A stretch of 64,000 nucleotides of DNA from Clostridium sp. HBUAS56010. GTDB taxonomy: Bacteria; Bacillota; Clostridia; Lachnospirales; Lachnospiraceae. The notes beneath the pieces were generated by a model, which worked only from the letters and a program-made list of their open reading frames with translations, searched no databases and was not told where the DNA came from. The stretch lies in contig NZ_SULJ01000008.1 of NCBI RefSeq assembly GCF_007115105.1, forward strand, positions 62,001-126,000, given 5' to 3'. The translations under genes were made by a program, and so were the position numbers. Numbering within the stretch: position 1 is the first letter of the stretch; every line of letters begins with the position of its first letter. Of the stretch, positions 1-64,000 are shown piece by piece.

Positions 1-231
1 ATCTGCCCCTTGTTTTATTGCTGTCATTATGTATGTATGATAAATACAACGAACCTGCTTTTTCTTACAGATATCAGATACTTCTGCGGCCAGTTTCTCA
101 TATTCTTTCTCCAATAAATCTTTTTCCCTTAAAATAATCGCTTCAGGACCTGCATCTGCTACTTTTTCTATTTGCCGGAGAAAGTTGTCTCCGGCAAGAC
201 TGCGATTTGTAATACACAGAACGTTAGACAT
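1..231 (-). CDS. thiE: Thiamine phosphate synthase / TenI-like, N-terminal part
   Basis: The N-terminal 77 residues of a ThiE/TenI-family protein run off the window's left edge. The start reads MSNVLCITNRSLAGDN and continues with an AGPEAIILREKDL segment, which matches the early beta strands of the ThiE TIM barrel (the I-x-LREK motif near the phosphate/pyrophosphate site). ThiE couples HMP-PP with thiazole phosphate to form thiamine phosphate in the cytosol. The ATG lies inside the end of thiH (8-base overlap), so the two are probably translationally coupled. This is the last visible gene of the thiSGHE operon. A TenI-type thiazole tautomerase cannot be excluded because the C-terminal half is missing. 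Confidence 0.8.
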   Translation of the reverse strand, partial: MSNVLCITNRSLAGDNFLRQIEKVADAGPEAIILREKDLLEKEYEKLAAEVSDICKKKQVRCIYHTYIMTAIKQGAD

Positions 232-1477
232 AGATATAATCGTTTAAAACAGGCTGCAGACCCTCGGACTTGATATCACGGTACATGGCATCCAGAGTTC
301 TTTCATCGACAATTTCAAACTGCTCATCTCCTGCATCCTGTTTATCCTTCCCTTCATACTTGTTTTCGTGATCCCCAATTCCCGTAGAAACTCCTGCTGA
401 TACCTTTGTTGCGGCAATTTTTACAATTCCATTGCGAAAATCCTGGCTTTCTCTTGAAGAAACCGTTATCCCAACGTAAGGGAGGAAAATACGATAAGCA
501 CACAAAATCTGACACAACTGGGTTTCATTAACGTCTAGGGATCTGATGTTCGTATTATTAACAATAGGCCTTAAACGGGGGCAGGATAAAGAATATTCCA
601 CGTGAGGATACTTTTTTTGGAGATAGTATACATGCATTGCGGTCGCAAGCGCATCCTGGCGAAAATCCCCGAGACCAAGCAATGCGGACATACCTACCCC
701 TCGCATACCTCCTATAATGGCACGCTCCTGTGCTTCAAAACGATATGGAAAAATCCGTTTGCGTCCCAGCAAATGCAGATTTTCGTATCGATCGGAGTCA
801 TAGGTCTCTTGAAAGACCGTTATGTAATCCACGCCACACTGGTGAAGATACCGGTACTCATCCACATTGACCGGGTAGATCTCCAGTCCAATATTGCGAA
901 AGTACTTTTTTCCCAGTCTGCACGCTTTACCAATGTATTCCACATCGCTTTTTTCAGGACTTTCACCTGTAAGGATCAGAATTTCTTCAATACCAGAATC
1001 AGCAATTACTTTCATTTCGTGCTCTATTTCCTGCATGTCCAGTTTTTTACGCACAATATCATTGTAACAGTTAAACCCACAGTAAACACAGTAGTTGGTA
1101 CAGTAATTAGCAATATAGAGAGGCGTGAACACATAGACTGTATTTCCAAAAAACCTTCCAGTCTCCTGCTTAGCCCTCAGTGCCATTTTTTCTAGAAAAG
1201 GCAATGCTGCCGGGGATAAAAGAGCTTTAAAATCTTCCGTGCTGCAAGTTTCATGACCCAGAGCTCTTTTTACATCCTCCTGAGTATAGCGGCTGCAGTC
1301 GTAAGAATTCATGGTCTTCATGACTTTTGTCATAATATCAGAGGAAAGCTGGTCCATATCTGGCAGATATTCCATATGATTGGTCCGGCTTGCCGGATCT
1401 GCTTCTAATAAGTGCTTCTTTCTGTTTGCGGCTGGACTTAACCTGCCGGAATCTATTAAAAAACTATTTTCATCCAT
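224..1477 (-). CDS. thiH: 2-iminoacetate synthase ThiH
   Basis: Radical SAM tyrosine lyase that cleaves tyrosine to dehydroglycine (2-iminoacetate) for thiazole synthesis, used by anaerobes in place of the oxygen-dependent ThiO. The CX3CX2C cluster motif is at Cys126, Cys130 and Cys133 (CTNYCVYCGF), followed by the conserved SGIEEILILTGE region and a C-terminal BATS-type domain. At 417 residues it is somewhat longer than the usual 370 or so, with an extra N-terminal stretch of about 40 residues. An SD (GGAGTG, about 8 bases upstream) supports the annotated ATG. It sits between thiG and thiE. An FO-synthase-like or HydG-like role is unlikely given the thi neighbours. Confidence 0.93.
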   Translation of the reverse strand: MDENSFLIDSGRLSPAANRKKHLLEADPASRTNHMEYLPDMDQLSSDIMTKVMKTMNSYDCSRYTQEDVKRALGHETCSTEDFKALLSPAALPFLEKMALRAKQETGRFFGNTVYVFTPLYIANYCTNYCVYCGFNCYNDIVRKKLDMQEIEHEMKVIADSGIEEILILTGESPEKSDVEYIGKACRLGKKYFRNIGLEIYPVNVDEYRYLHQCGVDYITVFQETYDSDRYENLHLLGRKRIFPYRFEAQERAIIGGMRGVGMSALLGLGDFRQDALATAMHVYYLQKKYPHVEYSLSCPRLRPIVNNTNIRSLDVNETQLCQILCAYRIFLPYVGITVSSRESQDFRNGIVKIAATKVSAGVSTGIGDHENKYEGKDKQDAGDEQFEIVDERTLDAMYRDIKSEGLQPVLNDYIYV

Positions 1478-1536
1478 TCTATTTCACTCCAATTTATTTT
1501 ACTTTTCACAACTTAGTCAATGATTCAAAGATTTCA

Positions 1537-2310
1537 TTAATCTCTTAAAAATCCTGTCAGGGGATCAGAAGAAGCTGCTCCTCTTTCCAAGACTCTTCCA
1601 AGACCAGACAGATAGGCTTGTCTGCCAGAGCATACCGCATGCCGAAAAGCAGATGCCATTAAGGGAATATCTCCTGCTGTTGCAATGGCAGTATTGGCCA
1701 TAACCGCCGCTGCTCCCATCTCCATTGCGGCACATGCCTCTGACGGTTTGCCGATTCCTGCATCCACGATAATGGGAACATCAATTTCGTCAATCAGTAT
1801 CTGAATAAATTCTTTTGTGGCAAGGCCTTTGTTGGATCCAATAGGTGCCGCAAGGGGCATGACAGAGGCTGCTCCCGCATTGACCAAATCCCTGGCCGCA
1901 TACAGATCCGGATACATATAAGCCAGTACCGTGAACCCTTCCTTTGCCAGCTGCTCTGTGGCTTTGACTGTTTCTGCATTATCAGGAAGCAAATATTTAG
2001 TATCCCTCATAATCTCCACCTTTATAAAATCTCCGCAGCCAAGTTCTCTTGCAAGCCTTGCGATCTGCACCGCTTCTTCTGCATTTCTCGCTCCGGAAGT
2101 GTTGGGAAGCAAGGTAGCCTCTTTTGGAATATAATCGAGAATATTTTCATTCTCTTTTGTATTTGTTCTGCGAACCGCAAGTGTAATGATCTGAGCCTCC
2201 GCACATTCGATTGCTGCCTTAATCAGATTTAGTGAATATTTTCCAGAACCCAAAATAAATCTTGATGAAAATTTCTTACCGCCTAAAACAAACAAATCCT
2301 GATTCTCCAT
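1537..2310 (-). CDS. thiG: Thiazole synthase ThiG
   Basis: TIM-barrel enzyme that assembles the thiazole phosphate ring from 1-deoxy-D-xylulose 5-phosphate, dehydroglycine (from ThiH) and the ThiS thiocarboxylate. The family start [17 protein letters not shown] is present. Lys97 in DFIKVEI is the expected Schiff-base lysine, and the later [11 protein letters not shown] and [12 protein letters not shown] segments form the phosphate-binding end. The open frame extends 12 codons upstream, but the ATG at 2310 is preceded by AGGAG at 8 bases and gives the usual length of 257 residues. It follows thiS after a short gap in which thiF would often be found. Confidence 0.94.
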
Positions 2311-2381
2311 ATCCTTTGCTCCTATCCATATGTATTCTTTTTTCAACGCTTCATTTTTCTTGTTTTCCTGCTCAATAAAGG

Positions 2382-2576
2382 TCAGCCTCCACCTACCAGC
2401 GAAACCACATCAATTGAATCCCCCGGCACCAAAACAGTGATATCGTACTGAGCTTTTGATATAATCTGTCCATTTACCGCAACTGCAACCCGCTCCAGAT
2501 GATAGCCGCTGTCCTTTAAACAATCACTTAATATCTGGTTATCTGCCGCAATTTCTGTTCCATTAATCCGAATCAT
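2382..2576 (-). CDS. thiS: Sulfur carrier protein ThiS
   Basis: Small ubiquitin-like sulfur carrier of 64 residues ending in VGGG. The C-terminal Gly-Gly is adenylated and converted to a thiocarboxylate that donates sulfur to ThiG. The segment [30 protein letters not shown]'s beta-grasp spacing is typical, and GGAGGTGA lies just ahead of the ATG as SD. It is the first gene of the thi operon, directly after the structured leader at 2595-2651. The usual activating enzyme ThiF is not encoded next to it. Confidence 0.93.
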
Positions 2577-2594
2577 AAAGTCACCTCCTTAGCA

Positions 2595-2651
2595 ATAAAA
2601 AAGGCCGCACAAAAAGCTACACCCTAGGTGGTGTACCCCTTTATGCGACCA
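2595..2651 (-). promoter_or_regulatory. Probable HMP-PP (thiS motif) riboswitch with embedded terminator
   Basis: On the minus strand the thiS leader folds into a two-tier hairpin. GGTCGCA pairs with TGCGGCC, inside it TACACC pairs with GGTGTA around a CCTAGG-containing loop, and a run of T follows, so the hairpin is an intrinsic terminator 20 bases before the thiS SD. The conserved-looking AAGGGG between the two stems is unpaired. The published thiS-motif RNA binds the thiamin precursor HMP-PP with an aptamer embedded in the terminator and lies upstream of thiS. Architecture and position agree, but I identify it from memory of the class and not from a covariance model. The TPP riboswitch core is absent. 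Confidence 0.62.
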
Positions 2652-2688
2652 AATGTCAACATACAAATTTTTATTATTGATTTTATTT

Positions 2689-2718
2689 AGAATAACATTA
2701 TTTCTAATAACTGTCAAC
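2689..2718 (-). promoter_or_regulatory. Promoter of the thi operon
   Basis: On the minus strand TTGACA (2713-2718) and TATTCT (2689-2694) are separated by 17 bases, a good vegetative promoter. Transcription would begin near 2682 and produce a leader of about 100 bases that contains the hairpin at 2595-2651 before thiS. A second TTGACA at 2654-2659 lacks a matching -10. Confidence 0.7.
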
Positions 2719-2756
2719 ATATAACAAAAAAATACAAGCCTTTATAAGCCTCTCTC

Positions 2757-3113
2757 TTAACTCTTCATCTTTGGCTTAAATAGAATGGATCCTATATAGC
2801 CAAATATAAGTGCTCCTGAAATCCCCACCGCACTTGCTGTAAATCCGCCCTTGAATATTCCCAGAAATCCATCTTCTCCCATGCTCTTCCATACGCCTTT
2901 CCACAAGCTGTTTCCAAATCCAAGAAGAGGTACGGTGGCTCCGGCTCCCGCCCATTGAGAGAAGGGCTCATAGATTCCTACGGCACCTAAGATGCTTCCG
3001 GCTACTACAAGGAGTACCATGATCCGCCCTGGCATGAGTTTGGTATTATCCATTAAAATCTGGATCAGGGCACAAATGACTCCTCCTACTAAAAATGCTT
3101 TTACATAGTCCAT
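2757..3113 (-). CDS. spoVAE: Stage V sporulation protein AE
   Basis: A 118-residue membrane protein with several hydrophobic segments, opening with YVKAFLVGGVICALIQILMD, the signature shared by SpoVAC and SpoVAE. The Gly-rich GAGATVPLLGFGNSL segment is typical of SpoVAE (the B. subtilis SpoVAEb type). SpoVA proteins form the inner-membrane channel that moves dipicolinic acid into the forespore and releases it at germination. It is the last gene of the spoVA run, 17 bases after spoVAD. SD AAGGAG precedes the ATG. A weak AGGC/GCTT hairpin with a T run lies after the stop and may terminate the operon. Confidence 0.93.
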   Translation of the reverse strand: MDYVKAFLVGGVICALIQILMDNTKLMPGRIMVLLVVAGSILGAVGIYEPFSQWAGAGATVPLLGFGNSLWKGVWKSMGEDGFLGIFKGGFTASAVGISGALIFGYIGSILFKPKMKS

Positions 3114-3130
3114 TTTTTACTCCTTTCCTC

Positions 3131-4153
3131 TTATGGCTGGTTTCCGATATGCTCAATTACGACTCCATGAGCAATACCTGGAATCGTTTCTCCCTCATTA
3201 AAGCTGACAGTCGAAAGTAAAGCTCCGGTAGGAACAAAAAGAACCCGTCTCCACTCTCCGCTTTTAACTTTGGGAAGAATATAGGAACAAAGAGTGGACG
3301 CTGCACAGCCACAGCCACTGCCTCCAGCGTGGGTATCCTGCGCCTCACTGTCATAAATTTCGATTCCGCAGTCTGTGTGGATCTTTTCTAAGTCATGTCC
3401 CTTATTTTTCATAAAATCCAGAAGAATCGTCCTGCCCACCTGGCCCAGATCGCCTGTGATGATCTTGTCGTAATGATTCTCATCTACAGAAAAGTCTTCA
3501 AAATTTTGCTGGATTGTATGAAAAGCGGCAGGCGCCATAGCGGCACCCATATTCATGGAATCTTTAATTCCCATGTCCACCATACGCCCGGTGGTAATTC
3601 CCGTTATGGCAGCGATTCCCTCTTTTCTATTTTTCCCCAAAACAACAGCACCGCATCCGGTTACTGTCCAGGAGGAAGAGAAAGGGCGCTGATTCCCGTA
3701 TCCAAGAGGAAAACGGAATTGTTTCTCGGCCGTTGCAAAATGACTGGAAGCCATGGCAAGGATCTTATCCGCATACCCCCCGGCTACAGTCATTGCACCC
3801 AGATTTAGCGCTTCCCCTATGGTAGAACATGCCCCAAATAATCCAAATAAGGGAATTTCTAAGTCAACGGTTCCAAAAGACGTTGCAATCAATTGTCCAA
3901 GTAAATCTCCTGCAAATAAATATCGGATGTCTTTCCTTCGTATATCTCCTTTTTCAATAGCCAGATCAGCCGTCTGCTTCTGCAGGGCGCTTTCTGCCTT
4001 CTCCCAGGTTTCTGTCCCAAACATATCATCTTGTTCCACCACATCGAACAGCTTTCCAAGGGGGCCTTCGCCTTCTTTCTTACCGACGATGGAGGCCACG
4101 CTTTCAATAACAGGCGGTTCTTCGAATTTTATACTTGCTTTTCCTATCTGCAT
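3131..4153 (-). CDS. spoVAD: Stage V sporulation protein AD
   Basis: Soluble thiolase-fold member of the SpoVA complex; in B. subtilis SpoVAD binds dipicolinic acid. The sequence shows thiolase-like segments FGACSTIGEALNLGAMTVAG, a TGCGAVVLG strand and the Cys-rich HAGGSGCGCAASTLC near the C terminus. The frame is open 15 codons further upstream, but the ATG at 4153 has GGAG at 7 bases and gives MQIGKASIKFEEPPVIES, the family start (340 residues). It lies between spoVAC and spoVAE as in Bacillus. Confidence 0.95.
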   Translation of the reverse strand: MQIGKASIKFEEPPVIESVASIVGKKEGEGPLGKLFDVVEQDDMFGTETWEKAESALQKQTADLAIEKGDIRRKDIRYLFAGDLLGQLIATSFGTVDLEIPLFGLFGACSTIGEALNLGAMTVAGGYADKILAMASSHFATAEKQFRFPLGYGNQRPFSSSWTVTGCGAVVLGKNRKEGIAAITGITTGRMVDMGIKDSMNMGAAMAPAAFHTIQQNFEDFSVDENHYDKIITGDLGQVGRTILLDFMKNKGHDLEKIHTDCGIEIYDSEAQDTHAGGSGCGCAASTLCSYILPKVKSGEWRRVLFVPTGALLSTVSFNEGETIPGIAHGVVIEHIGNQP

Positions 4154-4184
4154 GTTTTTTCTCCATTTCTCTCCATGTTCTTTT

Positions 4185-4637
4185 CTACAATATGCCAAAA
4201 GCCTTTAACACATAGGCGATTACTCCAAGGACCCAGGAGCTTAAAATTCCATATAAAATAACAGGACCGGCTATGGTGAATATCTTGCATCCAATACCAA
4301 ATATCTGTCCTTCTGCTTTAAACTCCACTGCCGGCGCTACCACAGAATTGGCAAAGCCTGTAATGGGCACCAGTGCACCTGCACCTGCAAATTTTGTAAT
4401 TTTAGGATAAATGTTTAATCCGGTTAAAATAACACTGGCTGCAATCAGAATTAAGATGGTCCATGCGGAAGCCGCTTCCTTTTCAAGACCAGTATTTAAA
4501 AAATAATTCGTAATAAGCTGCCCCAGGGTACAGATGATTCCACCTACCAAAAATGCTTTCAGGATATTGGGCAGTTTTTTGTTGACTGGTGTTACTTCTT
4601 TTACATAAGCTTCATATGCTTTTTTGTTTATTTCCAT
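4185..4637 (-). CDS. spoVAC: Stage V sporulation protein AC
   Basis: A 150-residue integral membrane protein with about four hydrophobic segments and the SpoVAC/AE signature LKAFLVGGIICTLGQLITNYF, then the Gly-rich AGAGALVPITGFANSVVAPA segment. In B. subtilis SpoVAC behaves as a mechanosensitive channel that conducts dipicolinic acid. SD GAGGAATAC lies ahead of the ATG. Gene order AA-AB-AC-AD-AE is preserved. Confidence 0.95.
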   Translation of the reverse strand: MEINKKAYEAYVKEVTPVNKKLPNILKAFLVGGIICTLGQLITNYFLNTGLEKEAASAWTILILIAASVILTGLNIYPKITKFAGAGALVPITGFANSVVAPAVEFKAEGQIFGIGCKIFTIAGPVILYGILSSWVLGVIAYVLKAFGIL

Positions 4638-4671
4638 TGTATTCCTCCATTTTGTACATCAGTGAATGCCG

Positions 4672-5097
4672 TTACTGACCAAACCGTTCTGCAAAAAAGA
4701 CCAGAGAACCCAGCAATTTGCCAAGTCCCAGAGACAGGATAATATATTGAATTCCCACCCCCAGATTGATTCTCCGGCTGATGACCGGAAGCGCTTTTAG
4801 AGTCTCTGCCAGAGACATGACCAGACAGCCCACAAAAATTCCCACTGCAAGTCCAAAGGTCCCAAGAGCAAGATTCCCACCAAATCCGATGGGGATTTCA
4901 TAGATGTCAGAAATATTTCCAAGAACTCCCCCAAGGATAATAAAGGTTTCATAGAGCATGATGTGTTTTTTTGTTTTTGTAATCGAGATCAGTCTTGGAA
5001 AAACTCCAATAATCGCTAAAAATGCAAAAACGCCGGCTGCGATTATGCCGCCAGCGCTTAATCCGATAAAACAAAGAAATACTTCTTTAAGTAACAT
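4672..5097 (-). CDS. spoVAB: Stage V sporulation protein AB
   Basis: A strongly hydrophobic protein (141 residues) with about four predicted membrane spans, matching SpoVAB by segments such as GGIIAAGVFAFLAIIGVFPRL and the synteny. It is part of the forespore inner-membrane SpoVA channel. I prefer the ATG at 5097 (MLLKEVFLCFIG) to the one nine codons upstream because AAGGAG precedes it by 10 bases and the upstream ATG has no SD. It overlaps the end of spoVAA by 11 bases, suggesting coupling. Confidence 0.9.
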   Translation of the reverse strand: MLLKEVFLCFIGLSAGGIIAAGVFAFLAIIGVFPRLISITKTKKHIMLYETFIILGGVLGNISDIYEIPIGFGGNLALGTFGLAVGIFVGCLVMSLAETLKALPVISRRINLGVGIQYIILSLGLGKLLGSLVFFAERFGQ

Positions 5098-5713
5098 CAA
5101 TATCAGACTCCTTTCTTCCGTCATTCTGAATCAGGGTTTTACTGACATTATCCTCATAAAGCCGCATTTCTACCTCGATAGGCGTCGGATCGGTATTAAT
5201 CTTATACTTTGCAAAATGATTAAAAAATCCTACAATCCCCAAAAACAGCCCTACAGAATAGCTGACTTCCAGAATTGTAAATCCACTGGACTCTTCTCTC
5301 ATAATAATCTTGTAAATCTCTTTAAAAACATCGGTAACACTCACATCATTATTGAATGTCATAATTGCAAATGCGGCCCCACAGAAACAGATAATACAGA
5401 CGAAAATGGTTTTTATCCACTGCCATACCCAGTTTGGTCTTTTGGATTTATGATAGTCAATGATATAATCCACTTCTCCAACATTATTTACGGTAATCGC
5501 CGGGTCCATTTCCACTAATTTCTTAATGACATCAAGAGCGCTTTCCACATACCTTTTATTCCGGTCCAGACGAATGGTTTTTATTCTCAAGGCATTGCAC
5601 TTATTCATTGTGGCTGAATCGTCACAATATACATCAGCAACATCCTTTAACTGGATTTCCTTGTGATGCACTTCTGTAATCTGGCTGATATTTAAGTATA
5701 CTGTTTTACTCAT
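5087..5713 (-). CDS. spoVAA: Stage V sporulation protein AA
   Basis: A 208-residue protein with a soluble N-terminal region (about residues 1-95; MSKTVYLNISQITEVHHKEI is the usual start) followed by two membrane segments near residues 105-125 and 148-170. This matches SpoVAA, the accessory subunit of the dipicolinic acid channel. Its start codon overlaps the stop of the small upstream gene (ATGA), so the two are likely translated together. Confidence 0.92.
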   Translation of the reverse strand: MSKTVYLNISQITEVHHKEIQLKDVADVYCDDSATMNKCNALRIKTIRLDRNKRYVESALDVIKKLVEMDPAITVNNVGEVDYIIDYHKSKRPNWVWQWIKTIFVCIICFCGAAFAIMTFNNDVSVTDVFKEIYKIIMREESSGFTILEVSYSVGLFLGIVGFFNHFAKYKINTDPTPIEVEMRLYEDNVSKTLIQNDGRKESDIDVT

Positions 5714-5871
5714 AAAACCAGCCTCTCCACTCCGGGAAATGCTTCTACTAAAGTCCCTTCTTTTTCAAGACCATCCGGCATAACTGCAATCATATACCAG
5801 ATGGCAACTGCAATCGCAATCAGGCATAACACAAGAAGTGTCATGGCGATCTTATGTTTTACGGATTCCAT
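5710..5871 (-). CDS. 53-residue single-pass membrane protein between sigF and spoVAA
   Basis: A short reading frame starting MESVKHKIAMTLLVLCLIAI with one membrane span (about residues 9-31) and a short acidic tail (PDGLEKEGTLVEAFPG). SD AAGGA is 11 bases upstream. Its TGA overlaps the spoVAA ATG in an ATGA, a strong sign that it is a real, translationally coupled gene. Position between sigF and spoVAA makes it a candidate sporulation membrane peptide. I do not recognise the family, and no function can be read from the sequence. Confidence 0.72.
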   Translation of the reverse strand: MESVKHKIAMTLLVLCLIAIAVAIWYMIAVMPDGLEKEGTLVEAFPGVERLVL

Positions 5872-5933
5872 ACATGCTCACATCCTTTTCTCTGGTTTTC
5901 AAAGTTAGTATGAGCCATAGGATTTTTTTTATT

Positions 5934-6656
5934 CTACATTTTTTCGCGCATTTGCTTTAAAATCTTTTTTTCCAGACGGGAAACCTGAACCTGGGATATT
6001 CCGAGTTTCGCCGCAATCTGACTTTGGGTTTCATTATAATAGTACCGTCTGATAATGATCTCCCTGTCTTTATCGGAAAGTTCTGTCAGCAGATCTCTCA
6101 GCACCATTCGGTTTAATAATTCCTCCTGTGCAGAGCTTTCTTCCTCAATTTTATCAATCAGTAAAATACTGTTTTCATCATTTTTATTAACGGAGCGGTA
6201 CAAGGACTCCACTTCTGCTCCCGCTTCCATGGATGCCGCAACTTCTTCTTTACTTGCCCCGATTTCCCCGGCAATCTCTTCCACCGTAGGTTCTCTTCCG
6301 AACCGGAACACCAGTTCTTCTCTCACTCGTTTTACTTTTAATGCCATCTCTTTGATGGAACGGCTGACCTTTATAATTCCGTCATCCCTTAAAAAACGTT
6401 TGATTTCTCCTGTAATCATGGGCACTGCATAAGTAGAGAATTTTACATCATAGGACATATCAAATTTATCAATGGCTTTCATCAGTCCAATGGTCCCAAT
6501 CTGAAATAAATCCTCCGGCTCATAACCACGCCCTGTGAATCTGCGCACAATGCTCCAGACCAACCCAAAATTGTCGGTTACAAGCTGGTCCCTTGCCGCT
6601 TTATCTCCTTCGTGAGCCATTTCTATCAATCTCATGGTCTCATCCATAGGGCTCAC
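5934..6656 (-). CDS. sigF: Forespore sigma factor SigF
   Basis: First forespore-specific sigma factor (240 residues). Region 2 (DLFQIGTIGLMKAIDKFD, then FSTYAVPMITGEIKRFLRDD), region 3 and a region 4 helix-turn-helix (SQIAAKLGISQVQVSRLEKKIL) are all present. It is held inactive by SpoIIAB until SpoIIAA releases it. The frame opens with GTG at 6656, overlapping the spoIIAB stop in GTGA; an in-frame ATG follows three codons later (6647) and could also be used. Confidence 0.96.
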   Translation of the reverse strand: MSPMDETMRLIEMAHEGDKAARDQLVTDNFGLVWSIVRRFTGRGYEPEDLFQIGTIGLMKAIDKFDMSYDVKFSTYAVPMITGEIKRFLRDDGIIKVSRSIKEMALKVKRVREELVFRFGREPTVEEIAGEIGASKEEVAASMEAGAEVESLYRSVNKNDENSILLIDKIEEESSAQEELLNRMVLRDLLTELSDKDREIIIRRYYYNETQSQIAAKLGISQVQVSRLEKKILKQMREKM

Positions 6657-7087
6657 CCACTAATCTTCTTTTTCATGGTCACAGCAGTTCCTTCACCCGG
6701 TACTGACTCTACCTCCACCTGATCCATAAATGCTTCCATAAAGGAAAATCCCATGCCAGACCGTTCTCCATCCGGATCTGTGGTGTACATAGGCTCCATT
6801 GCCTGCTTAATATTTGGAATACCGATTCCTGTATCCCGGATAACAATGGTAATTTCCTGACCTTCCACTTCTACAGTCAGATGTATGATTCCCCCCTTTC
6901 CCTGATACCCGTGAATGACCGCATTAGTAACAGCCTCCGACACGGCTGTTTTTACATCGTCTACTTCTTCCAGAGTAGGATTTAGCCTTGCCATAAAAAC
7001 AGCAACTGCTACTCTGGCAAACTCCTCATTCTTTGATAAAGCTTCCAGTTCCATTTTCAGAATTTCTGGTTTATTTTGTTCAGACAT
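6653..7087 (-). CDS. spoIIAB: Anti-sigma F factor / serine kinase SpoIIAB
   Basis: GHKL-fold kinase (144 residues) that binds SigF and phosphorylates SpoIIAA. The N-box (DVKTAVSEAVTNAVIHGY), the IRDTGIGIPNIKQA ATP-lid segment and the GMGFSFMEAF G2 motif are present. The ATG at 7087 has GAGGAGG at 5 bases; the longer open frame upstream adds 14 codons that overlap spoIIAA and has no SD. Middle gene of spoIIAA-spoIIAB-sigF. Confidence 0.96.
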   Translation of the reverse strand: MSEQNKPEILKMELEALSKNEEFARVAVAVFMARLNPTLEEVDDVKTAVSEAVTNAVIHGYQGKGGIIHLTVEVEGQEITIVIRDTGIGIPNIKQAMEPMYTTDPDGERSGMGFSFMEAFMDQVEVESVPGEGTAVTMKKKISG

Positions 7088-7097
7088 ACGTTCCTCC

Positions 7098-7439
7098 TCA
7101 ACCTGTGACTGCTGCTTCCTTAGAGTCATATAATTTCATTAATTTTAAAACGCCTCCCATTTTAAGAATGCGGAGAGCCTGGGCGCCTGCACCATAGATG
7201 GCAACGGTTCCGCCGCTTAATGCCATCTGCTTGTAACGATTTAACAAAATTCCCAATCCTGAAGAATCCATAAATCTGGTTTTCGAAAAATCAAATAAAA
7301 TCCGCTTGATATAATTCTCAGAAAGGATTAAATCGGTTTCATATTTAAGCCCTGAGCAGTTATGATGATCCAACTCCTCCGGCAGATGGACAATTAAAGT
7401 CTGACCTTCTGCCTCATATGTAAAGTGCGGTTGATTCAT
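7098..7439 (-). CDS. spoIIAA: Anti-anti-sigma factor SpoIIAA
   Basis: STAS-domain protein of 113 residues. The phosphorylation motif FMDSSGLGILLNRY is present (Ser59/Ser60). Dephosphorylation by SpoIIE, not in this window, lets it bind SpoIIAB and free SigF. The ATG at 7439 has GGAGGAG at 7 bases; the open frame extends 18 codons upstream without SD. It is the first gene of the operon. The region upstream contains the terminator of the preceding gene, so its promoter must overlap or follow that hairpin. Confidence 0.95.
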   Translation of the reverse strand: MNQPHFTYEAEGQTLIVHLPEELDHHNCSGLKYETDLILSENYIKRILFDFSKTRFMDSSGLGILLNRYKQMALSGGTVAIYGAGAQALRILKMGGVLKLMKLYDSKEAAVTG

Positions 7440-7477
7440 ATGCAATCTCCTCCATTCCTTATTGTCTGCCCGTAATG

Positions 7478-7520
7478 TTAAAAAAGACACCACAAAAAAA
7501 GAGTTCTCTTCTGTAGTGTC
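7478..7520 (-). terminator. Intrinsic terminator of the folC-TPR transcript
   Basis: On the minus strand GACACTACA pairs with TGTGGTGTC and is followed by TTTTTT. It ends the transcript carrying the TPR gene just before spoIIAA and insulates the spoIIA operon. Confidence 0.85.
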
Positions 7521-7537
7521 TTTCTATCAATACCTTT

Positions 7538-8866
7538 TTAAAAACCTCGTTCTGCTTTTGCTTTTGCAGATAGTTCTGTATCTTTGCTGTTGTTAATTAT
7601 ATCTGAGAAAAGTCCATTGGCCTGTTCTTTCTGTTCCAGACCCTTATAGATTACTGCAGCTTTGAATTTCGCCTGCCAGCTCGCCGGTTTTAATTCAATA
7701 CACTTGGAATAATAGACCAGGGCGGTCTGATTGTCACCTGCTGCCACTGCCTTATCACCAAGGTTCTCCAATACTGCCGTTCCATTCTCCGCCATGTCTT
7801 TTCTGATCTCTCCAATGACAGCCTGTACCTGATCCGACGTAATTAAACTGGAATCCAGACCGGCATAAATCTTCACGGCTGTGTTAAAATCATTTTTCTT
7901 ATACGCTTCAAGAATGCCAATAACTGCCTGATACTGAGCCAGAATGCTATCTGCATTATTGGTCAGAGAGGCGAGAGATTCTTCTGCCGTCTTCTTCTGT
8001 GCTGTTAATGTCTCAAGCTGGTTATTTAAGCTGTCAGACTTCTTATTCGCCTGACTTAACTCTTCGCTATACTTTAACATTTCTTTGTTATGGCTGTCAT
8101 TAATGGACTTGGTAATGGCAGGCATAACCAGAAAAAAGATGACTGCTGCGCCCAGAATCAGTCCCGCCAGAATGTTCATAACCGCCTGATCTTTTGTATT
8201 CTCCCTGTAACTGGGGGGAATAATAACATCATCGTCTTCCATCTGTCTGTGGGAAAGTACATTCTTTAATTTACGTTTTTCCGGTTCCCGTTCTCGTTCC
8301 CTTACAGGTTTTACAGGAACACCGGAAGCCTTCAAAAGTGTTTTATAATATAATGCTTTGGAGTTGCTGCAGTCTATCTGCAGAACTTTCTGAATTGCTT
8401 TTCCTGCCTTTTGGTAATCTTCTCTCGCAATGCATAAGATGGCAAATAAAAGCTGTGCCTTTATATAGTTCGGTTTGCTCTCCACCACTTTGCTAAGCTG
8501 CAGGACAGCAAGATCCTCGCTTCCGCTCTGGGCATAGACAAGTGCCTGGTTAAACCTGCGTACGGTACGCCGTTCATTGTCCATGGCACCTTTTTTTCGC
8601 TGTATCTCCCCCAGATAGTAGTCTGCCCGGTTTTCTTCCGGCTGAAGATTCATGCTGATTACCCACTGGACAAGCGCCTCACCTACTTCCCCCACTTCAT
8701 AATAAATAAGCCCTAAAAGGTTTCTTGCCTCTGTCATATACTTATTAAAATGAAGGCTCTTCTTTAAACATTCTGCTGCGCCTGTCAGATCTCTGAGTCC
8801 TGCCCGTTCCAGTCCCATGTTGTAATAGCTGTTGGCAATTACACGGGTTTTTCTTTCATAATCCAT
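7538..8866 (-). CDS. TPR-repeat protein with one membrane span and coiled coil
   Basis: A 442-residue protein. Residues 1-180 hold about five tetratricopeptide repeats (for example a YYNMGLERAGLRDLTGAAEC unit). A basic linker rich in Arg/Glu/Lys (REREREPEKRK) precedes a membrane span at about 228-250. Residues 255-305 look like a coiled coil (SEELSQANKKSDSLNNQLETL), and further TPR-like helices form the C-terminal part. It probably acts as a membrane-anchored scaffold, but no partner is evident. It follows folC and a 46-residue gene in one transcript that ends at 7478. Similar proteins are common and uncharacterised in Lachnospiraceae. Confidence 0.8.
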   Translation of the reverse strand: MDYERKTRVIANSYYNMGLERAGLRDLTGAAECLKKSLHFNKYMTEARNLLGLIYYEVGEVGEALVQWVISMNLQPEENRADYYLGEIQRKKGAMDNERRTVRRFNQALVYAQSGSEDLAVLQLSKVVESKPNYIKAQLLFAILCIAREDYQKAGKAIQKVLQIDCSNSKALYYKTLLKASGVPVKPVREREREPEKRKLKNVLSHRQMEDDDVIIPPSYRENTKDQAVMNILAGLILGAAVIFFLVMPAITKSINDSHNKEMLKYSEELSQANKKSDSLNNQLETLTAQKKTAEESLASLTNNADSILAQYQAVIGILEAYKKNDFNTAVKIYAGLDSSLITSDQVQAVIGEIRKDMAENGTAVLENLGDKAVAAGDNQTALVYYSKCIELKPASWQAKFKAAVIYKGLEQKEQANGLFSDIINNSKDTELSAKAKAERGF

Positions 8867-8877
8867 ATCTCAACCGC

Positions 8878-9018
8878 CTATTCCCTGGTGACTTCTTTTA
8901 TCAGATCCATCATTAAATCCTTCATATCTGTCAGATCACTTCTCACAATGGTATCCTCAATGGCATCAACTTCAAGACTTGGCCTGTATTCGCTAATCTC
9001 CTTTTCAAAATCAATCAT
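8878..9018 (-). CDS. 46-residue acidic protein after folC
   Basis: A short frame beginning MIDFEKEISEYRPSLEVDAI and ending LIKEVTRE, highly charged and predicted helical, with no signal or membrane segment. SD AGGA (GGAGGAACGGAT) precedes the ATG, and the gene overlaps the end of folC by 8 bases. The TPR gene starts 12 bases downstream. The overlap and SD suggest a real, co-translated gene. The family is unknown to me. Confidence 0.68.
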   Translation of the reverse strand: MIDFEKEISEYRPSLEVDAIEDTIVRSDLTDMKDLMMDLIKEVTRE

Positions 9019-10336
9019 ATCCGTTCCTCCTTAAAACTGCTTTTATCTCACCCATTAAGTAGAGGGAACCTACGCAAAAAAGCAAATGTCCGCTATCCCT
9101 TTTTTCAAGCATAGATAAAACCGCTTCCTCCACTGTAGAAAATCCTGTCACCTGACTTTGAGAAACATCCTGAAACTTCTGAAGAAGTGTCAGGCTCTCT
9201 AACCCTCTTTCTGAATCAATGTGAGTCACTGCTGCCAGATCAAGAGGAAGTGTCTCAGCAATCCTTTTTATCATCTGTTCATAATCCTTATCGGACACTG
9301 CCGAAAATAAAACTCTGGCTCTTTTCTTCCTGCTTTTACACAATCCCCCGGCTGATTCTAAAAACGCTTCAATTCCTCCAGGGTTATGGGCTCCGTCAAG
9401 AAATACTCCAGGCATAACCTCTTCCATTCTTGCAGGCCAGTGCATATGGGCAAATCCCGTTTTTATTCCTGTTCGCCTGTCAAGTCCTGCTGCCTCCAGT
9501 GCTCGGTAAGCGAGAAGCCCGTTCATAACCTGATATTCCCCCTGACAGGGGATCAGTACCTTTAATAAAGGCTCTTTATCTCCACAAAAATCTACCTGAA
9601 ATCCAGTATCATCATAACCTGTAATCTGATAGTCCTGCTTGTCCACCTGATAAAAAGGTGAGCCCAGTTCTTCTGCCCTTTTTTTCATTACCAGTCCCGC
9701 CTGTCCGTCATTTCCATCAAAAACGACTGGAACTCCCGCTTTTATAATGCCTGCTTTTTCAGACGCAATCTTTTCAATGGTATCTCCAAGAAATTCTGTA
9801 TGATCCAGACTGATTGAGGTAATAACGCAGCAAAGGGGATGCCGGATTACATTGGTAGTATCGAGCCTTCCTCCCAGTCCGGTTTCCAAAATAACATAAT
9901 CCAGGCGTAAATCCCGGAACATGTCCATCGCCATGTAAAACAGAAATTCAAAATAGGAAGGATGTTGAAACCCTTTTTCAGTCATTGTCCGGGACAGCTT
10001 TCTGACTCTCTCAAAACTTTCTTTAAATGTATGTTCAGACACCATCTCTCCATCAATGGAGAAACGTTCCCTGGTATCAATCAGATGAGGGGACGTAAAT
10101 GTCCCAACATGGAATCCGGAACTTTGTAAAGCAGATTGAAGAAATGCACATACAGATCCTTTCCCATTGGTTCCTGCCACATGAAAAATCTTCATATTCT
10201 CATCTGGCTCCCCCATCTCTTCCAAATACCTGCGGATATCCTGCAGGGAATTCTTCTTACTTGCCCACATGGGAATCCGTCCTAAGTATTCTTCTGCCGT
10301 TTCATTAAACTTCATCGTAAAAGTACCAACTTCCAT
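9011..10336 (-). CDS. folC: Folylpolyglutamate synthase / dihydrofolate synthase
   Basis: Mur-ligase-family enzyme of about 440 residues that adds glutamate to dihydropteroate and to reduced folates. The ATP-binding P-loop HVAGTNGKGSVCAF, the ETGLGGRLDTTN motif, SISLDHTEFLGDTIEKIASEKAGI and the C-terminal LDGAHNPGG signature are all intact. Two starts are possible: ATG 10336 (AAGGG 10 bases upstream) or ATG 10315 (MKFNETAEEYLGRIP, closer to the usual family start). First gene of folC-46aa-TPR. Confidence 0.94.
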   Translation of the reverse strand: MEVGTFTMKFNETAEEYLGRIPMWASKKNSLQDIRRYLEEMGEPDENMKIFHVAGTNGKGSVCAFLQSALQSSGFHVGTFTSPHLIDTRERFSIDGEMVSEHTFKESFERVRKLSRTMTEKGFQHPSYFEFLFYMAMDMFRDLRLDYVILETGLGGRLDTTNVIRHPLCCVITSISLDHTEFLGDTIEKIASEKAGIIKAGVPVVFDGNDGQAGLVMKKRAEELGSPFYQVDKQDYQITGYDDTGFQVDFCGDKEPLLKVLIPCQGEYQVMNGLLAYRALEAAGLDRRTGIKTGFAHMHWPARMEEVMPGVFLDGAHNPGGIEAFLESAGGLCKSRKKRARVLFSAVSDKDYEQMIKRIAETLPLDLAAVTHIDSERGLESLTLLQKFQDVSQSQVTGFSTVEEAVLSMLEKRDSGHLLFCVGSLYLMGEIKAVLRRNGYD

Positions 10337-10510
10337 TGAAAATTAACCCTTGATTTTATATTTTAAGATAAAACCAACCATTCGATTTGGAAAAGAGCAA
10401 TCGAACTTCCTCAATTTATTATAATATAAGTCCGGCAATATGCAACCCATTTCTTTCGCAAAAAGCCCTTAATTTCTACAAGTGCTCCCGATTCCCGTTC
10501 TTATGGGGAA

Positions 10511-10550
10511 TAAAAAGAGAGCACTGCATCTTAAAGTGCCGTACTCTCTT
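10511..10550 (-). terminator. Intrinsic terminator after ridA
   Basis: On the minus strand AAGAGAGTACGGCACT and AGTGCTCTCTT form a stem, with one small bulge, followed by TTTTT. It lies 39 bases after the ridA stop. Confidence 0.8.
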
Positions 10551-10588
10551 GCTTTGCCGCCTTCTTTTCTTTCCATACCAGATTGCTC

Positions 10589-10972
10589 TTATTCACCGCA
10601 ATATGCAACTGCTTCAATCTCAATGAGAGAATCCTTTGGTAAGGCTGCCACTTCAAACGCTGCTCTGGCAGGACAATCCCCTTCAAAAAAAGTCGCATAA
10701 ACTTCATTCATGGCTGAAAAATCGCCGATATTCTTCAACAATACCGTAGTCTTTACCACGTTAGCCATAGTAAAACCACCGCTTTCCAGAATTGACTGGA
10801 TGTTGGTTAAGGACTGCTTTGTCTGGGTTTTGATATCATCACCTGCAAATGCTCCTGTGGCAGGGTCGATAGGAAGCTGTCCGGATACATATACATAATC
10901 GCCGCAGCGCACTCCCTGAGAATATGGACCGATCGCTGCCGGTGCCTTTGGGGTTGATAACACTTTTTTCAT
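10589..10972 (-). CDS. ridA: RidA-family reactive enamine/imine deaminase
   Basis: A 127-residue YjgF/YER057c/UK114 protein that hydrolyses reactive 2-aminoacrylate and related imines released by PLP enzymes. The signature regions are complete: APAAIGPYSQGV at the N terminus, YVSGQLPIDP, and CPARAAFEVAALPKDSLIEIEAVA with the substrate-carboxylate Arg103. Monocistronic, with its own terminator. SD AGGAGAT lies before the ATG. Confidence 0.95.
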   Translation of the reverse strand: MKKVLSTPKAPAAIGPYSQGVRCGDYVYVSGQLPIDPATGAFAGDDIKTQTKQSLTNIQSILESGGFTMANVVKTTVLLKNIGDFSAMNEVYATFFEGDCPARAAFEVAALPKDSLIEIEAVAYCGE

Positions 10973-11178
10973 TCTTTCCTATCTCCTTTCGTTCGTAAAA
11001 AGTAATAGTATTAGATTAGCACACATTCTCCAAAAGTCAATATTTTACTGACTTCTTTCTTCATATATTTCTAAATTTAATCACCTTTTACCTCTTGTCA
11101 TCTGGTATTCAATACTATATAATATAATAAAGGAATTCATTCCTTATGTGGGCATCTGCACACAGAACGGAGGAACAG

Positions 11179-11796
11179 ATGAAAACAAACGACGAAAGAA
11201 TGCAGGACATCTTAAAGCACCTGGAATCCTTTCAGCATATTAAACCAGAAACCATTCCAAACATTGATTTATACATGGACCAGGTCACCACATTTATGGA
11301 TGAGCATTTAAAAGATACCAAGCGTTATCCAGATGATAAAGTTCTTACCAAAACCATGATCAACAATTATGCCAAGAATAATCTTTTGCCCGCTCCTAAT
11401 AAGAAGAAGTATTCAAAAGAACATATTCTATTACTTATATTTATTTATTATTTTAAGAATGTCCTGTCTTTCAATGACATTGCACAGCTTTTTAAACCGA
11501 TTACGGATAAACATTTTAACACCCAGCAAGACATGCCCATGGAAGAGATCTATAAAGAAATCTTTGCTCAGGAAGAATCCGAACTGAGCCGTATTAAAGC
11601 AGATATTACGGAAAAATACGAACATGCCCAGAAAGCCTTTGAAGATCAGAATTTAGATCCGGAAGATCTGGAACACCTTCGCCTGTTCTCCTGGATCTGC
11701 GGTCTTTCCTTTGATGTTTATGTAAAAAAGCAGGTAATTGAACAATTAATTGACGGATTAAAAGAAACAGAACCTGGTAAAAAGAAAAAAATATAA
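11179..11796 (+). CDS. DUF1836 domain protein, probable MerR-like DNA-binding regulator
   Basis: A 205-residue cytosolic protein of the DUF1836 family seen across Firmicutes. A MerR-like helix-turn-helix/wing is visible around residues 50-90 (LTKTMINNYAKNNLL, then KKYSKEHILLLIFIYYFKN). The C-terminal half is helical and ends in a Lys-rich tail. The ATG at 11179 has GGAGG at 5 bases; an upstream in-frame start lacks one. Its target is unknown and it stands alone between divergent and convergent neighbours. Confidence 0.8.
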   Translation: MKTNDERMQDILKHLESFQHIKPETIPNIDLYMDQVTTFMDEHLKDTKRYPDDKVLTKTMINNYAKNNLLPAPNKKKYSKEHILLLIFIYYFKNVLSFNDIAQLFKPITDKHFNTQQDMPMEEIYKEIFAQEESELSRIKADITEKYEHAQKAFEDQNLDPEDLEHLRLFSWICGLSFDVYVKKQVIEQLIDGLKETEPGKKKKI

Positions 11797-11838
11797 AACA
11801 AGGGGGCAAAGACCCGTAAGGTCTGTCCCCTTGTTTTA
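11797..11838. terminator. Bidirectional terminator between two convergent regulators
   Basis: AAAACAAGGGGGCAAAGACC and GGTCTGTCCCCTTGTTTT form a long stem with A and T tracts on both sides, ending transcripts from the DUF1836 gene (plus) and the YerC-like gene (minus). Confidence 0.9.
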
Positions 11839-12135
11839 ATCTTCCTTTTGTTCTTCCAGCCGTTTAAATACCATATCATATCCATCGTTTCCATAATTGA
11901 GGGAGCGGTTCACACGGCTTATGGTGGCGGTTGATGCACCAGTCTTCTCTGCAATCTCCAGATAAGTACGTCCTTCCCTCAGCATCTTTGCTACTTCGTA
12001 TCGCTGGGATAAGCTCAGCAATTCATTTACCGTACAGACATCCTCAAAGAACCGGTAGCACTCCTCTGGTGTCTTAATTGTCAGAATTGCTTCAAACAGA
12101 TGGTCTACGGCATCTGTCTTTATTTTCTTATTCAT
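11836..12135 (-). CDS. yerC: YerC/YecD-family TrpR-like regulator
   Basis: A 99-residue helical protein of the TrpR superfamily. The reader segment ELLSLSQRYEVAKMLREGRTYLEIAEKTGASTATISRVNRSL is the TrpR-type helix-turn-helix, and the C-terminal YDMVFKRLEEQ is characteristic of the YerC/YecD subfamily. It is likely a small DNA-binding regulator. The ligand is unknown and it is not tied to trp genes here. The stop overlaps the shared terminator with the convergent gene. Confidence 0.88.
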   Translation of the reverse strand: MNKKIKTDAVDHLFEAILTIKTPEECYRFFEDVCTVNELLSLSQRYEVAKMLREGRTYLEIAEKTGASTATISRVNRSLNYGNDGYDMVFKRLEEQKED

Positions 12136-12209
12136 AATATAATTCGATCCCCTTTGTTTAACTTTTATTGTTATGTATATTTTAACATATTAAAGTTTTA
12201 AAATCCACT

Positions 12210-13028
12210 CTAAGCATGTCCCGACAGCATAAATTTTTCCACTACATGGGCAATGCCATCATCATTGTTTGAAAAAGTCACATAATCAGCCGCTTTTTTC
12301 ACCGAAGGAACTGCATTCTCCATAGCCACACCAAGACCTGCATACTGAATCATGGACAGATCATTATACCCGTCTCCACATGCAATCATCTCTTCTCTTC
12401 CCATAGAAAGTTCATGAAGCAAACGCTCTAAGCTTGCCGCCTTATCAATTCCCTTTGGAAGAACTTCTAAAAAGAAGGGTTCAGAACGATACACACTGTA
12501 ATCATCTCCTAAGGCTTCCTTCACTTTTGGTTCCACCTGAGAAAGAATTTCCCCATCACCGAGAAGCAGAAACTTTACAACAGGAAACGTTACATATGCT
12601 TCCATATCCTTTACTTCTTTTACTTCCAGCTTATTGATAAAGGCCTCCTTTTTCACATATTCATCGGAAGCGTCAGGGGTAATAATACAGTCATTTTCAT
12701 AGGTCAGAAAATTCACGCCCTGCTCTTTGGCAATTTCTATAATCTTCTTATTCGAAGAGATGGGAAGTTCTTTTTTAAACACAATCTCTCCAGTGCTTAA
12801 ATTAAGAATCCTGCCTCCGTTATAAGACAAAATATATCCACCCGTCTCATAAAGCTTCAGTTCTTGGGCAAGAGGCGTAATTCCATATGTAGGACGCCCA
12901 GATGCCAGAACAATCACACCTCCCTGGCGCTTTAACTCAAAAAGTGCCTCTTTTGTCTTAGGCGTGATCACTTTTCTTCCATTGGTCAGCGTCCCATCCA
13001 AATCCAGCACAATCATTCGATAGTTCAT
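12210..13028 (-). CDS. Cof-type HAD-superfamily phosphatase
   Basis: HAD hydrolase of the Cof/YidA class (272 residues) with a C2B cap. Motif I MIVLDLDGTLTN carries the nucleophile Asp9 and Asp11, motif II is LASGRP, and motif III/IV is the Lys in IDKAASLERLL plus the acidic ACGDGYNDLSMIQYAG loop. Such enzymes dephosphorylate sugar phosphates or FMN/PLP; the substrate cannot be inferred. Single gene with an SD (GGGAGAAATAAC) ahead of the ATG. Confidence 0.9.
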   Translation of the reverse strand: MNYRMIVLDLDGTLTNGRKVITPKTKEALFELKRQGGVIVLASGRPTYGITPLAQELKLYETGGYILSYNGGRILNLSTGEIVFKKELPISSNKKIIEIAKEQGVNFLTYENDCIITPDASDEYVKKEAFINKLEVKEVKDMEAYVTFPVVKFLLLGDGEILSQVEPKVKEALGDDYSVYRSEPFFLEVLPKGIDKAASLERLLHELSMGREEMIACGDGYNDLSMIQYAGLGVAMENAVPSVKKAADYVTFSNNDDGIAHVVEKFMLSGHA

Positions 13029-13057
13029 GTTATTTCTCCCGCTTTTGTCAATTTACC

Positions 13058-13102
13058 CTAGGGCGTGTCTGAAAACTCATTGATCCAATCTGCACGCTCT
13101 AG
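13058..13102. repeat. 45-base inverted repeat, possible MITE or insertion-sequence remnant
   Basis: CTAGGGCGTG at the left and CACGCTCTAG at the right are inverted copies with a single mismatch, separated by 25 bases. The element lies between the phosphatase gene start and the next gene and has no T run to mark it as a terminator in either direction. It may be a solo pair of transposon ends or an operator-like hairpin. Only one copy was noticed here. Confidence 0.35.
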
Positions 13103-13225
13103 CAGTATATCACAATTTCATTTCTTATTCCATTGTAAAATAAACAATTGTTCATTTCATGAGGAACGATCCCATAGGGATTTTCATACAATGCTACCAG
13201 AACAGAGAAGAAAAGGAGGAATCAT

Positions 13226-13405
13226 GTGAACCGGGTAGTCTTTTTATTTCTGGCTGTCCTTATGATCGCGGCCTCCATGACCAGTTGCAGATACACAGCC
13301 AGAAAACGCATACGTCCTCTTTTTTTTCATACGGAAACCCAAATGGGTGATCCGGCATTTTTTTTGAGACAAGGTACCAATTGTCAACCAGATAATACTA
13401 TGTAG
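13226..13405 (+). CDS. Possible 59-residue small lipoprotein
   Basis: A GTG-started frame with a perfect AGGAGG six bases upstream. The product begins MNRVVFLFLAVLMIAASMTSC, a plausible signal peptide with a lipobox-like end (MTSC), followed by a basic stretch (RYTARKRIR) and no recognised domain. The 3' end runs into the promoter region of the next gene. It may be a genuine small lipoprotein or the decayed 5' end of a larger secreted protein. It precedes an orphan substrate-binding lipoprotein. Confidence 0.42.
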   Translation: MNRVVFLFLAVLMIAASMTSCRYTARKRIRPLFFHTETQMGDPAFFLRQGTNCQPDNTM

Positions 13406-13409
13406 TATT
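13394..13409. promoter_or_regulatory. Palindrome upstream of the orphan binding protein
   Basis: AATACTA and TAGTATT flank a 2-base centre, an exact 7+7 palindrome. It overlaps a candidate -10 downstream of TTGTCA (13381-13386) and lies 24 bases before the binding-protein ATG. It could be an operator; no regulator is obvious. Confidence 0.4.
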
Positions 13410-13432
13410 AAGAATTCCCTAAGGAGGGTTAT

Positions 13433-14440
13433 ATGAGAAACGTTTTACGTCCTTTTCTGACTGCCATACTTGCCGGAACTGCTTTGATCACTCTGACAGC
13501 CTGTGGCTCAAAAGCAAATGCATCGGATCTGACTCCGGTCACTTTAAATGAAGTTGCCCATTCCATCTTTTACGCTCCCCAATATGCTGCCATTGAGTTG
13601 GGATATTTTGAAGATGAGGGAATTGATCTGACCCTTGTGAATGGAGCTGGTGCTGATAAAGTCATGACCGCATTGATCTCCGGTGATGCTGATATTGGAT
13701 TTATGGGTTCGGAAGCCAGTATTTATACTTATGCCAACGGATCAGATGATTACGCCATAAATTTTGCCCAACTGACTCAGCGTGCCGGTAACTTTCTGGT
13801 AGCAAGAAGCAGCCAGCCTGACTTTAAATGGGCGGATTTAAAAGGAAAGAAGGTTCTTGGCGGAAGAGCCGGAGGAATGCCCCAGATGGTATTTGAATAT
13901 ATCCTGAAAAAGAACGGCCTTGATCCCACTACAGATTTAGCCATTGACCAGAGCATTAACTTCGGATTAACTGCTGCTGCATTTACAAGCAACGATGCCG
14001 ATTATACCGTAGAGTTTGAACCCTTTGCCACCGGACTTGAAAAAGAAGGAAGCGGATTTGTTGTGGCATCTCTTGGGGTTGATTCCGGTTATGTTCCCTA
14101 TACTGCTTACAGCGCAAAAAAGAGCTACTTAGAAAAAAATCCAGAGACAATCCAGAAATTTACAAATGCAGTCCAAAAAGGTCTGGAATATGTAAATTCC
14201 CATTCTGCAGAAGAGGTGGCAAAGATAATCCAGCCTCAGTTTAAAGAAACCGATGCTGCAACCATCACAGCCATTGTAGAACGCTATAAAGCCCAGGATA
14301 CCTGGAAAGGGGATACTATATTCCAAAAAGACAGCTTTGATCTCCTTCAAAACATTTTAGAAGAATCCGGTCAATTAAAAGAGCGGGTTCCTTATGAAAC
14401 GCTGGTCACTACAATTTTTTCGGAACAGGCAGTAAAATAA
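13433..14440 (+). CDS. NMT1/TauA-like ABC substrate-binding lipoprotein
   Basis: A 335-residue lipoprotein: signal peptide with lipobox LTACGS (Cys24), then a periplasmic-binding fold of the NitT/TauT/NMT1 class. The HSIFYAPQYAAIELGYFEDEGIDL opening (first 20 shown: HSIFYAPQYAAIELGYFEDE) and ALISGDADIGFMGSEAS are the family hallmarks. Relatives bind sulfonates, nitrate, bicarbonate or thiamine pyrimidine precursors (ThiY/THI5). No permease or ATPase gene is adjacent, and a terminator follows directly, so it is an orphan binding protein. SD AAGGAGGG precedes the ATG. The ligand is undetermined. Confidence 0.85.
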   Translation: MRNVLRPFLTAILAGTALITLTACGSKANASDLTPVTLNEVAHSIFYAPQYAAIELGYFEDEGIDLTLVNGAGADKVMTALISGDADIGFMGSEASIYTYANGSDDYAINFAQLTQRAGNFLVARSSQPDFKWADLKGKKVLGGRAGGMPQMVFEYILKKNGLDPTTDLAIDQSINFGLTAAAFTSNDADYTVEFEPFATGLEKEGSGFVVASLGVDSGYVPYTAYSAKKSYLEKNPETIQKFTNAVQKGLEYVNSHSAEEVAKIIQPQFKETDAATITAIVERYKAQDTWKGDTIFQKDSFDLLQNILEESGQLKERVPYETLVTTIFSEQAVK

Positions 14441-14473
14441 GTTTTCCTCTTTTATATTCCAATCGTAAAAAGC

Positions 14474-14515
14474 AAAATCACAGACCCATTATAACTTTGG
14501 CTCTGTGATTTTTTA
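14474..14515 (+). terminator. Terminator of the orphan binding protein
   Basis: AAAATCACAGA and CTCTGTGATTTTTT form a strong hairpin with a T run, 33 bases after the stop codon. Confidence 0.88.
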
Positions 14516-14776
14516 TCGATTTTTCGTATCCCTGATTGCAGCAATTGTAAGCGCGATTGGAACCGGCTCAAAAAAGCCACCGCTTACGAAATCTCTTCGA
14601 AGTCTGAATCAGTCTATGATACTTCCAATGCTTTTACAGGCACAGAAGAATCAGACAGTTCCTATTTTGAAGAAAGCACCTCTGCTTATTTAGAGGGGAC
14701 TTCTGCTTCTTATCCAAAGGGGATACCATTTCCGTTACTGGAATATGCAACGGATTGTTCGCAAATATATCGTTAG
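14505..14776 (+). pseudogene. Decayed or frameshifted small secreted-protein gene
   Basis: The first frame (GTG 14505, in the descending arm of a terminator, no SD) encodes FFVSLIAAIVSAIGTGSKK, resembling a signal or membrane segment. At A AAA AAG (14570-14576) the coherent reading moves to the -1 frame, giving 66 codons rich in Ser, Thr and Glu (ATAYEISSKSESVYDTSNAF and on to DCSQIYR) that end at TAG 14774-14776. The unit is followed by its own terminator at 14797. Either a one-base indel destroyed a small gene or a -1 slip joins the frames. No family recognised. Confidence 0.45.
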
Positions 14777-14796
14777 ATAACTGTATCATCGAATAA

Positions 14797-14841
14797 AAAT
14801 GCCGCTGTCCGGTCTTATCAGTCCGGATGGCGGTATTTTTT
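14797..14841 (+). terminator. Terminator after the decayed small gene
   Basis: ATGCCGC-TCCGG and CCGGA-GCGGTAT form a stem around CTTATCAG-like loop bases, followed by eight T. It ends the unit at 14505-14776 and insulates the subtilase gene. Confidence 0.85.
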
Positions 14842-14876
14842 TTACTTAATCTCAAAAGAAACAATGGGAAGCGCCA

Positions 14877-14906
14877 CTCATATTACCCCCTTATCTGCAT
14901 ATTATA
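14877..14906 (+). promoter_or_regulatory. Putative sporulation sigma promoter of the first Csp-like gene
   Basis: CTCATATT (14877-14884) and CATATTATA (14898-14906) are spaced 13-15 bases, depending on the boundary chosen. This resembles sporulation sigma factor sites (SigE: TCATATT with CATA-type -10; SigG/SigK also share CATA). The second tandem gene has the same arrangement at 16639, and this agreement is the main support. Confidence 0.5.
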
Positions 14907-14944
14907 AAACAAATGCTTCTTTTGAATCGGACCGGGAGGCAAAT

Positions 14945-16624
14945 TTGGAAAAAATTCTGGATAATGATTATTACGATCTTATTATCAATAACATTTCAAT
15001 CCCGCTCGTTGATTCGGGAGATAATGTCACGATGCTTAATTTCAGGCATTCTCTTGTAAATATACCAAGAACCGACTTCGACCCCTGTATTCTTGGAGAG
15101 TATCCATATCACAATTTTCCAACCTTATATATTCCCACTTCTACCATTAGTATTGAAAAATCAGGGATTGGCAATGTTCAGCGTAACCCTTTTTTGAATC
15201 TAACCGGCCGTGGCGTTCTTGTGGGCATTATTGATACAGGAATCTATTATCCTAACTCCGCATTCCGTTATAATGATAATACAACCAGAATCCTTTCAAT
15301 CTGGGACCAGACCATTCAGACAGGCCCCATACCGGAAGGTTTCACCTTTGGTACAGAATATACCAGAGATATGATTAATCTGGCTCTTACAGCGGAAGAT
15401 CCATTTTCTATGGTTCCCACTACGGATACAAATGGTCACGGCACTGCCATTGCAAGTGTAATTGCAGGCAGACCCAATGCAGACACTTCCTTTTCCGGCG
15501 TTGTACCAGAAGCAGATCTGGTGGTGGTAAAGTTAAAAGAAGCAAAACCAAATACCAAACAGGTTTTTTTTGTCCCCGAAAATGTACTTTGTTATGAAGA
15601 ATCTGACATTATGCTGGCTCTGCGCTATATGGAATCTGTTGCACTGAAAGCCAGCCGCCCCATGGTTATCTGCATTGCACTTGGAAGCAGTCAGGGCGGC
15701 CATGACGGAAGCGGTGCATTGAGCAATTATTTGAATTATCTCGCACGGATTCCAGGAATTGGAATCTCTGTTTCCGCAGGCAATGAAGGAAACTCCAGAA
15801 GACATTATTTTAACAGCACTTCTGCCGCCCCTTTTTTTCATGATTTTGAATTAAGGGTTGGAGAAGAGGATAATCTTTTTTCCATGGAAATATGGCCTTA
15901 TGCTCTGGGCAGGCTCTCCATTGATATTTCTTCCCCAAACAGGGAATCCACCCAGCAGATCTTTCCTCAGATCAGGGATTGCCGGGTATATAACTTTATT
16001 TTTACTCCCAGTATTGTGTGGGTCAACAATTTCCTGTTTGAAGAAGAAACCGGGGACCAGCTCATACTTTCCCGCTTTCAGGATGCCCTTCCTGGTGTAT
16101 GGCGCATCCGTATTCAAAGTCTGGAAGATACTCCTCTTTCCTTTCATGCCTGGCTGCCTGCCGGGAATATGATTTCAAATGAAACCTATTTTGTCAATGC
16201 AAATCAGGACACTACCATAACCTCTCCAGGCAATGCCCCCAACCAATTGACCGTAACTGCCTATAATCAATTCAATGACAGCATACTGATTGAATCCAGC
16301 AGAGGCTATACCCGCAATGGACTTGTAAAACCGGATATTGCTGCACCGGGATATCAGATTCCCTGTGCACTGCCGGCTAACGAATACGGCACCTTAACCG
16401 GGACCGGTGCTGCCGCTGCTCATGCCGCAGGTGCCATTGCAATGATCATGGAGTGGGGAATTACAAGAGGAAACTATTCCGTTTTGACTGGTTATGATGT
16501 AAGCCGTCTCATCATAAGAGGTGCAAGGCGTGACCCCTCCATTGTATATCCAAACAACATATGGGGATATGGGCAACTGGATGTCAACATGCTTTTCCAG
16601 AGACTGGCAAACATCCAGTCCTGA
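14945..16624 (+). CDS. Csp-like subtilisin-family protein, catalytic Ser replaced by Gly (copy 1)
   Basis: S8-family protein (559 residues) resembling the Clostridia germination proteins CspA/B/C: short pro-region (1-85), subtilase domain and an internal beta-rich insert (about 310-440). Asp97 (GIIDTGI) and His165 (TNGHGT) of the triad and the oxyanion Asn (SAGNEGN) are present, but the GTS serine is Gly488 (LTGTGAAAAHAAG), so it should be a pseudoprotease. The TTG at 14945 has GGGAGG 5 bases upstream; an ATG 27 codons earlier lacks an SD. Adjacent to a paralogue and splB, so likely a spore protein. Csp homology is by recognition; the germination role is inferred. Confidence 0.85.
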   Translation: MEKILDNDYYDLIINNISIPLVDSGDNVTMLNFRHSLVNIPRTDFDPCILGEYPYHNFPTLYIPTSTISIEKSGIGNVQRNPFLNLTGRGVLVGIIDTGIYYPNSAFRYNDNTTRILSIWDQTIQTGPIPEGFTFGTEYTRDMINLALTAEDPFSMVPTTDTNGHGTAIASVIAGRPNADTSFSGVVPEADLVVVKLKEAKPNTKQVFFVPENVLCYEESDIMLALRYMESVALKASRPMVICIALGSSQGGHDGSGALSNYLNYLARIPGIGISVSAGNEGNSRRHYFNSTSAAPFFHDFELRVGEEDNLFSMEIWPYALGRLSIDISSPNRESTQQIFPQIRDCRVYNFIFTPSIVWVNNFLFEEETGDQLILSRFQDALPGVWRIRIQSLEDTPLSFHAWLPAGNMISNETYFVNANQDTTITSPGNAPNQLTVTAYNQFNDSILIESSRGYTRNGLVKPDIAAPGYQIPCALPANEYGTLTGTGAAAAHAAGAIAMIMEWGITRGNYSVLTGYDVSRLIIRGARRDPSIVYPNNIWGYGQLDVNMLFQRLANIQS

Positions 16625-16638
16625 GCCTTTTTGCACCG

Positions 16639-16668
16639 CTCATAAAGGCATTTCCTGCGCATATGATA
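16639..16668 (+). promoter_or_regulatory. Putative sporulation sigma promoter of the second Csp-like gene
   Basis: CTCATA (16639-16644) and CATATGATA (16660-16668) separated by 15 bases, the same spacing and nearly the same elements as before copy 1. It lies 38 bases upstream of the TTG start, in the short gap after copy 1. Confidence 0.5.
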
Positions 16669-16706
16669 TATTATACATTTTATCCAGACAGACAGGAGGC
16701 AGATTT

Positions 16707-18380
16707 TTGAGTAAAATTCTAGATAATGACTACTATGATTTATTCATAAGTAATATTTCTGTCCCTTCCTATGATACAGGGGATAATATCACTTATCTGA
16801 GTGAACGTAATTCGCTTCTTCATGTCATAAGAAGTCAGGTTGAACCATGTGACCTTGGAACCTATCCATATGCTTCTTTTCCCTCTATCTACACCCTTGA
16901 ATCAACCATAAGTATTGAAAAATCCGGCATAGGAACCGTCCAGAGAAATCCCTTTTTAAGTCTGTTTGGCCGCGGAGTAATTGTAGGGGTAATTGATACC
17001 GGAATCGACTATCAGCATGAGGCATTCCGCAACAACGATGGAACCACACGTATTCTCTCGATCTGGGATCAGAGTATCCAGACAGGAAGCATACCGGAGA
17101 ATTTTACCTTTGGCAGTGAATACAGCAAAGAAATGATTGATGAAGCACTGACTTCCGAAGACCCCCTCTCCATTGTTCCCTCCACCGATACCAACGGCCA
17201 CGGAACAGCCATCACCAGCATTATTGCCGGCAGACCTTCTGAGGACGGCAGCTTCTCTGGAATCGTTCCCCAGTCAGATATTATTGTAGTTAAATTAAAA
17301 GAAGCAAAGGAGAATCTAAAAGATATCTTCTTTATAAGAAAAGATGTGCCCTGCTTTCAGGAATCTGACATCCAACTGGGGGCAAGATATCTTTTAACCG
17401 CCTCTCAGCGGATTGGAAAACCGGTCGTTATCTGCATTGCACTCGGAAGCAGCCAGGGAGCCCATGACGGCAGAGGCATACTGAGTTCTTACCTTACCTA
17501 TATAGTCCAGCTTCCCGGAATTGGTGTGGCAGTTTCCGGGGGAAATGAAGGAAATAAAAGAAGACATTATTTTAATAATACCTCTGTTCCCCCATTTTTT
17601 AATGATTTCGAATTAAGAATCGGGGAAAATGACAACTTTTTCTGGATGGAAGTATGGGCATATGCCCAGGAACGGATTTCCATTGATGTGTCCTCTCCCA
17701 ACAGAGAATCCACTCAACGGATATTTCCAACCCTGGGAGACTGCAGAAGATTTAATTTTATCTTTACCCAAAGCGAAATCTGGGTTAATAACATTATTTT
17801 AGAAACAGAATCAGGCGATCAACTGATTCTTATTCGTTTTCAAAACCCGGCATCTGGTATCTGGTACTTTCGTGTCCAAAGTGTGGGAGACGAACCTTTT
17901 GGCTTTAACGCCTGGCTCCCAAACGGAGATTTATTATCCAATGAAACCTTTTTTCTCAATCCCAATCCGGATACAACCATTACCTCGCCTTCAAACGGCA
18001 GCAATATGCTGACCGTAACTGCTTATAATCAGCTCAATGACAGCATTCTCCCGGAATCCAGCAGAGGATACGCAAGAAACGGTCTTGTAAAACCAGATAT
18101 CGCTGCTCCAGGTTTTCAGATTCCATGTGCTGTCCCAGGCAATCTGTACGGCACTGCCACAGGTACCGGAGCCGCCTGCGCCCATGCTGCTGGAATTATC
18201 GCAATGGTTATGGAATGGGCAATTCCAAGGGGAAATTATATTTCCATGACTGGAAATAATGTGAACCGGCTTATTATCAGGGGAGCAAGACGCAGTACCA
18301 CAGAACTTTACCCCAATAATGTGTGGGGATACGGACAAATTGATATAAACAATTTATTTGAACGTCTGGCAAATATCTGA
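16707..18380 (+). CDS. Csp-like subtilisin-family protein, catalytic Ser replaced by Gly (copy 2)
   Basis: Tandem paralogue of the preceding gene (557 residues, closely similar along its length). Asp97 (GVIDTGI) and His165 (TNGHGTA) are kept, and Gly488 (ATGTGAACAHAAG) stands in place of the catalytic Ser, in exactly the position seen in copy 1. The long open frame begins inside copy 1, but TTG 16707 with AGGAGG seven bases upstream gives MSKILDNDYYDLFISN, colinear with copy 1. It precedes splB by 122 bases. C. difficile CspC also has Gly at this position and acts in germinant signalling. A similar non-proteolytic role is an inference. Confidence 0.86.
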   Translation: MSKILDNDYYDLFISNISVPSYDTGDNITYLSERNSLLHVIRSQVEPCDLGTYPYASFPSIYTLESTISIEKSGIGTVQRNPFLSLFGRGVIVGVIDTGIDYQHEAFRNNDGTTRILSIWDQSIQTGSIPENFTFGSEYSKEMIDEALTSEDPLSIVPSTDTNGHGTAITSIIAGRPSEDGSFSGIVPQSDIIVVKLKEAKENLKDIFFIRKDVPCFQESDIQLGARYLLTASQRIGKPVVICIALGSSQGAHDGRGILSSYLTYIVQLPGIGVAVSGGNEGNKRRHYFNNTSVPPFFNDFELRIGENDNFFWMEVWAYAQERISIDVSSPNRESTQRIFPTLGDCRRFNFIFTQSEIWVNNIILETESGDQLILIRFQNPASGIWYFRVQSVGDEPFGFNAWLPNGDLLSNETFFLNPNPDTTITSPSNGSNMLTVTAYNQLNDSILPESSRGYARNGLVKPDIAAPGFQIPCAVPGNLYGTATGTGAACAHAAGIIAMVMEWAIPRGNYISMTGNNVNRLIIRGARRSTTELYPNNVWGYGQIDINNLFERLANI

Positions 18381-18502
18381 TTTGATTAAAAGATATAAAA
18401 GGTTTCAGTTAAATTGCCCAGATTACGTTCCTATTTTTGTGCAAAATTGTGGGAAGCCATTCATTCTTTTCACACATACTACATAAAAACAGGAGGTATC
18501 TG

Positions 18503-19498
18503 ATGTTTCCCGACAAAATTTATTATGAACCAGCTTCTCTTGATTATGAATCAGGAAAGTTTTTAAAAGAAAAATACAATAACATTCCATGGGTGCCTAT
18601 CGAAAGCCACAACAGAATTGATGAACTCCGCACTCAGCCCAACAAGGAATTTACCAATTTAAAGCAGCATCTGGTAATTGGAGTAAGAAAAACCCATAAA
18701 TATGTTCCCAATCATAAAGTATCGGATTTTCTTGTTCCTTATACTTCCTCTGGCTGTACTGCCATGTGCCACTACTGCTATCTTGTCTGTAACTACAATA
18801 AATGTTCTTATCTGCGGATATTTGTAAACAGGGAACAGATGTTGAAAAAAATCATAGATCATGGAATCCGTTACGAAAAAGATTTTACTTATGAAATCGG
18901 AAGCAACAGTGATCTGGTTCTGGAAAATACCATAACGGGAAACCTTGCCTGGACGATTGAGGAGTTTCAAAAAAGTCCCTACGGTTCCCTTACATTTCCT
19001 ACAAAATTTAATAAGATTGAACCTCTGTTGGGGCTAAATCATGGCGGACGTATTATTATGAGAATGAGTGTAAATCCTCAATCCATTATCAGCCGTTTTG
19101 AACCTGGCACCTCTAATTTAAATGCAAGAATTTCAGCAATCAATGCCATGTGTGATGCGGACTATCGTGTAGGGCTGCTGATTGCGCCTGTTATCTTAAC
19201 AGAAAACTGGAAAACACTTTACCAGGAGTTAATTGAAACCCTGGCAGAACAACTGACTGAAAAAGCAAAAAAAAATGCTCCTATTGAAATTATCTTTATG
19301 ACCTACAGCTATGTGCACAACGCCATTAATTCAGAAGCTTTTCCCTCATCCGACAAGCTTTATTCCAAAGAACTGATGACCGGACGGGGAAGAGGCAAAT
19401 ACTGTTACCGCAATGACTTACGGGCTGATGGAGAACATTTTTTAAAAACTTTGATTGGTGAAAAATTAAAAGAAATGAGTATTTTATACGTTGTATGA
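18503..19498 (+). CDS. splB: Spore photoproduct lyase
   Basis: Radical SAM enzyme (331 residues) that directly reverses the thymine dimer formed in UV-irradiated spores. The cluster motif is Cys85, Cys89 and Cys92 (CTAMCHYCYL), with HLVIGVRKTHKY and FEPGTSNLNARI as further family blocks. By alignment from memory with B. subtilis SplB (FEASCTSDIV), the hydrogen-donor Cys141 position is Ser134 here (YEIGSNSDLV), while Cys96 and Cys101 lie close to the cluster. ATG 18503 has AGGAGG six bases upstream. CATACTA at 18475-18481 resembles a SigG/SigF -10, consistent with forespore expression. Confidence 0.93.
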   Translation: MFPDKIYYEPASLDYESGKFLKEKYNNIPWVPIESHNRIDELRTQPNKEFTNLKQHLVIGVRKTHKYVPNHKVSDFLVPYTSSGCTAMCHYCYLVCNYNKCSYLRIFVNREQMLKKIIDHGIRYEKDFTYEIGSNSDLVLENTITGNLAWTIEEFQKSPYGSLTFPTKFNKIEPLLGLNHGGRIIMRMSVNPQSIISRFEPGTSNLNARISAINAMCDADYRVGLLIAPVILTENWKTLYQELIETLAEQLTEKAKKNAPIEIIFMTYSYVHNAINSEAFPSSDKLYSKELMTGRGRGKYCYRNDLRADGEHFLKTLIGEKLKEMSILYVV

Positions 19499-19500
19499 TT

Positions 19501-19537
19501 CTCTCCCGGACAGAACATGACTGTCTGGGAGATTTTA
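19501..19537 (+). terminator. Terminator of splB
   Basis: TCTCCCGGACAG and CTGTCTGGGAGA form a 12-base stem (one G-T pair) followed by TTTT, directly after the splB stop. Confidence 0.88.
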
Positions 19538-19816
19538 CATAGCTGCCATTAGTGGGCAATTAGTGCCTTTTGAAACTTTATTATCCGTTGTAAGGCTATT
19601 ACATTTAGTCAATTAATAACCAAAATAGTTAATTATAGTAACTTTTTTTCCGATAATGTATTATTTAATGTCGATTTATGTCGATTATAATGATGTTGAA
19701 CAGACTGATTTAAAAGTCAAAAGAAAGAAAGGAGGTTATTCTCTTATACGCACACAAAATCTTTTCTGTATGCTGCGCAGTAAACTTTTTGTTTTATTTT
19801 TAAGGGAACATAACAA

Positions 19817-22045
19817 ATGATGAAAAATAAGAAACAATTGAATTTCAATGATTTCAAACTTTCAACAAAAATGTCTATCATAACAGGAATCATTCTTGCT
19901 CTGAGTCTGACTATATTGATTGGAATCTCAGCTTTGCAGTCAAGCAAAGCACTGGCAACGGCAATTAACGGAGAGTTTTCCGGAATTGCTGCTACAAACG
20001 GTCTTATGGTACAATCCATTATCACCGAAGCAAGCGGATCCGCCAAAGAATTACAGGATTATTTCACTAAACTTTACAATGGAAATCAATCCTCTGGAGA
20101 CGAGTGGATCGGAGAAACTAAAAAAAGCCATATCTATCATGCAGATCTGACAGAGAAAAATTATGTTACAGAGTCTTATGTAATTAATACAGCACTGGCT
20201 GCTCTCAACAGCAATGAAGATCTGTATGGCATCGGTGCATTCTTCGAACCAGGTCAGTTTGATCCTTCTGTAAAGGATTATTCGGTCTATGTGGACAGAA
20301 CTAACTTAAAAGACCGGAGTGCACAGTCCCTTGGGGCTTACAGCGAATACTCCCAAAATGATTACTACAAAATTGCAAAAGAACGGAAAGCACCTTACAT
20401 TACAGATCCTTTTGATTACAAGGGTACCATGATGAGCACCATTGCCTTTCCTATTATGAAGGGAGACACCGTTATTGGTGTGGTACTGGCAGACATTGGT
20501 CTGGATAAGTTCTCACAGATTAAAACCTCGGACTCTAAATATCCCACCATGTATGTCAACATCTTTACAGACAGCGGTACCATCTCTTTTGACAGCAAGT
20601 CAAGCGATACCATTGGCAAAAAACTGGAGGAAATGGTTCCTGCCTCAGAATACAAAAAAATCATTTCCTTGCAGCAAAATAATCAGCAATTTCATTTAGA
20701 TACAAAACGGGCTGACGGAACTCTGGAATCCAGCCACTACTATCCCATTACCTGTGAATCCCAGACATGGTGGGCTTCCAGCAGCCTGGATCAGTCAGAT
20801 TTAAACAGGGACGTAGTTATGATTGTTGCTGTCATGATTATCATGGCTGTAATTGCCACAGTGATCACCATTCTCATCATTACATATGTTATGAAAAAAA
20901 TCTTAAAACCAATTGACGGTGTTGTGGCTGCTGCCGGTAAAATTGCCGGAGGAGATCTGGACATTGACCTGGAAGTTAAATCCAATGATGAAATTGGTCT
21001 TCTTTCAAAGACATTTATTGATATGGGCCATAATCTGAAAGTAATTATCCAGGATATCAATTATCTTTTAGGAGAAATGGGCAACGGCAACTTCAAGGTG
21101 AAAACAGAGAATGAAGATAAGTACATCGGCTCTTACCGCTATATTTTAGAAGCAATGCGCAACATCCGCTTTACTCTAAGCGATGCGCTTTTAGAGATCG
21201 ACCGTGCTTCTGAACAGGTCTCCACCGGTGCTTCCCAGGTATCTGATGCCGCCCAGGCTTTAAGTCAGGGAGCTACGGAACAGGCTTCTTCCATTGAAGA
21301 ACTTTCTGCAACCATTACCGATATCTCCAATCATGTAAAGCAAAATGCATCCAATGCTTCTGAGGCAAACGCTTTGTCCCAGCAAACCAGTGAAGGAATC
21401 CTCACTGGAAACAAAAAAATGGAAGATATGATAGTTGCAATGAATGATATTGCAAACACCTCCAATGAAATTGGAAAAATCATTAAAACCATTGATGATA
21501 TTGCATTCCAGACAAATATTCTGGCATTAAATGCTGCTGTAGAAGCGGCCAGAGCCGGTTCTGCCGGAAAAGGATTTGCAGTTGTTGCAGATGAAGTCCG
21601 CAATTTAGCCGGTAAGTCTGCAGAAGCTGCGAAAAATACTACCAGCCTGATAGAGAATGCCATTTCTGCCATTGGAAACGGAACAAAAATTGCTGGCGAA
21701 ACAGCCGAAGCGCTTCGGCTTGTAGTTGACAAATCCAATGTTTCTGCGGTACGAATTGCAGAGATTGCAGAAGCATCCACAGCGCAGGCAGACGCCATCA
21801 TGCAGGTAACAACTGGTATTGATCAGATTTCTGCTGTTGTCCAGACGACATCTGCCACTTCTGAAGAAAGTGCAGCGACATCTGAGGAATTATCCGCTCA
21901 GGCAGCAACCTTAAAAACACTGGTTGGAAAGTTCCAGCTTATGGATACTGCGAATGAGAATTTTAATAAACAAAAGAAAGTGGATGACAGATCAGAATAT
22001 TCCAAAGATTTCCCTTCCGAGGAAAGTCCTTACGGAAAATACTAA
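19817..22045 (+). CDS. Methyl-accepting chemotaxis protein
   Basis: A 742-residue chemoreceptor. A membrane span at about 17-37 is followed by an extracellular dCache-type sensor (about 40-330), a second span (about 333-357), HAMP ([19 protein letters not shown], about 370-420) and a long signalling coiled coil with the hairpin tip near residue 560 ([35 protein letters not shown]). It relays ligand binding to CheA/CheW. Two adjacent ATGs are possible, with AAGGGA nine bases before the first. The 279-base gap upstream holds a repeated ATGTCGATT near a TATAAT but no recognised RNA element. The ligand is unknown. Confidence 0.95.
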
Positions 22046-22069
22046 TTTTTCAATTACTGTATTTACTTA

Positions 22070-22117
22070 AAAAAATGCCCCCATACAGCAATCGCTTGCT
22101 GTGTGGAGGCATTTTTT
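22070..22117 (+). terminator. Terminator of the chemoreceptor gene
   Basis: AAAAAATGCC, CCA and ACAGCA on the left pair with TGCTGT, TGG and GGCATTTTTT on the right, giving a strong hairpin with a T run. Confidence 0.87.
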
Positions 22118-22203
22118 CATACAGATCCAGCTTCTTTACATTTCTATATACATATGATAAAGTATTTTATATCTTAATTTTAAAGGGGTAAAAGGAGAAA
22201 CCA

Positions 22204-22590
22204 ATGCTGACTGACGATTATGCGACAAGAATGACCAATAGTGTGGTAGGCACTTTATTAAAATTGATCTTTCATATAGAACTTGGAAAAAATGAAGATA
22301 CTGCATGGAAGGATGAAGAACTGAAAAAAACTTATACCGGTCTGACTCATCTGGTAGACCAGGGTGAGATTAATGAGGCTGAAAACCAGCTTTTTGACCT
22401 GTTGGATCCAGAAAATACAGAATTTTTCAAAATGGCTCTGATGTTCTATTATTATACCAATGAAAAAGATGGCGATTTTTTAGAAAAGCACGATTATACA
22501 AAGACTGAAATTACCGATGGGTTAAGACATGTATCCACCCTTTACGGGTATGAAAGCATGGCAGAGGCGCTCTTAGGTCCTGCCTCTTAA
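22204..22590 (+). CDS. Small conserved cytosolic protein, function unknown
   Basis: A 128-residue acidic, mostly helical protein (MLTDDYATRMTNSVVGTLLK at the start), with no signal peptide or membrane span. It resembles a conserved Firmicutes family of about this size, possibly DUF6483, but I am not certain of the family name. The repeated aromatic/acidic pattern FFKMALMFYYYTNEKDGDF suggests a helical repeat fold. SD AAAAGGAG precedes the ATG, and a hairpin terminator follows. Monocistronic. Confidence 0.7.
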   Translation: MLTDDYATRMTNSVVGTLLKLIFHIELGKNEDTAWKDEELKKTYTGLTHLVDQGEINEAENQLFDLLDPENTEFFKMALMFYYYTNEKDGDFLEKHDYTKTEITDGLRHVSTLYGYESMAEALLGPAS

Positions 22591-22621
22591 AGGACGAGCA
22601 TCAAAAGGAATCAAAACCTTT

Positions 22622-22668
22622 CCAAAAAAGGGCTGCAAAGCTTCATTTGCCTTGCAGCCCATCTTTTC
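22622..22668. terminator. Bidirectional terminator
   Basis: GGGCTGCAA and TTGCAGCCC form a stem with AAAAAA on one side and ATCTTTT on the other. It ends both the plus-strand small gene and the minus-strand lon-DUF1858 transcript. Confidence 0.85.
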
Positions 22669-22680
22669 GTCAAGAATGGA

Positions 22681-22884
22681 TTATTCTCCCTTTGCCATAT
22701 GCACATTAAGCTTTTCTACCAATGGCTCTACCGGAACTCCATGAACCATGCATGCTTCTTCCAGACTTTCCATGGTTGAGGAAGGACAGCCAAGACAGTG
22801 CATTCCCATCTCAAAAAAGAATGGTGCAGTTGACTGGTCTTCTCTTAAAATCTCTCCAATTAATGTTTCCCTCGTTACTGTCAT
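22681..22884 (-). CDS. DUF1858 domain protein
   Basis: A 67-residue protein of the DUF1858 type (HTH-like fold with a redox CX2C): MTVTRETLIGEILREDQSTA, then FEMGMHCLGCPSSTMESLEE with Cys30 and Cys33. Family members are small, often near redox or hybrid-cluster genes, and of unknown function. Its ATG follows the lon stop codon without any spacer (TAA then ATG), so translation is probably coupled to lon. A bidirectional terminator follows. Confidence 0.88.
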   Translation of the reverse strand: MTVTRETLIGEILREDQSTAPFFFEMGMHCLGCPSSTMESLEEACMVHGVPVEPLVEKLNVHMAKGE

Positions 22885-25299
22885 TTAAATTACCTCTCTT
22901 CTTATATTATTTAATGGGTCAACTGGTTCCAAGTGTCTCCCGTTCCCTTCTTTTTGCCAAAGCACATGCTCAAGCCTGGGGAGGGAAATACCCAGTGTCT
23001 CCTTCAGTACATCTTCTATGGTTTCTACTGAAACCACAGTGAGCTGATTCTTCACTTCTTCCGGAACCTCTTTTAGATCAATTACATTATCTTTTGGTAT
23101 TAACACCTTTTTTATTCCTGCTCTCTGCGCTCCCAGAAGTTTTTCTTTCAGACCTCCGATCGGAAGCACCGCACCTCTTAATGTGAGTTCACCGGTCATT
23201 GCCAGCTTTGAATCCACTTTATTGCCTGTAACCAGAGAAGCAAGCGCTGTAAACAATGCAATTCCTGCTGACGGACCATCTTTTGGAACGGCACCTGAGG
23301 GTACATGAATGTGAAGGTCTCTTTCCTTAAAATTAAAGGAATTTAAAGGCAGTCTGGACTTTAACAGGCTTAAGGATATTCTGGCAGACTCTTTCATGAC
23401 ATCTCCCAGTTTTCCAGTGAGAATCACATTCCCTCCGCCTGGCATATCTGTTGCCTCGATGAAAAGAATCTCTCCTCCTACCGGTGTCCACGCAAGCCCT
23501 GTTACCACTCCAGGCGGATTATCTGACTGTGCCCTCTCATGGCGGGAAACCTGTCTTCCAAGAAGCTCTTCTAATTCGTCTTCCTTAATGTGAAATGCCT
23601 CTTTTCCTTTGTTTAATACAATCTTTTCACTGACCACTCTTGCAAGTGCCGCAAGCTGTTTTTTCAGTCCTCTTACGCCAGCTTCTAAGGTATAATCACT
23701 GATAATTTTCTTTAAAACTTCATCTTCCAGTACAAGCTGACCGTTTTTTAATCCATGATCATCTAACACAGCCGGCAGCAAATGTTCTTTTCCAATATGG
23801 AACTTCTCTTCTATCGTATAGCTGGAGATGGGAATTACTTCCATTCGGTCTCTTAAAGGACCTGGAATACTTTCTAAAGAGTTGGCTGTGGCAATAAAGA
23901 ACACATCGGACAAATCATAGGGCAGATCCAGATAATGATCGGTAAAGGTGCCATTTTGCTCCGGGTCCAATACTTCTAATAATGCACTGGAAGGATCTCC
24001 GTTATAACCTCCAGTTGTGACCTTGTCAATCTCATCAAGCACCATAACCGGATTGGAATGTCCTGCCTTCTTTATACTTTGAATAATTCTTCCCGGCATA
24101 GCACCTACATAAGTTCTTCTGTGACCACGAATCTCTGACTCATCCCGGATTCCGCCAAGGCTGATTCTTATATATTCCCTGTCAAGAGCTTCTGCAATGC
24201 TTCTGCCAAGACTCGTTTTACCAGTTCCCGGAGGACCTACTAATAAGAGAATGGAACCTTTTTTATTTTTATTGAGCTGCATAACTGCAAGATGCTGTAT
24301 AATTCTGTCCTTTACTTTTGAAAGTCCATAGTGCTGCTCATTGAGAATCTTTCTTGCATGCTCCAAATCAATGGATTTAGGATCTTCCTTTTTCCATGGA
24401 AGCTGAACCAGTACATCAAGGTAATTGCGAATCACGTTATAGTCTGTTCGGTTCGGTCCCTGATCTTCTAACTTCCGGTACTCCTCTAATGCCGCTTCTT
24501 TGACTTCCGGCGGCATTCCAGCCTCTTCAATACGTCTTAAATAATCTGGTTCTTTCTTTGTGCTGTCTTCTTTCCCTTCATTTAACTCTTCCTGAATTGC
24601 TTTTAACTGTTCTCTTAAAACTGTCTCCCGGTAATTGCGGTTTGCCCGCTCTGAAAACTTCTCTGAAATTTCCATCTGAAACTGAATCACTTCTTTGTGC
24701 TTTAATAAGTGATCCATGAACCGAAGGCTCCGCTCCTTGATTGATTGGATCTCTAACAATTCATAACGCTCATTGACAGGAATCTGAAAGAACTGGGATA
24801 AGTATACGATCAGAGAGTTTAAATCATCAATGTTTTCTATAATCTTTTGATACTGTTCTCCTCCGGTAAACTTAGAACTGATCTCTCCTGTGACTCTCTT
24901 CATATAGCTGAGCATTTCCTTTTTGCTGGACTCATCAAGATCCAGTTTATCAGGTGCAGCTTCAAAATCAGCAGTTAAGATTCCCTCCTCTTCCCTAAAC
25001 TCCTTTATCTCTACTCTATCTGTAAGCTTTGCGGAAATCTGTACACCTTTTTCGGTCTTTTCCAAATGATTGACTTTAAATAATACTCCGGTACGGTAAA
25101 AGTCCTCTTCTGCTTTCCTTGCTGCTCCAAAATTCTGTTTTAAAGGAAGAGCAACTTTTTGGACCTCTTCATTATTTAGATATTCAATCAGCTTTTGATC
25201 TGTAAGCTCCATATGAATGGTCGTTACAACATTCGGCAATATAACCTTATAGGAAACAGGAAAAACCATACTTGTTTGATCATTATTGTTATTTTTCAT
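22885..25299 (-). CDS. lon: ATP-dependent protease Lon
   Basis: Complete Lon (804 residues): N-terminal substrate domain (VFPVSYKVILPNVVTTIHME), coiled-coil middle, AAA+ module with Walker A LLVGPPGTGKTSLGRSIAEA and Walker B MVLDEIDKV, and an S16 protease domain with the catalytic serine at about residue 677 (VPKDGPSAG) and the partner Lys near 718. It degrades misfolded and regulatory proteins in the cytosol. The ATG at 25299 has AAAGGA six bases upstream; a longer frame upstream crosses the operator-like site at 25330. Probably repressed by the TetR gene just upstream (see 25330). Confidence 0.96.
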   Translation of the reverse strand: MKNNNNDQTSMVFPVSYKVILPNVVTTIHMELTDQKLIEYLNNEEVQKVALPLKQNFGAARKAEEDFYRTGVLFKVNHLEKTEKGVQISAKLTDRVEIKEFREEEGILTADFEAAPDKLDLDESSKKEMLSYMKRVTGEISSKFTGGEQYQKIIENIDDLNSLIVYLSQFFQIPVNERYELLEIQSIKERSLRFMDHLLKHKEVIQFQMEISEKFSERANRNYRETVLREQLKAIQEELNEGKEDSTKKEPDYLRRIEEAGMPPEVKEAALEEYRKLEDQGPNRTDYNVIRNYLDVLVQLPWKKEDPKSIDLEHARKILNEQHYGLSKVKDRIIQHLAVMQLNKNKKGSILLLVGPPGTGKTSLGRSIAEALDREYIRISLGGIRDESEIRGHRRTYVGAMPGRIIQSIKKAGHSNPVMVLDEIDKVTTGGYNGDPSSALLEVLDPEQNGTFTDHYLDLPYDLSDVFFIATANSLESIPGPLRDRMEVIPISSYTIEEKFHIGKEHLLPAVLDDHGLKNGQLVLEDEVLKKIISDYTLEAGVRGLKKQLAALARVVSEKIVLNKGKEAFHIKEDELEELLGRQVSRHERAQSDNPPGVVTGLAWTPVGGEILFIEATDMPGGGNVILTGKLGDVMKESARISLSLLKSRLPLNSFNFKERDLHIHVPSGAVPKDGPSAGIALFTALASLVTGNKVDSKLAMTGELTLRGAVLPIGGLKEKLLGAQRAGIKKVLIPKDNVIDLKEVPEEVKNQLTVVSVETIEDVLKETLGISLPRLEHVLWQKEGNGRHLEPVDPLNNIRREVI

Positions 25300-25329
25300 C
25301 GTTTTATCCTTTCTGTGTGCCGTTCTAAA

Positions 25330-25348
25330 GTGAATGTTCATTTATAAT
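25330..25348. promoter_or_regulatory. Putative TetR-family operator before lon
   Basis: GTGAATGTTCATTTATAAT (plus strand) is a near-palindrome (TGAA-TGTTCA) and matches GTGAATGATCATTTATTAT at 25990-26016, on the opposite strand, at all but two positions. It lies 31 bases before the lon ATG, just after a candidate TATTAT -10. Confidence 0.62.
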
Positions 25349-25407
25349 ATTTTGTTTTTTTGCGAGATCTTTCCAGAACTTTCTGTAAATAATCCCGCAT
25401 TTTAACC

Positions 25408-25971
25408 CTATCGCAATATTGCATATTCTATAATCTGAATCATCTCCTGCAAAAGCACTTCTTTCTGCTCTCTTGTCTTCCGGTTATCCACTGCAATCGC
25501 CTTAACCGGCTGAAATAAAATCGCAATTAAATTATCTTCCTGATAATCCTTTATGATATTCTCCTGCTTCATCTCGGTCATCAGGTGATAAATCTTGCAG
25601 ATTCCCTGTCTTCCGCTGCACTGACCTGCCAGAGAGGGACAGTTGGAAAACTGTTCCACAAAACTAAAAATCTCTTTGTTCTCCAGAATATAGTTATAAT
25701 AACTTCGGATCAGAATCTCAATCTGTCTCTGTCCTTCTGTATTCCGGTCTACGCTGTCTAAAAGGTAGGTGTAGATCTCTTCCGAATACTCCATGTAAAT
25801 ATCATTTAACATATCATCTTTGTTCTCGTAATAAATGTAAACCGTTGCCGGCGAAACCCCTGCCATCTTTGCGATTTTAGAGACAGAAGTGCCATGAAAG
25901 CCCCCCTGCAGGATCAGCTTAATTACCGCTTCCTTTATGCTTCTCACTTTTTCGTCGTCTTTTTTCCTCAT
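25408..25971 (-). CDS. TetR/AcrR-family transcriptional regulator
   Basis: A 187-residue repressor-type protein. The N-terminal helix-turn-helix reads FHGTSVSKIAKMAGVSPATVYIYYENKDDM, a textbook TetR DNA-binding domain, followed by a helical ligand domain with a short Cys-rich loop (CPSLAGQCSGRQGIC). The ATG at 25971 has GAGGTG five bases upstream; a longer frame begins within the operator at 26010. It lies upstream of lon, and a matching palindrome precedes both genes, suggesting autoregulation and control of lon. The inducer is unknown; the loop cysteines could sense redox or metal, which is speculation. Confidence 0.92.
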   Translation of the reverse strand: MRKKDDEKVRSIKEAVIKLILQGGFHGTSVSKIAKMAGVSPATVYIYYENKDDMLNDIYMEYSEEIYTYLLDSVDRNTEGQRQIEILIRSYYNYILENKEIFSFVEQFSNCPSLAGQCSGRQGICKIYHLMTEMKQENIIKDYQEDNLIAILFQPVKAIAVDNRKTREQKEVLLQEMIQIIEYAILR

Positions 25972-25989
25972 TTCATCACCTCTATGAGT

Positions 25990-26016
25990 CAATAATAAAT
26001 GATCATTCACTTATTG
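25990..26016. promoter_or_regulatory. Putative TetR-family autoregulatory operator
   Basis: CAATAA and TTATTG arms enclose AATGATCATT, a 27-base imperfect palindrome 19 bases ahead of the TetR ATG. The core recurs before lon (25330-25348). The site overlaps the 3' end of the neighbouring DUF4491 gene. Confidence 0.65.
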
Positions 26017-26303
26017 TCAAGATTTTTTTCCGGTTTTTTAGGAAACCAGCCCTTTTCCACTCTCTTTTTCTGCTCAAACAGTTCTTGAATGCTCCATAAC
26101 AGAGAAAAACCAAGGACTGATAATAGGGATGATAAAACCTGTCCCTGCAAAAAAAGAGAGAAGAAAATGCACACAATTCCTGACAGCAGAAATGCAGGCC
26201 ACACTTTGGTACCGCAGTAATACTCTGATTTAATGACAACCGGGTGCAGTAATCCAATGATTAAAAATGCGCCAATTCCGATCATAATTCCTTCATAGTT
26301 CAT
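26007..26303 (-). CDS. DUF4491 family membrane protein
   Basis: A 98-residue protein with three hydrophobic segments (about 7-27, 32-52, 55-72) starting MNYEGIMIGIGAFLIIGLLHPVVIKSEYY, of which the pattern G-L-x-HP-x-VIKxEY is typical of DUF4491. The C-terminal tail is basic (EQKKRVEKGWFPKKPEKN). Function unknown. An overlapping frame on the same strand (26003-26257) is Cys/Phe-rich and lacks family features. The gene ends 35 bases before the TetR ATG and may share its transcript. Confidence 0.85.
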   Translation of the reverse strand: MNYEGIMIGIGAFLIIGLLHPVVIKSEYYCGTKVWPAFLLSGIVCIFFSLFLQGQVLSSLLSVLGFSLLWSIQELFEQKKRVEKGWFPKKPEKNLDNK

Positions 26304-26362
26304 ATGTCACCTCAAAGAAAGTTTTTTAACATTGTATTGGAAAGAGCTGCCGTTTAAGACCA

Positions 26363-27127
26363 TTATTTTTTAATAATATAATAGAGAGATTTTTTCTCTC
26401 TTATCACGCTTTGAATCTTCACTTGAAAGGTTTCCTCAATCTGGTCTTTCAGCTTGTAGTCGTCTACCGGATTGCAGGCAAGAACTTTCCCCTTTTCCAT
26501 TAATATCACTCTGTCTGCATAATTCAGGGCTAAATTCATATCATGCAGTACCATGACTATGGTTTTATGTCTTGTCTTATTTAGCTGTTGTATCAGTTCT
26601 GCCATTTCATAGGCAACATTGATATCCAGATATGTGGTTGGCTCATCTAAGAACACATAGGGTGTGTCCTGTGCCATAACCATGGCGAGAAAAACCCGCT
26701 GCCGCTCTCCCCCTGATAACTGATTCATTGATTTATGACAGAGCGTCTGACAATTCATCTGTATCATGGCATCTTCTGCCATATCCCTGTCTTTCTTTGA
26801 AAAGGAACCAAACGGAGGCTGGTGGGGATACCGTCCGGATAAAACCACCTGCTTTACTGTCATATCAGGGATATGGGTGCTCTGCATCAGTACCGATACT
26901 CTCTTTGCAAATTCCCTGTTTTTATGGCTGCGTATGTCCTGTCCGTCCAGGAGAATTTTTCCCTTCCGGGGGATCAGAAGCCTGGAGGCAAGTTTCAGTA
27001 CTGTGCTTTTCCCACAGCCATTGGGACCGATCACTGCAGTAATCTTGCCTTCTTCAAAAGTCAAATCCATATCTTTGATAAAATCACGTCGGTTGTAAGA
27101 AAATTCAACCGCTTTAAACTCCATCAT
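26363..27127 (-). CDS. FecE/FepC-type ABC transporter ATPase (iron/siderophore class)
   Basis: A 254-residue ABC ATPase: Walker A VIGPNGCGKSTVLKLAS, Q-loop VLMQSTH, signature QLSGGERQRVFLAMV, Walker B YVFLDEPTTYLD and the switch His (VLHDMNLAL). The sequence is typical of the iron chelate/heme/cobalamin class. The ATG overlaps the end of the permease gene by 14 bases, with AGGAGG six bases upstream. Last gene of the radical SAM-binding protein-permease-ATPase operon. Confidence 0.94.
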   Translation of the reverse strand: MMEFKAVEFSYNRRDFIKDMDLTFEEGKITAVIGPNGCGKSTVLKLASRLLIPRKGKILLDGQDIRSHKNREFAKRVSVLMQSTHIPDMTVKQVVLSGRYPHQPPFGSFSKKDRDMAEDAMIQMNCQTLCHKSMNQLSGGERQRVFLAMVMAQDTPYVFLDEPTTYLDINVAYEMAELIQQLNKTRHKTIVMVLHDMNLALNYADRVILMEKGKVLACNPVDDYKLKDQIEETFQVKIQSVIREKKSLYYIIKK

Positions 27128-28148
27128 AAAGTCCCTCCTTTCTTTTTCCTTTCCAAATCAGGAATAGAAAAAAAGGACTGCCAAGAAAAGACATAAGTAA
27201 GCCCACCGGCAATTCATAAGGCAGAAATAAGGTTCTTGAAAGCAAGTCACAGAGAATCACAAACATCCCGCCTGTCAAAGCACTGGCAGGAATCACAAAC
27301 CGGTTATCAGACCCAATGATCAGCTTTACCCCATGGGGAACCAAAAGTCCTACAAAACCGATCAGTCCGGCAAAACTAACCGCCGAACCTGCAAGAATTG
27401 CGGCAACGGCAACATAGAGACAACGTTTTTGCAGCACATTCATTCCAAGAGACCTGGCGCAGTCAGTGCCAAGGCTTAAAAGGTTTAAGCCTCCAGAACA
27501 GGCAAGAGCTAAGAAAAGTCCCAATAGGATTAAAACAGCGGGACAGGCAAGGGTTTTGATTGTTACAGAAGAAAGACCTCCGATCAGGAAATTTCCTGCT
27601 CCCACATAGGCATCCGGATACAGGATTAAAATCGTATTCATTCCGGCACTGAATATGGTATTAATGACCACTCCGGCAAGAACCAGATAAAGCCGGGACA
27701 TCTGACCGCCTGCACCAGATAAAAGCACCACCATGGACGCCGCCAATGCCCCTGTAAAGGCAGAAACAGAAAGAAGATACATGGATGGCGGCAGCAATGC
27801 AGAGGCCAGAAGAACACAGAATCCAGCACCTGCGTTGACCCCTATAATATTGGGACTTGCAAGGGGATTATGTAAGACGGACTGTAAGATGGTTCCAGAC
27901 ACCGCCAGTCCGCTTCCCGCAAATAATCCGCCCAGTACCCTTGGCAGCCGGACGGCAAAAAGAATCTGGTAAAAGGAATCTTTTCCGTGTTTCTGCATGA
28001 GCGTTTCTAAAAAAAGAGAAACGCTCATGGGGTTTGCACCAAGACACATGCCGGCACCCATGGAAATCATAAGCAAAACGGCAGAAAGAGCAAGAAAAAC
28101 CCAGGATTTATGATTGGTTTCCATAAAGGATTTTGGATAAATATTCAT
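27114..28148 (-). CDS. FecCD-family ABC transporter permease
   Basis: A 344-residue BtuC/FecCD-type permease with about ten membrane spans. The family blocks RLPRVLGGLFAGSGLAVSGT, NPLASPNIIGVNAGA and the coupling region AGLIGFVGLLVPHGVKLIIG are all present. A single polypeptide would homodimerise. I chose ATG 28148 (GGGGGGAAAGCT upstream), which overlaps the binding-protein gene by 41 bases. Substrate class: iron complexes, heme or corrinoids. Confidence 0.93.
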   Translation of the reverse strand: MNIYPKSFMETNHKSWVFLALSAVLLMISMGAGMCLGANPMSVSLFLETLMQKHGKDSFYQILFAVRLPRVLGGLFAGSGLAVSGTILQSVLHNPLASPNIIGVNAGAGFCVLLASALLPPSMYLLSVSAFTGALAASMVVLLSGAGGQMSRLYLVLAGVVINTIFSAGMNTILILYPDAYVGAGNFLIGGLSSVTIKTLACPAVLILLGLFLALACSGGLNLLSLGTDCARSLGMNVLQKRCLYVAVAAILAGSAVSFAGLIGFVGLLVPHGVKLIIGSDNRFVIPASALTGGMFVILCDLLSRTLFLPYELPVGLLMSFLGSPFFLFLIWKGKRKEGLYDGV

Positions 28149-29052
28149 AGCTTTCCCCCCATTTGGAATCCGGTTTATATAAGAATTTCTCCTTTGGAAG
28201 CATGACATATTTTCCTGTCTTTACTGCACGCAGACGGCTCCATACGGGACTGCTTTCCACCGTTTCCCTTAAATTTTTCTCTGCAAGTTCTTCGTCATTT
28301 CCCATTGGAATCACAAAAATATAATCCGGATCAAGCTTTAAGATGGATTCTAAGTTAAACTCTTTTAACAGGCTTTGATTTTGATCCGCAATATTCTCAC
28401 AGCCCAGATCCTTTAACATCTTTCCTGTCATGGTCTTGGAATCCTGTGCCGCTGCTCCCCCGGAATAAGTGATGAGCAAAAGAGCTGTGGGCGAAATCTG
28501 GTCCTTATGACTCGCTGCAATGGCATCAATCTGCTTTTTTACCTCCAGCCCGTTTTTCTCATAGAGGTCTGATCTCCCGGTAATATCCGTGCACGTTTTA
28601 AGCATGTTTAAATAGTCCTCAAAGTAAGTGACATGGAAATAAGCAGAAGGGATTCCCGCCTGTTTTAACGTATCCTTGATTGCCACATGTTCTTTTGTCT
28701 CGGAAGACAAAAGCACCAGATCTGGCCTGCAGGCAATAATCTGCTCCACATTGGGACTGTTATAGGTTCCTACCGTAACAACGTCTTCTGGCAGATTTAG
28801 TCCTCTTTCATCAAACACATCATCGGTTACCCCTGTCAGTTCTCCTCCTGCCTCCAGCCACACCTGGGCAAAGCTTCCCATCAGTGCCACCACCCGTCTG
28901 GGATCTTTAACAGTTATTTCCTGTCCGAGAGCATCGGCAAACCGGTACCCCTCCACGGTCGGTGCCGGCTCCTGCCTTTTTTCACTGCAGCCAGTAAGGA
29001 AACTGGTTATCAGCAATGCAATTAATCCAATCCACATGACTTTTTGCTTCAC
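28108..29052 (-). CDS. ABC transporter substrate-binding lipoprotein (iron class)
   Basis: A 314-residue class III (BtuF/FecB-like) binding protein. A GTG at 29052, with AGGAGG 11 bases upstream, gives a short lipoprotein signal: KQKVMWIGLIALLITSFLTG followed by Cys. Later blocks include DPRRVVALMGSFAQVWLEAG, CRPDLVLLSS and LESILKLDPDYIFV, all typical of iron-chelate binding proteins. The longer frame reaching back to 29253 runs through the radical SAM gene and lacks a signal peptide at its start. It begins directly after the radical SAM stop. Confidence 0.92.
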   Translation of the reverse strand: MKQKVMWIGLIALLITSFLTGCSEKRQEPAPTVEGYRFADALGQEITVKDPRRVVALMGSFAQVWLEAGGELTGVTDDVFDERGLNLPEDVVTVGTYNSPNVEQIIACRPDLVLLSSETKEHVAIKDTLKQAGIPSAYFHVTYFEDYLNMLKTCTDITGRSDLYEKNGLEVKKQIDAIAASHKDQISPTALLLITYSGGAAAQDSKTMTGKMLKDLGCENIADQNQSLLKEFNLESILKLDPDYIFVIPMGNDEELAEKNLRETVESSPVWSRLRAVKTGKYVMLPKEKFLYKPDSKWGESYEYLSKILYGNQS

Positions 29053-29053
29053 T

Positions 29054-30061
29054 TTAAAAAAATCCTCCTGCTTTTTGTTGTTCTCCATATGCGCAATAAC
29101 TGTCTTCTGCCATATAATCTCCCTGATGGTAATATCCTGCTCTTGCCCGGCAGCCACCGCATTCTGTTTCATAAGCACAGCCATGACATGTCCCCTTGTA
29201 CTGTCTGGTTCGAAGACGTTCAAACACTTTGCTGGTTTTCCATATCTGGTCAAATGGCTCTTTTCTCACACTTCCCGCCTCTTCCACCATGTAGGCACAA
29301 GGTCTGACGATTCCTGCCGGATCAATGATGCAGTAAGACAGTCCAGCCAGACAGCCTTTGGTAAAACGGGTCTTTACTTTCATTTCACTGGCAACCCGGA
29401 TAAACTGCGGCGCACAGGTTGGCTTGATGTCAATGGAAACCTGATTTTGTTTTTTCATAATCGTTTTTAAAAGCTCTTCGTATTCCAGCACTTCAAGAGA
29501 AGTCTCTTCCAGAAATTTTCCTCTTCCAACAGGAATCAGAAAAAACAAATAGCTGGCAATTGCCCCCACCTCTACACAAAAATCAATAATGTCGCAGACT
29601 TCTTTTCTGTTCCACTCCATGATAGTGGTATGAATCTGAAAAGGAAGGTCTGCCTTTTTGCAATTTTCAATCCCTTGAAGCGTCAACTGGAAGGCATCTT
29701 TTTTTCCTCTGAAAAAGTTATGCTTTTCTTCAATCAAACTGTCCAGGCTGATTCCCATTGCCTTTGCGCCGCACTGTTTTAATGCCTCCGCCTTTTTTCT
29801 TGTAATTAAGGTGCCGTTGGTTCCAAAGACCGGACGGAGTCCCAAAGATGCGGCAAAAGCTACCAGCTCATAGATATCAGGGCGCATAAGAGGTTCCCCT
29901 CCGCTGAATATCATGATCTTAAATCCAGCGGCAGATATTTCCCCAATCATCTTTTTTGCTTCTTCTGTAGTCAGTTCCTGATCCTTTTTACAGCCTGCAT
30001 CCTGATAACAATGCCTGCACGCCAGATTACACTGATTGGTTGTCAGCCACGAAACAATCAT
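29054..30061 (-). CDS. Radical SAM/SPASM protein, NirJ/AhbD-like
   Basis: A 335-residue radical SAM enzyme with CX3CX2C at the N terminus (TTNQCNLACRHCYQDAG; Cys11, Cys15, Cys18) and GGEP (FSGGEPLMRPD). A C-terminal SPASM/twitch part contains GCLAGLSYCIIDPAGIVRPC and the CX2CX5CGGCRARA segment. The C-terminal pattern matches the putative heme d1/alternative heme enzymes NirJ1/NirJ2 of Clostridia, related to AhbC/AhbD that modify siroheme derivatives. Exact reaction unproven. ATG 30061 has GGAG seven bases upstream. It leads an operon with an FecBCD-type transporter, suggesting modified tetrapyrrole, heme or iron handling. Confidence 0.85.
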   Translation of the reverse strand: MIVSWLTTNQCNLACRHCYQDAGCKKDQELTTEEAKKMIGEISAAGFKIMIFSGGEPLMRPDIYELVAFAASLGLRPVFGTNGTLITRKKAEALKQCGAKAMGISLDSLIEEKHNFFRGKKDAFQLTLQGIENCKKADLPFQIHTTIMEWNRKEVCDIIDFCVEVGAIASYLFFLIPVGRGKFLEETSLEVLEYEELLKTIMKKQNQVSIDIKPTCAPQFIRVASEMKVKTRFTKGCLAGLSYCIIDPAGIVRPCAYMVEEAGSVRKEPFDQIWKTSKVFERLRTRQYKGTCHGCAYETECGGCRARAGYYHQGDYMAEDSYCAYGEQQKAGGFF

Positions 30062-30108
30062 AGGTCTTCTCCTTTCACTCTTCTGCGTATTTTTCTTTTC
30101 ATACCCCA

Positions 30109-30125
30109 AGTATATGCCTATTATA
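30109..30125 (-). promoter_or_regulatory. -10 element and DtxR-like half-site before the radical SAM operon
   Basis: On the minus strand TATAAT (30120-30125) is followed at once by TAGGCATATACT (30109-30120). The same 12-base word occurs at 40397-40408 beside the perfect palindrome of the DtxR-family gene. A weak -35 (TTCTAG) is 17 bases upstream. Confidence 0.45.
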
Positions 30126-30194
30126 TGTAGGGGATGTTTCTCCTAGAATCAGACATCCTTTTTCGAAAACGGAAAAGCTCTCCCAAGAAAATAC

Positions 30195-30223
30195 TTGACA
30201 CTGAAAAATCTCCGTGCTATAGT
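30195..30223 (+). promoter_or_regulatory. Promoter of the riboflavin operon
   Basis: TTGACA (30195-30200), 17-base spacer and TATAGT (30218-30223), a near-consensus vegetative promoter about 17 bases before the FMN riboswitch. Confidence 0.85.
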
Positions 30224-30240
30224 GACGTTAATTGAATAAT

Positions 30241-30346
30241 ATCTTCAGGGCAGGGTGCAAATCCCTACCGGTGGTATAGCCCACGAGCCGCAAGGCAGAT
30301 TCGGTGTGATTCCGAAGCCGACAGTATAGTCTGGATGAAAGAAGAT
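30241..30346 (+). promoter_or_regulatory. FMN riboswitch (RFN element)
   Basis: Closing stem ATCTTC/GAAGAT, then the invariant blocks AGGGCAGGGTGCAAATCCC, ACCGGTGGTATAGCCCACGA, GGTGTGATTCCGAAGCCGAC and AGTATAGTCTGGATGAAAGA. This is the full RFN core. FMN binding should favour the downstream terminator and shut off ribD-ribE-ribBA-ribH. Two hairpin terminators follow before ribD. Confidence 0.97.
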
Positions 30347-30376
30347 GCGTTACATCTCCATGTGTATAAATACAGT

Positions 30377-30413
30377 CTCTGAAATCGTAATAGATTTCGG
30401 AGTTTTTGTTTTT
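30377..30413 (+). terminator. First terminator in the rib leader (riboswitch platform)
   Basis: CTCTGAAATC pairs with GATTTCGGAG, followed by TTTTTG and more T. Its position 31 bases after the aptamer fits the expression platform of the FMN riboswitch. Confidence 0.82.
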
Positions 30414-30437
30414 ATTTCACATCCTTTTGTTGAAAGT

Positions 30438-30474
30438 CAATGCCTTGAATGATACCGTTCAAGGCATTTTTTTA
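30438..30474 (+). terminator. Second terminator in the rib leader
   Basis: AATGCCTTGAA pairs with TTCAAGGCATT, followed by seven T, ending five bases before the ribD SD. It is a strong intrinsic terminator lying between the riboswitch platform and the first gene. Confidence 0.8.
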
Positions 30475-30487
30475 TTTCAGGAGGTGT

Positions 30488-31573
30488 ATGTTGACAGATC
30501 ATGAGTACATGAAGCAGGCATTAGAACTGGCAGTAAAGGGCATTGGCTGGGTAAATCCTAATCCAACGGTAGGAGCGGTCATTGTCAAAGGAAATGCCGT
30601 TATCGGAACCGGATATCATCATGGTTTCGGAGCTGCCCATGCAGAGCGGGATGCCCTTTCCAATTGTACAGAATCTCCAAAAGGTGCCACTTTATATGTA
30701 ACCTTAGAGCCTTGCTGTCATTATGGAAAAACCCCTCCCTGCACCGATGCCATCATAGAAAGCGGAATCAGACGGGTGGTGATCGGCTGCCTGGATGCAA
30801 ATCCTCTGGTAGCTGGTAAGGGAGCCGCAATTTTGCAGGAACAGGGCATTGAGGTGGTACATGGAGTGCGAAAAGAAGAATGTATGAATCTCAATCAGGT
30901 GTTTTTTCACTTTATACAGAAAAAAACTCCTTATGTGGTCATGAAATATGCCATGACAATGGATGGGAAAATCGCTGCTGCCTCCGGTGATTCCAAATGG
31001 ATTACTGGAAAAACTGCCCGCATGAGAGTTCAGGAGGACAGACACCGGTATTCTGCTATTATGGTTGGCACCGGAACTGTTTTGGCAGATGACCCCATGC
31101 TTACCTGCAGACTTCAAGAGTGTAAAAGTCCTGTGCGTATTATATGCGATACCAGACTAAGGACTCCCCTGACCGCCAACGTGGTAAAAACAGCCGGCAG
31201 TTACAAAACCATCTTTGCTACCTGCTGCAGCCAGGCTCAGGCAGCCCCTTACATAGACGCAGGCTGCGAAGTTCTTTCAATAAAAGAAACTGACGGACAT
31301 GTGGATTTAAATGAATTGATGCTTCGCCTTGGGGAACAGGGATTAGACAGTATTTTATTAGAAGGGGGAGGAACCTTAAACTGGTCCGCTTTAAACAGCC
31401 AGATTGTGAACAAGGTGCAAGCCTACCTTGCCCCTAAATTACTGGGAGGCGAAAAAGCAAAATCTCCGGTTGGGGGGATGGGGGTTTCTTCTCCTGACAA
31501 TGGATTTTTCCTAACTCCTCCAACGATTACACGTCTTGGAGATGATATTCTTCTGGAAAGCGAGGTGCTTTGA
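30488..31573 (+). CDS. ribD: Bifunctional riboflavin deaminase/reductase RibD
   Basis: Two-domain enzyme (361 residues) for the second and third steps of the riboflavin pathway: deamination and then reduction of the ribosylamino-pyrimidine. Residues 1-145 form the zinc deaminase (HAERDAL with His51 and Glu53; LEPCCHYGKTPPC with Cys76 and Cys85). Residues 148-361 are the DHFR-like reductase (MKYAMTMDGKIAAASGDSKW). Start is ATG 30488 or the next codon TTG 30491; AGGAGG is 3 or 6 bases upstream respectively. A longer frame upstream lies in the terminator. First gene of the operon. Confidence 0.96.
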   Translation: MLTDHEYMKQALELAVKGIGWVNPNPTVGAVIVKGNAVIGTGYHHGFGAAHAERDALSNCTESPKGATLYVTLEPCCHYGKTPPCTDAIIESGIRRVVIGCLDANPLVAGKGAAILQEQGIEVVHGVRKEECMNLNQVFFHFIQKKTPYVVMKYAMTMDGKIAAASGDSKWITGKTARMRVQEDRHRYSAIMVGTGTVLADDPMLTCRLQECKSPVRIICDTRLRTPLTANVVKTAGSYKTIFATCCSQAQAAPYIDAGCEVLSIKETDGHVDLNELMLRLGEQGLDSILLEGGGTLNWSALNSQIVNKVQAYLAPKLLGGEKAKSPVGGMGVSSPDNGFFLTPPTITRLGDDILLESEVL

Positions 31574-32196
31574 TGTTTACGGGAATCATTGAAGAAACGG
31601 GCGTAGTCCGCTCTGTTAAAAAAGGAGCTCTTTCCGCCGTTCTTACCATTTCAGCTTCTAAAATCCTGACAGATACCAGAGTGGGGGACAGTATCTGTGT
31701 CAATGGAATCTGCCTCACAGCTACATTGGTTACACCAGATTCTTTTACGGCTGATGTGATGCACGAAACCTTAACCCGCTCCTCTCTTGCCAGACTTCAC
31801 TCTGGATCAAAGGTGAATCTGGAGCGTGCCATGCCGGCAAACGGAAGGTTCGGAGGGCATATTCTGACCGGTCACATTGATGGAACCGGTGTCATTCGTT
31901 CCATTCAAAAAGATGATAATGCCATTTGGTATACCATAAGAACTTCGGATCAGCTTTTATATTACATTGTTGAAAAAGGTTCTATCGGGATTGATGGAAT
32001 CAGTCTGACGGTTGCCAGACTTTCTAAGACAGATTTTTGTGTCTCCGTCATTCCCCATACTGCTGCCAAAACCACTCTTCTTTATAAGAAAACTGGTGAC
32101 ACTGTTAATCTGGAAAACGACTGCATCGGGAAATATATTGAAAAATTCCTTACCGCACAGGCACAACCTGACAAGATCAGCCGTCTCAATTCATAG
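31573..32196 (+). CDS. ribE: Riboflavin synthase alpha subunit
   Basis: A 207-residue enzyme that dismutates two lumazines into riboflavin. The N-terminal [12 protein letters not shown] signature and two tandem barrel repeats are visible ([12 protein letters not shown] and [15 protein letters not shown] are equivalent strands). The ATG overlaps the ribD TGA by one base, with GAGGTG five bases upstream. Second gene of the FMN-regulated operon. Confidence 0.96.
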
Positions 32197-32204
32197 GAGG
32201 TATT

Positions 32205-33422
32205 ATGTCTGAATTTCAAACAATCAAACAAGCCCTTGAGGATCTGCGTCAGGGGAAAATTATTCTGGTTACAGATGATATGGACCGGGAGAATGAAGGA
32301 GACTTCATCTGCGCAGGTCAGTTCGCTACAACAGAAAATGTAAACTTTATGGCTGTTCATGGAAAAGGACTGATCTGTATGCCCATGAGCCAGTCTCTTT
32401 GTGAAAGCCTGGGGCTTACCCCCATGGTTGCCAATAACACAGATAACCACGAAACTGCCTTTACAGTTTCTATTGACCACAAAAGCACTTCCACCGGCAT
32501 ATCCGCTCTGGAACGGGGAATCACAGCAAGAGCCTGTACCACGGATGACGCAAAGCCGGAAGATTTCCGCCGTCCCGGACACATGTTTCCCCTGGCAGCC
32601 AAAAAAGGGGGTGTTTTGGAACGAAACGGACACACGGAAGCAACGGTAGACTTACTGCGTCTTGCCGGACTGAAAGAATGTGGACTGTGCTGTGAAATCA
32701 TGAGAGAAGACGGTACCATGATGCGTACCAAAGAACTGATGGAACTGGCGAAAACCTTTCATATAACCATGATTACCATTAAAGATCTCCAGAATTACCG
32801 CAAGACCAATGACAAACTGGTAGAATGTGCCGCCTTAACGAAAATGCCCACCAGGTTCGGTGATTTTAAAGCTTATGGATATGTTAATAAACTAAACGGA
32901 GAACATCACATCGCACTGGTTATGGGAGAAATCGGAGATGGAACCGATCTTTTATGCAGGGTTCATTCGGAATGTCTTACCGGAGATGCTTTTGGTTCTC
33001 TCCGCTGTGACTGCGGTCAGCAGCTTGACGCTGCAATGAAGCAGATCAGCCGGGAAGGACGGGGAGTTTTACTATACATGCGTCAGGAAGGGCGGGGAAT
33101 TGGTCTGATCAACAAACTGAAAGCTTATGAATTGCAGGATAAGGGCATGGATACCCTGGATGCAAACCTTGCACTTGGATTTGCAGGTGACCTGCGGCAG
33201 TATTTTATCGGTGCACAGATTCTAAAGGATCTGGGTGTAAAAACTCTTCGTCTTATGACCAACAATCCGGATAAGGTATACCAGCTTTCCGACTTTGGTA
33301 TTGAAATTATAAAAAGAGTTTCCATTCAGATGGATGCTACTGCCCATGATCTGTTTTATCTAAAAACCAAACAGATGAAAATGGGACATATTTTAAACTA
33401 TAAAAAGGAGATTCAATCATGA
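32205..33422 (+). CDS. ribBA: Bifunctional DHBP synthase / GTP cyclohydrolase II
   Basis: A 405-residue fusion. Residues 1-205 form RibB ([11 protein letters not shown] metal/substrate loop, then RRPGHMFPL), which makes the four-carbon unit from ribulose 5-phosphate. Residues 206-405 form RibA ([21 protein letters not shown] zinc cysteines; RQEGRGIGL), which opens GTP. Both halves keep their key residues. SD GGAGG precedes the ATG, 8 bases after ribE. It overlaps ribH by four bases. Confidence 0.97.
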
Positions 33423-33880
33423 ATATAATAGAAGGAAATTTCATATCCAAGGACATAAAAATAGGAATTGTTGCAGCACGTTTTAACGAATTCATTACCT
33501 CCAAACTGCTTTCCGGTGCTTTAGACGGATTGAAACGGCACGACGTAAAGGAAGATAATATTGATATTGCCTGGGTTCCAGGAGCTTTTGAGATTCCCCT
33601 GATTGCCTCCAAAATGGCAAAAAGCAAAAAATATGATGCTGTAATCTGCCTTGGAGCCGTTATCCGGGGAAGCACAAGCCATTATGACTATGTCTGCAGC
33701 GAAGTCTCAAAGGGAATCGCCCAGATCTCTCTTGCCAGTGATCTTCCTGTTTTATTTGGCGTTCTGACAACGGAGACGATTGAACAGGCAATTGAACGAG
33801 CAGGCACCAAAGCCGGCAATAAAGGATTTGACTGTGCCCTGAGTGCCATAGAGATGGTAAACTTAATCCGCGCCCTCTAA
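33419..33880 (+). CDS. ribH: 6,7-dimethyl-8-ribityllumazine synthase
   Basis: A 153-residue capsid-forming enzyme that condenses the RibB and RibD products into lumazine. The motifs [21 protein letters not shown] and [15 protein letters not shown] (with the catalytic His in the SHYD region) are intact. Start overlaps ribBA in ATGA. Last gene of the operon; no clear hairpin follows, and the next promoter lies 23 bases downstream. Confidence 0.97.
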
Positions 33881-33903
33881 TATAAAAATCTCTCCTTTTG
33901 CAC

Positions 33904-33932
33904 TTTACAACCAAAACCGGATTGGATACAAT
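33904..33932 (+). promoter_or_regulatory. Promoter of citC
   Basis: TTTACA (33904-33909), 17-base spacer and TACAAT (33927-33932), 54 bases before the citC ATG. Confidence 0.65.
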
Positions 33933-33986
33933 AATTAGGAATGGATTGATATTGGAAGAAAAAGCCCGGAACAAAAGGAGAAAACC

Positions 33987-35033
33987 ATGAGTGATTATTA
34001 TATTTCCAAAGTTTCACCCACCGATCACAGAAACAACCAGTTCATTGACGAACTTCTCATAAAAGAAGGTATACGCAGGGATAAGAATCTGGATTATACA
34101 TGTGCGGTGTTTGATGATGATTGCCATGTGATTGCCACAGGAAGCTGCTTTGGCAATACCTTGCGATGCCTTGCCGTAAGCAGCAGCCATCAGGGAGAGG
34201 GACTGATGAACCAGATCATCACCCATCTCACCGAAGTGCAGTTTCAAAGAGGCAATTCCCATATATTTTTATACACCAAATCTTCTGCTTCCGGTTTCTT
34301 TTCGGATCTGGGTTTTTATGAGATTGTCAGTATCTCCGATAAGGTTGTATTTATGGAGAACAAAAAACGGGGATTCAAAGATTATCTTGAACGCCTGACA
34401 AAAGAATCATTACCGGGAAACAATGCTGCTGCCATTGTTATGAATGGAAATCCCTTTACCCTCGGACATCTCTATCTGGTTGAGAAAGCGGCGGCACAAC
34501 ATGATGTGCTTCATCTGTTTCTTGTCAGCGAAGACGTAAGTCTGGTGCCTTTTTCCGTCCGGAAACGGCTTATTATGGAGGGAACGGCTCATCTGCCTAA
34601 TATCTGCTATCATGACAGCGGACCATATATTGTCAGCAATGCCACCTTCCCCAGCTATTTTCAAAAGGATGACCAGGCGGTTATTGAAAGCCACGCTCTT
34701 TTAGACCTGGGTGTTTTTGTAAAGATAGCAAAATCTCTTGGCATTACCACAAGATATGTAGGGGAAGAACCAAACAGTCAGGTAACTGCCAGGTATAATG
34801 CCATTATGAAAGAAAAACTGCCGGAATCAGGCATTGACTGTGTGATTATTAAAAGAAAAGAAACCAATGGGTCTGTGATCAGCGCATCCACAGTCAGAGA
34901 ACTCATTAAAAATGGTGACTTTTCTCAGTTAAGCAGCTATCTTCCCCCTGCTGTTCTGCGCTACTTTACCAGCAGGGAAGCCATTCCAGTCATAGAGAAG
35001 ATCCAACAATCAGAAGATGTGATTCATTATTAA
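33987..35033 (+). CDS. citC: [Citrate (pro-3S)-lyase] ligase
   Basis: A 348-residue enzyme that acetylates the thiol of the citrate lyase acyl carrier prosthetic group using ATP and acetate. An N-terminal GNAT-like domain (LAVSSSHQGEGLMNQIITHL) is followed by a nucleotidyltransferase domain with MNGNPFTLGHLYLVEKA (TxGH-type motif) and SASTVRELI. Length fits CitC. No citDEF, citX or citG gene lies nearby. It stands alone between its own promoter and a terminator, so its target must be encoded elsewhere or it has another role. Confidence 0.9.
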   Translation: MSDYYISKVSPTDHRNNQFIDELLIKEGIRRDKNLDYTCAVFDDDCHVIATGSCFGNTLRCLAVSSSHQGEGLMNQIITHLTEVQFQRGNSHIFLYTKSSASGFFSDLGFYEIVSISDKVVFMENKKRGFKDYLERLTKESLPGNNAAAIVMNGNPFTLGHLYLVEKAAAQHDVLHLFLVSEDVSLVPFSVRKRLIMEGTAHLPNICYHDSGPYIVSNATFPSYFQKDDQAVIESHALLDLGVFVKIAKSLGITTRYVGEEPNSQVTARYNAIMKEKLPESGIDCVIIKRKETNGSVISASTVRELIKNGDFSQLSSYLPPAVLRYFTSREAIPVIEKIQQSEDVIHY

Positions 35034-35073
35034 AAAGCTGCAGAGATTTCTCCGGATATCTCTGCAGCTTTTT
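35032..35073. terminator. Terminator of citC
   Basis: AAAAAGCTGCAGAGA and TCTCTGCAGCTTTTT form a perfect stem over 15 bases, usable in both directions. Confidence 0.92.
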
Positions 35074-35188
35074 AACTTCCCAATAGTTTCCTTTTGTTAT
35101 CTAGTACCTTAATGGTGCCTACTTTACGTTGCCCTCTACCAGTATTATAATAATGGTAATGAACCTGGCTTCATTTTTTTCATCAAAA

Positions 35189-35204
35189 GTTAGATATGTC
35201 TAAC
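35189..35204. promoter_or_regulatory. Putative DtxR-family operator before the Cys-rich iron peptide
   Basis: GTTAGATATGTCTAAC is a palindrome (6+6 exact) that fits TTAGRYATGYCTAA together with the site TTTAGGCATGCCTAAA found before the DtxR-family gene at 40417. It lies 85 bases upstream of the peptide's ATG. Confidence 0.55.
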
Positions 35205-35288
35205 CAGATTAAACATAACTCATATCAGCTTTTTGTAAAAATGAAACAATATAGAAGCATTATTTATAAAAAACGGAGGTGTTGTATC

Positions 35289-35429
35289 ATGGCGGCAACC
35301 ATTATTATCGTTGGACTTCTTGCAGCTTATGTTGGTTTTCTTGTTGTAAGAGGCATTGGAAAAATGAAACGGGGAGAATCCGGCTGTGGCTGCGGTTGTT
35401 CCGGATGTTCGGAAGAAAAAGAATGTTAA
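35289..35429 (+). CDS. FeoB-associated Cys-rich membrane protein
   Basis: A 46-residue peptide with one N-terminal membrane span (AATIIIVGLLAAYVGFLVV), a short basic linker and a Cys-rich tail (ESGCGCGCSGCSEEKEC, six Cys). This is the pattern of the small FeoB-associated proteins thought to assist ferrous iron uptake. The ATG at 35289 has GGAGGTG seven bases upstream; a longer frame begins near 35196 without SD. No feoA or feoB is adjacent. The palindrome at 35189 suggests metal-dependent control. Confidence 0.83.
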   Translation: MAATIIIVGLLAAYVGFLVVRGIGKMKRGESGCGCGCSGCSEEKEC

Positions 35430-35475
35430 AAAAACGGTTTTCCTTTTCGCTATTTGAAAGGAAAACCGTTTTTTA
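35428..35475. terminator. Bidirectional terminator between the Cys-rich peptide and hcp
   Basis: AAAAACGGTTTTCCTTT and AAAGGAAAACCGTTTTTT form a long stem, ending both convergent transcripts. Confidence 0.92.
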
Positions 35476-35494
35476 CTGTGAAACATTTCGTCAT

Positions 35495-37054
35495 TTAGCC
35501 AAATATTTTTTTTAAATCCTCATCTGGTGTGCTGATTGGTGAAATGTTATACTTTTCTACCAGTATATTTAAAACATTGGGAGAAATAAATGCTGGCAAT
35601 GTTGGCCCTAACAGAATATTTTTTATTCCAAGAGATAAAAGGGTTAAGAGAATACATACCGCCTTCTGCTCGTACCAGGAGAGAACCAGGGATAAAGGAA
35701 GCTGGTTTACATCACATTCAAAGGCATCTGCCAGAGCCAGAGCTACCCGGATCGCACTATAGGCATCGTTACACTGTCCCATATCCAGAATTCTCGGGAA
35801 TCCCTCAATCTGTCCCAAATCAAGGTCATTAATCCGGAACTTTCCACAGGCAAGGGTTAAGATAATCGTATCCATCGGAGTCTTTTTGGCAAACTCTGTA
35901 TAATAACTTCTTCCAGGCGCCGCACCATCGCATCCTCCAATCAAAAAGAAACGTCTGATCTTACCTTTCTTAATCAGGTCAATAATCGTACCGGCAGAAG
36001 ATAAAACCGTTTCATGGGCGAATCCGGTTGTTACCGTACTTCCATCATTAATTCCTGTCATAGGCTGATCTTCCGGATATCCGCCGCATTCCAGGGCCTT
36101 TTCAATTACAGGAGTAAAATCTTTATCCTCACCAATATGAACCAGTTCGGGATAAGATACAACAGACGTTGTAAACACTCTGTCATTATAGCTTTGTCTT
36201 ACAGGCATCAGACAGTTGGTTGTAAAAAGAATGGGAGCTGGAATATTATGAAACTCGGACTGCTGGCTCTGCCAGGCGGTTCCGAAATTGCCTTTCAGGT
36301 GTTTATACTTTTTAAGCCCTGGATATCCATGGGCAGGCAGCATCTCACAATGGGTGTAAATATTGATTCCTTTATCCTTTGTCTGTTCCAGAAGAAGTTC
36401 CAGGTCGTGAAGATCATGTCCGCTTACCACAATAAAAGGTCCTTTTTCAATGGAAAGAGGCACTTCTGTCGGAACCGGAGCCCCGTAACTTTTTGTATTT
36501 GCTTCATCCAAAAGCGCCATACATTTAAAATTCACTTCACCCGTCTTTAATACCAGCGGAAGCAAGGTATCCACATCGTAATCTTCTCCAATGGCGCATA
36601 AGCCTTCGTAAAAAAATGCTGTAACTTCAGAATCCGTAAATCCCAGTGCAAAAGCATGGTAAGCATAAGCAGCCATACCACGAAGCCCAAATAAAATCAG
36701 AGACTTTAAAGAACGAATGTCTTCATTATCTTCCCATATATTGCGGACATCGTAATTCTCTGTATTGGATGAGATGTTTTCTTTTTCGTTATTTACTTCA
36801 TCCATTAATTTTATAACCGTATCATTATAAAAGTTTACATTGGTAATGGTGGTGAATAATCCTTTAATCACTAATTCATCTGATGTTTTAGACGGACCCT
36901 TTTCCATAACCGCTCTGGACAGACCAATTAAGGCACTGGTCAGATCATCCTGATAATTTGCGGTATCGCACTTTTTCCCGCAGACACCAGCTTTTCCTTC
37001 ACAACCGGTATTGTGTGCTGTCTGCTGACATTGAAAGCAAAACATTTCCTGCAT
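35495..37054 (-). CDS. hcp: Hybrid-cluster protein / hydroxylamine reductase (paralogue 1)
   Basis: A 519-residue Hcp. N-terminal cluster ligands Cys6, Cys9, Cys18 and Cys25 (MFCFQCQQTAHNTGC, CX2CX8CX6C) are followed by the hybrid-cluster region (VVSGHDLHDLELLLEQTKDK, NCLMPVRQSY, GGCDGAAPGRSYY, GQCNDAYSAIRVA). Hcp proteins reduce NO or hydroxylamine and protect anaerobes from nitrosative stress; cytosolic. It is separated by 222 bases from a second hcp, with a terminator between, so the two are regulated separately. SD GAGGAGATT precedes the ATG. Confidence 0.94.
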   Translation of the reverse strand: MQEMFCFQCQQTAHNTGCEGKAGVCGKKCDTANYQDDLTSALIGLSRAVMEKGPSKTSDELVIKGLFTTITNVNFYNDTVIKLMDEVNNEKENISSNTENYDVRNIWEDNEDIRSLKSLILFGLRGMAAYAYHAFALGFTDSEVTAFFYEGLCAIGEDYDVDTLLPLVLKTGEVNFKCMALLDEANTKSYGAPVPTEVPLSIEKGPFIVVSGHDLHDLELLLEQTKDKGINIYTHCEMLPAHGYPGLKKYKHLKGNFGTAWQSQQSEFHNIPAPILFTTNCLMPVRQSYNDRVFTTSVVSYPELVHIGEDKDFTPVIEKALECGGYPEDQPMTGINDGSTVTTGFAHETVLSSAGTIIDLIKKGKIRRFFLIGGCDGAAPGRSYYTEFAKKTPMDTIILTLACGKFRINDLDLGQIEGFPRILDMGQCNDAYSAIRVALALADAFECDVNQLPLSLVLSWYEQKAVCILLTLLSLGIKNILLGPTLPAFISPNVLNILVEKYNISPISTPDEDLKKIFG

Positions 37055-37218
37055 GACTGTTAATCTCCTCTCTGAAACCCATAAGTATTATTGAAGAATA
37101 TACCAGGTTACTGTTTCCAACATCTTCATTTTTTATTCCTGAAACAGCAAAACCTTGTGGTTGAATTTTCAGAAATCTCAATCATGACACCTTGAATCCA
37201 CTTTATTATCGTATAAAA

Positions 37219-37264
37219 AAAGCCCGTCACAGACACTGCATCTGCAGCATCCATAACGGACCCG
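37219..37264 (-). terminator. Terminator of the upstream hcp paralogue
   Basis: On the minus strand GTCCGT...GCTGCA pairs with TGCAGT...ACGGGC as a long interrupted stem, followed by seven T. Confidence 0.82.
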
Positions 37265-37276
37265 TTTTGTTCTATA

Positions 37277-38908
37277 TTATGCGTTCATGAATAACTCAAT
37301 ATCATCATCCACACTGCCGATTCCGGCAATACCAAAGGTATCAACAAGAACCTTTGCCACATTAGGAGAAAGGAATCCTGGTAATGTAGGTCCTAAGTGA
37401 ATGTTTTTCACACCTAAGTGAAGCAGGGCAAGAAGTACAATAACTGCCTTCTGCTCATACCATGCAATGTTATAAGCGATTGGAAGCTCATTGACATCAT
37501 CAAGACCAAATACTTCTTTCAACTTCAATGCAATCAATGCAAGGGAGTAGGAATCGTTACACTGTCCTGCATCAAGAACTCTTGGAATTCCACCGATATC
37601 ACCAAGCTCTAACTTATTGTATCTGTACTTTGCACAGCCTGCTGTAAGAATAACTGTATCCTTTGGAAGCTTCTCTGCAAATTCTGTATAATAAGATCTT
37701 GATTTCACTCTGCCATCGCAGCCTGCCATTACAAAGAATTTCTTGATTGCGCCGGATTTTACAGCATCCACAACCTTGTCAGCCAGTGCAAATACCTGAT
37801 TATGTGCAAAACCACCTACGATTGTTCCAGTCTCGATCTCCTCAGGACTCTTAAGAGTCTTTGCGAGTGCAATGATTTCAGAGAAGTCTTTCTTTCCGTT
37901 CTCATCCGCTTCAATGTGCTTGCATCCTGGGAAGCCAGTTGCTCCTGTAGTGAAAATTCTTGCTGCTACTTCTGGTGATTTTGGAGGAACGATACAGTTT
38001 GTAGTAAATAAGATCGGTCCGTTAAAGGTCTGGAATTCTGTAACCTGTTTCCACCAGGCATTTCCATAGTTTCCTGCGAAATGATCATATTTCTTAAATG
38101 CTGGATAATAATGAGCTGGAAGCATCTCACCATGGGTGTAAACATCCACGCCAGTGCCCTTTGTCTGCTCTAATAACTGTTCCATATCCGTTAAGTCATG
38201 ACCGGAAATAAGAATAGCCGGATTTTTTCTAACACCAATATTAACGGTTGTAATCTCTGGATTTCCATAACGGGTTGTATTGGCTTCATCTAAAAGAGCC
38301 ATAGCGCTTACCCCTAATTCACCAGTCTTTAAAGTTAATGCAACCAGATCATCGGCTGATAATGTATCATCAAGAGTTGCTGCCAGTCCTTCATACATAA
38401 ATGCGTAGATATCGTCGTTTTCTTTTCCGATGTTAAACGCATGCTCTACATAAGCAGCCATACCTTTAATACCATAGATAATCAGTTCTCTTAAAGAACG
38501 GACATCCTCATTCTCTGTTGCAAGTACACCAACTGTAGCTGCCTTTGCAAGCATAGATTCTCTTGTATCTACAGTAAATACTGCTGCATCATGATTTCCA
38601 TGATAGCCTGCACTCTTAGCAAGCTGATCTCTAAGTCCAAGTACTTTTACAATCTGTGCCTCAATTGCATCTGCATCAAAGTTGGCATTGGTGATTGTAA
38701 TAAAGAGACTTGTCACCATCTCACGGTTAATATGATTAATATCGGAAACCTTGATTCCTGCCTTTACAACAACTTCGGAAATTCCTTTCACTGCATAAAT
38801 AAGCAGATCCTGAAGCTTTGCAACCTCTTCCGTCTTTCCGCAAACTCCCATAACTGTACAGCCTGTATTCTTTGCTGTCTCCTGACACTGATAACAAAAC
38901 ATGCTCAT
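37277..38908 (-). CDS. hcp: Hybrid-cluster protein / hydroxylamine reductase (paralogue 2)
   Basis: A 543-residue Hcp with CX2CX8CX5C at Cys5, Cys8, Cys17 and Cys23 ([15 protein letters not shown]), the Desulfovibrio-type spacing. Hybrid-cluster motifs are conserved ([56 protein letters not shown]). ATG 38908 has AGGAGG 9-10 bases upstream; the frame extends 50 codons further without SD. The upstream region to about 39110 is a long leader or promoter zone with a palindrome at 39074. Confidence 0.94.
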
Positions 38909-39073
38909 ATTCCTTACCTCCTGTAGTAAATTATTATGATTAACACCCAGTTTAACTGAGCGCTCACACTCATAAGCAACGTCGTTTCGGTTTGTAAGAT
39001 TGAGGGAGATGAACTCGGTTTCTGTCCTGCCCTCGATCCTTGTACAGGATAACATCAACCAGAAATTATGTCC

Positions 39074-39087
39074 GTTGTTATTACAAC
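39074..39087. promoter_or_regulatory. Palindrome upstream of hcp paralogue 2
   Basis: GTTGTTATTACAAC, a 5+5 palindrome with a 4-base centre, 166 bases before the hcp ATG. It may be an operator for a redox or nitrosative-stress regulator. The regulator is unknown. Confidence 0.35.
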
Positions 39088-39115
39088 ATAGTTGAAAGTT
39101 TTTGAGATTTTTTAT

Positions 39116-39535
39116 TTATATACACTCCTTAAGAATGGAACAAAGAACCTGGCTATGAGATTTTCTTTTCTTTGTTTCAGTGCCTACAATACAGATTCTT
39201 GAGTATCTTTCATACTGTGACAGAAAATAAGAAGTAATATTGCGTTCTTTCATCAGATCCTCATACCCTTTTTTATACTGGTCCCAGGAAATCCATCGTT
39301 TTAAATAGGAATCTAAGAGTTCATTCATTGGTGCAAACTGACGGTCATGCACATAATCTGCATGGACAATCGTTTTAACCATATATTCAAGATCTCGTTT
39401 TTTTGTAAAACCACATAATTGGGAATCATTCTTCTGCCTTACGTCTAATACCAGGTCTACCTGATATTGTTTTAATGTTTCAAAAAACTTCTCAGCACTT
39501 GTTTCATAAGCACTGAGTTCATATATTTCTTTCAT
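39116..39535 (-). CDS. DUF488 domain protein
   Basis: A 139-residue protein with DUF488 features: LSAYETSAEKFFETLKQYQV, then LVLDVRQKNDSQLCGFTKKRDLE with the D-V-R segment, and the C-terminal ICIVGTETKKRKSHSQVLC in place of the more usual CAE...CHR motif. DUF488 proteins are small cytosolic proteins of unknown activity, sometimes linked to DNA or nucleotide chemistry. SD GGGGATACTGCAA is weak. It lies between an acetyltransferase and hcp on the same strand. Confidence 0.78.
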   Translation of the reverse strand: MKEIYELSAYETSAEKFFETLKQYQVDLVLDVRQKNDSQLCGFTKKRDLEYMVKTIVHADYVHDRQFAPMNELLDSYLKRWISWDQYKKGYEDLMKERNITSYFLSQYERYSRICIVGTETKKRKSHSQVLCSILKECI

Positions 39536-39575
39536 TTGCAGTATCCCCTTTCACGAATGTACCTGGAATCAGTTT

Positions 39576-40094
39576 TTATATTTTCTTTTCAAAGAATATC
39601 TGTTTTTCCGGAATTAGTTCCTCCAAAACTACGTCTGTGGAACCAGCATATTCAAATCCAAAGCTTCTATATAAGCCTGCCGCCGGATCATTCTCAATAT
39701 GAGTATCCAGCCTCATAACCGTACAACCTGTTTCCTCCGCTTTCTTCAGTGCAAAGGAAACCATCTTTTTCCCAATTCCTTTTCCCGCCTTTGACGGAGG
39801 AATGCAAAGGGTATGTAAAACCAGCACTTTTTCTCCACTCGCAAAATACTTCCATGGAATCCGCGTATATCCTTCCGACTGGAAATGATTTAAAATCATG
39901 CTGGCACAGATTTCTCCTTCCTCTTCCATCACATATAAGGTGTTTTCGGTCTCACTTTTTTCGGCTACAGCTCTTGTGGGATATACACCAAGAACCCAAT
40001 GGGAATGTCCACCATGTTCTTTTTCATATATCAATAATTCCCTATAGGTCTCTGCGACCTTCTCAATATCTCCTTTTACTGCTTTTCTGATCAT
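39576..40094 (-). CDS. GNAT-family N-acetyltransferase
   Basis: A 172-residue acetyltransferase. The acetyl-CoA loop is visible in VLHTLCIPPSKAGKGIGKKMVSFALKKAEE (Q/RxxGxG/A-like KAGKGIG), followed by VMRLDTHIENDPAAGLYRSFGFEYAG, the usual motif B. The substrate cannot be predicted. SD AGGAGGAACCT precedes the ATG at 40094. Confidence 0.9.
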   Translation of the reverse strand: MIRKAVKGDIEKVAETYRELLIYEKEHGGHSHWVLGVYPTRAVAEKSETENTLYVMEEEGEICASMILNHFQSEGYTRIPWKYFASGEKVLVLHTLCIPPSKAGKGIGKKMVSFALKKAEETGCTVMRLDTHIENDPAAGLYRSFGFEYAGSTDVVLEELIPEKQIFFEKKI

Positions 40095-40341
40095 AGGTTC
40101 CTCCTGATACTTATTGTGTTTTTACTGTTTTTCATGTTTCACTTCACCTTGCCCATTATAATGGATTCTGCCACATTTATCAAAGAATTTATGCAGTTTC
40201 GTGAATAAATATAATTTTTTTCTTCTGCTTTTCCTGTAACACTTTTTTTCATTTCAAATATATTAGTCTAAGGAAACTTTTTAATCTCCCTTAAAGGCGT
40301 TTCAAACGCAATCATTCCTTTCATATACATCAATTTTTATT

Positions 40342-40360
40342 AATGATAAAGATAATCATT
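40342..40360. promoter_or_regulatory. Candidate Fur box
   Basis: AATGATAAAGATAATCATT has 6-base inverted ends and contains GATAATCATT, ten matching bases of the Fur consensus. It lies about 20 bases upstream of the -35 of the DtxR-family gene. No fur gene is in the window. The rest of the 40095-40446 gap is A/T-rich with the promoter and operator listed next. Confidence 0.42.
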
Positions 40361-40379
40361 CTTTTTTTTGATATACATA

Positions 40380-40408
40380 TTGCATATTCTTATTTTTAGG
40401 CATATACT
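40380..40408 (+). promoter_or_regulatory. Promoter of the DtxR-family gene and metal transporter
   Basis: TTGCAT (40380-40385), 17-base spacer and TATACT (40403-40408). The -10 is part of a TAGGCATATACT half-site word that also occurs before the radical SAM operon. Confidence 0.68.
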
Positions 40409-40416
40409 ATAAATAG

Positions 40417-40432
40417 TTTAGGCATGCCTAAA
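40417..40432. promoter_or_regulatory. Perfect palindromic operator of the DtxR-family regulator
   Basis: TTTAGGCATGCCTAAA, a 16-base perfect palindrome over the expected transcription start and ending next to the SD. It resembles DtxR/MntR-class operators (TTAGG...CCTAA), so metal-dependent autorepression of the regulator-transporter operon is likely. Confidence 0.78.
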
Positions 40433-40446
40433 ATTGGAGGCATTTG

Positions 40447-41103
40447 ATGACACCACAAAAAGAAGATTATTTAAAAGAACTATACAAACTGGGAGGGTCC
40501 GAACACTTAACCAGTAATAAACAGATTTCCAAAGCATTAAAAATTGCGCCGGCTTCTGTATCGGAAATGCTTGCAAAGCTAAGTCAGGAAGGACTTCTTA
40601 TTACAGAACCATATAAAGGCGCAAAACTGACAAAAGAAGGCAGAGAGATTGCTATTGCTCTTTTAAGGGGGCACCGGCTGTGGGAAGTGTTTTTGATCCG
40701 TCATCTGGGCTATTCCTGGAGTGAAGCCCATGAAGATGCGGAGCTGCTGGAACACATCTCTCCTGTCAGACTTACCAACAGGCTGGAACAATTCTTAAAT
40801 TACCCCCAGTACTGTCCCCACGGCAATGCCATTCCAAATCAGGAAGGACAGATGAACGAAGGATCTTTGATTCCCCTTTCTGCCCTTGCCAAAGGAAAAA
40901 GCTCCGTCATAAAAAAAGTGCAGGAAGAAAAAGAGCTTTTGGATTATTTACAAATTCAAGGAGTGCAAATCGGAAGCCATATTACCGTGGTTTCTGTCGA
41001 AGACTACGAAGGTCCCTTTACCCTGGTACTTGATGACAAAACCATACGAATCAGCCATAAGGCTGCCTGTCAGATTTATGTTTCTGCCAGCGAAACCACT
41101 TAA
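40447..41103 (+). CDS. DtxR/MntR-family metal-dependent transcriptional regulator
   Basis: A 218-residue DtxR-family protein. The N-terminal winged helix (LTSNKQISKALKIAPASVSEMLAKLSQEGLL) is followed by a metal-binding dimerisation domain with RGHRLWEVFLIRHLGYSWSEAHEDAELLEH and CPHGNAIP, and a C-terminal FeoA/SH3-like domain (about 145-215). The third domain is found in DtxR/IdeR and TroR-like members and not in short MntR. Metal (Mn or Fe) should drive binding to the palindrome at 40417. ATG 40447 has GGAGG six bases upstream. First gene of the metal ABC operon. Confidence 0.93.
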   Translation: MTPQKEDYLKELYKLGGSEHLTSNKQISKALKIAPASVSEMLAKLSQEGLLITEPYKGAKLTKEGREIAIALLRGHRLWEVFLIRHLGYSWSEAHEDAELLEHISPVRLTNRLEQFLNYPQYCPHGNAIPNQEGQMNEGSLIPLSALAKGKSSVIKKVQEEKELLDYLQIQGVQIGSHITVVSVEDYEGPFTLVLDDKTIRISHKAACQIYVSASETT

Positions 41104-41129
41104 AAACCGGATAAGAATTGGAGGAAAGA

Positions 41130-42062
41130 ATGAATAAAAGAGGAAAAATGCTGTTATCGCTCTGCCTGATTGCAGGTTTACTTCTAAGCGGCTGCCAGAA
41201 ATCCGACCAGACTAAAACAAGTGATACCCTTAATATAGTAGCTACTACTACCATGCTTGCTGATTTAGCCAGTGAAATCGGCAAAGAACATGTAACCGTA
41301 AATGGACTGATGGGTCCTGGAATTGATCCACATTTATATCAGGCAAGTGCAGGTGATGTTACTTTGATGCAGAATGCTGATGTGGTTGTTTATAACGGAC
41401 TTCATCTGGAGGGAAAGATGGGTGAGATATTCCAGTCCCTTACAGACCGGGGAAGCACAGTGATCTGTATTGAAGACGGGCTTCCAAAGAACCGGCTCCT
41501 GTCATGGGAAGATGACAGTTCCGTTCATGATCCCCATATCTGGTTCGATGTTTCTCTCTGGAAATCTGCTGCGGGCACAGTGGCAGAAAAGTTATCAGAA
41601 GCAGACTCAGACCATGCAGATGATTATAAGAAAAACCTGGAAGCCTATATAAAAGAACTGGATTCCTTAGACGAATATGTGAAAGAGAAAATTAACGAAA
41701 TTCCAAAAGAGCAACGGGTTCTTATTACAGCCCATGACGCGTTCCAGTATTTCGGAAAGGCATACGGCATGGAAGTAAGAGGACTTCAGGGAATCAGCAC
41801 TGATGCAGAAGCAGGAACTGCTGACGTAAGCAGTCTGGCACAATTTATAACAGACCGGAAAATCAAGGCAATCTTTGTAGAATCTTCTGTTCCACCAAAG
41901 ACCATTGAAGCCTTGAAGGCTGCTGTTCAATCAAAAGGATTTGACGTTGTCATAGGTGGAGAACTTTATTCTGACTCTTTAGGAGGGGAAAATTCCGGCG
42001 CAGAAACCTATCTTCTTACGATAAAAGCCAACGTGGACACCATCGTAAATGCTTTAAAATAA
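41130..42062 (+). CDS. Metal ABC transporter substrate-binding lipoprotein (TroA/MntA/ZnuA class)
   Basis: A 310-residue cluster A-I binding protein with lipoprotein signal LCLIAGLLLSGCQ (Cys near residue 21). Metal ligands are visible as His in GPGIDPHLYQAS, His in VHDPHIWFDV, His in LITAHDAFQYFGKAYG and Asp in GGELYSDSLGG, the His3-Asp set of TroA-like Zn/Mn/Fe binders. There is no His-rich loop of the ZnuA type. ATG 41130 with GGAGG five bases upstream. It follows the DtxR gene by 26 bases, pointing to Mn or Fe more than Zn. Confidence 0.93.
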   Translation: MNKRGKMLLSLCLIAGLLLSGCQKSDQTKTSDTLNIVATTTMLADLASEIGKEHVTVNGLMGPGIDPHLYQASAGDVTLMQNADVVVYNGLHLEGKMGEIFQSLTDRGSTVICIEDGLPKNRLLSWEDDSSVHDPHIWFDVSLWKSAAGTVAEKLSEADSDHADDYKKNLEAYIKELDSLDEYVKEKINEIPKEQRVLITAHDAFQYFGKAYGMEVRGLQGISTDAEAGTADVSSLAQFITDRKIKAIFVESSVPPKTIEALKAAVQSKGFDVVIGGELYSDSLGGENSGAETYLLTIKANVDTIVNALK

Positions 42063-42084
42063 ATAGAAATAAGGAGGAACTCCA

Positions 42085-42843
42085 ATGAAACAAAATCAAT
42101 TGGATTATGCCGTTCATATTGAAGATTTAACCGTTGCCTATGATTCCAAGCCGGTTTTGTGGGATATTGACTTAGATATCCCACAAGGAAAACTAATGGC
42201 AGTGGTCGGTCCTAACGGAGCGGGCAAAACAACACTTTTAAAAGCCATGCTGGGACTTTTAATTCCGGTTACAGGTTCTGTTGAATTTTTCAAAGTTAAA
42301 GAAACCAATCTTCGCAAATTAAAAAACCTGGTAGCCTATGTTCCCCAGAGCGGAAGTGTTGACTGGGATTTTCCCGCAACAGTTTTAGACATTGTTCTCA
42401 TGGGCTGTTACGGAAAGCTTGGACTGATCCGCCGTCCCGGAAAACAGGATAAAGACATGGCACTAGAATGTTTAAAAAAAGTAGGCATGGAATCCTTTGC
42501 CAGCCGCCAGATCAGCCAGCTCTCAGGAGGACAGCAGCAGCGGGTCTTTCTAGCCAGAGCCTTAATGCAGACAGCGGATATTTACTTTATGGATGAACCA
42601 TTTAAAGGAGTGGATATCCAGACGGAGAAAGCCATTGTCCTTCTCTTAAAAGAACTGAGGGAATCCGGGAAAACAGTGGTGGTGGTTCACCATGATTTAC
42701 AGACTGTACCCGAATATTTTGACTGGGTAACCTTAATTAACATTAAAATCATTGCCAGCGGTCCGGTGGAAGAAGTATTTCACGAAGCAAACTTAAAAAA
42801 AGCTTACCGCAGTTCTGCAAATCTTTTGCAGGGCACTGTATAA
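42085..42843 (+). CDS. Metal ABC transporter ATPase (TroB/MntB class)
   Basis: A 252-residue ATPase: Walker A AVVGPNGAGKTTLLKAML, Q-loop AYVPQSGSVDWDFP (characteristic of manganese/zinc transporters), signature ISQLSGGQQQRVFLARALM, Walker B IYFMDEPFKGVD and switch VVHHDLQTV. SD AAGGAGG precedes the ATG. Third gene of the operon. Confidence 0.95.
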   Translation: MKQNQLDYAVHIEDLTVAYDSKPVLWDIDLDIPQGKLMAVVGPNGAGKTTLLKAMLGLLIPVTGSVEFFKVKETNLRKLKNLVAYVPQSGSVDWDFPATVLDIVLMGCYGKLGLIRRPGKQDKDMALECLKKVGMESFASRQISQLSGGQQQRVFLARALMQTADIYFMDEPFKGVDIQTEKAIVLLLKELRESGKTVVVVHHDLQTVPEYFDWVTLINIKIIASGPVEEVFHEANLKKAYRSSANLLQGTV

Positions 42844-42856
42844 GGAGGTGGCAAAA

Positions 42857-43780
42857 TTGGAACAGATCCTTTCCCTTTTCACCGATTATACGTTTCAAAC
42901 CGTTGCGCTTGGATCTGCGATCCTGGGACTGTTAAGCGGAATCTTAGGAAGCTTCGCAGTTCTCCGAAAGCAAAGCCTTTTGGGGGATGGTGTCTCTCAT
43001 GCCGCTCTCCCGGGCGTAATCCTTGCCTTTGTGCTGACCGGCTCAAAGAATACGGAAGTGCTTTTATTCGGGGCACTGATCTCCGGCTTAATTGCCACTT
43101 TATTCATAATTAGTATTGTAAAACATACCCGGATTCGTTTTGACAGTGCTCTTGCCTTAGTCATGTCCGTCTTTTTCGGACTGGGGCTTGTTCTTTTAAC
43201 CTTTGTACAGAAGATTCCAAACTCCAACCAGGCAGGATTAAAACGTTTCATCTTCGGGCAGGCCTCTACCCTGCTAAAACGGGATGTAATTTTTATGATT
43301 GTATGCGGAGCCATACTTCTGCTCCTGGTATGTCTGTTCTGGAAAGAATTTAAACTTTTTATCTTTGACGCAGAATATGCCAGAAGCCTTGGATTTCCTG
43401 CATCCAAAATCAATCTTTTACTTTCTTTTATGATTGTTCTTGCAATTATTATCGGACTTCAGACTGTTGGTGTAATTTTAATGAGCGCCATGTTGATCGC
43501 CCCGGCTGTTGCTGCCAGACAGTGGACTGACAGACTATGGGTTATGGTAACCCTTTCTGCAGTCTTTGGGGCCATATCCGGCATTCTTGGAACCATAGCA
43601 AGCTCTATAACTGCCAAACTGCCTACAGGTCCTGCCATTGTAGTCTTTATAAGCTGCATTGTCTTATTCAGTATCTTATTTGCACCCGGAAGAGGCATGA
43701 TCCAAAAGATGCTTCACCGGAAAACCTTACAGCGGTCACTAAAAAACAAAGGAGGGAATGAGGATGTCACCACAATTTGA
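42857..43780 (+). CDS. Metal ABC transporter permease (TroC/MntC class), first
   Basis: A 307-residue ABC-3 family permease with about nine spans. GILGSFAVLRKQSLLGDGVSHAALPG is the family signature, followed by AMLIAPAVAARQWTDRLWVM. I prefer TTG 42857 (AAGGAGG eight bases upstream) to GTG 42848, which lies inside the SD. It overlaps the next permease by about 17 bases. Confidence 0.92.
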   Translation: MEQILSLFTDYTFQTVALGSAILGLLSGILGSFAVLRKQSLLGDGVSHAALPGVILAFVLTGSKNTEVLLFGALISGLIATLFIISIVKHTRIRFDSALALVMSVFFGLGLVLLTFVQKIPNSNQAGLKRFIFGQASTLLKRDVIFMIVCGAILLLLVCLFWKEFKLFIFDAEYARSLGFPASKINLLLSFMIVLAIIIGLQTVGVILMSAMLIAPAVAARQWTDRLWVMVTLSAVFGAISGILGTIASSITAKLPTGPAIVVFISCIVLFSILFAPGRGMIQKMLHRKTLQRSLKNKGGNEDVTTI

Positions 43781-44882
43781 AATACAACTGATCGCAGTCA
43801 TTGTTGCAGTCGCCTGTTCTCTGCCGGGAGTCTTCTTAGTCCTTCGGAAAATGTCCATGATGTCAGACTCCATCACCCATACCATTCTTCTTGGAATTGT
43901 CCTCGCATTTTTCTTAACCCATGATCTCTCCTCCCCTCTTCTCATTGTGGGAGCCGCTCTCATGGGGCTGGCTACCGTATGGCTGACGGAAACACTGAAC
44001 CGCACAAAATTACTTTCGGAAGATGCTTCCATTGGAATCGTTTTTCCTCTGCTTTTCTCTATTGCCATTATTTTAATTACCAGATATGCTGGCTCTGTCC
44101 ACCTGGATACGGATTCCGTCCTTTTAGGAGAACTTGCCTTTGCCCCATTTAACCGGATGATTTTATTTGGATATGACATTGGTGCCAAGGCAATCTACAG
44201 CACCCTGATACTGCTTCTCATTAACTTAGGATTCATTGCTTTATTCTTTAAAGAATTAAAAGTTGTTACCTTTGATCCGGTTTTATCCGCTGTACTTGGG
44301 ATATCTCCTGTTCTGTTTCACTATGGACTGATGTTTCTGGTATCCATGACAACCGTAGGCGCATTCGAAGCAGTAGGTTCTGTCCTTGTAGTGGCATTTA
44401 TGATCGGACCTCCTACTACTGCCTATCTTTTAACCGATGATTTAAAACGAATGCTGATTCTGAGCGCTGCAATTGGAGCGTTCAACGGAACCTTCGGATT
44501 TTATCTGGCTTCCTGGCTGGATGTGTCCATCTCCGGCAGCATGGCGGTGATGACCGGTCTGGTATTCTTTGTGGTTTTTATCACTGCCCCCAAAAGGGGA
44601 CTGATCAGTTCCATCCGCAGAAGGCGGTTGCAGAAACTGGAATTCAGCAAAAAGACCCTTTTATTCCATCTTCATCAGCACGAAGGAAGCGAAGAAGAGC
44701 TTCAGGAAGCCGGAATCCACACCTTATCCGCCCATTTTCACTGGGATCAGGCATTTACCGATAAGATCATAAAATATCTGTTAAAAGATGAGAATATACT
44801 GATTGAAAAAGAAATTATTAAACTGACGGACAAAGGTCGGAAAATCAGTGATCAGGAGTATAAAGAAATTTTTTATGAATAA
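43764..44882 (+). CDS. Metal ABC transporter permease (TroD class) with cytosolic winged-helix-like tail
   Basis: A 372-residue second ABC-3 permease (signature SLPGVFLVLRKMSMMSDSITHTILLG; MIGPPTTAYLLTDDLKRM). After the last span (about residue 275) there is a tail of about 95 residues, basic and helical, ending LLKDENILIEKEIIKLTDKG and RKISDQEYKEIFYE. This resembles the winged-helix part of DtxR-like proteins, as in longer MntD-type permeases. ATG 43764 has GGAGG eight bases upstream; the ATG two codons earlier is too close. Two permeases with one ATPase imply a heterodimer. Confidence 0.92.
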   Translation: MSPQFEIQLIAVIVAVACSLPGVFLVLRKMSMMSDSITHTILLGIVLAFFLTHDLSSPLLIVGAALMGLATVWLTETLNRTKLLSEDASIGIVFPLLFSIAIILITRYAGSVHLDTDSVLLGELAFAPFNRMILFGYDIGAKAIYSTLILLLINLGFIALFFKELKVVTFDPVLSAVLGISPVLFHYGLMFLVSMTTVGAFEAVGSVLVVAFMIGPPTTAYLLTDDLKRMLILSAAIGAFNGTFGFYLASWLDVSISGSMAVMTGLVFFVVFITAPKRGLISSIRRRRLQKLEFSKKTLLFHLHQHEGSEEELQEAGIHTLSAHFHWDQAFTDKIIKYLLKDENILIEKEIIKLTDKGRKISDQEYKEIFYE

Positions 44883-44884
44883 AT

Positions 44885-44935
44885 AAAAATGCCGCCCTCC
44901 GTTTCTTCTAAAACGGTGTGGCGGCATCTTATATT
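44885..44935. terminator. Terminator between the metal transporter and the AI-2E gene
   Basis: AAAAATGCCGCC-CCGTTT and AAACGG-GGCGGCAT form a long stem with T-rich flanks, serving the two convergent transcripts. Confidence 0.85.
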
Positions 44936-44937
44936 GG

Positions 44938-45957
44938 TCAGGACTCATCCCGCACCTTAATATCCAGAATATCCAGGAAAAAGATGAACAGAGGAATTCC
45001 AAACAGCAATCCCCATACCCCGATATAATGTTCGCTGACAAGCAAAATCAGAAATACCAGAAATACCGGAAGCTTGGTTTTTGCAGACATCAGTTTGGGA
45101 TTCAGCACATAAGTCTCCAGGGAATGAAGCACAACAATCATGATAATTACTTCAATGATCTTGACTGCTCCTCCGATATGAAAGGCAATAATGGCCAAGG
45201 GAACCAGAGAAATAATCACTCCTGCAACAGGAATCAATCCCAGAATGAAAATCATGGCTCCAAGCCCCAATGTCTGGGGAAATCCCATAACCGTAAGAGC
45301 CAGGACCGATAACACAGAGTTAATAAATGCGATGAGAATCTGGAGTTCAATTACCTTACCAAAAGAATTTAAAAACTTCTTCCCATAAAAAGAGAAATAC
45401 TCATAGAGAAAGGAAACCTTGCTCTTTTCCATATGTTTAAAGAACGTCAGAATCTCTTCTTTTTCCAAAAGGAATAAAAAGCTGATTAAAAATGCCAGTA
45501 ACAGATGGATGCTGAACGTTCCTGCCGTTGCAACAAAACCCAGCAGACGCGTCTCCGCCAGTTGAATGTAAGAATCAATCTGGTCTTTTGGAATACTGCT
45601 GATTAAATTAAAATCCACTTTTGACTGAATCTCGCTTAAATCAAAGGTTGAGATCATTTCTATCACATCGAGAAGCTGCTGAGTAACCTTTGGAATATAG
45701 ACAATCCCGGAAATCGTAAAAAAACCAAGAATTACCACATACATCAAAATGGTAATCAGTTTACGGCTGACTTTTATATGATGATTCACTTTATCATAGA
45801 TAAATTTCTGAAGCTGACCGAAAATAAAAGTTACAATAAATATAAGCAAAAGCTGATTGAGCATTCCCCGGAACAAATACATGAATAGCACCAGTAACAG
45901 AATACTGATTAATTTTTTCGCAAGGGAATTATGAAGTATATCATCAAATTTGTCCAT
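44938..45957 (-). CDS. AI-2E family transporter
   Basis: A 339-residue membrane protein (UPF0118/PerM-type) with about seven to eight spans: an N-terminal pair, a long amphipathic middle (VTQQLLDVIEMISTFDLSEI) and a C-terminal group including LGLGAMIFILGLIPVAGVII and the conserved NPKLMSAKTKLPVFLVFLI. Members export small molecules or ions; the AI-2 link is family-based only. ATG 45957 has GGGAGG eight bases upstream; the frame extends 33 codons further without SD. Single gene. Confidence 0.9.
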   Translation of the reverse strand: MDKFDDILHNSLAKKLISILLLVLFMYLFRGMLNQLLLIFIVTFIFGQLQKFIYDKVNHHIKVSRKLITILMYVVILGFFTISGIVYIPKVTQQLLDVIEMISTFDLSEIQSKVDFNLISSIPKDQIDSYIQLAETRLLGFVATAGTFSIHLLLAFLISFLFLLEKEEILTFFKHMEKSKVSFLYEYFSFYGKKFLNSFGKVIELQILIAFINSVLSVLALTVMGFPQTLGLGAMIFILGLIPVAGVIISLVPLAIIAFHIGGAVKIIEVIIMIVVLHSLETYVLNPKLMSAKTKLPVFLVFLILLVSEHYIGVWGLLFGIPLFIFFLDILDIKVRDES

Positions 45958-46090
45958 TCTAACTGCCTCCCTATTCCCAAAAAGGGAACATATCATTAAG
46001 TATAATTTCATCCTTTCTTCCATCCTGTCATGTAGATTATAATATAACTGGAACACTTTGGAAATAGCATATTGAAAAATCTTTCACCGG

Positions 46091-47020
46091 TCAGGAATTT
46101 TTTACCACACCATGGGCTAATAAAAAGTCCGTCCAGATATGATAATAAGCTGCCTTTAAATGGATATTATCAAAGGTATATTCCTCTGGAATACCTCCAG
46201 TTTCATCTGTAATTGCCTGATTTACATCAATATAAAAACTATCTTTCTGGTCTGCCAGGGCTGCTATGGCAGCATTGCGTTCCTGAATATTAGGATTATT
46301 AAAGATGGGATCTGTATCTGATTTCTTCTTTGATACACACATAATTCCTTCTATAAAAATAACTGCATCTGGCTGAAGCTGCCTGATTCGGTCAATTACC
46401 TGACCGTACTGTCTGGCAAATGTCTCTGTGGTTCCCCGCCCCATCTCATTAATGCCTAACATCACATAGATTTTGCCAAACTTCTGTTTTTCCAAAGCCT
46501 GTTCTATGGTCAGAGTCTCGCCATTCCCCTGTGCAATCTCTTTATGAAGAACATCGTAAATGGTAAGACCTATATCTGCGTAATATGTAGGATTCTTCCA
46601 GCCAGAATATTGTGACAAGCCTACGGTTCTGGAATCTCCTATAAAAAGGGCATCGTCAAAATAACTCTGATCAACCTGGACAAAGCTCTTAACAGTCTCC
46701 GGCTGAGCCTGTGTTTCCAGATCAGTCCCTGCTGTCTCTGGCACTGGTTCCTCTGTCTCCTCTGGCTCTTCTTTCTGATCTTCTGCTTTCGTTTTAGCCA
46801 AAACCGGCTCTGAGCGGCGCATAAGAATCTCCCAGGGATATGTTCCTTCCTTCATTCCCTCAAACACGGCTGCAAGCTGAGGTTTCTCAAGTGGATTTCC
46901 ATGGCTTATCTCCGCATAAACACTATTTTTTCCTGCATATCCAATGATGGAAAAAGCGACACTGCTAATCACTAAAAGGACTAACAGACGATATCGTTTA
47001 AAGTCTCCCAAATTTTTCAT
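46091..47020 (-). CDS. Secreted SGNH/GDSL hydrolase
   Basis: A 309-residue protein with an N-terminal membrane anchor or signal (about residues 11-30), a Glu/Pro/Thr-rich linker (about 75-108) and an SGNH domain. The nucleophile block is FIGDSRTVGL (Ser128 or so), GINEMG gives the block III Asn, and DNIHL provides the Asp-x-x-His pair. It follows the MBOAT gene by 27 bases on the same strand. Such pairs O-acetylate or deacetylate cell-surface polysaccharide; here the SGNH protein would act outside the membrane. Confidence 0.88.
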   Translation of the reverse strand: MKNLGDFKRYRLLVLLVISSVAFSIIGYAGKNSVYAEISHGNPLEKPQLAAVFEGMKEGTYPWEILMRRSEPVLAKTKAEDQKEEPEETEEPVPETAGTDLETQAQPETVKSFVQVDQSYFDDALFIGDSRTVGLSQYSGWKNPTYYADIGLTIYDVLHKEIAQGNGETLTIEQALEKQKFGKIYVMLGINEMGRGTTETFARQYGQVIDRIRQLQPDAVIFIEGIMCVSKKKSDTDPIFNNPNIQERNAAIAALADQKDSFYIDVNQAITDETGGIPEEYTFDNIHLKAAYYHIWTDFLLAHGVVKNS

Positions 47021-47046
47021 CCCTATCCTTTTCTGTGTTGAAACAT

Positions 47047-48441
47047 TTAAAATTTAAAATATAAGAACGGATTATTTGCTCCGTTTGCTATCTGATATAT
47101 GGAAAGCCAGAACAGAACCAGTAAAAACAAAGTGCAGACCAGATGATTCTGGAATTTTTGAAAGATCCGTTTTCCCAAAGGAAAGCAAAGAAAAGCTCCA
47201 ATCAGAAAAAGTACTCCGTACTGGCTGAAATACTTCAAAAAATCTTCGGGATTCACATTTACTCCCGAATAAATACCGGACATTCTGCCAAGATACACAC
47301 CTAAATCCTTTAACCTGCTGATTGCAAAGATCATCCATGTAACTGGAATTATCAATGCCATATAAACTCTGGAAAGAATCACAGAACGGTCCAGCAAGGG
47401 CTTTAAACAAAGCTTTTCTATATAGATCAGCAGGAATAACGAAAAGCCCCACAGAATGAAGTTCCAACTTGCCCCATGCCATAATCCGGTAAGAAGCCAG
47501 ACAGAAAAAAGATTGATTGCCAGCCGCCCTTTCCCCTTCCGGTTGCCACCCATGGGAATATAAACATAGGTCCGAAACCACATTCCCAAAGTCCTGTGCC
47601 ATCTTCGGTAGAATTCCGTCACTGATTTTGATATGTAAGGGTGGTCAAAATTCTGAGGCAGATAAAAGCCCAGCATTCTGCCTATTCCAACCGCCATCAG
47701 GGAGTATCCCTGAAAGTCAAGATAAAGCTGGATGCTATATCCAAATGCCCCAAACCATGCAAGAGGGGTTGAGATACTCTCAAAACCAATCACCTGTACA
47801 TCATGCCACAGAATTCCAAGCCGGTCGGCAACCAGTACTTTCATCGCCAGACCCATAATAAAATACCGCAGACCTATTTCCAGTTTAAACACATTGTATT
47901 TCCGCTTTACCAGCTCTTTGCCAATCTCTTCAAAGGGAGTGATGGGACCTGATAAAAGCTTTGGAAACATGGTAACATAAGCTGCAAAATTTAAAAATGT
48001 AAGTTGTCCTCCAATTGCGCCTCTATAGACATCTGCAACGCAGGAAATAATCTGAAAGGTGTAAAAACTGATTCCTAATGGCAATTCCATATTCATGGCA
48101 GGAATATGCACTCCCATTCCCACTGCACCTGAAAGGGCATTTATATTCTCTATAAAAAAATCTATGTATTTAAAGAAAAATAAGCTTCCAAGATTATAAA
48201 TCAAAGAAGCAGAAAACCAGAATCTGCTGTTTTTTTGATGCCGCATTATTTGACATACCACAATATAATTGATCCCAACGGATAATAAAATCAGCGGAAG
48301 ATACTTGAAATCTCCAATGGCATAGAAGCAAAGACTTCCTATAAGAAGGACATAATTTCTATACGTTGAAGGAGTCAGATAATACAGAACCAAAAAAGCC
48401 GGAAAGAAACGAAATATAAATTCCAAACTGCTGAAAACCAC
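47047..48441 (-). CDS. MBOAT-family O-acyltransferase (AlgI/PatA-like)
   Basis: A 464-residue multi-spanning protein starting MVFSSLEFIFRFFPAFLVLY, the usual AlgI-type opening. The MBOAT core FYRRWHRTLGMWFRTYVYIPMGGNRKG and the catalytic His in LLTGLWHGASWNFILWG are present. It carries acyl groups across the membrane for polysaccharide O-acetylation. Two-gene unit with the SGNH hydrolase downstream; the acceptor polymer is not revealed here. SD AGGGAGGACAACTTTGTG is loosely placed before the ATG. Confidence 0.92.
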   Translation of the reverse strand: MVFSSLEFIFRFFPAFLVLYYLTPSTYRNYVLLIGSLCFYAIGDFKYLPLILLSVGINYIVVCQIMRHQKNSRFWFSASLIYNLGSLFFFKYIDFFIENINALSGAVGMGVHIPAMNMELPLGISFYTFQIISCVADVYRGAIGGQLTFLNFAAYVTMFPKLLSGPITPFEEIGKELVKRKYNVFKLEIGLRYFIMGLAMKVLVADRLGILWHDVQVIGFESISTPLAWFGAFGYSIQLYLDFQGYSLMAVGIGRMLGFYLPQNFDHPYISKSVTEFYRRWHRTLGMWFRTYVYIPMGGNRKGKGRLAINLFSVWLLTGLWHGASWNFILWGFSLFLLIYIEKLCLKPLLDRSVILSRVYMALIIPVTWMIFAISRLKDLGVYLGRMSGIYSGVNVNPEDFLKYFSQYGVLFLIGAFLCFPLGKRIFQKFQNHLVCTLFLLVLFWLSIYQIANGANNPFLYFKF

Positions 48442-48640
48442 AAAGTTGTCCTCCCTTTTGCTGTCATGTAAGGCTTATATCAATTACTTTTTTATAGGCC
48501 ACAAGGAAGTATTATAAACTTTTATTTCCAGAATACCATTAATTAAGCATTAATTAATTTTAAGTTTTCCTTTATATATTAACAATCTCTTAACAAATGA
48601 TTTCATCTATACCAATATATGGAAATAAGCGGTTTTACTG

Positions 48641-48669
48641 CAAAAAACCGCAGGTATCATACCTGCGGC
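48641..48669 (-). terminator. Terminator of the LplA-like binding-protein gene
   Basis: On the minus strand CCGCAGGTAT and ATACCTGCGG form a stem with a one-base loop region (longer stem around ATG A), followed by TTTTTT. It lies 31 bases after the stop codon. Confidence 0.87.
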
Positions 48670-48699
48670 TTCGCTGTTTCTTTCCTGACACTTTGTTAT

Positions 48700-50187
48700 T
48701 TATTTACCATTCATTTCATCTTCAACTTTTTGCACATTCAGCATTTTAGCTTCTTCTTTATACCGTTCCATTCCTTTTTCTACGGTCAGATCACCCATGA
48801 TTACTTTTGCAGTGATTTCCTGTTTAAGCAGTTCCAAATCTGATTTGATCTTTGTTAAGGTAGATGATACAGGATATACATTTTTAGCAACGTTAAATTC
48901 ATTGACAATTTTAAGAGAATCTTCTATTTCAGGAGCGAGTTCCATCTTCTTATCGGTCAGATCCAGAGGTCTGATTGCAAGCCATGGAGTCATCCATGCT
49001 TTCTTTAAGGTTTCCTGAGGATTTGATAAGGTTGGAAGTGGTTTTAAATATTCTCCATCCTGCTCCCAGTGAAGGCCTTCTACACCACTCTGGAACAACA
49101 CCTGGCCTTCGCCTCCGTCGTGCATGTATTCAACCATGTATTTAAATATAGATGCAACCCGGTCTTCGCTGATCTTTCCTGAGATACAAAGAAGACTTGG
49201 AACTGAAGATTCATATACAGCACCTTTAATTGGTTTGATGGCAATGACTTCTGCTTCCGGAACATTCATTTTGAGACGTTCCGTTAAAGTCTGACCCCAT
49301 AAGCCGCCCCAATAGTTAAATACACCTACAGAGCCGCTATACCACTGATCCCGGCAGTTAGAAGTTGTATTGGTAATTACTTCGCTGTCAAGAAGTCCTT
49401 CTTCATATGCAGTGCGGAGATTGGTCAGTGCCTGATACATGTTATCCTGACCCATTCCATCGACCCATTTTCCATCAACCTTTATAAATTCAGGAGTTGC
49501 ACCCTGGAAAAATTCCGGTAAGTTCATAGATGATTTCAGTGCCGGAGCAGTAATCGGAACCGTACACTCCGGTATCTCATTTTTAAATCTGCGAAGCATC
49601 TCTATAAATTCATCATAAGTGGTAGGAACTTCCATTCCAAGGCGGTCCAGCCAGTCTTTTCTAATATAAGTTACAGATCCAGCGGCTTTTTCCATTGGAA
49701 TTCCATAGATTTTTCCATCCAGGCTGATAAAATCCCAGGTCTCTGCATCTATCTCATTGTACAGTTCAGAATTTTTAACCAGATCCGTTAAATCCGCAAT
49801 TGCATTCTGTTTTGCATAAACACCCAGATTTACACCGGTTAAATCAAACACATCAGGAACTGTATCTGATGCAAAGGATAATTCCAACATCTGTGTGTAT
49901 TCGTTGTTGGATATGATCTCAAGATTCATCTTGATTCCTGTAAGCCGCTCAAATTCTACAGCCCACTGGTCTGTTCCATTCTCCTCATTCAGGCCGTTAT
50001 GTACCATCCACCGAATGCTCTCTGGTTTCGCCACTTCCCCTTTGTCACCCGTGGTTTCTCCTGCCTTTGTTTCCTGGCTCCCGGTTTCTTTTTTCGGTTC
50101 TGTACCGGTTCCCACACAACCGCTTAAAACCCCGGCGCTCATAATTGCCGCCATTGCCAGTGCTGCTGCCTTTTTCATTAATCTCAT
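48700..50187 (-). CDS. LplA-like sugar ABC transporter binding lipoprotein
   Basis: A 495-residue family 1 extracellular solute-binding protein. Lipoprotein signal with IMSAGVLSGCVG (Cys24), a Gly/Thr/Glu-rich spacer (25-55), then LEIISNNEYTQMLELSFASD and VPDVFDLTG, typical of the long LplA/YtcQ-type binders of oligosaccharides. SD AGGAGG lies six bases before the ATG. Downstream of the broken lplC-like gene and lplB-like gene on the same strand. Substrates of this class are often pectin- or rhamnogalacturonan-derived oligosaccharides. Confidence 0.92.
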   Translation of the reverse strand: MRLMKKAAALAMAAIMSAGVLSGCVGTGTEPKKETGSQETKAGETTGDKGEVAKPESIRWMVHNGLNEENGTDQWAVEFERLTGIKMNLEIISNNEYTQMLELSFASDTVPDVFDLTGVNLGVYAKQNAIADLTDLVKNSELYNEIDAETWDFISLDGKIYGIPMEKAAGSVTYIRKDWLDRLGMEVPTTYDEFIEMLRRFKNEIPECTVPITAPALKSSMNLPEFFQGATPEFIKVDGKWVDGMGQDNMYQALTNLRTAYEEGLLDSEVITNTTSNCRDQWYSGSVGVFNYWGGLWGQTLTERLKMNVPEAEVIAIKPIKGAVYESSVPSLLCISGKISEDRVASIFKYMVEYMHDGGEGQVLFQSGVEGLHWEQDGEYLKPLPTLSNPQETLKKAWMTPWLAIRPLDLTDKKMELAPEIEDSLKIVNEFNVAKNVYPVSSTLTKIKSDLELLKQEITAKVIMGDLTVEKGMERYKEEAKMLNVQKVEDEMNGK

Positions 50188-50245
50188 GATGATCCTCCTT
50201 ATTTATATATAGTTTCGTAAAACCCTTCTTTGCTGGTGCTGCATC

Positions 50246-51124
50246 TTACCCCTTCACAGCCCCTATGGTAACCCCTTTTGTAAAATATTTCTGAATAAAA
50301 GGATAAATGATCAGGAAAGGGAACACCACTACAATTACAACTGCGGACTTTAACATCTCCTGTGACATGGTAAGGGTTGCCGCATTTCCTGAAATACCAT
50401 CATTTAAAATCAAATCCCTGACTTTTACCTGGAAGTTCTTCCAGTTTGGATTGGTAATGTAGAGAATAAAGTGCATATATTCATTCCATAACCCTACTGC
50501 TATGAATAATCCGATGGACGCCAGCGTCGGTTTGGACAGTGGAAGCACGATCTTCCAGAAGGTATCAATCGGAGTACAGCCATCCAGTGCTGCTGCTTCA
50601 TATAAGGTGTGCGGAATGGTTTCAAAGAAACTCTTCATAAGAATAATATTATAAGCACTTAAACTGCAGGGAACAATCACTGCAATCAGATTGTTCATTA
50701 ATCCCAGGTTTTTTATATTTAAGTATGTAGGAATTAATCCACCGCTAAAAAGCATGGTAAACAAAATAAAATTGGTAAATATCTTTCTCCCGGGCAGATC
50801 TTTCTGAATAATAACGTAGGCACCCAGAGTGGTAAGAAAAAGTCCCACTGCAGTTCCCACAACTGTGGTCAGTACAGAAACCATTAAAGGTCGGTACAGC
50901 GTAACATTTTTCAAAATCATGGTATATGCCGTTGAATCCCACATCTTGGGTCACAGCCGGATTCCATAGGTTGACGGGTCAACGGAATCAACAAACACTT
51001 TTAACAGCGGAATCACCATCAGAGCCATTAAGATACCTAAAAACAGATAATTAAAGATCAGGAATACAGCTCTGGCACGATGCCCTTTTTTTAATGAAAA
51101 CTTCTCTTTGGCTTTTCCTTCCAT
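50246..51124 (-). pseudogene. LplC/YtcP-like sugar ABC permease interrupted by an in-frame TGA
   Basis: Read as one frame, ATG 51124 gives MEGKAKEKFSLKKGHRARAV, a first membrane span (about 20-42) and VDSVDPSTYGIRL, then TGA at codon 58 (50951-50953), followed without a frame change by PKMWDSTAYTMILKN and a complete permease to GAVKG. Homologues normally read LWP at the TGA, so a single TGG-to-TGA change explains it. An ATG three codons after the stop (50944) has no SD but might allow reinitiation of a protein lacking the first span. Otherwise intact, including the EAAALDGCTPIDTFWKIVLP coupling loop. The start overlaps lplB by one base. Confidence 0.82.
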
Positions 51125-52062
51125 TATAAAATCCCCTCTCCATTAATTTTTTTACTGGCTCGATTGGCAATGGTCACCAAAATAACAGATATGATTGATT
51201 TAAACAAACCGGCTGCGGTTGACAATCCGTAGTCTGCACTGGTAATACCAAGACGGTATACGAATGTTCCAAGAACATCAGAAACACCAAGCACCATGGA
51301 GTTTTGCAACACCCATACAGAATCGAACAGATTTAAAACCTTTGCAAGATTTAAAATAAATACCACCAGAATTGTTCCTGAGATTGCCGGAAGGGTAATA
51401 TACCAGATGCTTTGAATCCGGCTTGCACCATCAATTCTGGCTGCCTCGTACATCTCCTGATCCATACCTGCCAGGGCAGCGATAAAGATGATGGTTCCCC
51501 AACCAGTCTCTTTCCAGCGGTTTACCACATAAAAGACCGGTCTCCACCATGGTTCATTTGCTAAAAAATAGATGGGTTCTCCGCCAAACATAGAAATGAC
51601 CTGATTAATAATTCCGCTCTTAGGTGAAAGGAACATGGTAAATATAGAAGCAACTACAACCCAGGAAATAAAGTGAGGAATATAAACAATGGTCTGGGTC
51701 ACCTTTCTAAACCGGACTGACGGCAGTTCATCAATGAGCAGGGCAAGACCAACACTGCTGACAAGACCAAGTACCATATTAATGAAACTGATCTGGAGCG
51801 TGTTCTTAAATGCCCTCCAAAACGCCGGACTGGAAAACAAGGTACGGAAATTCTCCAATCCAATAAAAACAGGATCTGTAAAAGGTGTGTACTCGGTAAA
51901 CGAATAAAGGACACCTACCATAGGAAGATAACTGAATACCACCATACTGACAAAAACCGGAAGAAACATAACATAAAACCACCGGTTATGATAGATGCGT
52001 GTTCTCAAAGGCAGATTGCTGTGATGAACATATTTTGTTTCTTTACTTTTAGTTTTTCCCAT
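51124..52062 (-). CDS. LplB/YtcO-like sugar ABC transporter permease
   Basis: A 312-residue permease with six spans. The family segments FLPVFVSMVVFSYLPMVGVLYSF and the coupling loop EMYEAARIDGASRIQSIWYITLP are clear. ATG 52062 has GGAGG five bases upstream; the open frame runs 41 codons further without SD. It pairs with the following (broken) LplC-like permease and the LplA-like binder. The ATPase (MsmX-type) is presumably shared and encoded elsewhere. Confidence 0.93.
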   Translation of the reverse strand: MGKTKSKETKYVHHSNLPLRTRIYHNRWFYVMFLPVFVSMVVFSYLPMVGVLYSFTEYTPFTDPVFIGLENFRTLFSSPAFWRAFKNTLQISFINMVLGLVSSVGLALLIDELPSVRFRKVTQTIVYIPHFISWVVVASIFTMFLSPKSGIINQVISMFGGEPIYFLANEPWWRPVFYVVNRWKETGWGTIIFIAALAGMDQEMYEAARIDGASRIQSIWYITLPAISGTILVVFILNLAKVLNLFDSVWVLQNSMVLGVSDVLGTFVYRLGITSADYGLSTAAGLFKSIISVILVTIANRASKKINGEGIL

Positions 52063-52173
52063 AACTCCCTCCGTATCTTTGGAATTCTTTGTGCATCCCG
52101 TCTGTTTATTCATCATACCAGTAAAGAAAAGGCAGCATAAGATACAATTTTTGATTCTAAAAAAATGTATCGA

Positions 52174-52217
52174 AAAGGGAACCATATTTCACATTTCTGA
52201 AATATGGTTCCCTTCTT
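52174..52217 (-). terminator. Terminator of the AraC-type regulator gene
   Basis: GGGAACCATATTTCA pairs with TGAAATATGGTTCCC; on the minus strand TTTTCG follows. It separates the regulator from lplB by a 15-base-pair hairpin. Confidence 0.85.
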
Positions 52218-52231
52218 TACTGGATTTCTCG

Positions 52232-54460
52232 TTAGTTTCTGGCATCTTTGGGACTAATTCCCTTTGCCCGTTTAAAGGCACGCCGGAAGGACTGAACACT
52301 GTTATATCCCACCATGCCGGCAATCTCATTGACAGTAAGAGAACTGTCTTTTAACAGTTCACATCCTCTCTCAATCCGGACATGTTCCAGGTATTCTCCA
52401 AAATTAATCCCAGCCTGTTCCTTAAACACAGAAGAAAGGTATCCCTCCGATACTCTGAAAACCGTTCCCACCTGTGCCAGCCCCAGACCGGAATCCATAT
52501 AATTGGTATTGATATAATCAATGACATTCTCAATCATGATTCCACGCTGCTGTTTCTTCTTCTCTCCGGTTTCCTGGCAGATTCTCTGACACACCTGCTC
52601 AAGGCGATGGAAATACTCCTCATATCCCTCTTCGGGATTGATAACAATCTCATTGATCCACAGAATTAAATCTTTGTCTGAACTGTTCTGTTTTAAAAAA
52701 CCTGACAGCAGTTCTGTAAGCGTTCTGTTAAACTTGATAAAAAGAGAACGCCTCACATTTCTTTTTTCAAAATTTTCTCTTTTTAATATACAAAGAATCT
52801 CTTTCACTTCTTCCAGGTGTCCTGCTTTTAGAGATACGAAAAGTTTCTCTTCTGCAATATCGGGGAAATAAAATTCATCATCATTGACAAGCCCCAGGTC
52901 ATATTCCACCACAGGATTCTGGGCATCGGCATGAGAAAGCGCATGCCTTGCCTCTTCTCCTGACTTCCACAGATACAAAAGATCGCTGCACGTCTTTCCA
53001 ATTCCCCAACTGGTATTTACCTGGTATTCTGCAATCATCCAGTCATGGATGTCTGTAATGGTCCTTTTAATCTCCTCATAATCCTGGGCAACAGCAAAGA
53101 TCACCACAGTATCTCTGTAATTCTTTTTGTAAAACCAGACCCTGTCATGATACAACTCTTCCAATCTGTTTCGGATCAGTCCGATAATGATTCTTAATTC
53201 ATCAAGAGTCTGCCCATCGATATCATTAAAATCGTCGTTGGAAAACAGTTCAAACGATGCCACAAAATATTCCGTATTGGTCATGGCAATCTCTGCTTTC
53301 TGCGCAGAGATTCTCAATTGATTTTCACTGTCAAATCCTGCCTTTAAAAGATCGTGGAAAAACTCTTTTTTTCTTGAAGTTTTATCCATATCAAGCTCAG
53401 AGAGAAGATTTTCATGATCCTGCAGGATTCCTGTAACCACTTCCCCCATGTTCTGATAACTGCCTGTGGCATTGCCGGAGGAAGATAAAATCCCAAGGAT
53501 TTCATTAATCGGCTTTCCTTTTTTTACTGCAAGGAGGACAGAAACCAGGCAGCCGGTTAAAATGGCAAAGGTACTTAAACTAAACACCAGATTCCGCAAT
53601 GCCTCAAATCTTAAAAGCGCAGCTTTTTTAGGCACGGATAGAACATAATCCCATTTGTTCTTATTAGATGTCACACGAATAACGCTCTGCCCTTCCTTTT
53701 CAAAATATCCCTGGGCATCAAAAGCATTCTCAATGAGTTGCTGAGCCTTCTGATCTCCATCGGACCAGAGTAAGTTCCTGTCCTGGTCAAAAACCAGTAT
53801 GGCATAATCTTCCCCTGCATATACTTTTTGAAAATCCAGCAGTTCTTTTAAACTGGAATTCTTCAAACGGTATACAAGGACTCCTTCATTGTCTCCAACC
53901 AGATACTGAGAAAATGGCATTCGGTATTCGATGGTATCCCCCTGTCTTCCATATTCCGGAACACGGATATGGGGTGCTACTACTGTTTTCTTCCACTCTT
54001 TAAGATTCATACCCCAGTTTTCAAGATAACGTCCAAAGATCTCCGGTCTGTAATATGTTCTGTTATACAAAACCAGATCCACCCCAGGAAAGTACAGATC
54101 CCCTTCCTCTAAAAGGTCAATGCTTTGATACTGGGTAATATTATAGAATTCATTCACGCCCTGAAGCGCTGAAATGATGTAGCCTTTGTCATTCTTTTTA
54201 AGCCTTCCCATGGACTGGATGGCTGAATTCTGTGCAATCTGCAGTGCCATGCTCTCCATTCGCTCCAGATCATTATCAATGATATTCACACTGTGCTGAA
54301 GCATCTTTAAATGAGAATCTTTAATCTCCTCCTCTACAATCTCAAAGGACCTCTGAAATCCATAGCTCAACACAAGAAACGGTACTACCAGAACCAATAT
54401 GTATGAAATGAGAAATTGTATAATTGAATTTCTCTGATATATATTCCATAATTTCTTCAT
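52232..54460 (-). CDS. Membrane-anchored AraC-family transcriptional regulator
   Basis: A 742-residue regulator. A membrane span at about 13-33, an extracellular sensor (about 35-285) and a second span near 290-310 are followed by a cytosolic linker and a C-terminal AraC domain: VIDYINTNYMDSGLGLAQVG then LSSVFKEQAGINFGEYLEHV and VNEIAGMVGYNSVQSFRRAFKRAKGISP. This YesS/YtdP-like layout is typical of regulators beside LplABC-type sugar transporters. ATG 54460 is preceded by GGAAGATC. It likely senses an oligosaccharide outside the cell and activates the transporter operon downstream. Confidence 0.9.
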   Translation of the reverse strand: MKKLWNIYQRNSIIQFLISYILVLVVPFLVLSYGFQRSFEIVEEEIKDSHLKMLQHSVNIIDNDLERMESMALQIAQNSAIQSMGRLKKNDKGYIISALQGVNEFYNITQYQSIDLLEEGDLYFPGVDLVLYNRTYYRPEIFGRYLENWGMNLKEWKKTVVAPHIRVPEYGRQGDTIEYRMPFSQYLVGDNEGVLVYRLKNSSLKELLDFQKVYAGEDYAILVFDQDRNLLWSDGDQKAQQLIENAFDAQGYFEKEGQSVIRVTSNKNKWDYVLSVPKKAALLRFEALRNLVFSLSTFAILTGCLVSVLLAVKKGKPINEILGILSSSGNATGSYQNMGEVVTGILQDHENLLSELDMDKTSRKKEFFHDLLKAGFDSENQLRISAQKAEIAMTNTEYFVASFELFSNDDFNDIDGQTLDELRIIIGLIRNRLEELYHDRVWFYKKNYRDTVVIFAVAQDYEEIKRTITDIHDWMIAEYQVNTSWGIGKTCSDLLYLWKSGEEARHALSHADAQNPVVEYDLGLVNDDEFYFPDIAEEKLFVSLKAGHLEEVKEILCILKRENFEKRNVRRSLFIKFNRTLTELLSGFLKQNSSDKDLILWINEIVINPEEGYEEYFHRLEQVCQRICQETGEKKKQQRGIMIENVIDYINTNYMDSGLGLAQVGTVFRVSEGYLSSVFKEQAGINFGEYLEHVRIERGCELLKDSSLTVNEIAGMVGYNSVQSFRRAFKRAKGISPKDARN

Positions 54461-54850
54461 GATCTTCCATTCCTGTTCTATTCCCCATACGCTCCTCATC
54501 GTAATCCGTAAAGGATATTCGTTGGCAATAAAACAGCTTTTCTAAATTTGTTATTATAATTGTATATCCTTTTTGCAATTATTACAACACAAAATAGTTA
54601 ATATCTATACAAATATCTCTCTCACCTTTTATTACATGGTTACTTTGTACAAATAAAAGCAAAACAAAAAGGAAAATACCAGAGTTTTTTTAGATTAATT
54701 TTTCCCTTATTGAATGAAATTTATCAAAAAGCAAATTATACCAACATTTAACAATTATTTAACACAACTGAGGTCATAAATATATTATACTATACTGGGA
54801 TCAGTTCAGCCACCTGTATACCACTAACCAGAATACACAAAGGAGAAACT
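54461..54850. other. 390-base intergenic region between araC-type gene and motA
   Basis: A/T-rich divergent region. Toward motA, TTAACA (54759-54764), an 18-base spacer and TATTAT (54783-54788) give a usable vegetative promoter 62 bases before the ATG. I see no flagellar SigD-type site, no gene and no structured RNA. The AraC-side promoter is not obvious. Confidence 0.5.
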
Positions 54851-55630
54851 ATGGAACTAACTACCATACTAGGCGTTATCGTCGGCATTATTGCAGTTGT
54901 TGGCGCCATGATTTTTAAACACATTGAATTCACGGTTCTATTAAATCCTGCCGCCTTTTTTGTTATCGTGGTAGGTACGATTGCCACAATATTGATTTCC
55001 TTTCCCGGGCAGAATGTCAAAGTCATTGGTTCTCTTTTTGGAGTCCTCTTTACAAAGAAAAAAGGGCTTTCTGAAACAGAAATCATTGAAACAATCTATG
55101 AATTGTCAAAGCAGGCACGTACAGACGGATTTTTATCACTGGAATCCAAAGTAGAAGAACTGAAACACCCTTTCTTAAAGAAAGGCGTACGTCTGCTCGT
55201 TGACGGAACCAGCGGAGAGTTGATTGAAGATATTTTAGAAACGGAAATCGAGGCAATGGAAAAACGGCATGAAATCAATGCCAGTGTCTTTTCCTCCGCA
55301 GGTACTTATGCTCCCACCCTGGGCGTTTTAGGTGCGGTATTCGGTCTGATTGCTGCCATGTCCTCCATTAACGATACGGACAAGATGGCAGAAGCCATCG
55401 CAGCGGCGTTTGTTGCTACCATTCTTGGTATTTTTACAGGCTATGTATTATGGAACCCTTTTGCAAAAAAGCTGAAAGTAAAAAGCCAGCAGGAAGTAAT
55501 GACAATGGAGCTGATCGTAAAAGGAGTGCTTTCCATGCAAAACGGCGACTCTCCTTTCATACTTAGGGAAAAATTACTTGCCTCTCTTCCCAAATCAAGA
55601 CAAAAGAAACTTTCCGGGCAGTCTAAGTAA
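54851..55630 (+). CDS. motA: Flagellar motor stator protein MotA
   Basis: A 259-residue inner-membrane stator subunit with four spans (two near the N terminus, two at about 145-200): PAAFFVIVVGTIATILISFP, then TYAPTLGVLGAVFGLIAAMS and AIAAAFVATILGIFTGYVLW. The cytosolic loop carries charged residues (LESKVEELKHPFLKKGVRLL) that contact the rotor. SD AAAGGAG lies before the ATG, and motB follows 18 bases downstream. Confidence 0.95.
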   Translation: MELTTILGVIVGIIAVVGAMIFKHIEFTVLLNPAAFFVIVVGTIATILISFPGQNVKVIGSLFGVLFTKKKGLSETEIIETIYELSKQARTDGFLSLESKVEELKHPFLKKGVRLLVDGTSGELIEDILETEIEAMEKRHEINASVFSSAGTYAPTLGVLGAVFGLIAAMSSINDTDKMAEAIAAAFVATILGIFTGYVLWNPFAKKLKVKSQQEVMTMELIVKGVLSMQNGDSPFILREKLLASLPKSRQKKLSGQSK

Positions 55631-55648
55631 GGGATAAGGTGATTGGAT

Positions 55649-56410
55649 ATGTCAAAAAAAAGAAAACAGGTACATCAGGAAGAAGAAGCAGGGGAAGCAT
55701 GGCTGCTCCCGTATTCAGATCTAATGACTCTTCTGCTTGCGGTTTTCATTGTACTTTTTGCAGTTAGTAAAATTGATGCGAAGAAGGCACAGGATATCTC
55801 CCAGAAATTCTCTGACACTATGATTAATGAACACTATGCACAGGGACAATCCTCAGGCGGCGGCAAAGGTGGCCCGCTGAATATTGAGACCCAGAGCCAG
55901 TTGGAAAGTTTCTTTGGAGAATATGAGCTTAAAAAGCTGGAGCATTTAAAGACAGAGCTGGATACAAAACTGGATGACAATCACATGGAAGATTCCGTAT
56001 CAACCATGATTGATATGCGTGGCCTTGTAATCAGGCTGAATAATGCAGTACTCTTTGATTCAGGAAGTGCAAAGATCAATAAGCACGCAGACACACTGAA
56101 TGAGGTTGCCGATATTCTCAATACCACAGATAATTATATCCGTATTGAAGGTCATACTGACAATGTTCCCATCAGCAAGAGTTCCTACTCTTCCAACTGG
56201 GAATTATCTACGGCAAGAGCTGTCAGCGTTGTAACTTATTTTATTGATGAATGTAATTTCCCTCCGGACAAACTCATCGCAGTGGGCTACGGGGAATTCA
56301 AGCCAGTTGCGGAAAATGACCGCGCGGAGGGAAGATCAAAGAACAGACGTATTGATATCATTGTTCTAAGCGAACAATATAACAATCTGGAAGAACACCT
56401 GGTTAAATAA
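55649..56410 (+). CDS. motB: Flagellar motor stator protein MotB
   Basis: A 253-residue protein with a single span bearing the ion-binding Asp (LPYSDLMTLLLAVFIVLFAV), a linker/plug (QGQSSGGGKGGP) and a C-terminal OmpA-like peptidoglycan-binding domain (LFDSGSAKINKHADTLNEVA, IEGHTDNVPI, ELSTARAVSVVTYF, GRSKNRRIDIIVL). ATG 55649 with AAGGTGAT upstream. Forms the stator with MotA; a hairpin terminator follows. Confidence 0.95.
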   Translation: MSKKRKQVHQEEEAGEAWLLPYSDLMTLLLAVFIVLFAVSKIDAKKAQDISQKFSDTMINEHYAQGQSSGGGKGGPLNIETQSQLESFFGEYELKKLEHLKTELDTKLDDNHMEDSVSTMIDMRGLVIRLNNAVLFDSGSAKINKHADTLNEVADILNTTDNYIRIEGHTDNVPISKSSYSSNWELSTARAVSVVTYFIDECNFPPDKLIAVGYGEFKPVAENDRAEGRSKNRRIDIIVLSEQYNNLEEHLVK

Positions 56411-56424
56411 ACTTTGATTAACTG

Positions 56425-56467
56425 TAAGCTGGAAAGCAGCCATAATACGGCGCCTTTCCAGCTTATT
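56425..56467 (+). terminator. Terminator of motAB
   Basis: TAAGCTGGAAAG and CTTTCCAGCTTA form a perfect stem around an 18-base loop, followed by TTTTAT. Confidence 0.87.
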
Positions 56468-56552
56468 TTATATCATGATGCAAGTATTTTGTTGGAAAGC
56501 AGCAACAGGGGTCCTCATAAGAAAGGGAAAAGAGTAGCAGAAGTAAAAAGAA

Positions 56553-56789
56553 TTATATGAGGTATTCAGAAAAGCGATTCTTAAAGCTCTCATTGTCCAG
56601 TTTATCCGTGTGTAATACTAATTCCATCTTATTGGTTATGGAAGTCATAGAAAAAACTCCAATCAATGATTTTGCATCTGCAGCTTTATTGTAAAAATTT
56701 AAATCAGCATCAAATTTATATTGGCTGATAAGCCTTACAAAATCAATAATCTGATCTGCAGTGTGAAAGCGGATTTTAAAACGGTACAT
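56553..56789 (-). CDS. HPr-like protein lacking the phosphorylated histidine
   Basis: A 78-residue protein: MYRFKIRFHTADQIIDFVRL, then an AKSLIGVFSMT helix start that matches the HPr segment around the regulatory serine (KSIMGVMSL). The N-terminal HARPA loop with the active-site His is missing; His9 is not in a GLHARP context. Such HPr-fold proteins occur in Lachnospiraceae and probably do not relay PTS phosphate. ATG 56789 has AAAGGA six bases upstream. It stands alone between motB and the broken subtilase. Confidence 0.72.
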   Translation of the reverse strand: MYRFKIRFHTADQIIDFVRLISQYKFDADLNFYNKAADAKSLIGVFSMTSITNKMELVLHTDKLDNESFKNRFSEYLI

Positions 56790-56961
56790 GTAGATTCCTT
56801 TCAATAAAATTCAACTTTTTTAGCGGGAATTGGAGCTATTGATACAAATAATCATATTATCAGATACCCACCCACTCTGAGTACGATTAGCAATTATATT
56901 ACGATTCAAAACATATGTCAATAGAGAATCCCGTATTATTTAAACCAGTCCAAAACCCCTC

Positions 56962-58625
56962 TTAAAGTCTCAGCCAGTTAAAAAGTCCCAGGATGTCAAT
57001 ACTGCCATAACCCCAGACTGGATTTGGATATACCATAGAATTAGAACGGGATGCTCCCCTCACCAAAAGCCGACTCACATCTCTTCCTGTAATGGTGTCA
57101 TAATTGCCTCTGATTATGCCCCACTCCAACACCATGGCAGCAATTCCGCAAGCATGTGCAGCAGCAGCTCCGGTTCCGGTTCCAGACCCATATCCTCCAC
57201 CAGGCACGGGACATAATATCTGGTAACCTGGAGCTGCCAGATCAGGAACCGCCGTACGGGATGCGGAAAAGCCTCTGCTGGAATCCAGGAGAATGCTTTT
57301 ATTCTGTTGATTATAGGCGGTTACTGTCAGGGGATTTATGGTATTACCAGGGGAAGTTACTGTCGTCTCCGGAGACGCTTCCAAAAAGTATGTTTCTTTG
57401 GAAATAATCTCACCGGAAGGAAGCCATACATCAAAGTCTGCAGGCCGAAAGTCAATATTGGAAACCTTGATTCTCCAGATTCCCTGCATGGCATTCTGGA
57501 ACCGCACAACAATGAGCTGAGCACCGGTTTCTTCCTCTAAAATAAAATTGTTAACAAAAACAGTGGTGGGTCCAAAAACAAACTGAAACTTCAGGCACTC
57601 ATCAAATCTTGGATGAATGACCTTGGTGGTTTCTCTGGTTGGGGTTGAAATGGATATATTCAGCCGATAAGGCTCATAGTTCCATAATTCAAAAAAGAAC
57701 TCCTGATCTTTTTCCCCCACCCGGAGTTCAAAATCCCCTTCATAGCTTGGAGAAGATATCTTTCCTCGATAATGCCTCCTGTTATTTCCTTCATTGCCTG
57801 CTGATATACAGACTGCCGTTCCCGGATAAGTTGCCAGATTATTGATATAGTCTCCAAAAGGACCGCCTCCAATATGACCGCCCTGACTGGAACCTACCCC
57901 AATGCAGATCGCCAGGGGGCGTTTTAACTGTACTGCTACTCTGCGCAGATACTGAATTCCCAACATAATATCTGTTTCCAGATAACATTCCACCCCATCT
58001 CTGACGCAGAATATCTTCCGGTTGTATTTTTTTGCCTGCTTTAATTTAACCACTATCAGTTCTTGGAGGCAATTCCCCAAAAACCATGTTCCAACTCCTG
58101 ACTTCCGGCTGCAATTCCTGCCAGCATGGTTCCATGCCCATTGTCATCCCTGCTAGGAACAATGGATGCCGGATCTGCAGATCTAAGGGCAAGATTAATT
58201 GATTCTTTTGTATACTCAGTTCCAAAGGAGAATCCTGCAGGCGGTTTTTCTGATTCAATTGTCTGATCCCATATGGAAACAATCCGGCTGCTTCCATCCC
58301 GGTTCAAAAAGGCTTTATGCCTGTAATCAATTCCTGTATCCACAAATCCCACTAATACCCCCTGCCCATACAGGGAAAAATTAGGATTACGCTGAATAGA
58401 GGGGACCTTTGATGCCTCCAGACTAAGCACCGAATTCAGGGTAAATATAAGTGGGAAAATGGTATATGGGTATTTTCCCATAAAACACATATGAAATTCG
58501 CTGACAGGCTCATAGAGGATGGAGTGTCTGTCATTAATTGGAGTCAGATTTCCATCCTCTCTATGATTTTCAGCGAATTCATTGTTAAGCATCAGATCAA
58601 AATAATTTTCATCAACAGCTTTCAT
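56962..58625 (-). pseudogene. Third Csp-like subtilase, frameshifted; catalytic Ser also Gly
   Basis: Related to the two genes at 14945 and 16707. The N-terminal part (58625 down to about 58060) has GFVDTGIDYRHKAF (Asp) and DNGHGTMLAG (His) and ends FWGIASKN then TGA. The matching C-terminal part continues in another frame from about 58063 (ELIVVKLKQAKKYN) to 56962. A net loss of one (or four) bases near 58060-58064 breaks the gene. The serine site reads GTGTGAAAAHACG (Gly codon 57169-57171). Start is the third of three ATGs, with GGGGAG upstream. Two truncated products are possible; a sequencing error is the main alternative. Confidence 0.8.
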
Positions 58626-58719
58626 CATCATCTCCCCTCTTTCATTAGAAAATAGAACTTTCCTTATTCTATGACAGAAGATAATCGGAAATGATAAATC
58701 GTCAGAGCCTTCTTTTCTT

Positions 58720-59826
58720 TTAAGAAATTACTTCTGCCACCTGCTCCATCTCCCCGCACATCAGTAAGAACGCTCCTGTTCCATGAAGGTCATTTTCACT
58801 GGTAGGCCGGTTGCAGTAATGTTTGTAATCTCCAACCCCGGTTCCCACACAGATTCCTCCTAAGATCAGATCCTCTCCCCTGTATGCCAGACGGTCTATG
58901 ACCCCTTCAAAGGCTTTTCGTGCAGTCTTTAAGTGTCTTTTATCTAAAAATCCCATTCGTACACTTTTACAGATTGCCGCAGTAAAGAGACAGGTACAGG
59001 ACGTTTCCAGCCAGTTATCTGGTAACTGCCCTTTATCAATCACCTGATACCAGAGTCCACTGGCATCCTGATATGACTCCAATGCCTCCAGAAGATTTAT
59101 TACCAGTTTTTTCAGTTTCTCATATCCTTCATGAGCCTGTGGAATGCAATCCAGTTCTTCCAATACTGCCACAGGCACCCAGCCCATTGCTCTTCCCCAA
59201 AATTCCGGCGAACGGCCAGTGGATTGATCTGCCCAGGGTCTCTCCCCTATGCTGTCCCAGGCATGATACCAGAGACCTGTCTTTTCGTCTCTCGTCTTCT
59301 CTTCCATTAAAAGTGCCTGGAATACACAAAGATCAAAGCAGGATTCATCATGAAATGTTTTTCCATATAATGCAGTAAAAGGTCCTGCCATGTATAATCC
59401 ATCTAGCCACATCTGTTCCCGGTTTTTCTTTTTATGCCAGAAACCGCCCTCCCGGTTCTTTGGAAAGTTCTTTACCACTTTCATCAGCGTATGAATGGCT
59501 TTTTCGTATCTGTCTGCCCCCGTTTCCTCATACATCCGGTATAAAAGCACTCCAGGCTGTACATCATCCAGTTCATCTGAATCAAAACCAGTAAGATCTC
59601 CTTCCGGCGTGATAAGGCTGTTCACCCAGGAATCAATATAGGTTCTATATTTCTTTTCCCTGCTGATCCGGTAAATCATCTCCATACCGGATAAAAATAC
59701 TCCCTGATGATAATGAAAATGACCTTTGGGAGGCAGATCCTCAGGTTCAAACTTTCGCATCAAGGTATCACATGCCTCCATGGCACAAAAAAGAGGGGAA
59801 TGCCCTTTATAATTATACTGATTCAT
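58720..59826 (-). CDS. GH105 unsaturated rhamnogalacturonyl/uronyl hydrolase
   Basis: A 368-residue (alpha/alpha)6-barrel enzyme of the YteR/YesR type, which removes the unsaturated galacturonyl residue left by pectate or rhamnogalacturonan lyases. Family segments: FHYHQGVFLSGMEMIYRISR, DELDDVQPGVLLYRMYEETG (acidic residues), MWLDGLYMAGPFTALYGK (catalytic Asp region) and WGRAMGWVPVAVLEEL. No signal peptide, so it acts on imported oligosaccharides. SD AGGAGG is five bases before the ATG, and its start overlaps the end of the GH4 gene. Confidence 0.93.
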   Translation of the reverse strand: MNQYNYKGHSPLFCAMEACDTLMRKFEPEDLPPKGHFHYHQGVFLSGMEMIYRISREKKYRTYIDSWVNSLITPEGDLTGFDSDELDDVQPGVLLYRMYEETGADRYEKAIHTLMKVVKNFPKNREGGFWHKKKNREQMWLDGLYMAGPFTALYGKTFHDESCFDLCVFQALLMEEKTRDEKTGLWYHAWDSIGERPWADQSTGRSPEFWGRAMGWVPVAVLEELDCIPQAHEGYEKLKKLVINLLEALESYQDASGLWYQVIDKGQLPDNWLETSCTCLFTAAICKSVRMGFLDKRHLKTARKAFEGVIDRLAYRGEDLILGGICVGTGVGDYKHYCNRPTSENDLHGTGAFLLMCGEMEQVAEVIS

Positions 59827-61244
59827 TTGTTCCTCCTGGCTAATACGTCATTCCATTGTTCTGGCAGAAACGCCGCTGTATGGGTCAGCATCTGTGTTAA
59901 TAATTCATGGGCCTGGTTCTTTTCTATCTTTGCCTTTGCATTTGGATCATTCATCAGTGCAGAAAGCGCAGCTTCAAAATCACAGTTCATGGCAGCATTT
60001 AAAATGACTTCCTGATTCTCCGCATGAGGAAGAACCAGTGAAAGAATGGATTCCGGAATTTCTCCTGCCAAAACCGGGCGAATATGATCTTTTGAAAATA
60101 CGGCATTGGTTTCTACCACCGTTTCCTTTGAAAGATTTGGTATCTGCCCTCCAGTGTTTGGTATATTTACATTACTGATCCATCTGGTCAGTCCGCACAA
60201 CGCCTTGATTAACATAACCCCCTCTTCTCCGGAAGGCTTTAATTCTATTTCTTCCTCTCCCCGGACCAGTCTCCCGCTTCTCTCCAGACGCTCTTTCCAC
60301 TGATCTTTTCTGGAATCCACGGTGGTCAGGGAAAACATCCACTCTTTTACTGTCTCCGGATCTTTTAAGTACTCATCTCCTGGCATGAATTCTGCCAGAT
60401 GCCGGTCTCCTGCCGCAGCAATGAAACCATATTTTAAAAAGAGATCAAACTTTACCCGCTGACCGCTGGAAAATGCCTGATTCAGCCAACTGTCATCGCC
60501 TTTTTTATATCCGGTCTGATAGTGGGAATCCACATATTTTCTGTATACGGGAAACAGGTCAATTCCTTTATAAGAAGCCTCTGTAAACCAGGTAAAATGA
60601 TTGATTCCCACCACGTTTACCATGATTTCACTGCGCTTTACTCCGGTTATCGCTTGTTCATCCTGCAAAATATTGGCAAGCATCTTCTGGGTTCCAAATA
60701 CTTCATGACAACAGCCAAATGCTTTGATCTGGGGAAAAACATGATACAGTGTCTTTATGCACAGACTCATGGGATTGGTGTAATTAATGACCCAGGCATT
60801 GGGTGCATATGCTTTAATTCCTCTGGCAATTTCCACATACATTGGAATCGTCCGCAACGCACGGACAATTCCCCCAGGTCCTACCGTATCCCCTACGGAC
60901 TGCCAGATTCCATATTCCTCCGGCTGGTGTACATCAAAGTGCATCTCCTCCAGAGTTCCCGGAAGAATGGACAGAATAACAAAATCCGCTCCGGTTAATG
61001 CCTCCTCCATACCATCTGCCACTTCATAATCCCATTTGCCTGTCACATCCGTTCTGGCTGACAGACGGTTTCCTATGATTTCATTATACCTGGCTGCCGG
61101 TTTATCAATGTCATACAAAGAGATTTTTCCAGACAGCGCCGGCTCCATGGCAAGATCCGCCATCAGACGCCATGCCCAGCCTCTTGACCCTCCCCCAATA
61201 TAGGCAATTTTACAGTCTTTGATGGTTCCTTCATATACGTTCAT
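59823..61244 (-). CDS. GH4 alpha-galacturonidase (LplD-like)
   Basis: A 473-residue NAD- and metal-dependent family 4 glycosidase. The Rossmann loop is KIAYIGGGSRGWAW (residues 12-25), NYTNPM gives the substrate/metal Asn, CHEV occupies Cys179-Val182 and VNVVGINHFTWF supplies the metal His. The CHEV motif has been reported as distinctive of GH4 alpha-galacturonidases such as B. subtilis LplD. Cytosolic. Overlaps GH105 downstream and the unassigned glycosidase upstream by four bases each, so the three are one translationally coupled unit. Confidence 0.9.
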   Translation of the reverse strand: MNVYEGTIKDCKIAYIGGGSRGWAWRLMADLAMEPALSGKISLYDIDKPAARYNEIIGNRLSARTDVTGKWDYEVADGMEEALTGADFVILSILPGTLEEMHFDVHQPEEYGIWQSVGDTVGPGGIVRALRTIPMYVEIARGIKAYAPNAWVINYTNPMSLCIKTLYHVFPQIKAFGCCHEVFGTQKMLANILQDEQAITGVKRSEIMVNVVGINHFTWFTEASYKGIDLFPVYRKYVDSHYQTGYKKGDDSWLNQAFSSGQRVKFDLFLKYGFIAAAGDRHLAEFMPGDEYLKDPETVKEWMFSLTTVDSRKDQWKERLERSGRLVRGEEEIELKPSGEEGVMLIKALCGLTRWISNVNIPNTGGQIPNLSKETVVETNAVFSKDHIRPVLAGEIPESILSLVLPHAENQEVILNAAMNCDFEAALSALMNDPNAKAKIEKNQAHELLTQMLTHTAAFLPEQWNDVLARRNK

Positions 61245-63307
61245 GGTTTCCTCCTTATTGATAGAAACGGGTCAATATTTTCATATTCCACAGTCCATTC
61301 TCCATTATCAGGGAATCCAGGAGTCTTGATATCTTCTCCTTCATATCCGGCTGTCATCAGTGCCGCTGCCAGAAGAAGCGAACCATTCCCGGGAAGATAC
61401 AGAGGAAGATCACTTCTTGTAATCTGCATATTATTGCCATTTTCCAGATAAGCGTTTTTCGGAGTATCCATTAACAGAATATCCACAGCCAGTTCTGGTT
61501 CATGTAGCCGCACCGCAGTCATTGCCATCATGGCAAAATCCCAGCCCCATAAGGTCTCATAATTCCAGCACTCCAACACCTTTAAAAGAGTTCGTTTCAT
61601 CACCTGACCATCAATCCGGTCACTGTCAATGAGACCGAAAGCACCAACCATGGAAGGATGATCCCGGTTATATTGTGTAAAGGTGTCCGGACAATGCTCG
61701 TGGGCAAGATACACTCCTTCCTGCTCCGTCAGACATGCCATATGCTCTGCAATCTCTTTCCATTTAGGGTCTGGAGTCTTATTTAAGCGGTTTGCCCACT
61801 CAAGTGCAATGTTAAGGGTAAAACGCCAGTATTCCACTTCAAAAGCCGGATTATGGGTCTTTGTCTCATTATGACATTCCTGAACCGGAATAACCGGGGA
61901 TACAAGATCATAGCAGCCGGTCTTTGGATTCCAGAGAACAACATCAGCCATAAATACAGCCGTTTCCTCTACCAGCTTCCAGAAACGCTCCAGAAATTCT
62001 TTCCCGGGACTGTTTTTGTATGCCAGTTCCAGCATGTAGATCACATGAGGCTGCTGCCAGATCAAAAGAGGCGCCACCGCAGAAGGAGCATCAATCCCTT
62101 CTAATCCTATCATCTTTGGCCACCTTGCTCCCTGAAATCCATTTCTGGCTGCATTTTCTCTCGCCTCTTCCAGATGCTCCTCATACCATACCAGGCTTTT
62201 TTCCAAAAGATCGCTGTGATTCCAGAGAGGAAGCCAGGCACAGTGCCACAGATACATCTCCAGATGCATCTTTCCATACCAACTGTTACAGGTCAGCCCC
62301 GTTTCCTGAGGAGGGGCTGAACCGCTGGAATTCACTGCCATCAGATACTGGGACAGTATAATTCTTCTTTCCAGTTCTACTGCCCGTTTGTCTTTGCTCT
62401 GGTTGAGCCTTATGATTCCTCCCTTTTCCCAAAAATCTTCCCAGCCCTGACGGCTGTGATCAAATACCATGGGGGCATCCAGATTCACTTGGGGGCAGTC
62501 TTTCGAAAAGCTTAGTGTGAATTCAAGAACTCCTTCCCCTGGAATAATATAGAGCCTGTGATGTTCCAGATCCAGTTCCACGGTTCCATTGGTAACAATT
62601 CCGGCATAATAATGATCCTCATCAAGGGTTCGCTTTAATACCAGCCTGCCTTTTTCCAGAATGACACAACTGGTTGTATGTCTTTCTTCATGTTCCCAGT
62701 CAGAAGCAGAAATATGGGAAGAACCGTAAGGAAAATCAATCGCTGCCTTTACACTCCCTTTTTCTGCTGCCTGACCGGTTATTCGAAATCCAAGAATCTG
62801 ATTTCCTTTGTTATCACAAGCGGTTTCTACCATTAACGGCTCTCCATTGATGGTAAATTGACTTTTTAATATTCCCTCATATAACTTCAATTCCTGATGA
62901 ACAGAACCAATCATGGCCGCTGTAATGCTTTGCCCCTTGTATAAAAGCCTGACTCTGCCCAGATTCAGCCTGTGGGGATTTTCCCGAAGCCAGTCATACA
63001 CTGCTTCATTACCAGGATACCTTCTTTTGGGATAACTGGTTTTTCTGCCGTGTAGGTCATACTCTGTCATGCTTAAATCTTCCAGGGAGTATTTACTTTT
63101 TTCTCCCTTTGACGGTGTTGTATGAAATCCCCACTGAGACATGGTACATAGCGGAACGGTGTTATATTCTTCATATAAGGTCTGCGTTCCTGTAACATCG
63201 GCGGTAAATGCCAGTTCTCCATTTCCAACGGTCAGAGGGGAATCAGCGGTTATTTCTGTCAGAACAGGATTATGCCGTTGGATTAATTTTTTTCTGTTAA
63301 TCTTCAA
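61241..63307 (-). CDS. Unassigned glycosidase-like protein, six-hairpin type
   Basis: A 688-residue cytosolic protein with an N-terminal beta-rich part (about 1-300) and a C-terminal (alpha/alpha)6-type helical part. The region 343-355 (WYGKMHLEMYLWH) recalls the catalytic-domain entry of GH65/GH95-like enzymes, and HNPAFEVEYWRF near 486-496 offers acidic candidates (Glu490, Glu492). I cannot place it in a numbered GH family. TTG start at 63307 with AGGAG seven bases upstream. Coupled to GH4 and GH105 and preceded by an LplC-like permease, so it probably acts on pectin- or rhamnogalacturonan-derived oligosaccharides. Confidence 0.7.
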   Translation of the reverse strand: MKINRKKLIQRHNPVLTEITADSPLTVGNGELAFTADVTGTQTLYEEYNTVPLCTMSQWGFHTTPSKGEKSKYSLEDLSMTEYDLHGRKTSYPKRRYPGNEAVYDWLRENPHRLNLGRVRLLYKGQSITAAMIGSVHQELKLYEGILKSQFTINGEPLMVETACDNKGNQILGFRITGQAAEKGSVKAAIDFPYGSSHISASDWEHEERHTTSCVILEKGRLVLKRTLDEDHYYAGIVTNGTVELDLEHHRLYIIPGEGVLEFTLSFSKDCPQVNLDAPMVFDHSRQGWEDFWEKGGIIRLNQSKDKRAVELERRIILSQYLMAVNSSGSAPPQETGLTCNSWYGKMHLEMYLWHCAWLPLWNHSDLLEKSLVWYEEHLEEARENAARNGFQGARWPKMIGLEGIDAPSAVAPLLIWQQPHVIYMLELAYKNSPGKEFLERFWKLVEETAVFMADVVLWNPKTGCYDLVSPVIPVQECHNETKTHNPAFEVEYWRFTLNIALEWANRLNKTPDPKWKEIAEHMACLTEQEGVYLAHEHCPDTFTQYNRDHPSMVGAFGLIDSDRIDGQVMKRTLLKVLECWNYETLWGWDFAMMAMTAVRLHEPELAVDILLMDTPKNAYLENGNNMQITRSDLPLYLPGNGSLLLAAALMTAGYEGEDIKTPGFPDNGEWTVEYENIDPFLSIRRKP

Positions 63308-63320
63308 TTAAATTCTCCTT

Positions 63321-64000
63321 TTATCCTTTTACAGCTCCAAGCATGACACCTTTTTGAAAAAACTTCTGCAAAAACGGGTAAATGCAGATGATTGGAAGGC
63401 TGCTGACTACAATCAGTGCATATTTCAAAAGCTGCTGCACCTGAGGGGCTCTTGCTGCACCGATATCCTGCATCATATCTCCCATCTGGCTTTCCACTAA
63501 AATATTTCTTAGTACTAATTGCAGGGGATACTTGGATGGCGTCCTTAAATAAATGGATGCACTAAACCAGGAATTCCAGTGGCTTACGGCATAATAGAGC
63601 ACCATCACCGCCAGAGTTGCTTTTACAAGGGGCAGCATGATCTTTCCAAGGATCTGAATGTGACTGGCTCCATCAATTCTGGCTGCCTCGGAAAGAGACT
63701 CCGGAACCGCCATAAAAGCACTTCGCATAATGATTAAATTGGAGGTGCCAATGGCACCAGGCAAAATCAGGGACCAGACGCTGTTTAACATTCCAAGTTC
63801 CTTCACATTTAGATAGGTCGGAATCAGTCCGCCGGAAAAATACATGGTTACAATGACCAGTATGGTCAGAAATCTTCGCAGCATCAGTTCCCGGATGGAT
63901 AAGACGTAAGCTCCCAGCACCGTAAGAATCAGATTAAAGACCAGCCCTACAAACAGAATAAAAAAGGTATTGGCAAACCCGCTCATAACCAGTCGGTTTT
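63321..64000 (-). CDS. LplC/YtcP-like sugar ABC permease, N terminus beyond the window
   Basis: About 226 residues of a carbohydrate permease whose frame stays open to the window edge, so the start lies outside. The C-terminal two-thirds is complete: GGLIPTYLNVKELGMLNSVW, the coupling loop EAARIDGASHIQILGKIMLP and the ending FFQKGVMLGAVKG. It is the same family as the interrupted gene at 50246-51124. It heads the visible part of the glycosidase operon (13 bases to the next start) and should import the oligosaccharide these enzymes degrade. Confidence 0.92.
   Translation of the reverse strand, partial: NRLVMSGFANTFFILFVGLVFNLILTVLGAYVLSIRELMLRRFLTILVIVTMYFSGGLIPTYLNVKELGMLNSVWSLILPGAIGTSNLIIMRSAFMAVPESLSEAARIDGASHIQILGKIMLPLVKATLAVMVLYYAVSHWNSWFSASIYLRTPSKYPLQLVLRNILVESQMGDMMQDIGAARAPQVQQLLKYALIVVSSLPIICIYPFLQKFFQKGVMLGAVKG

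Follow-up and report, generated by a model that had tools for sequence, protein, structure and literature searches.

Two adjacent genes of Clostridium sp. HBUAS56010, W1 and W2, encode subtilase-like proteins in which the serine expected at position 488 is replaced by glycine, raising the question of whether they are remnants of a protease or members of a maintained family with a role other than proteolysis. Those features discussed here that lie in the window, the whole 64,000-nucleotide stretch of DNA that was analysed, are collected in Table 1. A GGGAGG/AGGAGG stretch was found 5' of both gene starts, and the starts agree with those of the paralogues described below.

Table 1. Features of the window related to the Csp-type genes; positions count from the first letter of the window.
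Feature	Position	Strand	Remarks
Sigma-E-like promoter of W1	14877..14908	+	CTCATATT, 12 nt, GCATATTATA; score 22.2; second box begins 48 nt before start
W1, Csp-type subtilase, predicted pseudoprotease (Asp-His-Gly)	14945..16624	+	559 aa; TTG start
W1 Asp97 codon	15233..15235	+	
W1 His165 codon	15437..15439	+	
W1 Gly488 codon, nucleophile site	16406..16408	+	GGT; aligned to Ser/Ala/Gly of CspB/CspA/CspC
Sigma-E-like promoter of W2, within the W1-W2 gap	16639..16670	+	score 23.7
W2, Csp-type subtilase, predicted pseudoprotease (Asp-His-Gly), tandem to W1	16707..18380	+	TTG start
W2 Gly codon, nucleophile site	18168..18170	+	GGA
splB, spore photoproduct lyase, directly downstream of W2	18437..19498	+	PF20903, 3.3e-64
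W3, second piece (Gly)	56962..58080	-	Gly codon GGA, 57169-57171
W3, first piece (Asp and His)	58056..58631	-	ends at frameshift

A Pfam search of W1, W2 and the third copy in the window, W3, placed Peptidase_S8 in two stretches. With an S8 domain split by an insert, an N-terminal pro-region and CspA, CspB and CspC as best relatives, W1 and W2 belong to the clostridial Csp family, and their domain order is that of CspB from C. perfringens and C. difficile, from which they differ in the active triad. The best NCBIfam model for both was CspBA (278.5 and 289.6 bits, cut-off 1250), followed by that of the bile-acid germinant receptor CspC (NF040808; 274.9 and 275.3 bits, below the curated cut-off of 675), and among PDB entries W1 matched CspA (2.9e-68), CspC (3.7e-60) and a CspB-type chain (5.3e-58), in that order. 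PDB alignments put Gly488 on the site held by Ser, Ala and Gly in CspB, CspA and CspC, respectively. Codon and residue checks confirmed the preliminary description in this respect: the genes are tandem Csp-like subtilases with Gly at 488, the numbering of Asp97, His165 and 488 is correct, and both proteins retain Asp97, His165 and the oxyanion Asn280. In a predicted structure of W1, Asp97 is located at a strand end and His165 and Gly488 at helix starts, an arrangement which we take to be that of the subtilisin triad. With Asp and His present and Ser changed to Gly, neither protein has the triad of active subtilases (MEROPS S8), and since both also fall outside the CspB clade, they do not qualify as CspB.

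The genome of the host strain (3.95 Mb in 66 contigs, 99.85% complete) encodes eight such paralogues: W1, W2, W3, three copies at C12:187k, C1:51k and C1:176k (contig and approximate position), and a divergent pair at C1:609k/611k. In every one of them Asp and His are in place (for W3, on the first piece) and the serine site is occupied by Gly. The Gly previously noted in W3 was thus recovered, but not within a single open gene, as W3 consists of two overlapping ORFs separated by a frameshift that is either an assembly error or natural. The sole Csp-like gene with an intact triad, C1:532310-534013, had as best PDB matches CspB of C. perfringens (1e-94) and 9sj6 (8.6e-86), the latter presumably CspB of C. 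difficile. It also matched the CspB half of the NCBIfam model CspBA, and is by these matches the CspB orthologue, filling the place of CspB in this genome. Of the remaining three S8 matches, two are ordinary subtilases that have Ser, and the third is a distant S8-like protein. As SleC was likewise found, matching 9h68 (‘spore cortex-lytic enzyme pre-pro-form’) at 1e-133, both an intact paralogue and the SleC sought elsewhere in the genome are present.

To survey the serine site in Lachnospiraceae, the clade of the Gly proteins was delimited by an HMM score of 640 bits; one ORF with Ser (669 bits) was excluded because the tree groups it with intact relatives. All three sites were present in 137 of the 138 clade ORFs, and 129 of the 137 were Asp-His-Gly (the others being four Asp-His-Cys, three Asp-His-Ser and one Asp-His-Ala), so that Gly at 488 is not a matter of chance. 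The other type-I ORFs of the family (n = 73) comprised 67 Asp-His-Ser and six Asp-His-Gly, one of the latter (L102|-|3155) being a cut clade member, and CspB-type ORFs were Asp-His-Ser in 11 of 11 cases. Gly proteins outside the clade were found at five loci in other genera (L145, L146, L151, L157 and L186).

We constructed a quick tree of 159 sequences with the 488 column removed, in which the Gly clade comprised 72 rows (67 Gly, three Ser, one Cys, one Ala; SH-aLRT 100), and a second, careful tree built from 43 selected rows, in which its support was 100/99. Because the Gly proteins form one clade, Gly at 488 is, on this phylogeny, one inherited state common to the eight paralogues; independent events in the three copies of the window, as initially proposed, are ruled out. 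Most exceptions within the clade form a sub-clade beside the C1:611k protein, with the codons AGC/AGT and TGC/TGT, and are most simply seen as a later change from Gly.

The preliminary description had also likened the proteins to CspC of C. difficile. This likeness extends to the Csp fold with its pro-region and to Gly at the serine site, but not to a common origin. CspA and CspC paired in the quick tree outside the 142-row clade of Lachnospiraceae type-I sequences, where two Lachnospiraceae rows from one locus branched beside them without firm placement, and the AU test rejected a clade that would unite the Gly proteins with CspC and leave out intact Csps (p 2.9e-5; 43 rows, with the group named after the first tree). 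Furthermore, CspC has Asp-Thr-Gly and thus Thr for His, and occurs as one copy as opposed to eight, whereas CspA has Asp-Gln-Ala and is fused to CspB in C. difficile. The resemblance to CspC is therefore, as far as the alignments and trees can tell, convergent. The nearest lineage in the tree is instead that of the intact-triad Csps of other Lachnospiraceae, which share the architecture but mostly have Ser at 488 (see above) and usually amount to one or two matches in a genome, a figure that also counts the CspB type.

Among the 85 non-redundant members of the Gly clade, Asp97 and His165 never vary; they are two of 48 invariant columns out of 557, and Asn280 is retained in 81 of the 85. The dN/dS values were 0.03–0.11 in eight of nine selected ortholog pairs, the ninth being saturated; dS exceeded 2 in three further pairs, and the five pairs with dS below 1 gave 0.05–0.11. 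The invariant Asp and His together with these ratios indicate that the family is maintained rather than decaying, in line with the earlier proposal of a maintained, predicted non-proteolytic Csp family. That these genes are decaying copies of an active Csp, as the frameshift in W3 might suggest, is thus extremely improbable for a family that every one of the 25 genomes searched in the genus also carries; W3 alone may be decaying. The same invariant pair could mean that the proteins are still hydrolases in which water, a neighbouring residue or the substrate replaces the serine, all the more so as CspA and CspC both lost the His and as one sub-clade has Ser (three ORFs) or Cys (four) at 488. 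We consider this very unlikely, since no residue has become newly conserved beside 488, the clade-specific cysteines lying at 48, 346 and 474, and since the Asp-His pair may be retained for folding or pro-region binding.

These cysteines mark the clade (Cys48 in 85/85, Cys346 and Cys474 in 81/85 each) and are almost absent from intact relatives. They could cross-link, as would suit a structural or assembly scaffold of cortex or coat that lacks any sensing role and serves, for example, to load spores with CspB and SleC; in C. difficile, stable incorporation of CspC into spores needs CspA (PMC12880746). Such a scaffold has no obvious need for about eight divergent paralogues that form separate ortholog groups across several genomes, and we hold it to be unlikely, albeit the most serious of the rival explanations. 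Cys346 and Cys474 were considered as a disulfide pair; of five exceptions, three had lost both, a number too small for a conclusion. Within the Gly clade, no column varies more than the one that matches CspC Asp429, and the residue there is fixed inside two of three ortholog groups examined; variability at the positions of CspC Asp429 and Gly457 was nevertheless dismissed as a sign of new specificities, as intact relatives are equally variable there.

A two-box element, approximately TCATAWT, 12–13 nt and GCATAnnATA at -48/-49, precedes six of the eight copies. Scored with a matrix built from 22 promoters of Csp family members in other genomes, these six reached 22.2–31.2; W3 (5.4) and C1:176k (-0.8) scored poorly. 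Other genes gave 1.7 (CspB), 3.6 (SleC), 1.0 (splB), -1.6 (the SpoIID-like gene before CspB) and 5.8 (an orphan GerA), SpoIVA, a presumed sigma-E gene intended as promoter control, reached only 5.5 with the same spacing, and 10 control genes stayed at or below 4.2. The 99% level of 400 background stretches of the window was 22.2, with an upper tail inflated because the sample probably included the W1 and W2 promoters. As the training promoters are homologous to those tested, a match denotes conservation and not sigma-E binding. A looser two-box pattern occurred in 54 of 85 Gly-clade upstream regions (1.08 in shuffles) and in 13 of the 54 intact relatives having upstream DNA (0.77 in shuffles), and the strict form had six matches in the whole genome, two on the Csp family and four elsewhere (reversed control: 0). 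The element was at first assigned to sigma K from the -10 box alone; sigma E is now preferred because an ATA box is present, C. difficile sigma-E promoters being described as having an ATA -35 box and a -10 box common to sigma K (PMC3789822). The csp operon of C. difficile, including the gene for CspC, is likewise described as sigma-E-dependent (PMC3789822).

The gene neighbourhood and the distribution of the family point to spores as well. The adjacency of the W1/W2 pair to splB given in the preliminary description was corroborated by the Pfam match, and a splB neighbour recurred at five of 104 other loci searched, with short flanks. An Amidase_3 gene is located just upstream of the C1:51k copy, as it is at 12 of the 13 loci with a copy of this type. 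Among 150 sampled genera of Lachnospiraceae, a relative was present in 103 and a Gly-clade member, by score and tree, in eight. The presence of Csp and SpoIVA was concordant in 143 of these genera (99 both, 44 neither; Fisher 1.5e-29, uncorrected for relatedness), SpoIVA being found in 99 of 103 Csp-positive genomes and in all eight Gly-clade genera; the four Csp-positive genomes without it are 67, 86, 91 and 97% complete. Several copies have metabolic or transport neighbours (GH94, SBP_bac_5, MscL, nitroreductase), as expected if the proteins acted outside spores and the spore link were merely inherited. Given the sigma-E-like promoters, the splB and amidase neighbours and the co-occurrence with SpoIVA, we judge such a role to be quite improbable.

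The host genus, which we infer to be Lacrimispora because the coordinates of two of its genomes match CP070896.1 (Lacrimispora xylanisolvens) and NZ_LT732526.1, matched the Csp family at E 1e-60 in all 25 genomes searched, with four (in a 67% complete genome) to 16 matches per genome, CspB-type genes counted too. In a scan of named genomes, the best 80 of 142 relative-encoding stretches, corresponding to 75 loci, were titled Lacrimispora, Clostridium, Hungatella, Kineothrix, Faecalicatena, ‘Paenibacillaceae’ MAGs and others. Each genome of the genus has one PF03323 gene, scoring 465.8–485.1 bits in 24 of 25 and split in two in the remaining one. When these score classes were compared with gene neighbours for seven genes of Lachnospiraceae, genes above 500 bits belonged to GerA-GerB-GerC operons in three of three cases and genes below 500 bits, including that of the host strain, stood alone in four of four. 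PF03845, which gave 89–141 bits for GerB of the three operons and also matches in E. coli and others, reached at most 27.4 bits in the genus (matches in nine of 25 genomes, four above cut-off) and was not found in the host genome. PF05504 had no match in the 25 genomes, which is a weak test, as the model also missed a genome with a GerC-type gene (G033); owing to this insensitivity at the genome level, the comparison rests on PF03323 and PF03845, searches with which found no three-part Ger receptor in the 25 genomes. The genus thus seems, from these profile matches, to be without one, while the orphan GerA remains and might act; in group II C. botulinum, germination with L-alanine is reported to require an orphan GerXA (PMC5935672). 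Loss of Ger receptors was rejected as the cause of the Gly clade: operon-class GerA is present in five of the eight Gly-clade genera, and the clade is therefore not simply a Ger-receptor substitute.

Csps of Clostridiaceae and Lachnospiraceae are said to have exclusively intact triads in a passage of PMC6636752, and all to be predicted active in a passage of PMC12880746. The eight genes described here, like their relatives within the genus, depart from these statements, and no report of Csp pseudoproteases in Lachnospiraceae was found among the CC-licensed PMC papers searched. A figure legend (Fig. S4 of PMC3567191) names Csps of Roseburia, Blautia, R. gnavus and Coprococcus; these names were absent from the titles of the best 80 of 142 relatives, apart from one MAG titled Ruminococcus sp.

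Taken together, the sequence-based findings (loss of Ser, strong purifying selection, a Csp fold, promoters of sigma-E-like type, joint occurrence with sporulation, and CspB and SleC encoded in the same genome) suggest that W1, W2 and the other paralogues are made in the mother cell and regulate the CspB-SleC pathway without proteolysis, in the manner of CspA and CspC, having arisen independently of the C. difficile proteins, a reading to which we assign a probability of roughly 0.6. According to a model for C. difficile, an inactive CspC:CspA pair relays signals to CspB, leading to SleC activation (PMC12880746). The Gly clade would, in our view, do likewise; counterparts of the C. difficile Csp-SleC pathway are encoded here, with CspB and SleC once each and a set of inactive Csps behind sigma-E-like promoters. 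The proteins would be made in the mother cell during sporulation, would most likely be built into the spore and would act there as CspA and CspC do, contacting CspB and sensing signals; with about eight variants, a spore could combine several signals. It is plausible that proteins of the W1/W2 type are germinant receptors. More tentatively, and with somewhat less than even odds, Lacrimispora, whose searched genomes yielded no three-part Ger receptor, may have independently arrived at the C. difficile solution and multiplied it. Some eight soluble pseudoproteases, the majority of them under individual sigma-E-type promoters, would then serve as a set of germinant sensors or gates acting on a single CspB and a single SleC, and the Asp-His pair would persist as part of a ligand- or pro-region-binding site.

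Published accounts have so far confined Csp pseudoproteases to C. difficile and its family. A second lineage of this kind, which is independent of the first and has expanded in relatives amenable to culture, would offer a comparison for whether and how such proteins sense germinants and switch on CspB, and may bear on the germination of Lachnospiraceae spores.

Cysteines at alignment columns 48, 346 and 474 (W1 numbering) mark the Gly clade, the Csp-type subtilase pseudoproteases with Gly at nucleophile site 488, and are almost missing from the Lachnospiraceae Csps with an intact Asp-His-Ser triad. The third window copy, W3, carries a frameshift at window positions 58056-58080, which may reflect either an assembly error or a true pseudogene. 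Ser-to-Gly proteins were also observed beyond the clade, in other Lachnospiraceae genera (L145, L146, L151, L157, L186), and two genomes (G054, G099) encode multi-copy Csp sets with mostly intact triads.

The Amidase_3 gene next to the C1_51-type Csp was retained at 12 of 13 loci of this type; the start of its product resembles a leader, and the resemblance to CwlD is weak (41 bits vs a cut-off of 221.55). Genomes of the own genus, by inference Lacrimispora, each encode one PF03323 (GerA-type) gene, in 24 of 25 cases in the score class of the G000 gene and in the remaining genome split in two. Neither GerB nor GerC was found among the neighbours of the G000 gene.

Genes at the C1_51-type loci and the GerA-like gene
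Feature	Location	Strand	Remark
Amidase_3 gene	L014:7460-8389	-	directly upstream of C1_51-type Csp
Amidase_3 gene	G000:C1 about 52.5-53.4k		directly upstream of C1_51-type Csp
Orphan GerA-like gene	G000:C34:47890-49257		sole PF03323 gene of G000

The Lachnospiraceae Csp family was also present in MAG records titled Paenibacillaceae (SIG286-288; L027, L030, L031, L038, L049, L051, L056, L065, L088, L089, L094), titles that are probably wrong.

Within the Gly clade, a sub-clade of minus-strand ORFs adjoining the C1_609 type has Ser (L043, L050, L051; codons AGC/AGT) or Cys (L048, L049, L052, L077; codons TGC/TGT) at the nucleophile site, with both Asp and His intact. These residues apparently represent a secondary change from Gly, and the sub-clade may have regained activity or represent a Cys version.
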